A DNA stretch of 40,013 nucleotides from Candidatus Sabulitectum sp. (GTDB lineage Bacteria; Fermentibacterota; Fermentibacteria; Fermentibacterales; JCC-6). Under the pieces are notes generated by a model that saw only the letters and a program-made list of their open reading frames with translations, was not told the DNA's origin and did no database searches. Location of the stretch: NCBI GenBank assembly GCA_029938555.1, contig JAOZUR010000015.1:1-40013 (forward strand). Direction: 5' to 3'. Below are positions 1 to 40,013 of this stretch, piece after piece (positions within the stretch are counted from its first letter, which is position 1; each line of letters opens with the position of its first letter). A program made the translations under genes and the position numbers.

Positions 1-576
1 TTTCTTCTAACGGAAGGTTATCCGCTAGCTGAAAGGCTTTATGCGGCTCTGGTTGCCGGTGAGGCAGCTGGAGGCGACTCTAGAGGGCGGCAGTCCGCAG
101 GAATTCTTGTAGTTCGTAAGAATTCAGGTCATAATGGAGCTACAGACAGATTTGTTGAGATTGCGGTAAATGATAATCCAGACCCTCTTACAATTCTTGG
201 AGAACACCTTTATACATGGGAAATGTACAATTGCCTTTCTGTTTACATTTCTGAGATTGATGAAAATCCTGCTTCTGAGGTTAGAATGCAACACCTTTTA
301 CAGCGTTTGGCTGTGGAAGGAAGTGATGATCCCCAACTTCTGAACTTGGGAGCTTGGGAATTGACCACACGGAATATAATGTTGAATGAAGCGGTGGATT
401 TGGCATTAAACGCTGTTGAATTAGCTCCTGATGATTCCAACATAAGAGATACTCTGGCTGAATGTCTGTACAGAAATGGTGAAATAGAAGGGGCAGTTCA
501 GCAGGCTGAAATCGCTTTGGAGATTGATCCTGAAAATGAATATCTTCAGGGACAGCTTGAGCGCTTCAGGAACTGA
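1..576 (+). CDS. DUF1028 family protein with C-terminal TPR region (5' end outside window)
   Basis: The reading frame is open from base 1, so the N-terminus lies outside the window; 191 codons and a TGA stop are visible. Codons 20-36 read AGGDSRGRQSAGILVV and codons about 51-68 read DRFVEIAVNDNPDPLTIL, which are the signature blocks of the DUF1028 family, placed as far as I recall in the Ntn-hydrolase fold group and without an established substrate. From about codon 95 there is a helical repeat region (LAPDDSNIRDTLAECLYRNGEIEGAVQQAE) that reads as one or two TPR units, which could mediate protein contacts. A translation starting at the internal ATG at 223 would lose the family core, so that start is rejected. 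No strong terminator follows. Family assignment is confident; the function is unknown. Confidence 0.85.
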   Translation, partial: FLLTEGYPLAERLYAALVAGEAAGGDSRGRQSAGILVVRKNSGHNGATDRFVEIAVNDNPDPLTILGEHLYTWEMYNCLSVYISEIDENPASEVRMQHLLQRLAVEGSDDPQLLNLGAWELTTRNIMLNEAVDLALNAVELAPDDSNIRDTLAECLYRNGEIEGAVQQAEIALEIDPENEYLQGQLERFRN

Positions 577-650
577 AGTTTACAGTTTTTTTTAAACAGG
601 CATTATCGTTTTTGCTTTTGTATACTTCATTAGTAAACTGGAGGTGTTTT

Positions 651-1178
651 ATGGAAAGACAAGGTAGATTACAAGTATATACAGGTAACGGTAAGGGTAA
701 AACCACAGCAGCTCTGGGGCTTGCTGTGAGAGCTGCCTGTTCAGGCATGAAAGTATTTATAGGGCAGTTTATGAAAGGGCAGTCATATTCAGAGTTGTGT
801 CTGTCTGAGAGATTTCCAGAAATTACCATGAAGCAGTTTGGTACCCCTGATTTTATTCAACCAGGGGAAAAACCAAGTTCCAGAGATATAGAACTTGCAG
901 AAAATGGTCTTCAGGTATTGACAGGTGCTATGCTTTCTGGAGATTATGATATGATAATTGCAGATGAAATTTGTGTTTCTGTATATCTTGGGTTATTGTA
1001 TGAGAAAGAAGTTATGGAACTTGCAGAGTGCAGACCGAGTAATGTTGAAGTGGTGTTTACCGGTAGGTATGCTTCTCACGGTATACTTCAGGTGGCAGAC
1101 TTGGTCACAGAGATGAAACCGGTTAAGCACTATTATGATACTGAGAAACTCTCAGCTAGGCTGGGAATAGAGAATTAA
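651..1178 (+). CDS. cobO: Corrinoid (cob(I)alamin) adenosyltransferase, CobA/BtuR type
   Basis: This 175-residue cytoplasmic enzyme should transfer the adenosyl group of ATP to the cobalt of a reduced corrinoid, making adenosylcobalamin. It has the CobA/CobO/BtuR P-loop GNGKGKTTAALGLAVRA near residues 11-27, then GQFMKG, a Walker-B-like DMIIADEI and the VVFTGR block. Length fits the family. I chose ATG 651 because GGAGGTG lies 4-10 bases upstream; a longer frame from 612 adds 13 residues with no family match. No other cobalamin gene and no cobalamin riboswitch lies nearby, so salvage of imported corrinoids is more likely than de novo synthesis (inference). A TATACT box at 621-626 could be a -10 element but has no convincing -35. 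The following gene starts 10 bases later. Confidence 0.9.
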   Translation: MERQGRLQVYTGNGKGKTTAALGLAVRAACSGMKVFIGQFMKGQSYSELCLSERFPEITMKQFGTPDFIQPGEKPSSRDIELAENGLQVLTGAMLSGDYDMIIADEICVSVYLGLLYEKEVMELAECRPSNVEVVFTGRYASHGILQVADLVTEMKPVKHYYDTEKLSARLGIEN

Positions 1179-1188
1179 GGAAGTTATT

Positions 1189-1776
1189 ATGAAAAGAATT
1201 TTCGTTATTTTACTGATAGTTGCAGCAGTAGCTGTTGCTCAAGAGGTAAATCCCCCACGGGATAGTATGGACTTTTTTGCAGGTGCTGGTGTCTGGATGC
1301 CAGGGTTAATGAATGATGGAAACAAACTTGAGGTTGGTACTTCTTTTACAGTTGGCGCTGAAACACCAATGGCACAAGGTGATCAATTCAGACTTTCTAT
1401 CAGCGGTGGTTTTTGTAATTCAGAAAGAAATGAATTTGATAAGATTACTTCAGTAATGCTTAATCTTGGTTACAGAAAATATCCTTTTTACAGACCTTAC
1501 GCAGGTGCTCGTGGGCTTGAGCCTTTCGTAGGATTTAATGCCGGTGGAATAGTTGTGTGGGATTCTGTTGCTGATGATTTTTCAAATACTGAGGAATCCA
1601 CAAGTACCGGTGGAGCCATGATTGGAATTGAAACAGGTGCTCGTGTTAAAATAAATGAAAACACATTTTTTGACATTACACTTGGCGGCGACTGGGTACC
1701 AATCGGTGGCGAAATTGCCGGTGAATCAGACAGCAATCTTTCTGGAATCAGGATTCAGGGCAGCCTTGTTTTTTAG
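1189..1776 (+). CDS. Small predicted outer-membrane beta-barrel protein
   Basis: This 195-residue protein begins with a clear signal peptide (MKRIFVILLIVAAVAVAQE, cleavage near residue 18). The mature part has alternating polar and apolar strands rich in Gly and aromatics, with typical porin-like stretches such as LGYRKYPFYRPY and GIETGARVKI, and ends in a strand with a terminal Phe (IRIQGSLVF), the usual last-strand signal for outer-membrane insertion. I recognise no specific family. It starts 10 bases after the adenosyltransferase gene, so the two are probably co-transcribed, although no functional link is apparent. It converges on rlmN with 15 bases between the stop codons; a hairpin in the end of rlmN could terminate its transcript. 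It might contribute to envelope structure or small-molecule permeability, but that is unknown. Confidence 0.75.
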   Translation: MKRIFVILLIVAAVAVAQEVNPPRDSMDFFAGAGVWMPGLMNDGNKLEVGTSFTVGAETPMAQGDQFRLSISGGFCNSERNEFDKITSVMLNLGYRKYPFYRPYAGARGLEPFVGFNAGGIVVWDSVADDFSNTEESTSTGGAMIGIETGARVKINENTFFDITLGGDWVPIGGEIAGESDSNLSGIRIQGSLVF

Positions 1777-1791
1777 ATAACACTGCTGTTT

Positions 1792-2853
1792 TTATTTGTC
1801 GGGATCCGGTTTTTCCGGGTCCCGTTCTTTGTTTAGAACAGAAATCCCCAGTTGCCCGCAAGCTCCGGCGACTTGCCCACCTCTGGACCTGCGCAATGTT
1901 ACTGCCTGGCATCTGGGATACAAAAAGTTAGTAAACCTGTTGATGACTTCTTCTGATGGTCCTGACCAGTTTAAGCCGGGAACTGGATTGTAGATAAGCA
2001 GGTTTATTTTGCATGGTATACCTTTGGCATATTCGGCTAAAGCACTTGCTTCATCGGTTGAATCGTTAACTCCTTTTATAAGACAGTATTCAATGGTGAC
2101 TCTTCTTCCTGTGGTTCCAGTGTATTCCAGCATGTCTTTTTTTAGTTGATGCAAGCTCATGGCTTTTGCTGATGGGACTATTAGTTCTCGTGTTTTCTGG
2201 ATGGCACTATGCAGTGATACAGCTAGGCCATACTGTTTTTCCATATCTATAAGCTTCCTGATACCACCGGGAACTCCTACAGTTGACACTGTAATTTTTC
2301 TTTGGCCAATGCATATTCCTCTGCTATCGCTTATTATCTCTAGAGCGTCTGCTACTGCATCCCAATTATCCATGGGTTCGCCCATACCCATAAGAACAAC
2401 ATTGCTTATGCGATTTTCTGAATTGCTTGCCATGGTGTACAGCTGTGCCACAATCTCTGCTGTAGACATGTTGCCATGAAATCCCGCTTTGCCTGTCATG
2501 CAGAATTTGCATCCCATACGGCATCCGTACTGAGTGGAAAGACAAGCGGTAAATCTTGGTGGATCTGGAATAAGCACAGACTCGGCAGGCCCTCCATGAA
2601 ATTGAAGTAAATATTTTTTTGTACCGTCTTTAGATTCAAATTCTTCTGCATTTTCAGCAGTGGTTATTTCAGTATTTGATTTCAAAGAATTACGAAAGCT
2701 CAAAGAGAGATTCGTCATTTGATCAAAAGATGTAACTCTTCGAAAGTGTAACCAGGTGAATAACTGCTTTGCCCGGAATGGTTTCTGATGCAGATCCTGC
2801 ACAAGCCAATTCTGTAGTTTCTCAAATGTTAATCCTAGAAGTTGTACTGTCAC
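1792..2853 (-). CDS. rlmN: Dual-specificity RNA methyltransferase RlmN (23S rRNA A2503 / tRNA A37)
   Basis: This 353-residue radical-SAM enzyme methylates C2 of A2503 in 23S rRNA and, in many bacteria, A37 of some tRNAs. The radical-SAM cluster motif is seen as C111-RMG-C115-KF-C118, followed by MTGKAGFHGNMSTAEIV. Other family blocks are VVLMGMGEPMDNW, ITVSTVGVPGGI and LAVSLHSA. The second catalytic Cys is C332 in GACGQL, which supports an active methyltransferase. Length is normal for RlmN, with a short charged tail (ERDPEKPDPDK). It is encoded opposite to its left neighbours. The FadL gene upstream on the same strand has its own terminator, so rlmN is probably transcribed separately. Confidence 0.97.
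   Translation of the reverse strand: MTVQLLGLTFEKLQNWLVQDLHQKPFRAKQLFTWLHFRRVTSFDQMTNLSLSFRNSLKSNTEITTAENAEEFESKDGTKKYLLQFHGGPAESVLIPDPPRFTACLSTQYGCRMGCKFCMTGKAGFHGNMSTAEIVAQLYTMASNSENRISNVVLMGMGEPMDNWDAVADALEIISDSRGICIGQRKITVSTVGVPGGIRKLIDMEKQYGLAVSLHSAIQKTRELIVPSAKAMSLHQLKKDMLEYTGTTGRRVTIEYCLIKGVNDSTDEASALAEYAKGIPCKINLLIYNPVPGLNWSGPSEEVINRFTNFLYPRCQAVTLRRSRGGQVAGACGQLGISVLNKERDPEKPDPDK
1800..1834 (+). terminator. Candidate rho-independent terminator for the gene ending at 1776, embedded in the 3' end of rlmN
   Basis: Arms CGGGATCCGG (1800-1809) and CCGGGTCCCG (1815-1824) pair over 10 bp with one G-T wobble around a TTTTT loop. TTCTTTGTTT follows on the plus strand. The hairpin lies inside the last codons of the opposite-strand rlmN, whose short charged tail it encodes. 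On the minus strand it is not followed by a T run, so it serves only the plus-strand gene if it works. Confidence 0.5.
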
Positions 2854-2889
2854 GGTGATCCTTTCCGGTTGTTACTTAATGGTTAAGAT

Positions 2890-2926
2890 AATGCAAAAAG
2901 CCGTGTCGAACATGGTTCGACACGGC
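2890..2926 (-). terminator. Rho-independent terminator after the FadL-type gene
   Basis: A perfect 12-bp inverted repeat (GCCGTGTCGAAC, 3-base loop, GTTCGACACGGC; 2900-2926) is followed on the minus strand by TTTTTGCATT. It begins 20 bases after the stop of the porin gene and lies just ahead of rlmN, separating the two transcription units. Confidence 0.85.
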
Positions 2927-2945
2927 AGAATCAAATAGTCTTGAT

Positions 2946-4229
2946 TTAGAAAGAGTAAGCTGTCTCGAAATGTATGGTATTCTGAGAGTGACTTACTGTA
3001 ATGCCAGGTCCGAATGGATTAACCATCTGGTCGGCATTGTCATTTGTCTGTGTATTTTCAAAACCCATCTCATAAGCAAGATCGAAAGAAAGGTTGCCAA
3101 GGTTAAGACCGTATCCAACTGTGGCATGTTTTTCAACGATTGCTGGGAAGAGAGGGGAGAGGTTTGCGTCAGGAACAGGGTTTTTGCCGTAGTTGAAACC
3201 GGCTCTTACAGTATTCATTTCATCAATTGAATACTCAAGACCTAAGGCATAAACCATCTGGTTTTCCCATTTCATCTGGAAAGGCATGGAGTTTGTGTAT
3301 CCACCCTGGCCGTCTGGGAAAGGTGTAGCAGGCATATTCTCAGGAGGATCGCTTACTTCAAGTGTAACAACGTCCATTGCTGATTCCCAACCAATCCATT
3401 TTACATCAACAGCAACAAGCCACTTTGAATTAGGCTGCAGGGCAATACCGAATTCAGCTTCCTGTGGCCATGCGAAATCAAGCATTTCAGCTTTGTAGTC
3501 TACGATTCCACCTTGGGTTCCAAAGTTGATAGCTGCATTCCCATCTTTAAGATCAAGGGCAGCCTCTGATGTGTAAACAGCACCAAGAGTCATTCTTTCA
3601 CAAATCTGATACTGAACACCGAAACGACCTGCAAAACCTGTGTTAGTAAGGTCTGTTACAGACATGCCACCTTGGCCATTGGGGAACATATCAAATTCCA
3701 TTTTTGCAAATCCACCGATTGCAGAAAGCCCAAGTGTAAGAGCTTCATTAACCTGGTAACTTGCAGCACCTGTGAACCTCATGAACATAACATTTGATGA
3801 GATTTTATCAGAAGTGGTTGCACTGGTTGGGAAGTTAAGGAATTCAACACCCATTCCACCCTGTGCATATCCTTCAAAACCGATAATCCATGGAGAGTCT
3901 GCGCCAAGTCTTTGTGTGTAAGCAAGGTATGGAAGAGGGAAGAGCTGGTCTTCTCCGTCAAGGTCAAGACCCATTGCTTCGTTAGAAACATTTAATTTGG
4001 GCATAAGTGCTGAGATACCAATAGCCATACCGCGATCAGCAAGTTTTCCCATTGTTGCGGGATTACCGGAAACTCCTGCGAAACTACCATCTGTTGCAGC
4101 GTCTGCTCCACCCATTCCTGATGAACGAACACTGTAACCAATCATGTTCATTCCATTTGTAGCCAGTGCTGAGCTTGCGAACAAAGCGCAGATCATCAAC
4201 ACTACAGCTAAACTCATGTGCTTTTTCAT
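2946..4229 (-). CDS. OmpP1/FadL/TodX-type outer-membrane transport protein
   Basis: This 427-residue protein has a signal peptide (MKKHMSLAVVLMICALFASSALA) and then NGMNMIGYSVRSSGMGGAD, with SGNPATMGKL following. That arrangement is the start of the FadL/OmpP1 family, in which a 14-stranded barrel with an N-terminal plug carries hydrophobic compounds such as long-chain fatty acids across the outer membrane. The last strand ends in Phe (HFETAYSF), as expected for an outer-membrane barrel. It has a good ribosome site (AAGGAG, five bases before the ATG) and its own strong terminator, so it is probably a single-gene unit. The intergenic region upstream (4230-4399) is A+T-rich and must hold divergent promoters for this gene and the MTA phosphorylase; I find no convincing box pair. 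The substrate is unknown. Confidence 0.88.
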   Translation of the reverse strand: MKKHMSLAVVLMICALFASSALATNGMNMIGYSVRSSGMGGADAATDGSFAGVSGNPATMGKLADRGMAIGISALMPKLNVSNEAMGLDLDGEDQLFPLPYLAYTQRLGADSPWIIGFEGYAQGGMGVEFLNFPTSATTSDKISSNVMFMRFTGAASYQVNEALTLGLSAIGGFAKMEFDMFPNGQGGMSVTDLTNTGFAGRFGVQYQICERMTLGAVYTSEAALDLKDGNAAINFGTQGGIVDYKAEMLDFAWPQEAEFGIALQPNSKWLVAVDVKWIGWESAMDVVTLEVSDPPENMPATPFPDGQGGYTNSMPFQMKWENQMVYALGLEYSIDEMNTVRAGFNYGKNPVPDANLSPLFPAIVEKHATVGYGLNLGNLSFDLAYEMGFENTQTNDNADQMVNPFGPGITVSHSQNTIHFETAYSF

Positions 4230-4399
4230 TTTTCTCCTTCTTTTTTTCTTTTATTACAACCACCATTAGTTACGAAATTCACAAGTCAACTATAAGATAT
4301 GTATCTTGTAAATTCAACCCCTGAATCAGTGTCTGTTCTTTTCTGATTTGCAGTTCTCGTGTATGATTGGTGTCTAAATGAAAATTGAAAGGAGAATTC

Positions 4400-5254
4400 A
4401 TGTCTCATGTTGTTGGAATCATTGGCGGAAGCGGTGTGTACTCTATTCCTGGAGTAGAAATTCAAAGAACTGAAAATATAATAACCCCATTTGGTAATCC
4501 GTCTGCAGAGATATCTTTTGGAAAGTTGCATGGTCTTGAACTTGCTTTCATTCCCAGACATGGAAAGGGGCACAGGTATACCCCATCAGAAGTGCCCTAT
4601 GCTGCAAATATTTATGCACTGAAAAGTGCAGGTGTAGATACTCTTATTAGTTTTAATGCAGTAGGCAGCCTTCGAGAAGAAATTGAACCAAGGCATTTTG
4701 TTGTGCCTGATCAGCTTTTCGATAGAACAAAAGGTATTAGAAGAGATACTTTCATGGGTGGAGGGGTTGTGGGGCATGTTTCATTCGGTGATCCATATTG
4801 CCAGAACCTAAGAGGTCTTTTAGTGAAAGCGGTAAAAAAAGCCGGTGCAGTTGTTCACGACGGGGGAACAATGGTTGTTATGGAAGGCCCAGCTTTTAGC
4901 TCAAGGGCCGAAAGTGAGTTTTATAGAGCTCAGAATTGGGACATCATAGGCATGACTACCCTGCCAGAAGCAAAATTGGCCAGAGAAGCGGGAATGTGTT
5001 ACGGAACACTGGCAATGAGCACAGATTATGATTGCTGGCATCAATCAGAAGAGAATGTTACGGTTGAAATGGTTATGGAAGTGGTGCAGGATAATGTGAT
5101 AATGGCGGGAAAAGTACTTAGTGAAGCACTGCTCTTGCTTATGAAAAGCAAAAGGCAACCTTGCTCTTGTAAATCTCCAATGGGAATTATGACTTCGCCA
5201 GATGCATCGCTGGATGTACTGCTTTCAAAACTTCAGGTGATTCTTAAACGATGA
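4400..5254 (+). CDS. mtnP: S-methyl-5'-thioadenosine phosphorylase
   Basis: This 284-residue enzyme phosphorolyses methylthioadenosine to adenine and methylthioribose-1-phosphate in methionine salvage. It shows the PNP/MTAP fold blocks GIIGGSGVYSIPG (phosphate loop), PRHGKGHRYTPSEVPYAANI, SFNAVGSL and MVVMEGPAFSSRAES. The specificity loop reads STDYDCWH, matching MTA phosphorylases (Asp pairs for 6-aminopurines) rather than inosine or guanosine enzymes. ATG 4400 has AAAGGAG five bases upstream; an in-frame ATG at 4385 has no ribosome site. The stop overlaps the thiL start by four bases (ATGA), so the two are translationally coupled. No other methionine-salvage gene is in the window. Confidence 0.93.
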   Translation: MSHVVGIIGGSGVYSIPGVEIQRTENIITPFGNPSAEISFGKLHGLELAFIPRHGKGHRYTPSEVPYAANIYALKSAGVDTLISFNAVGSLREEIEPRHFVVPDQLFDRTKGIRRDTFMGGGVVGHVSFGDPYCQNLRGLLVKAVKKAGAVVHDGGTMVVMEGPAFSSRAESEFYRAQNWDIIGMTTLPEAKLAREAGMCYGTLAMSTDYDCWHQSEENVTVEMVMEVVQDNVIMAGKVLSEALLLLMKSKRQPCSCKSPMGIMTSPDASLDVLLSKLQVILKR

Positions 5255-6168
5255 AACTTTTGAGCGATATAGGAGAGCACGGTTTTATCAGACTTTTACG
5301 AAAGAAATTTCCAATGGCAGCTGCCGGTGATGATGCTGCTGTTCTATCATCTTTAAAAACTCCTGTTGTTACTTCTGATTCTTTTTTTGAAGGAACACAT
5401 TTTTTCCGTTGGTGGACAGAGCCAGACAAGCTTGCAAAGCGTTTGTTGGAAGCTACCTTGTCTGACATAGCAGCAATGGGTGGAGAACCTAATTGTGTTC
5501 TCGCTTCTGTGATGCTTCCACCAGATATTGAGGTTCAGTGGTTACTGGATTTTTATGAAGGTCTTACTTCAAGAAGTGATTGCCCTGTTGTTGGTGGAGA
5601 AACCATAAAAGGGCAGCTTTTCGGAATAACACTAACTGCCATTGGTGAATGCGGAGATAAGAAACCACTTTTGCGAAGCTTGGTAAAACCGGGAGATTCC
5701 ATCTGGGTATCTGGTCCTGTTGGCAGATCGTTAAATTCGCCGGAGCTTTTGCAAAAAGGAAAGATCAATGCACTTACAAAACTAGAACAAGAACAGATTG
5801 AGCTTTTCTTTACACCGGTGGCAAGGTTTGATCTTTTGCCTGTTTTAAGAAGTTGTGGGGTAATAGCAGCCATAGATATTTCTGATGGGCTTTTTTCTGA
5901 ATGTGGTCATCTGGCAAGAGAAAGTGGGCTTAAAATCACAATAGAGCTTGAGAAAGTTCCACAGGTTCCTTATTCAAAAAGTAAACCTTTGAAAGGCTGT
6001 GGTGCAGGCGAAGATTTTGAGCTTCTATTTGCTCTGCCACCAACAGCACCGGAGCCAGGTAACGGTTGTTATAAAATCGGATTTGCAGAAACAGGGTCTG
6101 GAGTTGAGGTTCTTAGATTTGGAAAAACTGAAAAGGTAGTTCTCTCTGGTTATGATCATTTCTTTTGA
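5251..6168 (+). CDS. thiL: Thiamine-monophosphate kinase
   Basis: This 305-residue cytoplasmic enzyme phosphorylates thiamine monophosphate to the cofactor thiamine diphosphate. The PurM/ThiL-type N-domain is clear: AAGDDAAVL (ATP/Mg site), a TSDSFFEGTHF block, LSDIAAMGGEP, VVGGETIKG, and later AAIDISDGL and GAGEDFELLFALP. These motifs are in the usual order and the length is typical. It overlaps mtnP by four bases. It converges on the DUF89 gene with only two bases between the stop codons and no visible terminator, so read-through transcripts from both sides may overlap. No thiamine biosynthesis gene or TPP riboswitch is nearby. Confidence 0.94.
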   Translation: MKLLSDIGEHGFIRLLRKKFPMAAAGDDAAVLSSLKTPVVTSDSFFEGTHFFRWWTEPDKLAKRLLEATLSDIAAMGGEPNCVLASVMLPPDIEVQWLLDFYEGLTSRSDCPVVGGETIKGQLFGITLTAIGECGDKKPLLRSLVKPGDSIWVSGPVGRSLNSPELLQKGKINALTKLEQEQIELFFTPVARFDLLPVLRSCGVIAAIDISDGLFSECGHLARESGLKITIELEKVPQVPYSKSKPLKGCGAGEDFELLFALPPTAPEPGNGCYKIGFAETGSGVEVLRFGKTEKVVLSGYDHFF

Positions 6169-6170
6169 GT

Positions 6171-7013
6171 TCAGCACCGTTTACAGATAATGCTGCCTGT
6201 GGCTGCTTTTATGTCTTCACCGATCACCGGGCACTTAACCTGAAGCAAGCAGAATACTTTAGAACCGCTTTTGCTAAGAGATTCATAATTGCCTTGACCT
6301 TTAGCGATTATCACAGGTGCATTATTAAAAGCACTTACAAATTCTGGAGAACAAAGTTCAAGAAGTGTTCCCGGAACATCACTTCCGTTGGACAGAATTG
6401 TAGCAACAGTATCAAGACCTGCTTCAATGGCATCCTGCTCTGTGGCATCGTTTAAAACCGGTGAACCTTTCACTGCGTAAATTACTGGGATTTTGATTTT
6501 TTCGATAAAGGCCCGGTCAAAAACCGTCTCACCGGTATTGTCAGCAAGATACAAAACATGGTCTGATGATTCTAGAAGTTCCTTTAGTTCTGCAGTATGA
6601 TCTATGGCAAATGGCTGATTAAGAACTCGGTCTATTGTAGTATGCAGGTTTCCAAAATCTTCCATAACACCAAGGTCCATGATATTGCCTGCAATTGCCA
6701 GCCTGATTGCTGTATCCATAGGGTGAGAGGAGTTTTTAATAAGTTTACGGAGTTCAGGCAGTAAAACCATTGCCTGTTTTGTGCTTGCCAGCTTGGCTTC
6801 TCTGTATGGATCTGAACAGGAAATCTCATGTCTTACAGTTTGGTGTACAAGTCTTGCGATTTCCGGTGGGATGGCATCTTTCGGTAGATCATTTAAAATA
6901 GACATAGTTTTTTTAAGAACAGAAAGCTGTTGTTCCTGAGTACCGCCAGCCCTTCGAGCTGCACTTAAAGCTTGTTTGAGAAAGCACTGATAGCAGTCAA
7001 GATAGATTTTCAT
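6171..7013 (-). CDS. DUF89 / ARMT1-like damage-control phosphatase family protein
   Basis: This 280-residue protein matches the DUF89 metal-dependent phosphatases, some of which remove damaged or excess phosphometabolites. The metal-site residues are visible: N110 and D113 in AGNIMDLG, then D158-N159 in LADNTGETVFD. It also has the Cys pairs of the prokaryotic subfamily: C7-x2-C10 at the N-terminus (DCYQCFLKQAL) and C277-x2-C280 at the very end (CKRC), plausibly a shared metal site (inference). It lies 14 bases downstream of the transglutaminase-like gene in the same minus-strand operon. The substrate is unknown. Confidence 0.85.
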   Translation of the reverse strand: MKIYLDCYQCFLKQALSAARRAGGTQEQQLSVLKKTMSILNDLPKDAIPPEIARLVHQTVRHEISCSDPYREAKLASTKQAMVLLPELRKLIKNSSHPMDTAIRLAIAGNIMDLGVMEDFGNLHTTIDRVLNQPFAIDHTAELKELLESSDHVLYLADNTGETVFDRAFIEKIKIPVIYAVKGSPVLNDATEQDAIEAGLDTVATILSNGSDVPGTLLELCSPEFVSAFNNAPVIIAKGQGNYESLSKSGSKVFCLLQVKCPVIGEDIKAATGSIICKRC

Positions 7014-7027
7014 TTTATTTCTTTCTG

Positions 7028-7939
7028 TTATTGAGCTTCTATATGCATAGAGCCTTGAAGCTGATAATCTGGGTTTTCATACAGTAGATTCAATTCATAA
7101 CCGTCAGTTGGCCCTAGATCCCATAATGGAATAACGTCTGTGGGGTTATGTGCAAAAGATAGAAGAGAATCTTCTTTAAATAAAAGAGGATCGATTCTAA
7201 TGTTATACTGTTCCAGCACATTCCAAGCGTGAAATATACAGCCGGTTCTATCAAGAATTAGCCCGCCTTCAATTCTCATGGTGTGTCCGTGCTCGGCAGC
7301 TAGTTTGGCCATTTCTTCACTCATTGGAACACAAGGTCCTGGAAAAGCTTCTGGAATGGGCATTTCTCTTATGGTTTTTGTTATCCATCCCAAAGTTTCA
7401 TCAGTAATCAATTCAGTAATTGGTCTTGCTGTATACGGTTGTTGAAGGATTTTAAGAGTTAGCAATAAATCAATTGTCTGCCCGGGAAGAAGAAGAAATA
7501 TGTCAGCCCTTAGAAGATTTCCGGATTGAGTGAAATCATTATCAATTATTGTTAGATTTTGGAATGGCCGGTGGGATACAGGTAAAGGAAGTATTACTTG
7601 AATTGCCCAAGCTGCGGTATTCCCAGTATTAGTAATTGAAGTAGTAATAACCAGAGTAGTATCCAGCGGAGAAACCCCTTGTCGTCTGTTCAAAAGCCAG
7701 TTGGTGGTTTCACGGTTAGTACTGTTTCCAAGAGCTATTCCGTAAATTCGGTGTGCTGAAGAGAATCTGCCGGCTGTTTCCAGAATTCTGCCAAGTTCCA
7801 GCATCCAGGAACCATCTGCAGCTGAAGCCATCTGCGAGTAATAAATGGCTGCTTCCGGTATGTGCCGAATTGAAATCAATTCTCTTGCAGAATCTGCAGG
7901 CGATATTACAAAACCGAACAGAACAAAAAAGAGTATCAC
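7028..7939 (-). CDS. Predicted secreted transglutaminase-like protein
   Basis: This 303-residue protein begins with a hydrophobic stretch (MILFFVLFGFVISPADS) that could be a signal peptide or anchor. Residues 20-85 are helical and TPR-like. Residues 90-170 look like a beta domain with SITNTGNTAAWAIQVILPLP, as in transglutaminase proteins. Residues 201-251 contain C203 (GPCVP), H237 (FHAWNV) and D250-P251 in the order and context of the transglutaminase/NlpC-like Cys-His-Asp triad, with GGLILD before the His. The catalytic core appears compact. Its ATG overlaps the permease stop by four bases, so it is co-translated with it. The family call is my inference from the triad context; the substrate is unknown. 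Confidence 0.55.
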   Translation of the reverse strand: MILFFVLFGFVISPADSARELISIRHIPEAAIYYSQMASAADGSWMLELGRILETAGRFSSAHRIYGIALGNSTNRETTNWLLNRRQGVSPLDTTLVITTSITNTGNTAAWAIQVILPLPVSHRPFQNLTIIDNDFTQSGNLLRADIFLLLPGQTIDLLLTLKILQQPYTARPITELITDETLGWITKTIREMPIPEAFPGPCVPMSEEMAKLAAEHGHTMRIEGGLILDRTGCIFHAWNVLEQYNIRIDPLLFKEDSLLSFAHNPTDVIPLWDLGPTDGYELNLLYENPDYQLQGSMHIEAQ

Positions 7940-9156
7940 TGTCGCAAGCCCTTTGTTGGTTCAAGACTTGCGGCTCTTGCAGCAGGTAGAAGGGCTGCAA
8001 GAAGGCTTACAACCACAGCCACTCCACCAGAAGTGAAAACAGCTAAAAAAGAAATTTTCATTGGAAAGGAATCATGAAAAGAGTACACATCAGGCAATTG
8101 AATTAAACCGGTGGAAGTTATGAGCCAGCAACCGGCCAGACCAAGGATTATGCCGGACAACGCACCTGTTAAACCAACTAGCAGTCCTTCCCATAAAAAC
8201 ACTTTTAGTATCAATTGGCGATTAGCTCCCATTGCTTTTAGTACTGCAATATCACGCCTTCTTTCAACAACACTTCTTGCGATTGTTCCAGTTATGTTAA
8301 AAGAGGCAACCAGTGTGATTAAAAGGATAGCAACAAAAGCACCCAGTCTTTCAAGTTTAAGGCTGGCATAAAGTGCCGGGTTTCTCTGTTGCCATGTAAG
8401 TACATTGATTGAATCAGGTAGAATCCCCTCTAAAGCATCCACCGTCTGTTCTAATGAAAAGTTTTTCTGTGGTTCAATAAATATTCCAGTACAACCGCCT
8501 GTGGGAAGGAACATTCTTGCGGCTGTTTCAATTGGCAGATAGGCAATTTTTCTGTCATTCACCGGAAGTCCGGTTTCAATAGATCCCACAAGAACAGCTC
8601 TTCCAAGGCCAACTCTTCCGCTGGAAAAAAAAGCAGCAGGTGGAAAAAATAGAATTGTATCACCAACACTGTGCATGAAATCCTCTGCCAGATAAACTCC
8701 TAGTACTGTTCCTGGAAGGTCGTCTTCTGGAAGATCAGGCGGAGACCCCCATATTAGCATGGTATCAAGGCCAGCTTCAATAAAATTAGCCTGAGTTATG
8801 CCACGGATTAGGCAACCGGATTCTATATTTCTTGATGGCATTCTGGCCACGGCTTCCCCTTCAATAAAAGGCGAAACTGATTTCACCTGTGGAAGAGCAA
8901 GTAGAGACGCCAGAAATAATGAATCATCTGACAGTGGTTCTGTAGTGGTGGAAAGTAATGCTATTGGAGCATCAACTGCTTTTACACTTTTTTCAATAAA
9001 TTCAGCCAGACCTGCTAGTATGCTCATTACAATCACAAGGGCAGCAACACCAAGGGTAACACCTGCTGTGCTTACCACCGATGCAAAAGCCAGTCTTTTT
9101 CGTCTGGGATGGCGTCTTATATAGCGCCAAGCTAGTTTCCATGATAGAGTAGCCAG
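7936..9156 (-). CDS. LolC/LolE-type (MacB/FtsX-like) ABC transporter permease, probable CTG start
   Basis: This permease (406 residues from the CTG) has the lipoprotein-release/MacB plan: one N-terminal membrane segment (TLGVAALVIVMSILAGL), a large periplasmic domain (about residues 60-265), and three C-terminal segments around the FtsX motif SVVERRRDIAVLKAMGA. It probably works with a separate ATPase, not seen here, in lipoprotein sorting or efflux. A GTG at 9078 would cut off the family-typical leader WKLAWRYIRRHPRRKRLAFA. Extending upstream gives no ATG, GTG or TTG before an in-frame TGA at 9169-9171. The best start is CTG 9154-9156, with GGAGG five bases upstream. A TATAAT box lies about 30 bases upstream. 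It overlaps the downstream gene by four bases. Confidence 0.8.
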   Translation of the reverse strand: MATLSWKLAWRYIRRHPRRKRLAFASVVSTAGVTLGVAALVIVMSILAGLAEFIEKSVKAVDAPIALLSTTTEPLSDDSLFLASLLALPQVKSVSPFIEGEAVARMPSRNIESGCLIRGITQANFIEAGLDTMLIWGSPPDLPEDDLPGTVLGVYLAEDFMHSVGDTILFFPPAAFFSSGRVGLGRAVLVGSIETGLPVNDRKIAYLPIETAARMFLPTGGCTGIFIEPQKNFSLEQTVDALEGILPDSINVLTWQQRNPALYASLKLERLGAFVAILLITLVASFNITGTIARSVVERRRDIAVLKAMGANRQLILKVFLWEGLLVGLTGALSGIILGLAGCWLITSTGLIQLPDVYSFHDSFPMKISFLAVFTSGGVAVVVSLLAALLPAARAASLEPTKGLRQ

Positions 9157-9162
9157 TGGAAC

Positions 9163-9167
9163 CTCCG
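9163..9167 (-). promoter_or_regulatory. Shine-Dalgarno site deciding a CTG start
   Basis: On the minus strand GGAGG is followed by five bases and then CTG (9156-9154), which opens the permease frame. An ATG at 9142-9140 is out of frame. This is the strongest ribosome site in the region and lies directly downstream of the TATAAT box. Confidence 0.6.
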
Positions 9168-9183
9168 TTCATCTTCTTGAGTA

Positions 9184-9198
9184 TTGATTATATATCAA
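9184..9198. promoter_or_regulatory. A+T-rich divergent promoter region with inverted repeat and consensus -10 box
   Basis: The 74 bases between the divergent permease and C25 protease genes contain TTGAT-TATAT-ATCAA, 5-bp arms around an A+T centre. On the minus strand this includes a perfect TATAAT (plus-strand ATTATA at 9187-9192), suitable for the permease operon, but the -35 region at 17 bases is poor. It may also serve the plus-strand protease operon. The evidence is only sequence resemblance. Confidence 0.35.
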
Positions 9199-9218
9199 AA
9201 CTGAACCAACATTGATGA

Positions 9219-9224
9219 AAGGGG
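9219..9224 (+). promoter_or_regulatory. Possible Shine-Dalgarno site for a CTG start of the first C25 protease
   Basis: AAGGGG lies six bases before CTG 9231, which opens the protease frame directly into a hydrophobic signal sequence. The only nearby ATG (9215-9217) is out of frame by one base and has no ribosome site upstream of it. Confidence 0.4.
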
Positions 9225-9230
9225 ATTATT

Positions 9231-12200
9231 CTGTCTGGTTTTATTCTTGCGCTTGCAATAATTGCGTTGGAACATGTTGAAACTGTTGAGGTTAACTATC
9301 CTGTCCTTACAGAAGTAGACAGTATGAATGCAATTAACATACCTGGTATGTACCCAATTGAAGTTACCGATGAAGCAGTTCTTCCTGGTTCGATCAGGTA
9401 CATTCCAGTACCGCCGGGCTCAGAACCACACCTTGAGTGGTCTGTTGGAGCTGTTGAAAATACAAATTGGAATGATCGGATGATTTTAGCTTCTACCCCG
9501 GAATTTTCCGGTTCAGGGCTTGAAACTACTGAAGAGTTTTACCCAGTGGATTTTCCCTCTGCCCATGATCCAGTATCATTTGAAGTAATACATATTCTTG
9601 GAACAACAGTTGCCCGAGTTCATATATCCCCATTTTGTTATGGAACCCCTAGCCAGTACGCAAAGCAGATCAACTACAGCTTGTCAGTTCCTGACGCTGC
9701 AGGAGGTCGCCCTGTTGAGGGTACTTTATTGCAAAGCCTTTGTCCAAACTCTGAAAGGTGGTGGCCATATACCCAGAGGTCACAAGCCAGTACATTTTGG
9801 GGTAAACCATGGGCCAGAATAAAGGTTAAAAACACTGGTTTTTACAGTGTTACCTGTGAAGAGCTTGAAGCTTCAGGTTGTGCTGTTTCAGGAGTTCCTT
9901 CCGCCTCTCTTGCCATGTTTGCCGGTCCAGGTGAAATGTTTGATCCTGAAAATCCAGGTGATTCCCACGAACTGGCTTCTGTTTCTATCAAGGTTTTTGA
10001 TGGAGGCGACGGTATTTTTGATCAGGCAGATTCATTGGTTTTCTTTGGGCAGGGGTTGTGGCATTGGAATTTTGAATCTGATTCTCTTTACAGATCTTTT
10101 CATCGATTTGATGATTCAAATACCTACTGGCTTACTTGGGGTGGCGAAAATGGAAATAGAATGGAATCGGTGGATGTAACTCCCTCTGGTGGAACGGAAA
10201 TAAACCAAGGTATTGTAACATTTGGATATGAACAGGAAATATTTTGGGAACATGCCGAACACAGAACAGGTTGGTTATGGGGTTTTCTGAGTTCTGAATT
10301 CGCCAGTTATTTCTATTTAGGTTCGCCATTTGCATCGGAGAATGCAACATTAAGATTGTCTGTTATTAATGAAACTTATTCAACACACAGAGTGTGGGCA
10401 GAGTTAGAAGGCATTTCTATTTTAGATACCCTTGGTAACCGACGAATAGAACATTTTACCATTGAAAATGTTTCTGTGAACCAGGAAGGTAATATTTTAA
10501 AAATCTGGAGTGATCACCCCTATAATTCATTTTTTAATTATGCAGAAATTCTGCTTTCAGTGGATTTGTCTGCTTCAGCGGGATATATGGTTGTTTTAGA
10601 GGATTATGTACCAGGGCTTCATTTTATGAGCATCGGTTCAGTTTCCACAGATGCAGAAATTTATGACCTTACTGATCCTTTTCACCCTGTGAAATTTACA
10701 GGATGGTCGTTTGATGGTACAAATGCAGGTTTATCAGTTAACATGTCAGGAGATTTATCGGTTTTTTGGGCTATTGAACCTTCATTCTATCTTTCACCAG
10801 AGAATATAGAGCCTGCACAGCCGGGAAGAATACTTGGTGCATCCTCTCCAGCAGATGTAATTATTACAGTTCCCGAAGTTCTCATTGATGGGATAGCTGT
10901 TCTTGAAGCAATTTATGCATCTCGGGGGCTTTCTGTACTAACTGTCACATACAAGGAAATTTATGATGAGTTCGGCCAGGGCGTTTCTGACCCTGGAGCG
11001 GTTAGATCTTTGGTGAGATGGGCTCTTGATACATGGCCAGACCCACCACAGGCGTTGCTTCTGATTGGTGACGGTTCTAATGATCCGCTTGGGTATTCAA
11101 CCGGTTATAAAACCATTGCACCGGTTAATGTAGAATTACAGTCAGACAACTGTGAAGAATCATATTTTACCACAGTACATACAAACAGTGAACATCCTGA
11201 AATTCCAGTGTCAAGAATTCCTGCTTCTACAATCAATGAACTTCTTGTTGTTTGTGAAAAAACGGTAACTGTGGAAAATAGTGCAAATCATGGCCCTTGG
11301 AGCAATACTGTTTTTCTAGTAGCAGACGACGAATGGGGTAAGGGAGAAAGTTCAAATGAATTTCAATCAACAGATATCTGTGAGCTTCTTGCAGATAGTA
11401 TTGTGCCATTTTCAGCCAATGTGGTAAAACTTTATGAAATAGAGTACCCATGGCCTGCTGGAACTACTGTTGAGGGAATTCATCCTACAAAACCAGAGGC
11501 ATCTTCCGACTTTATAGATCAGCTCAACAAAGGTGTTCTTTATGTTTCCTTTTTTGGACACGGTTCTTACGACCAAATGACTCACGAAAAACTGTTTGCA
11601 TCATCCATGATTAGTCAGCTTTGCAATGCCCCAAGGTACTTTTTGTACAATTCTTTTTCATGTGATAATGGTTTTTTTGATCTTGCAGCTGCTGATTGTA
11701 TTGCAGAAAACCTTCTTTTTCACCCCCAGGGTGGAGCAGTTGCCACGGTGGCCTGTACTCGGGCTAGCTGGACACCTCAGAATGAAGTTTTGTCATCAGC
11801 ATTTATGAGTTTATTGCATCAGGGAACTAATACATTAGCAGAGGCCTTGTGGCTTTCTCAACTTTCCGTTGGCAACATGAACAATTATCTGTATCCAGTT
11901 CTTGGTGATGGGGGTATGACCCTTCCTTGGACGGAAACTGAAGGGTATTCTGTCATGCCGGAGGATACATTGACCAGGGGGCAGATTAGTACTGTAGATG
12001 TGTCTTTTACCCAAGAATCTTCTTTCCTTTTCAGGTGTTTAGAAAGTGCAGACTCTGTGGTGTATGTGAGCCCTCTTAAAGGTAATTGCACCATTGAATA
12101 TTTAAGGTACGGGTCTGAATTGTACAGTAGTATTCTTTCCACTGACCAGTCAGGAGACATTTCTGTAAACTTTTTTGTGCCACTTCAGGCGGATACAGGT

Positions 12201-12932
12201 TTTTCTGCCAGGTGTGACGGCACAGGACGAATTGGATCTGAATTGGGAACAGCTTATGCATGGCCGGTTCCGCTGATAGATACAGGTGATTATGCTGACG
12301 ATACACAGGGCCCTGATATAGAACTTAGTTTTCCAGCTTCCCAAGGAGACGAAATACCATCTGTGTACCAGAATGCCAATCTGCGTGCTGTTCTTTCTGA
12401 TCCTTCAGGTATTTGCGTACTTGGAAATGATGCTGGTTCAATAATTATAGGTTCAGTGGATGGTGGATATGAAGATATTACAGAGTTATTTTCTTATAAT
12501 CAGGGTAGCTATACCACAGGTACTTTAAATTATCAGATACCAGACCTGTTGCCAGGGTTACATGAGATCAGAGTAGTAGCACGAGATGGAATGAAAAACA
12601 CAGGTGAGGCTGTTTTGAATTTCACCGTTTTAAGTAGTGAAACTCCATTATTGGAGAAAACAGGGGTTTACCCTAATCCTGTACAAGGCCCTAGAGCCTT
12701 TTTCTTCACCACATCTTCCACAGGTACGGTTGAAGTCACCGTTTACACAATTGCAGGCCGACCTGTGTGGCGAGATGAAATACTGGTTCAAGATGGTGCT
12801 GGTCAGCTTCTTTGGAACGGCTTGGATTCTGACGGAGATTCTATAGCAGCAGGAGCTTATGTTTACATTATCAAATTTTCAGGTGGCTCTGGTGGAGCGT
12901 CTGCAACTGATGTTCTTGTGGTCAGTCCATGA
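9231..12932 (+). CDS. Secreted C25 (gingipain-like) cysteine protease with C-terminal FlgD-Ig/sorting-like domain
   Basis: From CTG 9231 this is 1233 residues, opening with a signal sequence (SGFILALAIIALEH). A TTG at 9267 would destroy that signal. Alternatively, removing one base from AAAGGGG at 9218-9224 would join ATG 9215 to give MKGIILSGFILALAIIA. A beta-rich N-terminal part (to about 560) precedes the caspase-like C25 domain, where His777 (FFGHGSYDQ) and Cys811 (NSFSCDNG) form the catalytic dyad. Residues from about 1140 (YPNPV...VYTIAGRPVW...WNGLDSDGD...GAYVYIIK) form the FlgD-Ig type tail typical of type IX-like secreted proteins. The stop overlaps the sirtuin start by four bases. 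It is homologous to the protease at 13663-17337. Substrate specificity is unknown. Confidence 0.85.
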   Translation: MSGFILALAIIALEHVETVEVNYPVLTEVDSMNAINIPGMYPIEVTDEAVLPGSIRYIPVPPGSEPHLEWSVGAVENTNWNDRMILASTPEFSGSGLETTEEFYPVDFPSAHDPVSFEVIHILGTTVARVHISPFCYGTPSQYAKQINYSLSVPDAAGGRPVEGTLLQSLCPNSERWWPYTQRSQASTFWGKPWARIKVKNTGFYSVTCEELEASGCAVSGVPSASLAMFAGPGEMFDPENPGDSHELASVSIKVFDGGDGIFDQADSLVFFGQGLWHWNFESDSLYRSFHRFDDSNTYWLTWGGENGNRMESVDVTPSGGTEINQGIVTFGYEQEIFWEHAEHRTGWLWGFLSSEFASYFYLGSPFASENATLRLSVINETYSTHRVWAELEGISILDTLGNRRIEHFTIENVSVNQEGNILKIWSDHPYNSFFNYAEILLSVDLSASAGYMVVLEDYVPGLHFMSIGSVSTDAEIYDLTDPFHPVKFTGWSFDGTNAGLSVNMSGDLSVFWAIEPSFYLSPENIEPAQPGRILGASSPADVIITVPEVLIDGIAVLEAIYASRGLSVLTVTYKEIYDEFGQGVSDPGAVRSLVRWALDTWPDPPQALLLIGDGSNDPLGYSTGYKTIAPVNVELQSDNCEESYFTTVHTNSEHPEIPVSRIPASTINELLVVCEKTVTVENSANHGPWSNTVFLVADDEWGKGESSNEFQSTDICELLADSIVPFSANVVKLYEIEYPWPAGTTVEGIHPTKPEASSDFIDQLNKGVLYVSFFGHGSYDQMTHEKLFASSMISQLCNAPRYFLYNSFSCDNGFFDLAAADCIAENLLFHPQGGAVATVACTRASWTPQNEVLSSAFMSLLHQGTNTLAEALWLSQLSVGNMNNYLYPVLGDGGMTLPWTETEGYSVMPEDTLTRGQISTVDVSFTQESSFLFRCLESADSVVYVSPLKGNCTIEYLRYGSELYSSILSTDQSGDISVNFFVPLQADTGFSARCDGTGRIGSELGTAYAWPVPLIDTGDYADDTQGPDIELSFPASQGDEIPSVYQNANLRAVLSDPSGICVLGNDAGSIIIGSVDGGYEDITELFSYNQGSYTTGTLNYQIPDLLPGLHEIRVVARDGMKNTGEAVLNFTVLSSETPLLEKTGVYPNPVQGPRAFFFTTSSTGTVEVTVYTIAGRPVWRDEILVQDGAGQLLWNGLDSDGDSIAAGAYVYIIKFSGGSGGASATDVLVVSP

Positions 12933-13660
12933 TAAACAAGGTCCAAAGGTTGATAAAAAAAAGTACAAATGTAGTGATTTTTACCGGTGCAGGAATGTCT
13001 CGTGAAAGTGGAATAAGAACATTTAGAGGTGAAGAAGGGTTGTGGAAACAGTACAAACCAGAACAGCTTTCTTCCATAACCGGTTTACAGGCCCAACCGG
13101 AACTGGTGTGGGATTGGTACAAAAAGAGATTGATCACAGGTGAAGGTGTTATACCACACAGGGGATATGATGCTTTGACTCACTTGCAGAAACTTAAGGG
13201 GAGCCTTCCGGTAATAACCCAGAATGTTGATGGTTTGCACAGGTTATCAGGGCAAACTGATGTTCTGGAATTGCATGGTTCAATGCGAACGGCATCCTGT
13301 TTGGTAAAATGTGGATTTTCCACAGAGTTAACAACTGATCTTTTAGGGTCAATGCCTCCTCACTGCCCCTGGTGTGGAAATATTTTAAGACCTGATATTG
13401 TTCTTTTTGGTGAACCTCTTCCTGCCGAGGTTATTTCAAGATCCTATGAACTGGCTGATAACTGTGATTTGATGTTAGTTATTGGAACTTCTGTTCAGGT
13501 ATGGCCAGCAGCGGGTATACCTTTTGCTGCACTTGATAATGGGGCAACTGTAATAGAGATTAATCCTGCTGGTACTGAACTGCCCTGTAATGAAAATGTT
13601 ATCAGTGTAAGAAGAAAAGCAGGAGAGATCTTGCCTTTGCTTGTTGGTTTAAAGGAGTAG
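12929..13660 (+). CDS. cobB: Sir2-family NAD-dependent protein deacylase, SIRT5/CobB-like
   Basis: This 243-residue cytoplasmic sirtuin should remove acyl groups from lysine using NAD+. It has GAGMSRESGIRTFRG (residues 20-34, NAD loop), TQNVDGLH (97-104), catalytic H116 in LELHGS, a zinc site C124/C128/C146/C149, and LVIGTSVQVWPAA. Residues WDWYKKR carry Y64 and R67, spaced like the Tyr-x-x-Arg pair of SIRT5 and CobB that binds succinyl or malonyl lysine, so desuccinylase/demalonylase activity is plausible (family knowledge plus inference). It overlaps the upstream protease by four bases and ends two bases before the second protease, so it is embedded in the protease operon. It has no signal peptide, so it cannot act in the same compartment as the mature proteases. 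Confidence 0.93.
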   Translation: MINKVQRLIKKSTNVVIFTGAGMSRESGIRTFRGEEGLWKQYKPEQLSSITGLQAQPELVWDWYKKRLITGEGVIPHRGYDALTHLQKLKGSLPVITQNVDGLHRLSGQTDVLELHGSMRTASCLVKCGFSTELTTDLLGSMPPHCPWCGNILRPDIVLFGEPLPAEVISRSYELADNCDLMLVIGTSVQVWPAAGIPFAALDNGATVIEINPAGTELPCNENVISVRRKAGEILPLLVGLKE

Positions 13661-13662
13661 AT

Positions 13663-16600
13663 ATGACTGTGTTTTCGCTGATTACAATTCTTGTTGCTTC
13701 CTGGAGTGGAACTTTCAATTTCCCAGTGGCAGATATTGATCCGTCTGGTCTTCCTGTTATTCAGGGAACTGTAAATCTTAATGAACCTGGTGTTCCCATG
13801 TATCCTGTAAAAACTTTGTTCATACCTGTTCCACCGGGAATTGATCTTGAACTCAGTTATTCTATAAATTCTTCTAATTTATCTTTGAACACAGCAACGA
13901 TCCCCCGAGGTGGCGAGCTGGTAGGCTCTGGGCTTGAAGCCCATGTTGTTCCAGTAGAACCTGTTGATTTCCTGGTGCAGACTGTAGAACTTGATGGTGT
14001 ATTTCCCCTTGCTGGCAGCCAAGTTGCTGTGGTGAATATTTATCCGTACACGGAACATGGTTCAGTTTCTTCTGTGTCTGTTTCATTAAACTGGAATGGT
14101 GGAGTTTCAGGCCAGAGAATTCCTGAAAAACATCTTCTTAACAGGTTGGCTCAGAGTGAATTGTACTGGCCGGTGAGTTTTTCCAGAGAAACTAGCCCAT
14201 TCTGGGGCAAACCATGGGCGAAAATTTCTATACAGAATTCAGGTAGTTATCAGCTAACATGTTCTGAACTTGAAGCTTCCAATTGTGCCGTTACCGGTGT
14301 TCCTGTTAACAGCCTTTCTCTTTTTTCAGGACCTGGAACGCAATTTGCAAATCAACAGGAAACTGAGCATTTACTTCAGCCGATTGCAATTCTTGTTCAA
14401 GACAAAAATAATGATGGTATTTTTAACGGTGATGATGTTATTCGATTTCTTGCTGGTGGTCTGAATAGGTTTGAATACTCTAATAGCGGTCTAAACTGGC
14501 TTTTCAACAGGTACGCAACCGATAGAATTTACTGGCTCACCTGGGGTGGTGAATCCGGAGTTAGAATGCAGAGTGAAGCTGGTTCACCTGATGATTCTCC
14601 TGATTGGGGTAATACAGTTGAGCATACAGTTCATCTGGAAGACGGTGGTTATTGGTATCCAAGGTTTGAACTAAGAACAGGCTGGTTCTGGGAAAAAATC
14701 AATTCTGGCGAACAGACACAAGTTCCATTAAATCTTGCAGATGCATCTGGTACTGCTGATGTTACCGTTGCTTTTGCAGTTTCAGAATCATCTGCTTACT
14801 CTGTAACACTTCAAGGCGGTGGAACTGCGGAACTTAGTGGATCAGGTCCTAAGAGATATGTATTCAAAAATGTAAATATTTCCGGGCTTAATCAGCTTCA
14901 GATCAGTTTTTCTTCCACAGATCCAACCTCTGATTTTTACCTTGATTATGTAGAGTTGTTTTATTCAGTATCAACAACCTCTTCTAACCGAAGGCTTTTC
15001 TTTCCAGGTCAGTCTGGCAGATATAATTTTTCTTTTTCGCAGGGAACTACTGCGTTTGACGTGACAGATTTGATGAATCCTGTATTAATTTCAGAAGCAG
15101 ATCAATCTTCCGGTTCGTTGAAATTTTCAGTTGATCTTCAAGATTCAACTTCGCTTATGGTTGTGAGTGAAGATAGCTGGTTATCTCCTGTTTCTATCAA
15201 TTCTTCTGCAGCAGGCAGACTTGTTGGCACAGTTTCTTCTGGGGACAGGTTGCTTGTGGTTCCAGATGTGTTTCTTGATCATGCTGCAGGGTTGCAATCT
15301 ATTCTGGAAAGCATGGGTCTTGAGGTTGTTACCGCCACCACCAGTGAAATTTATGATGAATTTGGTCAAGGGGTAAAAGATCCAGGAGCCATCCGCTCAG
15401 CAGTGAGATGGGCTCTTGATTCATGGTCTACACCGGTAAGCGGTGTTATTCTTGGTGCTGATGCAACCTATGATCCTTTAAATTACAGTACAACTTTGCC
15501 AGATCTTGTGCCAGCAATGATTTTTCTAGAGAACGACTTCAGTTATCCGTCATGGGCATCTGAAGACTGGTTTGTTCAAGTGCATCCAAACGCTGGATTT
15601 CCTGAAATCCCCATAACTCGAATTCCAGCTGGTGATGTTTCTTCATTTGGTACAGTGATTGCTAAAAGTGCTTTGTATTATTCAGCACAAGCCCAGGGAA
15701 GCTGGAGTAACAGGTTTGTTCTTTTTGCAGATGATGAATGGGGTGAAAAAACATACAGTGAGAATGAGCATACAGAGGATATGGAAACAATATGTTACGA
15801 TGATTTGCCATCTCATGTGAAACCAGAGAAGTTTTATCAGATTGAATATCCGTGGCCTCCAGGAACTGTTCCCGGTGGTGTTCACCCTGAAAAACCCGAA
15901 GCCCGTGTGGATTTGATTGATCTTTGGAATGAGGGAATGGGCGCTCTTCTTTTCTTTGGACACGGTTCTGCCAATCAGATTACTCATGAGAAAACTATGC
16001 TGGGTGATGATCCGGCTTCGCTGACAAACGGAGCAAGATTGCCTCTAGCCATGTTTCTTTCTTGTGATGTTTCCAGATTTTTTGTACCGGGAGTTAACTG
16101 TATAAGTGAAAAACTTGTTTACCACCCTGCCGGTGGTGCTATTGCAACCATAGGTGCCACTGGAGGAACATTCTCTTCGCCTAATTATAGTTACGCAGCA
16201 GCAATGATTCCTTTTCTTACTAATGATGAAAATTCCATTGGATATTCATTTTGGGCAGGTAAATTGAATGCACACAAAGCTGGCAATTCCGAGTATTATG
16301 TTTTGATGGGGCTGTCGGATCTGGTTCTACCAATGTCAAGAAACGATCTTTCAATTTCCCTTCAGAGTGATACTCTTCGCTCTGGTGAAATCAATGTGGT
16401 TTCAGGTGAAGGAGTTTCCCGAGACGGACTTGCTTTAATAGAAATTTCCGAGTCAGATATTCCTGCAAGTTACACAATGTTGTCTGGTGGAGTTATAGAC
16501 TACTTCCGTCAGGGAGGTACAGCATGGAGGGGTAGATCGGCACTTTTCAACCACGAGTTTACAGCTGATTGCATTCTTCCAGTTGCGTGCAAAACAGGTG

Positions 16601-17337
16601 ATCTTGCAAGAATCGATGGTGCAGCTATAGTTCCAGGTGGAATTGAACTTGGTGCTGATGCTCCTAGAATTCTTGTTGAAGGAGAAAGTCAATCTGATTT
16701 TATCGGTCCAGATATTTCAATGTGGATACGGGGGCAAAGTGGAGTAAACGAGCCAACCATCACAGGGCAAGGCGTACTGGAAGCTGAGCTTTCAGATCCC
16801 AGTGGAATAACATTTTTAGGAAGAACAGGCAGAAGCATACAGCTTTTTGTAGACAATGAAGAATTTGATTTGAGCGAATCCTTCACATACAATACAGGTT
16901 CAACTGTTACCGGTCAGCTTGAGTATACTGTTTCTGGTCTTGCTTCTGGAAGACATCTTTTTATTCTTCAAGCCATGGATGGCGTGGGTAATCTTTCTAG
17001 AGATAGTTTGTTTGTGAATTCAACTGATCAGAGTGAAGTTGCCATTGAGCAGCACATTGTGTATCCTAATCCGGGGACAGGTCAGAGGTGTTTCAGTTTT
17101 TCCGTCTCTTCAAATGCCTTTGTTTCAGTATCGGTGTTTACCACAACCGGCAGATGTATAAATACTTTCTCGAAACAGTGTAGCCAGGGATACAATCAGA
17201 TACTCTGGAATGGACTTGATGCTGATGGAGACATTCCTGCATCAGGAGCATACATATATGTTATTAATGCTGAAACTGAAGGTGGATTGTTCCATCAGTC
17301 ATCTTCAGTAACAGGAGTTTTAGCCACAGTAAACTGA
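13663..17337 (+). CDS. Second secreted C25 (gingipain-like) cysteine protease, paralogue
   Basis: This 1224-residue protein begins MTVFSLITILVASWSG, a short signal peptide, with AAAGGAG six bases before the ATG. It has the same plan as the protease at 9231: beta-rich N-terminal part, C25 domain with His767 (FFGHGSANQ) and Cys801 (FLSCDVSR), and a FlgD-Ig type tail (VYPNPGTGQRC, VFTTTGRC, WNGLDADGD, GAYIYVI). The His-Cys spacing of 34 residues is identical in both. Shared blocks such as EIYDEFGQGV.DPGA.RS.VRWALD, YWLTWGGE and F.ADDEWG show common descent, but the sequences have diverged widely, so the duplication is old. Both keep their catalytic residues. It lies between the sirtuin and the TPR-HTH gene in one operon. 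Confidence 0.9.
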   Translation: MTVFSLITILVASWSGTFNFPVADIDPSGLPVIQGTVNLNEPGVPMYPVKTLFIPVPPGIDLELSYSINSSNLSLNTATIPRGGELVGSGLEAHVVPVEPVDFLVQTVELDGVFPLAGSQVAVVNIYPYTEHGSVSSVSVSLNWNGGVSGQRIPEKHLLNRLAQSELYWPVSFSRETSPFWGKPWAKISIQNSGSYQLTCSELEASNCAVTGVPVNSLSLFSGPGTQFANQQETEHLLQPIAILVQDKNNDGIFNGDDVIRFLAGGLNRFEYSNSGLNWLFNRYATDRIYWLTWGGESGVRMQSEAGSPDDSPDWGNTVEHTVHLEDGGYWYPRFELRTGWFWEKINSGEQTQVPLNLADASGTADVTVAFAVSESSAYSVTLQGGGTAELSGSGPKRYVFKNVNISGLNQLQISFSSTDPTSDFYLDYVELFYSVSTTSSNRRLFFPGQSGRYNFSFSQGTTAFDVTDLMNPVLISEADQSSGSLKFSVDLQDSTSLMVVSEDSWLSPVSINSSAAGRLVGTVSSGDRLLVVPDVFLDHAAGLQSILESMGLEVVTATTSEIYDEFGQGVKDPGAIRSAVRWALDSWSTPVSGVILGADATYDPLNYSTTLPDLVPAMIFLENDFSYPSWASEDWFVQVHPNAGFPEIPITRIPAGDVSSFGTVIAKSALYYSAQAQGSWSNRFVLFADDEWGEKTYSENEHTEDMETICYDDLPSHVKPEKFYQIEYPWPPGTVPGGVHPEKPEARVDLIDLWNEGMGALLFFGHGSANQITHEKTMLGDDPASLTNGARLPLAMFLSCDVSRFFVPGVNCISEKLVYHPAGGAIATIGATGGTFSSPNYSYAAAMIPFLTNDENSIGYSFWAGKLNAHKAGNSEYYVLMGLSDLVLPMSRNDLSISLQSDTLRSGEINVVSGEGVSRDGLALIEISESDIPASYTMLSGGVIDYFRQGGTAWRGRSALFNHEFTADCILPVACKTGDLARIDGAAIVPGGIELGADAPRILVEGESQSDFIGPDISMWIRGQSGVNEPTITGQGVLEAELSDPSGITFLGRTGRSIQLFVDNEEFDLSESFTYNTGSTVTGQLEYTVSGLASGRHLFILQAMDGVGNLSRDSLFVNSTDQSEVAIEQHIVYPNPGTGQRCFSFSVSSNAFVSVSVFTTTGRCINTFSKQCSQGYNQILWNGLDADGDIPASGAYIYVINAETEGGLFHQSSSVTGVLATVN

Positions 17338-17351
17338 CACAAGGGGGGGCA

Positions 17352-18491
17352 ATGGATAACCAGAAAATAAGTTGGTTATGGAAACAGGTTGAGCAAGCCA
17401 GAGTCAGTGGTAACGTGGAGAAAGCCAGGGAAAGTCTTGAAAGGCTTCTGGAGGATACTTCTGTTAAAAAGACCCCTGACGAAAATCTTGCTACTCTTGA
17501 AATGTGTCGACTTGAACTTGGAACAGGAGAATTAACCAAGGCATCAAGGCGTCTTTCCAATTTTAAATGGTACGGTGTTCCAGGAGCCGCTTCACTTCTT
17601 ATGGCAGCTGATGTGTTTTTACAATTGGATATTTTTGAGTTATCTCTTGAATCTCTTGAATCGTATTTAAAGATATATCCTGGGGATATAGATGCAAGCA
17701 GGAAACAGGGTCTTGTTCTTCTCATGTTACATCGTGACCATGAAGCTGAAAAAATCTTGTTAGCTGTTGCAAGACGGGAAAGATACAGAGTGGCTTCAAC
17801 ACTTACATATCTTGCCATGCTTGAAGCCAAAAGAGACAGACTTGAGGAAAGTTTACACCTGCTTCTTCAGGCAAAAGAACTATCACCTTACGACGAGAAA
17901 ATAGAACACAGTCTTCTTCGTATTGAAGCTCTTCGAGTTCAAATGAGGCGAAGTGCCATAGAAAAAAACGATCTTCCTCTGGTTGATGTGGTGGCTGGAA
18001 TGACGGCAGGCATGCTTGGTCTTCACGGGTATTCTTCGGAAGTTGTGACTGTGGCAACAGATTCATGGAGTCGTTTTTGCGCACTTGCAATTCCATCCGG
18101 TAGAAAACCTGAAGCTTGGGCAGCAGCCCTTGAATACGCCGTAACAAGAAGTGGCCCACATTTTACACAGGAACAGCTGGCAGAAGAATATGGAGTTTCA
18201 GTTTCTCATCTAAGAAGCCATTATCAAATCCTTAAAGAATCGATTGAATTTCCTCAGGTCAATTTACTTGATAGGCTTGCAACAGAGGGTTCTGATCTGC
18301 TTAGAAATGCCCGAATGGAAGAAATCACTGTAATTCTTGCAGAGCTTGGTTCGAAAAGAGATGAATTTCAAAACGCTTCAGATGCAGCTGCATGGGTATT
18401 TGATAGAGTAAGTCCGGTAGACGAGCTTCAACAGAGAGAAATAGAGGAATTTGTGGCTTACATATGGCAGAAAAAAGATTATCTTAAATGA
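17352..18491 (+). CDS. TPR-repeat protein with a helix-turn-helix-like segment
   Basis: This 379-residue soluble protein has no signal peptide. Residues 1-195 form helical TPR-like repeats, including ALEAKRDRLEESLHLLLQAKELSP-like units. Residues about 250-298 read WAAALEYAVTRSG, then FTQEQLAEEYGVSVSHLRSHY, a strong helix-turn-helix or TFIIB/cyclin-like element also seen in some bacterial TPR and SEC-C proteins. Residues 300-379 are helical and acidic without a recognised family. It starts 14 bases after the second protease, with a G-rich ribosome site (AAGGGGGGG), so it is the last gene of the protease operon. It could sense or regulate through protein contact and DNA binding, but that is inference; no ligand or target is evident. 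Confidence 0.65.
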   Translation: MDNQKISWLWKQVEQARVSGNVEKARESLERLLEDTSVKKTPDENLATLEMCRLELGTGELTKASRRLSNFKWYGVPGAASLLMAADVFLQLDIFELSLESLESYLKIYPGDIDASRKQGLVLLMLHRDHEAEKILLAVARRERYRVASTLTYLAMLEAKRDRLEESLHLLLQAKELSPYDEKIEHSLLRIEALRVQMRRSAIEKNDLPLVDVVAGMTAGMLGLHGYSSEVVTVATDSWSRFCALAIPSGRKPEAWAAALEYAVTRSGPHFTQEQLAEEYGVSVSHLRSHYQILKESIEFPQVNLLDRLATEGSDLLRNARMEEITVILAELGSKRDEFQNASDAAAWVFDRVSPVDELQQREIEEFVAYIWQKKDYLK

Positions 18492-18616
18492 CCACAATAT
18501 TTAGCTAGTCTGTTATATTACCCACTTACTATTGCTCTCTGAGTGAAAAACAGCATAAAACAGATTGAATTAGATAATTTCACCATAGCGTTAAAACAAA
18601 AGAAACGAGTTAAAGA

Positions 18617-21382
18617 ATGAACAAAAAATATGTTTATTATTTCGGTTCTACAAAAACCGATGGCGACAAAAGTATGAAAGATTTACTTGGTGGGAAAGGT
18701 GCCAATCTTGCAGAAATGACAAAGATTGATATGCCAGTTCCTCCAGGTTTTACAATCACAACAGAAACATGTGACGCTTTCAATAAAGCAGGATCAGCTT
18801 GGCCACAGGGGCTAGAGAAGCAGATTCGCGAAGGTATCAGCACTCTTGAAGCGGAACTGGGTAAAAAATTCGGTGATTCTGAAAACCCTCTTCTTGTGTC
18901 CGTAAGAAGTGGTGCAGCAGTTTCAATGCCAGGAATGATGGATACTGTTCTAAACCTGGGTCTTAACGAAGAAACTCTTGAAGGAATCACAAAACGCAGC
19001 GGAAACGCAAGATTTGCCTGGGATTCTTACAGAAGATTCATGCAGATGTTTGGTGATGTTGTTATGGATATTTCTCATCATGACTTCGAGAAAGCTCTTG
19101 AAAGTGTTAAGAATGAAAAAGGTGTAAAACTCGATACAGATCTAGAATTGCAAGATCTGAAAAAAGTAGTAATGCTTTACAAGGCAATTTATCGCAATGC
19201 CATAGGTAGTGATTTTCCATCTGATCCTTGGGAGCAGCTGAAACTTTCCATTGATGCTGTTTTTAGTAGCTGGAATAATTCCAGAGCTATCCGTTACCGT
19301 GAAATCAATGAGATCAAGGGTCTTATTGGAACAGCGGTGAATGTTCAGGCAATGGTATTCGGAAACATGGGTCAGGAATCCGGTACCGGTGTTTGTTTCA
19401 CCCGTGACCCAGCAAATGGCGAAAACGTATTTTACGGTGAATATCTTATGGATGCACAAGGTGAAGATGTTGTTGCCGGTATTCGTACACCTCTTCCTAT
19501 TGTCACCCTTGGTGATACTGACGCAGAGTCCTACAAGGGTCTTCTTGCCATGAGAACCAAACTTGAAGAGCACTATCTTGATATGCAGGATATTGAATTT
19601 ACAATAGAAAATGGTAAGCTTTACATTCTTCAGACTCGTACAGGAAAACGCACAGTATTTGCAGCTCTGAACATGGCTGTTGATATGGCTGAAGAGGGTC
19701 TGATTGATAAAAAAGAAGCCATAATGAGAGTTCCTGCTCAGAGTTTTAATCAACTCTTTGCTCCAGTTCTTGGGTCAGAAAGCAAAGCTACTGCCAACCT
19801 TCTTACTAAGGGTCTTAATGCTTCTCCAGGCGGCGCTTGTGGAAAAGCTGTTTTTACAGCAGAAACCGCCGAGGAATGGAAGGCACGGGGGGAAGAAGTT
19901 ATTCTCTGCCGTCTTGAAACCAGTCCTGAAGATATTGGTGGAATGGTTGCTGCAAAGGGAATCCTTACTGCCCGTGGAGGCATGACTAGCCATGCTGCTG
20001 TTGTGGCTCGTGGAATGGGTGTTCCTTGTGTCTCCGGTGCTGATGAACTTCATATTGATAGTGATGCTGCAATTATGGTTTGTGATGGATTTACAGTAAA
20101 AGAAGGCGATATTATCGCTATAGACGGTTTTACCGGAGAAGTATTTTCCGGTGAAGTAAAGGTTCGTTCATCCGAGATAGTGCAGGTTCTTCGTGGCAAT
20201 TTAAAAGCAGAAGACAGTATTCTTTTCAGAAATTACGAAAAACTTGTGGGTTGGGCTGATGAAATTCGTAGTATGGATGTACGCACCAATGCTGACTCTC
20301 CTCGTGACACTGAAATGGCTGTTCTTTTCGGCGCTCAGGGAATAGGCCTCTGCCGTACCGAGCATATGTTCTTTGAAGGCGATAGAATTCTTCCTTTCAG
20401 AAAGCTTATTCTTGTGGCAGACGATGTAAAAAGAATTCAAGAAAAAATCAATTTGGGCACAGGCAACAAAGAAGCTCTGGAAGTAGAACTTCAGGAGCCA
20501 CTTGCCAGATATAATGAGGCGATTTCAGAACTTCTACCTCTGCAAAGAAGCGATTTTGAAGGTATCTTCCGTGCTCTGGATGGTCGTCCTTGTAACATCA
20601 GACTTCTTGATCCACCTCTTCATGAATTCCTTCCTCAGGATGATGACGGGCAGAAGGAAATGGCAGAAGTCATGGGCGTTACAGCTGAAACTGTGGCACT
20701 TAAAGTAGAGTCACTTCATGAATTTAACCCTATGATGGGGCATCGTGGTTGCAGACTTGGTTTAATTTATCCTGAAGTTGCTGCCATGCAGGTAAGAGCA
20801 ATAATTGAAGCTGCTTTAAAGGTTGCAGACGAAGGTATTACTGTTCTCCCTGAAATTATGATTCCTCTTGTTGGAAATGTGAAAGAGCTTTCTCTCGCCC
20901 GAGAAGAGGCACAGAAGGTTGTTGATGCTGTACTTGCAGAGCAGGGCAAAACTGCTGATTACATCAAGTATCAGATTGGAACAATGATCGAGATTCCTAG
21001 AGCTGCCATTACTGCCGATCAGGTTGCAGCAGAAGCAGATTTCTTTAGCTTTGGAACAAATGATCTTACTCAGATGTGCTGTGGATTCTCTCGTGATGAT
21101 TCAGGTAAATTCCTAGGTGAATATGTAAAAATGGGTATCTATGAAAGAGATCCATTTGCCTCACTTGATGTTCCCGGTGTTGGTCGTCTTGTGGAAATTG
21201 CAGTGGAGCTAGGCAGAAAAGCTAAACCAGCCCTTAAAATGGGCGTTTGCGGAGAACACGGAGGAGATCCTGCTTCTATCAAGTTCTTCAATTCTGTGGG
21301 GTTAGATTATGTTTCTTGCTCTCCGTACAGAGTACCTGTTGCCAGACTTGCAGCTGCCCAAGCTGTTCTGGAAGCAGAGTAA
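18617..21382 (+). CDS. ppdK: Pyruvate, phosphate dikinase
   Basis: This 921-residue enzyme interconverts pyruvate, ATP and phosphate with PEP, AMP and pyrophosphate. It opens with the ATP-grasp domain (LLGGKGANLAEM, VSVRSGAAVSMPGMMDTVLNLG), carries the swivelling phospho-His domain with His459 in GGMTSHAAVVARGMG, and ends with the PEP/pyruvate TIM barrel (GIGLCRTEHMFF, MGHRGCRLG, FFSFGTNDLTQM, and Cys878 in GVCGEHGGDP). The length is slightly above the usual 870-880 residues. It is preceded by 125 bases without a gene, where a weak TTGCTC/CATAAA pair (18532-18559) could be a promoter. The ribosome site is poor. The enzyme suggests pyrophosphate-linked glycolysis or gluconeogenesis, common in anaerobes. 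Confidence 0.97.
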   Translation: MNKKYVYYFGSTKTDGDKSMKDLLGGKGANLAEMTKIDMPVPPGFTITTETCDAFNKAGSAWPQGLEKQIREGISTLEAELGKKFGDSENPLLVSVRSGAAVSMPGMMDTVLNLGLNEETLEGITKRSGNARFAWDSYRRFMQMFGDVVMDISHHDFEKALESVKNEKGVKLDTDLELQDLKKVVMLYKAIYRNAIGSDFPSDPWEQLKLSIDAVFSSWNNSRAIRYREINEIKGLIGTAVNVQAMVFGNMGQESGTGVCFTRDPANGENVFYGEYLMDAQGEDVVAGIRTPLPIVTLGDTDAESYKGLLAMRTKLEEHYLDMQDIEFTIENGKLYILQTRTGKRTVFAALNMAVDMAEEGLIDKKEAIMRVPAQSFNQLFAPVLGSESKATANLLTKGLNASPGGACGKAVFTAETAEEWKARGEEVILCRLETSPEDIGGMVAAKGILTARGGMTSHAAVVARGMGVPCVSGADELHIDSDAAIMVCDGFTVKEGDIIAIDGFTGEVFSGEVKVRSSEIVQVLRGNLKAEDSILFRNYEKLVGWADEIRSMDVRTNADSPRDTEMAVLFGAQGIGLCRTEHMFFEGDRILPFRKLILVADDVKRIQEKINLGTGNKEALEVELQEPLARYNEAISELLPLQRSDFEGIFRALDGRPCNIRLLDPPLHEFLPQDDDGQKEMAEVMGVTAETVALKVESLHEFNPMMGHRGCRLGLIYPEVAAMQVRAIIEAALKVADEGITVLPEIMIPLVGNVKELSLAREEAQKVVDAVLAEQGKTADYIKYQIGTMIEIPRAAITADQVAAEADFFSFGTNDLTQMCCGFSRDDSGKFLGEYVKMGIYERDPFASLDVPGVGRLVEIAVELGRKAKPALKMGVCGEHGGDPASIKFFNSVGLDYVSCSPYRVPVARLAAAQAVLEAE

Positions 21383-21404
21383 CGATTAAGCAGTAGGATT
21401 ACCT

Positions 21405-23735
21405 GTGAAAAGGGTTGATGTACTCCTTGCCATGGGAAGCCCTCCGCTTCAAAAAGTAACAGAAGAGGTCCTCCTTCAGGAGGGCCTCTCTGTAAAAGCT
21501 GTTAATAGTGGTCTTGACTTGGTAACTGCAGCATTTTCCATGAAACCAAGATGTGTTTTTTGTGATGAGTTTCTACTAGGTCTTGATGGGATAAAAGTAG
21601 CTCGACTTCTTAGCACCATGTATTCAAAAAGTGAAATTCCTGTTATTATCAGTGTACCAGACCTGAATCCCAGAGTTAAAAGAAGAGCCATGAGTGTTTC
21701 AGCAGTTGATGTGGTTGAGTATTCCACACCATTTAGTGAGATAATTTCAAAGATCAGAACCAATCTTAGTTCAGTTTTGTTTTCAAACATAAAAACAGGT
21801 CCTTCGATTTCCCATGAACGAATCAAAATTATGGCATCAGATTCTCTTGAAAATTCTTTGGAATTGATAGAAACAGTTGTGGATGTGGCTTTTGACCTAA
21901 ATGGTGTAACTTCTATTTCTGAAGCTTGCAGGAAGGTTATGATTTCGATTTTAGGTGCATTGGGTTTTCAGAGAGCCTGGATTGGTTTTCTTAATAGCTC
22001 TGGCACAACAGTTGAAGTTTTGGCTTATCGAGGCAAGGGTCTTACTGGAAAATCAATTCAGCTATCAGGCATCGTTGGTCATCTTCCAGTTGACGTGGCT
22101 GTTGCATCAGGAAACCAGGTAGTTTCCTGGAAACCTGAATTCATAGATAACAGAGAAACTTGGGTGGGTAGTCTGGTTTATGTAGACACACCTATAGTGG
22201 TTGCATCCGATGTTTATGGAATTATTCGATGTGATAATGGAATTTCAAAAAAACAACCTTCAGTGGATAGCATGAGAATTTTAAAAATGCTTGCTGGAGA
22301 GTTGTCTTCATTCATTAAATCTTTTACTGCTGAAAGCCAGCTTGAAGGTTTTAAGAACTCTCTTGGACAAATGTTGAAGAGAGTATCTTCAAAGGCAGTT
22401 CTTTTTTCGAAAAATGGAACTGTGGAAACTGTATACGGAGTAGAAAATCCTGTTCCTGGTTTTGACAAAGTGACTGAAGGCATGTCTTTGAAAGAAATTT
22501 TAGGCCCTGTTCACCCTGCTTCAAGTAAGCTAATTGAAAGTGCAGTTTTAGAAAATCGTAACATGAATTTAAGTGTTGTACCTTTAAAGAATAGTGAGAG
22601 TTTTCTTGGTTTTTCCCTTATGAATAAAGATCCTGATCACTTTTTACTTATGATCTCTGATAATTCTACTCTTGGAAGTTTGCAGAGGAAAATAAAACTT
22701 TTAGAATATGAAACCGATGCAATTGCAACGCTTGCTGCTGATCTCACTTCTCTTATGGATCCAGGTGAAATATGTAGAATTTTATTAAGAACCCTTGAGG
22801 GATTTTACCCAAAAGAGGCCATTGCGATTCTTGCTGCTTCTAAAGCCCCTTCATCTATGATGCCTGAAAAAATTATAGTTCATGCAGTCTCAAGCACAGG
22901 GTACACTGATTCGCAGATTTTCAAGGGTGCCATATTTCAAATTACACAGGATTCAACTGAAGCAGGCGTTATTTCAGAAGCTGTAAGAACTGGCCGCACA
23001 ATTAACATTGCTGATGTTCTGCAAACCACCATGTTTATTTCTGTTCTTCCTGGAATAAGAAGCGAACTAGCTATTCCACTATTGAATAGAGGTAGGGTTG
23101 TTGGTGTTATAGATTTGGAAAGTACCAGTGTTGATAGATTTGGAAAGAACGATATTAGACGGTTGAATAATCTGGTTGGTTTTGTGGCAGGGGTACTGGA
23201 AACAGCACTTCAACAGACAGAGCTTATTAAACTTACCCGTCGTGACAGGCTTACTGGGCTGTACAACATGAGTTTCTTCGAAGAAAGATATCCGGAAGAG
23301 TTTGAACGAGCAGAAAGATATGAGTATTCTTTTTCTGTTATTATGATGGATATAGATGATTTTAAACACTACAACGATTCCTTTGGTCACCCTATGGGAA
23401 ATGTTCTTTTGCAGAAACTTACAAGAGCAATGAACGATGCTCTAAGGGATGTTGATATTTTGATTAGATATGGAGGGGAAGAATTTGTTTGTATTCTTCC
23501 TCTCACAGACAAAAAGGTTGCAGGAGGCATTGCTGAAAGAATCAGACTTGCAGTCATGGAAGCCAGCAAGGCTATACCTAATGCCGCCGAACAACCAAGA
23601 GGTTTTGTCAGTCTTAGTCTTGGGGTGGCAACTTTTCCTATTGACTCCCGCGAAAAAGATGAGTTGTTGGAAATAGCAGATCAAAGAATGTATAGAGCTA
23701 AGCGAGCAGGTAAAAACAGAGTTTGCAGCGATTGA
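21405..23735 (+). CDS. REC-GAF-GAF-GGDEF diguanylate cyclase
   Basis: This 776-residue protein should make cyclic di-GMP. Residues 1-125 form a receiver-like domain with the phospho-acceptor Asp retained (D54 in VFCDEFLLGLDG), but the N-terminal acidic pair is missing and the switch Lys-Pro is replaced by STPF, so it is probably degenerate. Two GAF-like sensor regions follow (about 150-310 and 440-610). The C-terminal GGDEF domain (from RDRLTGLYN, about 617) has GGEEF at 690-694 and the product-inhibition I-site RxxD at 681-684 (RDVD), so it should be active and feedback-inhibited. I chose GTG 21405, 22 bases after ppdK; there is no nearby ATG. No phosphodiesterase gene is present. Confidence 0.9.
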   Translation: MKRVDVLLAMGSPPLQKVTEEVLLQEGLSVKAVNSGLDLVTAAFSMKPRCVFCDEFLLGLDGIKVARLLSTMYSKSEIPVIISVPDLNPRVKRRAMSVSAVDVVEYSTPFSEIISKIRTNLSSVLFSNIKTGPSISHERIKIMASDSLENSLELIETVVDVAFDLNGVTSISEACRKVMISILGALGFQRAWIGFLNSSGTTVEVLAYRGKGLTGKSIQLSGIVGHLPVDVAVASGNQVVSWKPEFIDNRETWVGSLVYVDTPIVVASDVYGIIRCDNGISKKQPSVDSMRILKMLAGELSSFIKSFTAESQLEGFKNSLGQMLKRVSSKAVLFSKNGTVETVYGVENPVPGFDKVTEGMSLKEILGPVHPASSKLIESAVLENRNMNLSVVPLKNSESFLGFSLMNKDPDHFLLMISDNSTLGSLQRKIKLLEYETDAIATLAADLTSLMDPGEICRILLRTLEGFYPKEAIAILAASKAPSSMMPEKIIVHAVSSTGYTDSQIFKGAIFQITQDSTEAGVISEAVRTGRTINIADVLQTTMFISVLPGIRSELAIPLLNRGRVVGVIDLESTSVDRFGKNDIRRLNNLVGFVAGVLETALQQTELIKLTRRDRLTGLYNMSFFEERYPEEFERAERYEYSFSVIMMDIDDFKHYNDSFGHPMGNVLLQKLTRAMNDALRDVDILIRYGGEEFVCILPLTDKKVAGGIAERIRLAVMEASKAIPNAAEQPRGFVSLSLGVATFPIDSREKDELLEIADQRMYRAKRAGKNRVCSD

Positions 23736-23743
23736 GGTAAATA

Positions 23744-24847
23744 ATGAATTATGATGTGGTAATACAAGATGGTTTTAAATCTTACTGTGTAAAAAAACTT
23801 CGAACTGCAATAGCTTCCATGGTGGAAAAAAGCGGTGGTTGGCCTGAAGGAACTTCCAAGGGTAACAGGGTTCTGTTGAAAGTAAATATGCTTGCAGCCA
23901 AACATCCTTCAAGAGCAATAACAACCCATCCGTCAGTTGTTGCTGCAGTTGTTTCTTTGCTTCAGGAACGTGGCTGCGAAGTTGCCATAGGGGATAGCCC
24001 AGGCGGTGCAGTTAAAGGTGTAGAACGGTACTGGAAAAACTGTGGTTTCAAAACTGTAGCTGAGATTACCGGTGCAGAGCTGGTAAGTTTTGAAGGATCT
24101 GGCTCTGAAAAAGTAAAAATGCATGGAAGAGAATATGATATAGCACTTCCAATACTTCGGGGTTATGATTGTAAAATTAATATGTGTAAATTCAAAACTC
24201 ACATGTACACAAGATTAACTAATGCACTAAAAAATTCTTTTGGTATTGTACCAGGTCTTGGTAAAGCTTTACTTCATATGCGTAGCCCGCGACCGGTGGA
24301 TCTTGCTGTAAACATTGTTGATTTGCATGAAATAGCTGATAACAGTTTACATATTAGTGATGGCATTTTGTGTATGGATGGTAGAGGCCCTAGTACTGAC
24401 GGAAGACGCCGACATGAAGGGTTCCTGGCAATTGCAAGGAATGGTCTTTTTATGGATATGGTTCTGTCAGAGATGGCTGGTCTTCCATGGAATCAGCTTG
24501 ACAGTAGTGCAGAGGCATTTTCCAGGGGGCTTGGTAAACCGTTTGATCAGATAACAGTTCACGGTAGCCACAAGTTTGTCGATTTTGATATTCCTGAAAG
24601 ATCTTATCTGAACCACATTCCCAGATGGCTTGGGTCGGTTGCAAGAATGATTTTGCGCACAGCTCCGGTGTCTAATGATTTGTGTACAGGGTGCAGGGTC
24701 TGCCAGAAGGCTTGTCCTGTAGATGCAATCCAGATAAAGAATGGAAGGGCAAAAATGAAAAAGGGCACTTGTATTATGTGTCTTTGCTGTCATGAGCTTT
24801 GCCCAGAGAATGCAGTAGAGTTAAGACTGCCTTTTGGAAGAAGGTAA
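23744..24847 (+). CDS. DUF362 protein with C-terminal two [4Fe-4S] ferredoxin domain
   Basis: This 367-residue protein has the DUF362 block (VLLKVNMLAAKHPSRAITTHPSV, IGDSPGG, CKFKTHMYTRLTNALKNSFG) over residues 1-290. A bacterial ferredoxin module follows with C314/C317/C320/C324 and C343/C346/C349/C353, each CxxCxxCxxxCP, giving two [4Fe-4S] sites. Similar proteins occur widely in anaerobes and methanogens and are presumed electron-transfer proteins; the reaction is unknown. The start is eight bases after the GGDEF gene, with GAGGTAAATA upstream of the ATG, and its stop is two bases before the acyltransferase start, so these genes form one operon. Confidence 0.9.
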   Translation: MNYDVVIQDGFKSYCVKKLRTAIASMVEKSGGWPEGTSKGNRVLLKVNMLAAKHPSRAITTHPSVVAAVVSLLQERGCEVAIGDSPGGAVKGVERYWKNCGFKTVAEITGAELVSFEGSGSEKVKMHGREYDIALPILRGYDCKINMCKFKTHMYTRLTNALKNSFGIVPGLGKALLHMRSPRPVDLAVNIVDLHEIADNSLHISDGILCMDGRGPSTDGRRRHEGFLAIARNGLFMDMVLSEMAGLPWNQLDSSAEAFSRGLGKPFDQITVHGSHKFVDFDIPERSYLNHIPRWLGSVARMILRTAPVSNDLCTGCRVCQKACPVDAIQIKNGRAKMKKGTCIMCLCCHELCPENAVELRLPFGRR

Positions 24848-24849
24848 TT

Positions 24850-25752
24850 ATGCCACGAAAAATAACTTTTTCTCACAAGATTGAATATTTTCTAACTAGA
24901 ATTTCAGGTTTTTTTCTTTCAATAATTCCAATTAGATGTGCTCTTGCCGGTGGAGCTTTTTTAGGAAGAACAGCTTGGTTTTTAGGTGTAAGAAAAAGAG
25001 TTTCCAGAATTAATATTTCAACGGCTTTCCCAGATAAAACTTCCAGAGAAGTGAACAGGATTGGAAGCGCTGCATATGCTAATAATGGAAGATTTATGGT
25101 TGAATTTATCCGGCAGGAACGCATGGGTATTAAGTATTTTGAAAAGTACATCACCGTGGAAAAAACCGAAGCTTTGAACAAAATGCTTGAGTATGAAAAA
25201 GGCATAATCGCACTGACTTTTCATTTTGGAAACTGGGAGTATTATGGAGTTTCAAATGAATTTCTTAACAAAGATATAAGTTTTCTTGTGGGGAAACAGC
25301 GTAACAGCCTGATTGATGGATACATAAATAAGCTTAGATCCAGCCACGGTGCAAAATTGCTTACCCGAGATGTTTCCATGCGTGGAATCATTGGTATTTC
25401 CCGCAAAGGTGGGCTAGTATGCTGGCTTAGTGATCAAAGTGCCGGTAAAAATGGTCTTGTAGTTGACTTTTTTGGACACCCTGCATCCACACCAAGGGGA
25501 GCAGCTGCTTTTAGTGTGAAGTTAAACATGCCTATAACCTGCGGTTTTATGGTTCGCGAGAAAGGCCCTTATCAAAGATTTGTAGTAAAAGAATTCTTGC
25601 TTCCAAATAAAGACTTGCCCAAACATGAAGCAGAGATAGAGCTTACTCAGCGTTACACAAAAGTACTTGAGGATATGATCATAGAGCATCCAGATTTATA
25701 CTGGTGGTCTCACCGTAGATGGAAAAAAACAACGGATATTTATTCTCAATAA
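24850..25752 (+). CDS. LpxL/HtrB-family lipid A lauroyl/myristoyl-type acyltransferase
   Basis: This 300-residue inner-membrane enzyme should add a secondary acyl chain to lipid A or a similar lipid. It has an N-terminal hydrophobic segment (about residues 18-45), the catalytic H125-FGNW-E130 (HX4E) motif, GLVCWLSDQSAG, FFGHPASTPRGAAAFS and the terminal LYWWSHRRWK, all in the order seen in the LpxL/HtrB family. ATG 24850 follows GAAGAAGG and lies two bases after the DUF362 stop; an upstream in-frame ATG at 24799 would overlap that gene by 49 bases and adds no family sequence. It supports a lipopolysaccharide-type outer membrane. Confidence 0.9.
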   Translation: MPRKITFSHKIEYFLTRISGFFLSIIPIRCALAGGAFLGRTAWFLGVRKRVSRINISTAFPDKTSREVNRIGSAAYANNGRFMVEFIRQERMGIKYFEKYITVEKTEALNKMLEYEKGIIALTFHFGNWEYYGVSNEFLNKDISFLVGKQRNSLIDGYINKLRSSHGAKLLTRDVSMRGIIGISRKGGLVCWLSDQSAGKNGLVVDFFGHPASTPRGAAAFSVKLNMPITCGFMVREKGPYQRFVVKEFLLPNKDLPKHEAEIELTQRYTKVLEDMIIEHPDLYWWSHRRWKKTTDIYSQ

Positions 25753-25796
25753 AATGCTTTCTGTGTTTCCCTTTGTTCTAACTGCGCAGCTTACTA

Positions 25797-25825
25797 TTTA
25801 CTTGCTACTGTGTTGATTATATACT
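25797..25825 (+). promoter_or_regulatory. Candidate sigma-70 promoter for the Cys-rich Rossmann gene
   Basis: TTTACT (25797-25802) and TATACT (25820-25825) are separated by 17 bases in the 111-base gap before the gene at 25864. A second TATACT at 25827-25832 overlaps the region. No terminator hairpin is evident for the preceding gene. Confidence 0.4.
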
Positions 25826-25863
25826 TTATACTCGGTTGCTCTTTAAGGGGGTAAAGGTCACAT

Positions 25864-26517
25864 ATGTTTGTAAGCAGCTATTTGCCAGTTAATCCCACAA
25901 GAGCTTATGTTCTTGGTTGTGGAAAATTCGGAACTTTAGCTTCATTAAAAATAAAACACAAATGGCCTGATTGTGAAATTCATATAGTAGATAAAATGAC
26001 AGAATTTCCCTCTGAAATTCTTGGAATTCAACATAATGGTACTGATGCTATTCAATTTCTGCGTGATAATCTTCACAGGGATAAACCAGATGAATTAGTA
26101 ATTCCTTGCATACCTGAGCATCTGGTTTTTAACTGGGTTCTCAGTCATATTGGTTATACTATTCCAGTACCAGTTCGTCTTATGGAGCTTCTTCCTGGAG
26201 CCATTGTAGGTAAGGACGGATGCTTTTATTGCTCTCTCAGCGATTTTCTTTGCCCTTCTACCTGTTCAGAGCCTGAAGGTTACTGCCCTGTCACAAAAAG
26301 AAAGAGATTAGAACCCCTCTTCAGAACATTTGAGCATATTGAATTGCATTCATATAAAACCACTGTGGTGCAATCTGGACAATTGCTTCCAGGGGTTGGT
26401 GCTTTGACAGCGAAACAATTGTTTTCTTTGATTGATTCTGTAAGAAAAAGAAAAGGAAGATTTCTGATCGGTACGGCATCAAGGTGTCATGGTGTTTTGC
26501 ACGGTTTTATTCACTGA
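25864..26517 (+). CDS. Conserved Rossmann-fold protein with Cys-rich cluster, function unknown
   Basis: This 217-residue protein starts with a nucleotide-binding fold: AYVLGCGKFGTLAS (G18-x-G20-x2-G23) followed by an acidic end of the second strand (IHIVDK). Residues 118-145 form a Cys-rich insertion with C120, C123, C130, C134 and C141 (DFLCPSTCSEPEGYCPVT), and the C-terminus has CRCHG-like residues (SRCHGVLHGF, C208). The pattern suggests a metal- or Fe-S-binding oxidoreductase or a redox sensor, but I know no characterised member; I recall only similar hypothetical proteins in anaerobes. It has a plausible promoter (25797-25825) and the G-rich ribosome site GGGGG/AAAGGT. The next gene starts 13 bases downstream, but the two look unrelated in function. 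Confidence 0.7.
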   Translation: MFVSSYLPVNPTRAYVLGCGKFGTLASLKIKHKWPDCEIHIVDKMTEFPSEILGIQHNGTDAIQFLRDNLHRDKPDELVIPCIPEHLVFNWVLSHIGYTIPVPVRLMELLPGAIVGKDGCFYCSLSDFLCPSTCSEPEGYCPVTKRKRLEPLFRTFEHIELHSYKTTVVQSGQLLPGVGALTAKQLFSLIDSVRKRKGRFLIGTASRCHGVLHGFIH

Positions 26518-26530
26518 AGGGGAATTTACA

Positions 26531-27010
26531 ATGAAAATGTTATTTCTAATTCTTTTGATTCTCTCTGTGACTCAGGTTTTAGCAGAAGATTATAACAGAC
26601 ATAATTTCACTATTTCTACCGGCCTGCCCGGTCTTGTTTTTCCAGAGCTTACTTATGAATATGGTATTGATGCTGAGAACAAAGTAGGAGTTTCCGCAGG
26701 AACAATTGTTTTCTGGCCAGAGTATCGGATGAATTATACGAGAATGTCAGGTCCATTTGAGCTTATGGGAAGTCTTGGATTCGTTCCTTCAATGGATGAT
26801 GATGAAGATAACTTTTTGAGTGAAATTTTTGAAGAAGTCTTTTCTGGTGGAACAGAAGGGTGTAAATTTGTTTCGGCAACTGGTGGATACAGATACTCCG
26901 CTGAAAATGGTTTTATTTTTAGGGCAGCTGCCGGTGGGGCTTTGTTCTACGGTAGCGAGACTTCTGTGGTAATTCCATTTCTCCAACTTGGAGTTGGTTT
27001 TGGTTTTTAA
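26531..27010 (+). CDS. Small predicted outer-membrane beta-barrel protein
   Basis: This 159-residue protein begins with the signal peptide MKMLFLILLILSVTQVLAE. The mature part alternates beta strands with Gly and aromatic residues, with acidic loop residues DDDEDN at about 83-88, and ends with LQLGVGFGF, a terminal-Phe barrel signal. ATG 26531 has AAGGGG upstream; the frame upstream of it overlaps the preceding gene and is not used. No named family was recognised. It resembles the small barrel proteins at 1189 and 35046 in size and plan, but I see no close sequence match to them. Confidence 0.7.
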   Translation: MKMLFLILLILSVTQVLAEDYNRHNFTISTGLPGLVFPELTYEYGIDAENKVGVSAGTIVFWPEYRMNYTRMSGPFELMGSLGFVPSMDDDEDNFLSEIFEEVFSGGTEGCKFVSATGGYRYSAENGFIFRAAAGGALFYGSETSVVIPFLQLGVGFGF

Positions 27011-27097
27011 CTAAACAAGTTTCACGGACATAAAAAAATAGGTATTAGTTGTTGATGTGATGGCTGGATTCCCATTTCTCCTTAAAATGAAGGCATG

Positions 27098-27126
27098 TTG
27101 ACGACAAAGAAAGAATTCTTTATTCT
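27098..27126 (+). promoter_or_regulatory. Sigma-70-type promoter for the FG-GAP protein
   Basis: TTGACG (27098-27103) and TATTCT (27121-27126) are separated by exactly 17 bases, five of six and five of six matches to consensus. The predicted start of transcription near 27133 gives a leader of about 40 bases before ATG 27175, so the candidate selenoprotein is probably a single-gene unit. Confidence 0.6.
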
Positions 27127-27174
27127 TCAATTGGTTTCATGAAATATATTTGTATTAAATTTACAGGGGGTCTA

Positions 27175-28389
27175 ATGAGAATTTTGCCAATGTTGTTGTT
27201 GGTGATAGTCGGGGTTATTTTTGCCCAAGCTCCGAATTATCAGTCTTTTTACTATCAAGAGTGTGCTGGTGTGGCTATTGATGTTGGTAACTATGGGGCT
27301 CCGTGTATAGCAGACTGGAATAATGACGGTAATAAGGATATGGTTCTTGGAATCTTTAGTGGTGGAAATATCCGATTCTATGCAAATGATAATACCAATG
27401 ATTCACCTGTATTCAGCAGTTATTCAACTTTGAAGGCAGACGGTGTTACCATCTCCCTTCCTTCCGGTTGATGCACCGGTGCTACAAATCCACAGGTTGT
27501 GGATTGGAACGGTGACGGTTTTGATGATATTATTGTTGGCGACAGAGAAGGGTTTATAACATTTTTTGAACGAACAGGTTCTGGTATAGATGATTTATCT
27601 TCGCAGGGGCATCTCTCTGCCAGTGGAACAGTTATTGATGTTGGTGCTAACTCGTCACCTATTGTTGTAGACTGGAACAATGATGGTCTTCTTGATCTTC
27701 TTATTGGTAATGAGGCTTCAACACAGGGTATCAGATTGTATCTGAATTCAGGAACAACAACAAATCCTATTCTTACTTCTTGGTCTTACATTCAAAGCGA
27801 AGGATCAAATATCAACCGATATCGCTGTTGCCCACAGGTTTATGATATGAATGGTGATGGTAAAAAAGATCTGATAATGGGCGAGGATGATGGTCAGATT
27901 TATTATTACGAGAATACCGGTACTGATGCAGCTCCAGTTTTCAGCGGATACGAAGCAATTCAGAACAATGGATCTCCACTTTCGCTTTATTATGGAACAA
28001 GACTTTGGGTGAATGATTGGGATGAAAATGGTCTTCCTGATCTTATAGTCAGTGATTTTGATGGATTTGTAAATGTATTTCTTGCTAATCCTGTAGGAGT
28101 TGCCGAGTTTTCTTCTTCTTTGATTCAAACTGATTTTTTCGTGACTCCTGCCATGAACCCGGCACAAGGGAATCTGAATGTAAATGTACATGTTTCACAG
28201 GTTGGAAATGTAGATCTCAGAGTTTACGATTCTGCTGGAAGGCTTGTTTCAGCGAAAAACCTTTCCGGTCTTTCAAATGGTGCTAATGTTGTAACGATAG
28301 ATGCAGGCTCTATTGCTACCGGTGTTTATACCGTTGTGGTCACATCCGAGACTGATGTATCATCTTGCAGAATGGTTTTAACTCAGTAA
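27175..28389 (+). CDS. Secreted FG-GAP/VCBS-repeat protein with in-frame TGA, candidate selenoprotein
   Basis: The frame from ATG 27175 (GGGGG just upstream, signal peptide MRILPMLLLVIVGVIFAQ) is interrupted once, by TGA at codon 99 (27469-27471), and then continues in the same frame to TAA at 28389, giving 404 codons. Both halves carry the same calcium-loop repeats (IADWNNDGNKDMVLG, VVDWNGDGFDDIIVG, VVDWNNDGLLDLLIG, VYDMNGDGKKDLIMG, VNDWDENGLPDLIVS), so they are one protein, a beta-propeller-like surface protein. The tail (about residues 330-404: VDLRVYDSAGRLV, ATGVYTVVV) is a sorting-like domain. TGA precedes Cys100; a later repeat has Cys218-Cys219 at the matching place. A SECIS-like hairpin follows. 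Either selenocysteine, nonsense mutation or sequence error. Confidence 0.8.
27474..27514 (+). promoter_or_regulatory. Candidate bacterial SECIS element
   Basis: AATCCAC (27487-27493) and GTGGATT (27499-27505) form a perfect 7-bp stem around the five-base loop AGGTT, which begins 22 bases after the TGA. Outer arms CACCG (27474-27478) and CGGTG (27510-27514) can extend it across an internal loop. Loop position, loop size and a G in the first two loop bases meet the usual description of bacterial SECIS elements, and AGGT resembles the Escherichia coli fdhF loop. There is no bulged U in the upper stem. Confidence 0.5.
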
Positions 28390-28396
28390 AAAACAG

Positions 28397-28428
28397 AAAA
28401 AAGGGCAGCCAAACGGCTGCCCTTTTTT
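28397..28428. terminator. Bidirectional rho-independent terminator
   Basis: GGGCAGCC (28403-28410) and GGCTGCCC (28415-28422) form a perfect 8-bp stem with an AAAC loop, flanked by AAAAAA on the left and TTTTTT on the right. It lies between the convergent FG-GAP and epimerase genes and can stop transcription from both sides. Confidence 0.9.
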
Positions 28429-29416
28429 ATATGGCACTAGTTCCTGAATTTAGAAATACATTTGTTTTGTACCACTGAAAAGTACGCTTCAATCCGTCAT
28501 CAAGAGAAAAGCTCGGCAAATATTCTGTTTCTTTAGTTGTTTTAGTCATGTCTGGGCACCGCCTGCTAGGTGAGCCTTCGGTTACAGGGCCGAGTTTTAT
28601 AACCATAGGTGAACCGGTTATGGTAAGAATTTTTTCTGCTAGAGATTTAATGGTGGTTTCCGGGGATTCGTTGCCCACATTAAATGCCTCACCAATAGAT
28701 GTTTCTGATTCTGCAAGTCTTTGCATCATTTCTACAGCATCATCTATGTAACAGAAGGTTCGCTGGTGTTGTGGAGAAAATACAATCAGTTCTTTCGTCT
28801 GACTGAAAAAAGTTTTTTTGAACAATTCAGGCACCACGTGTGATAAACCCATTCTAGGTCCATAAAAATTATGAGGCCTGATAATAGTAACAGGCAGACC
28901 CGAGTGCAGGCAGACTGCTTCTCCATAGATTTTAGAGAGCATGTAAGATGTTCGATTTTCCGATAATCCTGTTACAGTCAGTGGAGTTGTCTCTGGTGTG
29001 GGTATAGGTAGGGTAAAATATTTTAGCGTACCTGCATAAATTTCACTTGTTGATGTAAAAACAAGTCTTTTTAGATTTGATTGCTTTTTCCCAAATTCAA
29101 TAACATTCTGAAGCAGTTCCATGTTTTTTGTAAGTACATCATAAGGAGCCTTTAGAACAAACTGCACACCTATAATTGCCGCAAGGTGGTAGATGATAGT
29201 GTAGTCATTTTTCAATTTATTGAACGAGTTTTTATCAAGAAGATCGAGATTTATAAGATTTACTTTTTTGTTTTTTACCAGTTCAAGAAGAAAACTGTCT
29301 TTGATGCCTCGGGAAAAGTTATCTACAATATCAATTGCATACCCTTTATTGGAGAGATTTAAGGCCAGATGATAACCTATAAATCCAGCCCCGCCTGTGA
29401 TTAATACTTTTTTCAA
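28427..29416 (-). CDS. NAD-dependent sugar epimerase/dehydratase (extended SDR family)
   Basis: This cytoplasmic enzyme (329 residues) acts on a nucleotide sugar. It has the NAD site KKVLITGGAGFIGYHLA at the N-terminus, IYHLAAIIGV, a Ser/Thr-rich strand TSTSEIYAG, the catalytic Tyr and Lys in SYMLSKIYGEA (YxxxK intact), and RPHNFYGPRM. That pattern matches UDP-glucose 4-epimerase, UDP-glucuronate decarboxylase and related enzymes; the exact substrate cannot be told. I chose TTG 29416, which has AAGAGG five bases upstream, gives a standard N-terminus and starts one base after the upstream stop; a TTG at 29431 would add five residues. It is paired with the nucleotide-sugar dehydrogenase, suggesting production of a uronic acid and its derivative for surface polysaccharide. 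Confidence 0.88.
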   Translation of the reverse strand: MKKVLITGGAGFIGYHLALNLSNKGYAIDIVDNFSRGIKDSFLLELVKNKKVNLINLDLLDKNSFNKLKNDYTIIYHLAAIIGVQFVLKAPYDVLTKNMELLQNVIEFGKKQSNLKRLVFTSTSEIYAGTLKYFTLPIPTPETTPLTVTGLSENRTSYMLSKIYGEAVCLHSGLPVTIIRPHNFYGPRMGLSHVVPELFKKTFFSQTKELIVFSPQHQRTFCYIDDAVEMMQRLAESETSIGEAFNVGNESPETTIKSLAEKILTITGSPMVIKLGPVTEGSPSRRCPDMTKTTKETEYLPSFSLDDGLKRTFQWYKTNVFLNSGTSAI

Positions 29417-29417
29417 T

Positions 29418-30827
29418 TTAACCTCTTCCAATAGACATACAAGTTAAACCCATATTTTTTAGAGTGGAGTACTGTTGAATTGTTAACACATTGTTGGCAT
29501 CAAAAATCACACAATTCTGATTTTTAGTGAGCCATTCGCGAAATTCAATAATTTTGTAGTTTTGATGCGGCACAGCAAACACTACGGCATCAAAAGAACT
29601 GGAATCAGGTAACTCTTTTGAAACCGTCATATTCATTTCTTCCCAGAACTTTACAAAAGGATCGCAAGGGAAAACATTTGCTCCTTCTTTGATAGCTTGA
29701 ATTGTGAATTTTTCGGAAGGAGAATATCTGGTATCTCCCACATCTTGCCGGTAACTGATGCCCATTAAAAGAATATTTTTACCCTCCAGAGAGCCAAAGT
29801 GTTCTTTCAATTTGTTCAGGGTTACTATTGGCATTATCTGATTGATTTTTATGGCCTGGCTGGAGAAAGGGAACTTGTGCCCATCCAGATTGAACAAATC
29901 TTTAGCGGCAAGTTTTGCAAAAAGAGGATCTTTAGTTAAACAGTAACCACCTACACCAAACCCAGGTTGACGCATATTTGAATGTGTAGGTCGCAGCCGT
30001 ATTGCATCGATTACTTCAAAGAGATCAAAACCAATATCTTCGGCAAATCTTGCCCATTCTTCCATAAAAGCAATTGTAACAGCTCTGTAACTATTCTCTA
30101 GGACTTTTGCTGTTTCAGAAGCGTATGTATTCTTTAATCTACTCAAAGGATACTCAGCGGTATTGATTACTTTGGAAAGAAAATCTTCACACTTGTTTGC
30201 AGCTTCTGTTGTGAGACCAGAGAACACTCTCCAGAAATTGACAATAGAATCAAGGTATTGGGCTCCTGGCATAACTCTTTCATAAGAATGCGCAACAAAT
30301 ACAGAATTAGGATCCATGTTTCGTTCAGTTAGATGTTTGTGAAGTATGGGTTGGACAATATTTACGCATGTTCCAGGAGGCACTGTTGTTTCCACAATAA
30401 TCAAAGCGCCTGCTTTTACTCTTAAACCCAAAGTGCTGATGGCACTCTTAAATGGTGTGAAATTTATAGACGGGTTTGACCCATCAATCTCATTGATATC
30501 AAGGTTGACGCTGACCAGAATGATATCTGCTTTTTCAATAACAGATTCATCTGTGGTTGCTCGAAGATTTCCTCGTTTTACACAATCAGCGGTACCTTTA
30601 ATTATGGATGTATCCACTGTTTCAAAAGGAAATATTCCAGAGTTTATACTATTTATTCTTTTGTTACCTGCAGTATTATTTAGATCAATCCCAATCACAT
30701 CAAAACAGGGTGAATTATCTTTGTTTACCGCATTTGCAACAGCTACTGCCATGGCTGCTCCTACAAAACCAAGACCCTGTACAACGACAGTCTGTCTAAA
30801 GGTAGCTATTTCAAGATTGCTTGTCAT
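29418..30827 (-). CDS. UDP-glucose/GDP-mannose dehydrogenase family protein
   Basis: This 469-residue enzyme oxidises a nucleotide sugar at C6 to a uronic acid with two NAD+. It shows VVVQGLGFVGAAMA (NAD site), DIILVSVNLDI, VETTVPPGTC, the family helix with SETAKVLENSYRAV, FGVGGYCLTKDPL containing the catalytic Cys, and the C-terminal UDP-binding domain beginning NILLMGISYRQDVGDTRYSPS. I chose ATG 30827 because AGGGAG lies five bases upstream; the in-frame ATG at 30851 has none. The stop lies one base before the epimerase start, so the two are coupled. The pair could supply UDP-glucuronate or a related acid sugar for a capsule or O-antigen (inference). Confidence 0.9.
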   Translation of the reverse strand: MTSNLEIATFRQTVVVQGLGFVGAAMAVAVANAVNKDNSPCFDVIGIDLNNTAGNKRINSINSGIFPFETVDTSIIKGTADCVKRGNLRATTDESVIEKADIILVSVNLDINEIDGSNPSINFTPFKSAISTLGLRVKAGALIIVETTVPPGTCVNIVQPILHKHLTERNMDPNSVFVAHSYERVMPGAQYLDSIVNFWRVFSGLTTEAANKCEDFLSKVINTAEYPLSRLKNTYASETAKVLENSYRAVTIAFMEEWARFAEDIGFDLFEVIDAIRLRPTHSNMRQPGFGVGGYCLTKDPLFAKLAAKDLFNLDGHKFPFSSQAIKINQIMPIVTLNKLKEHFGSLEGKNILLMGISYRQDVGDTRYSPSEKFTIQAIKEGANVFPCDPFVKFWEEMNMTVSKELPDSSSFDAVVFAVPHQNYKIIEFREWLTKNQNCVIFDANNVLTIQQYSTLKNMGLTCMSIGRG

Positions 30828-30900
30828 GATTCTCCCTGATGCAGATTCCATTAAACAAAATTCTAAATTCTATGTGGTAATCATAAAGATTTAACTGACT

Positions 30901-30938
30901 ATATTAAAGAAGGGGTCAGGTATACAACCTGACCCCTT
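30901..30938 (-). terminator. Rho-independent terminator after the beta-propeller lipoprotein
   Basis: AAGGGGTCAGG and CCTGACCCCTT form a perfect 11-bp stem with a 7-base loop (30910-30938), starting 13 bases after the lipoprotein stop on the minus strand. CTTTAATAT follows, a short imperfect T run. It separates this gene from the sugar operon downstream. Confidence 0.65.
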
Positions 30939-30951
30939 ACAAAAATAAAAT

Positions 30952-32079
30952 TTATAACACAATGAAGAGTTGCTGGTAACCAAGCTCAGGATCCTCTTCC
31001 CATGCTAGAATACCATCAGGCCCCATAGAGAACTTCCAAGTCCAGCCTTCCTCAGGAAAAACCTTGTGACCAATAAGATTACCCTGTTTATCAAAAATAT
31101 CAAAGAAAGGTTGAATTCTTGTTCCGCGCTGTACCCAGATGTTTCCATCAGGTCCAACATTAACACTGATAATCATGTCACGGTTTGGCTCTGGGGTGAA
31201 TTCACTCATACCCTGGGCACCCATCTGGCTGAAAAAAGCTTCCATATAGGCTTTTTCTTCGGCAATTTCCTCGGGGCTTTTTGCTACTGGTTCCAGTGGA
31301 AGAGTTATGGTGAAAGCTTCTGATCCATCAGGATACCATCCATGAACTGTGTAATTATCTGATACTTTTAAAGAAAACAGAATAATATCACTATTGCCAC
31401 CAAGGGTTGTACCAAGAAGGAAATCGTTGATCAGAGAAGAGCTGTCCTGGATAAGATCGCTTATGGTAAGTTCTGTTGAATCTTGCCACAGGGTAAGATC
31501 AAATTCTTCCTGTCCGTATGTATAAAGAACTATACTTCTTGACATTATAAAACGGCCTTCTCCTGCTTCAGAGAAATCTGGTTTGTAAGCGGCAAAAACG
31601 CTGTCGGATAGAGCTACACATTGCATTGGTGGATTTTGCGTCCAGTGAGATATTTCCTCATGAAAATTAAGAGAATCATCAAAAACCACATATCCCTGTT
31701 TCATAATGTTTAATGCAAGGGTATAACCGCCCATCTGGAAAAACTCAAGAGTTGTAAACGAAAGCTCTCCAGGGCCACTACCATTACGAGAAATCTGCCT
31801 AATGTATTCACCAGAGGGGGTGTATTCTTTAAAACAGGCTGCACCGTTATCAAGCAATAGGATATTACCGGTACCATGGTGATACTCGGCGTCAGCAAGA
31901 ATGCCAAAGGTATTTGTAGAATCACCAAGTTCCTCACCTATGTAACCTGTAATTTCAAGTGTATCAACAGGAAAAGAGAGAGCATTTGCATCTTCTGTTT
32001 CTGTCTGTATTTCCTGTGTTTCGCTGCTGCAGGAAACCAGAAGGAATAGTGCGGAAAAAATCGCAAAAACTAATTTCAT
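30952..32079 (-). CDS. 6-bladed beta-propeller-type lipoprotein
   Basis: This 375-residue protein begins with the lipoprotein signal peptide MKLVFAIFSALFLLVSC, with lipidation expected at C17 (lipobox LVSC), followed by a Glu/Thr-rich linker (SSETQEIQTETEDAN). The rest alternates beta strands in the style of NHL or Bacteroides 6-bladed propeller proteins, with YTPSGEYIRQI, VGPDGNIWVQRG and MGPDGILAWEED as blade-like units. It is most likely an outer-membrane lipoprotein, but whether it faces in or out and what it binds are unknown. It has AAGGAG before its ATG, a candidate promoter at 32112-32139 and a terminator at 30901-30938, so it appears to be a single-gene unit. Confidence 0.75.
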   Translation of the reverse strand: MKLVFAIFSALFLLVSCSSETQEIQTETEDANALSFPVDTLEITGYIGEELGDSTNTFGILADAEYHHGTGNILLLDNGAACFKEYTPSGEYIRQISRNGSGPGELSFTTLEFFQMGGYTLALNIMKQGYVVFDDSLNFHEEISHWTQNPPMQCVALSDSVFAAYKPDFSEAGEGRFIMSRSIVLYTYGQEEFDLTLWQDSTELTISDLIQDSSSLINDFLLGTTLGGNSDIILFSLKVSDNYTVHGWYPDGSEAFTITLPLEPVAKSPEEIAEEKAYMEAFFSQMGAQGMSEFTPEPNRDMIISVNVGPDGNIWVQRGTRIQPFFDIFDKQGNLIGHKVFPEEGWTWKFSMGPDGILAWEEDPELGYQQLFIVL

Positions 32080-32111
32080 TTTATCTCCTTATTGATTTGG
32101 GGTGCTACTGA

Positions 32112-32139
32112 AAGCTAACAGGAAAATGCAGAATGTCAA
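32112..32139 (-). promoter_or_regulatory. Candidate sigma-70 promoter for the beta-propeller lipoprotein
   Basis: On the minus strand a perfect TTGACA (32139-32134) is followed after 16 bases by TAGCTT (32117-32112), 33 bases before the ATG. The -35 is ideal and the -10 matches at only three positions. Confidence 0.45.
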
Positions 32140-32163
32140 AAAAGCATTGGAATATTATATTCC
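32133..32163 (+). promoter_or_regulatory. Candidate gpsA promoter overlapped by a perfect palindrome
   Basis: ATGTCA (32133-32138) and TATATT (32156-32161) are 17 bases apart. The palindrome GGAATAT-T-ATATTCC (32149-32163) covers the -10 box, so a dimeric repressor could act there. The -35 overlaps the opposite-strand TTGACA of the divergent lipoprotein gene. Both assignments are by eye. Confidence 0.35.
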
Positions 32164-32190
32164 ACTGTAACAGGGGAAGGAGCTTTCTGC

Positions 32191-33162
32191 ATGAAAATTT
32201 CAGTACTTGGCTGTGGAAGATGGGGTAGTTTTCATCTCTGGTATGCAGCTGATTTAGGATATCAGGTAACAGGATGGGAACCGGCTGATAGCAAAAACTT
32301 TGCTCTTCTTACGAAGAAAAGATCTAATCCATATCTGCATCTGCAAGATTCAATATTTTTAACTACAGATCTGGAAGAGGCACTTGATGCTGATCAGATA
32401 ATAATTTCAGTTCCAGCTCAGTTATTTCGTGGTCTAGTTGCGCAACTAGCAAAGTATGATTTGTCAAAAATTGATGTGGTATTGTGCATGAAAGGGTTAG
32501 AGTTATCCACAGGAAAAAGGTTATCTGTGGTTGCTACTGAAGAAGGTTTGAAGGCTAAGTCAGTTAGCATTTGGGTTGGCCCCGGGCATCCCCAGGATTT
32601 TGTAGCAGGAGTTCCAGGGTGCATGTTGATCAGTTCTCTTGATGAAGATGTTTCGGTAAGAATTACAGAAAGAATGGGTTCATCACTTGTTAGAATGTAC
32701 CGTTCTACAGATCTTATCGGTTGTGAAATTGGTGCAGCTGCAAAGAATGTAATTGGAATTGCCGCCGGTATGCTTGATGGTATGAAAATGAGCGGCCTGA
32801 AGGGTGCGCTCATGGCTCGTGCTCCCCAAGAAGTTGCCAGATTGATACAGGCTTCCGGAGGCGACTGGAGAAGTGTTTATGGGCTTTCTCATTTAGGTGA
32901 TTACGAAGCTACTTTGTTCTCAAAATTTAGTCGAAACAGAAATTTTGGTGAAGCCATGGTTCGTGAAGAGGAAATGAAAGGACTTGCCGAGGGAGTGCCC
33001 ACTTCTCTTGCAATGCTTTCTCTTGCAGACAGACTTTCTGTGGAACTTCCAATAACATCAATGGTACGAAGTATTATTGATGGCGAAACAGATTTAAGAA
33101 CTGCAATCGGGCAGCTCTTTTTAAGACCGCAGAAGGAAGAATTTAGTGTTTCACTTAAATAA
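32191..33162 (+). CDS. gpsA: Glycerol-3-phosphate dehydrogenase [NAD(P)+]
   Basis: This 323-residue cytoplasmic enzyme reduces dihydroxyacetone phosphate to sn-glycerol-3-phosphate for phospholipid synthesis. It has the N-terminal NAD(P) site ISVLGCGRWGS (GxGxxG), IIISVPAQLF, VVLCMKGLE, WVGPGHPQDF and the catalytic Lys block GAAAKNVIGIAAGMLDGM, followed by the dehydrogenase C-domain (SVYGLSHLGDYEATLFS, RNRNFGEAM). The order and length fit GpsA. AAGGAG lies eight bases before the ATG. It starts the long plus-strand run to 39349 and overlaps the next gene by 17 bases. Confidence 0.93.
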   Translation: MKISVLGCGRWGSFHLWYAADLGYQVTGWEPADSKNFALLTKKRSNPYLHLQDSIFLTTDLEEALDADQIIISVPAQLFRGLVAQLAKYDLSKIDVVLCMKGLELSTGKRLSVVATEEGLKAKSVSIWVGPGHPQDFVAGVPGCMLISSLDEDVSVRITERMGSSLVRMYRSTDLIGCEIGAAAKNVIGIAAGMLDGMKMSGLKGALMARAPQEVARLIQASGGDWRSVYGLSHLGDYEATLFSKFSRNRNFGEAMVREEEMKGLAEGVPTSLAMLSLADRLSVELPITSMVRSIIDGETDLRTAIGQLFLRPQKEEFSVSLK

Positions 33163-34276
33163 GATATTATTGATTGTTGTTTTGCTCTTTACAACACATC
33201 TTGCCCAGGGCGAAGAAAACTGCAGATACTTCTGGGTGGTTCGCGACGGTCTTTCCTCTCCTGAGGAAATAGATGCTTTGTTAACAAGAGCTCATGCAGC
33301 AGGTGCTAATGGAATAATGGTTCAGGTGGTGGGGCGAGGTGAAGCATATTATCAATCTGAATTGCTTCCACCTGCAAATTTTTCTGGTTTTGACGATCCA
33401 TTGCTTTATGTAATCCAGAAGGCTGGTCCCATGGGGTTAGAGGTTCATGCGTGGGTGAATGCTTTTCTTGTGTGGTCAGCACCTTGGGAACCTGAGTCAT
33501 TAGATCATGTTTATCATGCTCATCCCGAATGGTTTACGGCCCACAGTAACGGTCGCAATTCAAGGTCATATACCCAGGAACAAGCTGAGGCGGCAGGTTT
33601 AGTAGGTGCTACTTTGTCTCCGGCTTATTCAGGTGTCAGACAATACATTAAGGATATCACTGTTGAAATCGCCGAGAATTATAATATTGATGGCATTCAT
33701 TTAGATTACATACGATATCCAAATTCTTCATTTGGTTTTTCTGTAGCAGAAAAGGAACTATTTTATCTTTCCACAGGTTTTACCCCTGAAGAAAATCCAG
33801 AACAATGGGGTATTTGGCGTCAGGAACAGGTAACTGAAACAGTGGCAGTAGTCAGGGCTTCTTTAAGGTCAGCAGACCCTGGTGTACTTCTTTCGTGTGC
33901 AGTGATGGCTAATCCATATTCAGCTGCTTCAGAGTTTTCCTGTGACTGGCAAAGCTGGTTAACTTCGGGTTTAGTTGATTTTGTATGCCCTATGGCTTAC
34001 ACTTCCAACCCAGCGATAGCTCTTGAACTGGCTGCATCAACCACTTCTGTATTTCCAGAAAAAGTGGTGTACGGAATAGGTGTGTGGAATCAAACAGTAA
34101 GCAATGCTCTGGCCGGTGCTCAAAGAGCATTGGATCTTGGGGCTGGCGGAGTGTGTGTATTCAGTTTAAATTCTTTACCTGCTGGAACTGAACAGACTCT
34201 TCGGAGGGGTTGGGGAACCGGTTCTGCTGAACATGGTATTTCTCCTGCATATTTTAACAGAGTGAGGGTTCCGTAA
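33146..34276 (+). CDS. Secreted GHL10-family glycoside hydrolase-like protein
   Basis: This 376-residue protein starts at GTG 33146, with AGAAGGAAGA upstream, and a signal peptide (MFHLNKILLIVVLLFTTHLAQG). It then follows the GHL10 (YngK-like) TIM-barrel pattern: WVVRDGLSSPEEID, ANGIMVQVVGRGEAYY, GLEVHAWVNAFL, HPEWF, and the conserved Asp motif NIDGIHLDYIRYPN, with VDFVCPMAYT near the C-terminus. Related proteins are presumed to cleave polysaccharides or peptidoglycan sugars, and the function here is not established. It overlaps gpsA by 17 bases and ends one base into the next gene (TAATG), so it is co-translated with both. Confidence 0.85.
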   Translation: MFHLNKILLIVVLLFTTHLAQGEENCRYFWVVRDGLSSPEEIDALLTRAHAAGANGIMVQVVGRGEAYYQSELLPPANFSGFDDPLLYVIQKAGPMGLEVHAWVNAFLVWSAPWEPESLDHVYHAHPEWFTAHSNGRNSRSYTQEQAEAAGLVGATLSPAYSGVRQYIKDITVEIAENYNIDGIHLDYIRYPNSSFGFSVAEKELFYLSTGFTPEENPEQWGIWRQEQVTETVAVVRASLRSADPGVLLSCAVMANPYSAASEFSCDWQSWLTSGLVDFVCPMAYTSNPAIALELAASTTSVFPEKVVYGIGVWNQTVSNALAGAQRALDLGAGGVCVFSLNSLPAGTEQTLRRGWGTGSAEHGISPAYFNRVRVP

Positions 34277-35037
34277 TGAATTTAGCAGTATTAGCCAGTG
34301 GGTCATCGGGAAATGCACTTGCAGTTGAGTATCAGGGGCAGATGCTTTTCTTCGATGCAGGGTTAAGTGGAAAACAGCATCTTCTTCGTCTTGAAAGTTC
34401 CAATTTGCCCAAGGCAGAGGCGATTGGCCTTTTTCTGAGCCACGAGCACGGTGATCATTCAAGGGCTGCTGGAATATTGGCTAGAAAATGGGAGATACCT
34501 GTATTTGGAACTGAGGGAACCATTCATGGTTCTAAACTTATTGGTCAGAAATTACATGGTATTGAGTATTTTTCAAATGGCGATACTGTTCAGGTTGGTG
34601 GGTTTACCGTACAACCATGGAGCATATCACATGATGCCCGTGATCCCAGTGGTTTTACAGTAACTGCTGGAGGTCGAAAACTTGGGATTGCTACAGATAT
34701 GGGAGTTTTTAGCCCCCTTGTACAGACAATGCTTGAAGGGTGTCACGGTTTGGTGTTTGAATTTAACCACGATGTAGATATGCTATGGAATGGTTCATAT
34801 CCATGGCCTTTGAAGCAAAGAATAGCTTCAGGGGAAGGGCATCTTTCTAATATAGCTGCTGCTGAAGCTTTGGCTACCATTGTACATAAGGAATTAGAGT
34901 TCTGTGTGGCAGCGCATTTGAGTGAAGAAAATAATACAGCTAAACTTGCAGTAAAAGCATGCGAGCAAGTTGCTGAAGGTCGTTTTAGAGTTTTAGCGGG
35001 AAAGCCTTACGAGGCATTACCCTTCTTTGGCGTGTAG
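34276..35037 (+). CDS. MBL-fold metallo-hydrolase, YycJ/WalJ-like
   Basis: This 253-residue cytoplasmic hydrolase has the YycJ-type start MNLAVLASGSSGNALAV, a strand with FFDAGLS, and the metal motif H56-E-H-G-D60-H61. Later metal ligands are plausible in SISHDARDP, IATDMG and EFNHD, and in AAHLSEENNT. The family includes B. subtilis YycJ (WalJ), a two-metal nuclease linked to cell-wall regulation and DNA repair. The start overlaps the glycoside hydrolase stop by one base. The next gene has its ribosome site overlapping this stop, so all are probably one transcript. Confidence 0.87.
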   Translation: MNLAVLASGSSGNALAVEYQGQMLFFDAGLSGKQHLLRLESSNLPKAEAIGLFLSHEHGDHSRAAGILARKWEIPVFGTEGTIHGSKLIGQKLHGIEYFSNGDTVQVGGFTVQPWSISHDARDPSGFTVTAGGRKLGIATDMGVFSPLVQTMLEGCHGLVFEFNHDVDMLWNGSYPWPLKQRIASGEGHLSNIAAAEALATIVHKELEFCVAAHLSEENNTAKLAVKACEQVAEGRFRVLAGKPYEALPFFGV

Positions 35038-35045
35038 GAGGTATT

Positions 35046-35573
35046 TTGTACAAAACAATGATTCTGATGCTGGTGATCTCGGCTGTTGTAATGGCTGGAA
35101 CGATTGATGTTGCTGTTGAAAGTGCTAGTATTACACCCATCGGCGGATGGGGTAAAAATCTAAGTAATGGACTTGCAGGTGGACTATATGGAAGTTGGTT
35201 ATTTTCTCCGAAATTTAGAGCTGGGCTTGCAATTGAAGGTTCAGTTTTTGGTGATGGAAATCAGGGCAGTGCTTCATTTACTCAAATAAAACCAATGGCT
35301 ACAGTATCTTTTTATATGAGACCTCACGGAAGAATTTTTAATCCGGGTTTTGTAATGGCTTTTGGTTATAACCGCAGCCGGTTATCTTCTGGTGACGGTG
35401 TTGATCCTGTAAGTTGGGATCCTTTCTGGCGTGCAGGAATAAGATGGAATTTCAGCTTGGGCTCTCCATGGCGTGCCGGTCTTGGACTTGACCTTGAAGG
35501 TGTTATGGCTTCAGAAAAATCAGGGGATGCATTTAGACTGACCTTTGGTGTTTCAAGGGAGATACAGTTATGA
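35046..35573 (+). CDS. Predicted small outer-membrane protein
   Basis: This 175-residue protein starts at TTG 35046, with GGAGG four bases upstream; the ATG at 35058 would lie 16 bases from it. The N-terminus YKTMILMLVISAVVMAGT is a signal peptide. The body has alternating strands with Gly and aromatic residues (FSPKFRAGLAIEGSVFG, FNPGFVMAFGYNRSR, WRAGIRWNFSLG, WRAGLGLDLEG) as in small outer-membrane barrels. I know no specific family. The stop overlaps the following lipoprotein start by four bases, so they are coupled and may form a complex (inference). Confidence 0.7.
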   Translation: MYKTMILMLVISAVVMAGTIDVAVESASITPIGGWGKNLSNGLAGGLYGSWLFSPKFRAGLAIEGSVFGDGNQGSASFTQIKPMATVSFYMRPHGRIFNPGFVMAFGYNRSRLSSGDGVDPVSWDPFWRAGIRWNFSLGSPWRAGLGLDLEGVMASEKSGDAFRLTFGVSREIQL

Positions 35574-36223
35574 AAAAAACTATCACATTAACAGTTTTTG
35601 TTTTTTTGATGCTTTTCGCTGCATGTGAAAGCAATCCGATTTACTTCAGACTTTCATCTGATTACTTTCCAGTATCACCTACAGGAGCCACATGGGAATA
35701 CAGTATTGATGGCGGTGGCAGTAAAATAGTAACAGTTGTTGATCAGACAATTGTAGGTGAACGCCCGTGCTGGCGTTTTCAATCAGGTGCAGATTACAGC
35801 TACTGGATAAATGAAAAAGGAAAACTTGAAAAATACGAAGATCACACTGTAATGTTTAACGGTTTTAAAGTTCCAATTTATCAGGCATGGATCACTATGT
35901 TTGACTGGCCTCTGGTTAATGGAATGGTGCGTCGCGACTCTGTAAGTGCACAGGCAGTTAGCCAAGGCGTAACTTTAAGCCATACCTGGATAAGAAATCA
36001 GATTGTTTCAGGCCCTGAGGTCTCGCCTGATGGCGCGTGGAGCGATTGTTACAGGGTTCACCAGGAAGAAATGGTAATCAACTGGATTCAAACAGCAGGG
36101 TTTGACCCTGAAACCACTGTTTCTGTCCGTAATATCTGGCTTGCTCCAGATGTGGGTATTGTGATGATTCAATCAACTGATAGTTTGATTACTCTTACCT
36201 CATTCACCGGCGGAGAAGAATAA
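35570..36223 (+). CDS. Predicted lipoprotein, function unknown
   Basis: This 217-residue protein begins MKKTITLTVFVFLMLFAAC, with lipidation expected at C19 (LFAAC). The mature part is beta-rich with many Trp residues (TGATWEYSIDGGG, WRFQSGADYSYW, YQAWITMFDWPLV) and a late block WLAPDVGIVMIQS, which resembles domains of outer-membrane-associated lipoproteins of unknown function. It overlaps the previous predicted barrel gene by four bases, so a barrel-lipoprotein pair is likely. aroB starts six bases after its stop. Confidence 0.75.
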   Translation: MKKTITLTVFVFLMLFAACESNPIYFRLSSDYFPVSPTGATWEYSIDGGGSKIVTVVDQTIVGERPCWRFQSGADYSYWINEKGKLEKYEDHTVMFNGFKVPIYQAWITMFDWPLVNGMVRRDSVSAQAVSQGVTLSHTWIRNQIVSGPEVSPDGAWSDCYRVHQEEMVINWIQTAGFDPETTVSVRNIWLAPDVGIVMIQSTDSLITLTSFTGGEE

Positions 36224-36229
36224 TTCAAT

Positions 36230-37222
36230 ATGAGTATTGAATTCACCTTTTCCAGACCTGATGTTTTTACTACTGTTCGAACCGTAAGTTCTGTTGAAAG
36301 CATAGATGTAATTCCTGATTTTCTTATTGTTGATTCAGAAGTTAAAAAGATATATAAAAACAGGCTACCTTCGTGTGATTTTGAAGTAATACTAACTGGG
36401 GGAGAAACGAGCAAAACCCCGGAGACTTTGGAAAAACTCTGGTTAAATATGAGCCAGGCCGATTTAAGAAGAGATTCAAGAGTTGTTATTATCGGTGGTG
36501 GGTCTGTATGTGATGTTGGTGCTTTTGCTGTTTCAACATGGAAACGCGGTATTCAATTAACCCTGGTACCCACAACTCTTCTTTGTATGGTGGATGCATC
36601 TCTAGGGGGAAAAACTGCAGTAAATATTGCGGGAAAAAAGAATCAGGCTGGAACTGTTTATCCTGCTTCGGAAATAGTTATTTGCTCAGAATTTTTGCAA
36701 TCTTTGCCGCTTTCTGAAATGAAGAATGGTTTGGCAGAAGCTTTGAAAACCGCTGTAATAGGTGACAGGCAGATAATTAACTACTTGAAAGAAAAAGAGT
36801 ATAACAAAGCTGTTTCTGCATGCCTTGTTGTAAAGGGCCGGATAGTAGAAGCAGATCTTGAGGAAAATGGTGAAAGGCGATTACTTAATTTGGGGCATAC
36901 TATTGGCCATTGCATAGAGGCGATTAGCAATATGGATATAAGTCATGGGGCTGCTGTAGCCATGGGAATTCCAATGGCGGCAAAAATTGGCGGTAATACT
37001 GATTTTGCAGCAGAGCTAACTGAAGTGGCTCATGAACTTGGTCTTGAAACTGCAATACCGAAAGAAATTACCCTTCAGGAAATACATAAACATCTTGAAA
37101 GTGACAAAAAAAGCACTTCCGCTGGAAGAATATGGATAATTCCACAGGGCTGGGAAAACTGTGTGCAGCTTTTGCTTGATAGAACCACCGAGAAAGAGCT
37201 GTTGAAAAAAGCATGGCAGTAA
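36230..37222 (+). CDS. aroB: 3-dehydroquinate synthase
   Basis: This 330-residue enzyme converts DAHP to 3-dehydroquinate in the shikimate pathway, using NAD and a divalent metal. It has VVIIGGGSVCDVGAFAVSTW (NAD loop), LVPTTLLCMVDASLGGKTAVN, KNQAGTVYPA, the metal-ligand Glu in GLAEALKTAVI, the metal-ligand His residues in LNLGHTIGHCIEA and in ISHGAAVAMG. It is somewhat shorter than most AroB proteins (about 350-365), mainly at the ends. It lies six bases after the lipoprotein gene and overlaps tatC by 10 bases. No other aro gene is present. Confidence 0.93.
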   Translation: MSIEFTFSRPDVFTTVRTVSSVESIDVIPDFLIVDSEVKKIYKNRLPSCDFEVILTGGETSKTPETLEKLWLNMSQADLRRDSRVVIIGGGSVCDVGAFAVSTWKRGIQLTLVPTTLLCMVDASLGGKTAVNIAGKKNQAGTVYPASEIVICSEFLQSLPLSEMKNGLAEALKTAVIGDRQIINYLKEKEYNKAVSACLVVKGRIVEADLEENGERRLLNLGHTIGHCIEAISNMDISHGAAVAMGIPMAAKIGGNTDFAAELTEVAHELGLETAIPKEITLQEIHKHLESDKKSTSAGRIWIIPQGWENCVQLLLDRTTEKELLKKAWQ

Positions 37223-37968
37223 ATTCCACCGACGAAGGCTCTTTCTGGGAGCATCTGGAAGAATTTCGGAAAAGAATATTTATAGTGGTTATTACCGTGG
37301 GTGTTCTAGCTGCAACAGCATTCTTTTTTAGCAAATACATTACCAATTTTGTAACTTCCACATCCCCTTGTGACCTGATTGCCTTGGCGCCAGCTGAAGC
37401 TGTTACGGCACACTTAAAGCTGTCTGTTACGCTGGCAATAATACTGGCTTCACCTGTTATTTTGTTTCAAATGTGGTCTTTTATTGCACCTGGCCTTTAT
37501 AAAACCGAGCGAAAGGGTGTAATTTCTGTAACAATTGCAGGCGCATTTCTTTTCATAGGCGGTGCAGCATTTGCATGGTTTGTCATGCGCAAACCTGCTT
37601 TATTACTTTTCCAGAGTTTTGAAACAGGTAACATACATGGGGCATGGAGTGTTTCTGCATACATTGGTTTCATCGGGTCTTTTCTTCTCATATTCGGTGC
37701 GGCATTTCAGCTTCCTCTTGTTGTATTGTTTCTTACAAAAACAGGAATTATTGAACCGGCTACTTTAGCGACTTATAGAAGACATGTTGTTGTGGGGCTT
37801 TTGATCATGGCGGCAATTCTGACTCCACCGGATCCACTTACGCAGGTTATGCTTGCATTGCCACTGTACGTACTTTTTGAGGTTAGCCTTATCATTGCAA
37901 GAATATCATTTCGAAAGTCAAAAAGAAATTCTGAAGAATCTGAAAAAAATGGAGAGAGCATTGCTTAA
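37213..37968 (+). CDS. tatC: Sec-independent protein translocase TatC
   Basis: This 251-residue inner-membrane protein is the receptor component of the twin-arginine translocase. It opens with the family motif SFWEHLEEFRKRIF at residues 10-23 and has six hydrophobic segments, with LIALAPAEAVTAHLKLS and FQMWSFIAPGLYKTER in the first loops and LTPPDPLTQVMLALPLYVLFE near the C-terminus, all standard TatC signatures. It ends with a hydrophilic Lys/Glu-rich tail. The start overlaps aroB by 10 bases. No tatA or tatB gene is in the window. Confidence 0.94.
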   Translation: MAVNSTDEGSFWEHLEEFRKRIFIVVITVGVLAATAFFFSKYITNFVTSTSPCDLIALAPAEAVTAHLKLSVTLAIILASPVILFQMWSFIAPGLYKTERKGVISVTIAGAFLFIGGAAFAWFVMRKPALLLFQSFETGNIHGAWSVSAYIGFIGSFLLIFGAAFQLPLVVLFLTKTGIIEPATLATYRRHVVVGLLIMAAILTPPDPLTQVMLALPLYVLFEVSLIIARISFRKSKRNSEESEKNGESIA

Positions 37969-39349
37969 GAATATGAACTGGTTGATGAAACTTGTGCTGA
38001 TCACTGCATTTGCTGGTTTTGTATTTTTTGTTTTTCTGCCAATACTGCAATCATTCTTTGATCCTCAGGAATTCATCTCATTTCTTAATCCTCTTGCCAT
38101 GAAAATGCCTGTAGGACAGTATATGGTTGAAAGCTGGAGCTGGGTGAATACTCAGGGAGTATTGATAGGTTTTTTTAGACCTCTGATCAGTGCTTCTTTT
38201 ATGGTTGAGTATCCACTGTTCGGAAGTAACCCTCTGGGGTACAAATTGGTTAATCTGAGTATGCATTTACTTTGTGGTTTTTGCATAGCTAGGTTTGTGA
38301 ATATTCTTTCAGGGAACAAAAAACTCTCTCTTTTTGCAGGTGCCTTGTTTATTCTTCATCCAGGTACAGTTGTGGCCACAGGTATGATAGTTTCAAGACA
38401 TGATATTCTGGTATGTCTTTTCTCTGTTCTTGCGATAAGTTCAACCTATACTTTATCAAGAACTTCAGCAGCAACTTGGAAAGCAGTGGTTCCAGCTGTA
38501 TTCATGTTTCTGGCTGTGAACAGTAAAGAGCTGGGAATGATGAATCTGATAACCTTACCGATTATGTTCTTTTTCTGGCCAGGCAGGGTAAAAAACAGAA
38601 AAAATACGATAGTCTTTATAAGTTCTCTTATTTTTGTTGAATTGCTTTATCTTGTTGCCAGAAAACTGGTTTTCGGTAATATTGGCGGTTATGGAAGTTA
38701 TACAGAATTCGCGGCTGTACCCTCTCATATTATTACTCTGATTACTCAAAGTACAGGTTTATTTTTTATTGATTTGAAGTTTTTTAAGATAGCGTTCTTT
38801 CTTTTTCTAATATATATAGTGATAAATTATGCCCGTGGAAGATGGCATAACTGGCAGAAAGTTCTGGTTGTTATTCTTGTTACAGGAGCTTATAGTTCTC
38901 AATCAATAATTGGCGATGTAGCAACTCATTATGTTTATGCAGCGACGGCTTTTACCGTATTATTCCTGGTTTATTTTTCTGAAAGATTTGCAATTCCTGG
39001 CAGATATGGAAAGCACATTAAAACTGGAATTGCCATTATGATATTAATTTCTGCTGGAACTCTCACTCGAAGCGAGGGTTTGGCTTTTAATCATATCTAT
39101 GTTGATTGTGAAAGAGTATTCAATTCGCTGGAAGAAATTTCTGATTTGCTTCCAAACGAGAGCGGTTCAGTGTGTTTTGTGGTGGTATCAAGGAATTCAG
39201 CCATACAGGCAGAGATGAAGAATGTTCCTCTGTACATGAATTCCATAGATAAAAACAGTCAGTGCGAATATGTTTTGATCGGAAATTATGAAGAAGCAAC
39301 CGGTTCCCCTATTCTTATATGGGAAGCTGATGGAATTGTAATTAGGTAG
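37949..39349 (+). CDS. Multi-spanning membrane protein resembling GT-C/TMTC-type glycosyltransferases
   Basis: This protein (466 residues from ATG 37949) has about ten hydrophobic segments. Two blocks match the TMTC/DUF1736-like pattern of GT-C glycosyltransferases: RPLISASFMVEYPLFG with LGYKLVNLSMHLL after it, and LHPGTVVATGMIVSRHDIL followed by a hydrophobic helix. It is shorter and lacks the TPR tail of TMTC proteins, instead ending in a soluble domain of about 90 residues. It could transfer a sugar from a lipid carrier to proteins or lipids (inference). Start is uncertain: ATG 37949 overlaps tatC by 20 bases, TTG 37961 is close to GGAGAGAG, and ATG 37973 follows the tatC stop. It overlaps the convergent epimerase gene by eight bases. 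Confidence 0.6.
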   Translation: MERALLKNMNWLMKLVLITAFAGFVFFVFLPILQSFFDPQEFISFLNPLAMKMPVGQYMVESWSWVNTQGVLIGFFRPLISASFMVEYPLFGSNPLGYKLVNLSMHLLCGFCIARFVNILSGNKKLSLFAGALFILHPGTVVATGMIVSRHDILVCLFSVLAISSTYTLSRTSAATWKAVVPAVFMFLAVNSKELGMMNLITLPIMFFFWPGRVKNRKNTIVFISSLIFVELLYLVARKLVFGNIGGYGSYTEFAAVPSHIITLITQSTGLFFIDLKFFKIAFFLFLIYIVINYARGRWHNWQKVLVVILVTGAYSSQSIIGDVATHYVYAATAFTVLFLVYFSERFAIPGRYGKHIKTGIAIMILISAGTLTRSEGLAFNHIYVDCERVFNSLEEISDLLPNESGSVCFVVVSRNSAIQAEMKNVPLYMNSIDKNSQCEYVLIGNYEEATGSPILIWEADGIVIR

Positions 39350-40013
39350 TTTCCTGCTTCAGCCAGTAATCCACAATAGATTCAAGGGTGGTTCTGAATG
39401 GAACTGATGGAGTCCAGCTTAACTCTGTTCTTATTTTAGAGATATCAGCGTATATAGCTTGAACCATAGGGTTGAATTCTGAGCTTATCTCCACAGGTAT
39501 CTGCATTTTCAGTATGCTTTGAAAAGTGTGCACTACTTCTGTGCCTGATTTTGCAATGCCCGTACCCAGATTAAAGTATCCAGTTGCTTTCTTCGTTGCC
39601 ATCAAAACCATGGCCTCAGCCACATCATTCACATCAATAAGGTCTCGAAGGGTATGAAGTGGGCCTGTATGAAGCGGAGCAGGCATTTTGCCAAGAGAAA
39701 TCTTTACAAGTTTTTGAGCCACAGCAGAAGTCATCATGGAAGGAGACTGATCCGCACCAAAAAGATTAAATATTCTTGCAGAAGCAAAGTTAATTTTCCG
39801 TTTAGAACATATCATTTCAGCAACTCGTTCTTTTTCCAGCATGGTTTTGCCGTAATCGGTAATTGGAACTACAGGATCGCTTTCATGGATACAGCCATCA
39901 TTAGCTTCAGGAATACCATAAACCGCACAGGAACTGGCCAGAACAACACAAGCAGGTGGTTTATGGAAAGCATTGAGCAAGTTTGTGGTTCCCTGAACAT
40001 TTATACGAGTCAT
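39342..40013 (-). CDS. NAD-dependent sugar epimerase/dehydratase, partial (5' end outside window)
   Basis: Only the 3' part of this minus-strand gene is present (223 codons visible), lacking the N-terminal NAD-binding motif, so it continues beyond the window edge. The visible sequence fits extended SDR sugar-nucleotide enzymes: NVQGTTNLLNAF, VVLASSCAVYG, ARIFNLFGADQS, TLRDLIDVNDVAEAM, YFNLGTG and LSWTPSVPFRTTL. The usual YxxxK site is unusual: DYGKTMLEKE has Tyr but Met at the Lys position, with Lys two residues after Tyr and again three after the Met. The closest role would be a GDP- or UDP-sugar epimerase, reductase or dehydratase, substrate unknown. Its stop overlaps the membrane protein's end by eight bases. 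Confidence 0.8.
   Translation of the reverse strand: MTRINVQGTTNLLNAFHKPPACVVLASSCAVYGIPEANDGCIHESDPVVPITDYGKTMLEKERVAEMICSKRKINFASARIFNLFGADQSPSMMTSAVAQKLVKISLGKMPAPLHTGPLHTLRDLIDVNDVAEAMVLMATKKATGYFNLGTGIAKSGTEVVHTFQSILKMQIPVEISSEFNPMVQAIYADISKIRTELSWTPSVPFRTTLESIVDYWLKQETT

Follow-up and report, generated by a model that had tools for sequence, protein, structure and literature searches.

What is the meaning of a TGA codon that lies within the otherwise open frame of a gene for a predicted surface propeller protein? The window, that is, the whole stretch of 40,013 nucleotides that was analysed, is one contig of the 3.03 Mb, 151-contig genome of Candidatus Sabulitectum sp. (Fermentibacterota), and the gene in question, with all the elements described for it, is on the + strand. 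A Shine-Dalgarno-like AGGGGG stretch (27165-27171) precedes an ATG at 27175, from which the frame (27175-28389, 404 codons) runs to a TAA at 28387-28389; its sole internal stop is the TGA at codon 99 (27469-27471), and a strong intrinsic terminator (-24 kcal/mol) is found directly 3' of the full-length frame, at 28397-28428. The predicted product consists of a signal peptide, a five-bladed FG-GAP beta-propeller and a C-terminal Ig-like T9SS sorting domain. FG-GAP repeats flank the TGA on either side (Pfam FG-GAP_3, four stretches, E 4e-20), and 3' of it are encoded blades 2 to 5, in which D-x-[DN]-x-D loops of the calcium type are conserved (27484-28092), and the type A sorting domain (28156-28386; Por_Secre_tail, E 6e-9; TIGR04183, 35.4 bits against a cut-off of 23). 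The codon following the TGA is a TGC (27472-27474), whose product, Cys100, is a nearly invariant partner of residue 99 in the homologue alignment. A preliminary description of this DNA had proposed an intact frame broken by this TGA alone, calcium-loop repeats in the same frame on both sides of it, and an adjoining Cys at codons 99-100; these features are indeed present. From the comparative evidence that follows, we put the probability that the TGA is read as selenocysteine (Sec99) at about 97%.

The TGA codon among homologues

Might the TGA be a nonsense mutation or a base error confined to one metagenome-assembled genome (MAG), the gene being then a pseudogene in decay, or the codon a miscalled TGC or TGT? 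The genome is indeed a draft MAG, and TGC and TGT each differ from TGA by one base. The search of 60 relatives yielded about 100 homologues of the propeller gene, from which 99 frames were collected, and exactly one internal TGA is found in 96 of the 99, almost always at the aligned codon. Nearly all of the frames with an internal TGA share the motif [SY]G-U-C-TGATNPQVVDWNGDG, and variant motifs at the Sec site are CUPKTGA, SUCGPS, UATGA, GGUNDWS, STUGHAAT and QUGVC. Across the alignment, codon 99 is TGA or Cys with rare exceptions. Because the same TGA occurs in about a hundred genes from dozens of separately assembled genomes, assembly error is excluded. Purifying selection also persists 3' of the TGA (dN/dS about 0.09-0.21), and the adjoining RNA hairpin is conserved, so that the rival which the preliminary description had itself raised is refuted, and we give it next to no credence.

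A different proposal is that UGA is a general sense codon, for Trp or Gly, in these organisms, as the continuation of the frame through the TGA would allow. It was claimed earlier that the code is standard and that seven named window genes stop at TGA; all seven do end in TGA, as do 35 of the 99 family genes, where it is the real stop. In the latter, one codon would thus serve as Sec and as stop within a single gene. There is, moreover, a single internal TGA per gene, next to a hairpin. The host encodes tRNA-Sec, SelA, SelB and SelD, and relatives whose genomes lack SelA have Cys where others have the TGA. A general reassignment of UGA is accordingly scarcely credible, and selenocysteine remains our reading of the codon.

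Paralogues are numerous in some genomes, with nine TGA copies in one (G008) and eight in another (G028). The MAG PL23a_bin.125 carries six tandem FG-GAP selenoprotein genes (L119:13-8041), and every one of the six has a UGA and a hairpin. A tandem paralogue of another kind (L037:38-1246 and L114:7380-8588) has GAA (Glu) at the Sec codon and Thr for the next Cys, and retains the SECIS sequence CCACAGGTTGTGG intact; it looks like a recent loss of Sec. Since one tandem paralogue has Glu at this position, at least one copy of the protein can do without Sec.

The SECIS-type hairpin and the selenocysteine machinery

If the codon is read as Sec, a recognition element should be found close behind it. 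A hairpin of the bacterial SECIS type, AAUCCAC-AGGUU-GUGGAUU, lies at 27487-27505. Its AGGUU loop, 22 nt downstream of the UGA, is closed by a 7 bp stem, or by one of 8 bp if the loop is taken as GGU, with a minimum free energy of -7.7 to -8.8 kcal/mol. Published rules for bacterial SECIS elements call for an apical loop of 3-9 nt with G in the first two positions, a stem of 4-16 bp, a location 16-37 nt after the UGA and a minimum free energy of -7.5 or lower (PMC13188914), and the window hairpin is in agreement with every one of them. As a single fold it is weak (z -1.6), and a stem of at least 8 bp lies in the SECIS position by chance at about 2.5% of the window's TGAs, so that the argument rests on conservation. 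An Rfam scan of the window gave no match.

The conservation is of several kinds. In 90 genes the codons under the hairpin are nearly fixed, when judged against background frequencies taken from the same genes: Asn is AAT in 78/78 (background 0.42), Pro is CCA in 82/90 (0.16), Gln is CAG in 90/90 (0.85), the second Val is GTG in 87/87 (0.24), Ala is GCT in 31/31 (0.25) and Ser is AGT in 11/11 (0.13). Across phyla the middle stem pair is found as A-U, G-C, C-G and U-A, which are compensatory changes, and in one member with Glu for Val the pairing is preserved as CCU...GAG. Paired cells amount to 88.8%, versus 23-44% in slid controls, and the covariation score of the hairpin is 0.144, versus 0.02-0.05 in those controls.

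Does the host possess the means to decode such a signal? The genome encodes SelA (E 2e-134), SelB (327 bits, above the cut-off), a tRNA-Sec with anticodon TCA (70 bits) and two different SelD proteins, so that selA, selB, selC and selD, which the preliminary description had named as the genes to look for, are all accounted for. Both SelD genes (L017 and L018) are themselves selenoprotein genes, each with its own in-frame TGA, and their SECIS hairpins, some 21 nt beyond the UGA, have AGGUU and AGGCU as loops. A further SelB-like match in the host (G000:C98:46947-47816, L011), of 190 bits and below the selB cut-off, lies in an open frame of 399 aa and is probably EF-Tu, as judged from length only.

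A stem-loop 3' of a stop codon can also promote read-through, and one may ask whether programmed read-through by a near-cognate tRNA, yielding products of 98 aa and 404 aa, would account for the gene without selenocysteine; a short product bearing the signal peptide is conceivable. The loop and spacing of the hairpin agree, however, with those of the host SelD SECIS elements, the residue exchanges with Cys, TGA copies track SelA, and neither TAG nor TAA was seen at the Sec codon among the homologues. We regard read-through of this kind as very improbable. For selenocysteine the proposed sequence of events is that SelB with Sec-tRNA(UCA) would recognise the hairpin, located 22 nt past the UGA, whereupon Sec would be inserted at codon 99 in place of termination.

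Distribution and the exchange of selenocysteine with cysteine

How widespread is the family? A scan of species genomes found TGA homologues with the motif UCxGxxPQ in WOR-3 (Caldifarciminota), Chitinivibrionales (Fibrobacterota), Verrucomicrobiota and several Planctomycetota, the last including a MAG labelled Kuenenia. In Nitrospirota homologues the Sec is one residue later, in GUMG. Together with Fermentibacterota, at least six phyla (WOR-3, Fibrobacterota, Planctomycetota, Verrucomicrobiota and Nitrospirota being the others) carry TGA members. Two of the Nitrospirota genes (L133:6055-6957 and L139:5950-6981) place Sec at position 100, as UMG, without a vicinal Cys; some ten residues before the Sec there is a CxxxC pair. 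A strong homologue is present in 85 of 246 sampled Planctomycetota genomes, and most of these matches hold one TGA; 26 of 30 Planctomycetota loci inspected are Sec forms. A TGA copy is found in about 70 of the 246 and in most Fermentibacterota examined, so that the protein may rank among the commoner selenoproteins of these groups. In all, more than 130 TGA-bearing genes were inspected individually, and the number is about 200 if Planctomycetota genes counted automatically are included. Standard annotation would truncate every one of these family members at the UGA.

Exchange of Sec with Cys is seen between relatives, as in GUCIGFTPQ of one locus (L196) versus GCCIGFTPQ of another (L205), the latter in a genome that has SelA. 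Two CC forms with YCCVGAQPR (L220 and L222) are from genomes without full-length SelA. At position 100, C is found in 45 of 48 aligned rows, where two of the 45 are Sec codons rendered as C, and a second Sec/Cys exchange occurs at this position, with Sec in the Nitrospirota L133 and L139 versus L127 and L137. On a tree of 78 proteins, built by a quick search, five residue-state changes suffice, versus 16.4 with shuffled labels.

Most of the genomes compared are MAGs. Among Planctomycetota, 44 of the 45 TGA-carrying genomes have SelA, versus 14 of the other 35 (Fisher p 4e-9, with no correction for shared ancestry). Strong full-length SelA was found in 21 of the 24 TGA-carrying genomes of named loci, with one partial match (L122) and two without any. 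Full-length SelA was not found in the TGA-carrying genomes of L116, L122 and L147, all outside Fermentibacterota, nor in that of the planctomycete G306; these are mostly fragmented MAGs, the genome of L122 being deposited as a chromosome. Within Fermentibacterota, the only TGA genomes without SelA are MAGs that are 61-77% complete.

The predicted product, its possible chemistry and known systems

The signal peptide and the T9SS sorting tail make it probable that the product is anchored at the cell surface after export. The host also encodes the T9SS translocon protein SprA (SprA_N over the cut-off), and a type A sorting domain accompanied by a T9SS component in the same genome is what one looks for in T9SS cargo. 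With all the evidence taken together, the gene at 27175-28389 very likely encodes a secreted selenoprotein, a judgement that does not extend to its specific chemistry. Elsewhere in the window, two large peptidase C25 proteins (gingipain / PorU-like; 9267-12932 and 13663-17337) flank a Sir2-family gene. As C25 proteases are typical of T9SS systems, these two may belong to the secretion route used by the propeller, as sortase or as cargo. No recurrent gene neighbour was found among 30 loci, apart from synteny within Fermentibacterota.

An AlphaFold2 model from a 48-sequence alignment (mean pLDDT 90.7) predicts a five-bladed propeller with an Ig-like C-terminal domain. With its D-x-[DN]-x-D(G) loops, the protein has the marks of an FG-GAP beta-propeller, the fold being predicted; a seven-bladed propeller of the integrin type was considered and rejected, the model having five blades. 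A Foldseek search of the PDB returned partial propeller matches only, to integrins, CRTAC1 and a secreted esterase, with best TM-scores of about 0.4-0.46, and no solved structure closely matching the whole fold. The model places Sec99-Cys100 just before residues 104-109, which make up the innermost strand of blade 2. In integrins and similar FG-GAP propellers, ligands are bound on the face made by the loops that lead into the innermost strands, the calcium loops being on the opposite one. By transfer from the integrins, the Sec-Cys pair would thus be in a loop on the ligand face.

What might a selenol do there? Its likeliest role is in surface redox chemistry or in the binding of a soft ligand: the reactive selenol could close a Sec99-Cys100 selenenylsulfide, or could bind a soft metal or metalloid. 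A surface redox role is possible, and we offer it tentatively, at somewhat less than even odds. Alternatively the protein is a selenoprotein in which Sec-Cys is a structural centre, or a ligand centre for soft metal(loid)s such as mercury, arsenic or copper, and is not catalytic in a redox sense. Adjacent Cys-Sec pairs do occur in the catalogued organometal- or metal-binding selenoproteins SaoL, HgcA and MbdU (PMC13188914). In the model, Cys44 and Cys218/219 are where the innermost strands of blades 1 and 4 begin, so that in the Fermentibacterota branch thiols and selenol might form a cluster at the mouth of the channel. These extra cysteines are not family-wide, being found in 18 and 9 of 48 rows, and in the Nitrospirota forms Sec stands alone, with no Cys next to it; we consider the ligand-centre alternative possible, if less likely than not and slightly less so than the redox role. 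Under either chemistry, selenocysteine would be carried on a secreted propeller scaffold, which is otherwise known for ligand binding and adhesion.

Has such a family been described? The preliminary description knew of no FG-GAP propeller among known selenoproteins, and the catalogue of May 2026, which has 119 prokaryotic selenoprotein families, contains no FG-GAP, VCBS or propeller family (PMC13188914). Nor does one appear in a 2022 review, the deep-Sep paper or a tRNA-Sec survey. NCBIfam 20 offers no selenoprotein model among its matches to the gene product. Searching full-text literature for selenoprotein together with FG-GAP gave unrelated papers only, and a description in a preprint or a subscription-only article could exist. 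The main text of a planctomycete genome paper names only enzymes as selenoprotein candidates, the list of candidates being in its supplement (PMC4807772), and a literature search on vicinal disulfides in propellers led to a single paper, on a PQQ enzyme. The suggestion of a new selenoprotein family has gained support, then, from the Sec machinery, the TGA and Cys homologues, the SECIS hairpin and the absence from the catalogue. We think it likely that these genes represent a large, old and uncatalogued family of secreted, five-bladed FG-GAP propeller selenoproteins, which is spread over at least six phyla, often as multiple paralogues in a single genome, and whose ligand face would support a selenium-dependent activity of a new kind outside the cell, or the capture of soft ligands. 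Such a family enlarges the selenoproteome and may help to explain why many of these bacteria retain the Sec machinery, and its natural Sec, Cys and no-Sec variants are a ready set for probing the role of extracellular selenium.

How does the window protein compare with known systems? Redox enzymes with a thioredoxin fold or a metal cofactor make up most of the catalogued prokaryotic selenoproteins, and the catalogue has no T9SS-tailed propeller. With SelD and FdhA, which have a SECIS element right after the UGA, it shares the UGA, the spacing and the loop rule, the host SelD loops being AGGUU and AGGCU as noted; those proteins are enzymes of other folds, whereas this is a propeller with a T9SS tail. 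SaoL, SaoC, HgcA, KCU-star and MbdU (PMC13188914) likewise have a vicinal thiol/selenol pair, but the order there is Cys-Sec, here it is Sec-Cys, and the fold is unrelated. The TonB-dependent receptor selenoprotein (NF049945) is also at the cell surface, as an outer-membrane barrel receptor with CxxU, in contrast to a secreted propeller. With T9SS type A cargo (TIGR04183) the protein has the C-terminal sorting domain in common, over the cut-off. Its calcium-loop repeat and architecture are those of the FG-GAP/VCBS propellers (PF13517, PF01839), among them integrin alpha, CRTAC1 and the secreted esterase of S. griseus; integrins have seven blades, whereas the window protein has a predicted five and, on our reading, carries selenocysteine.
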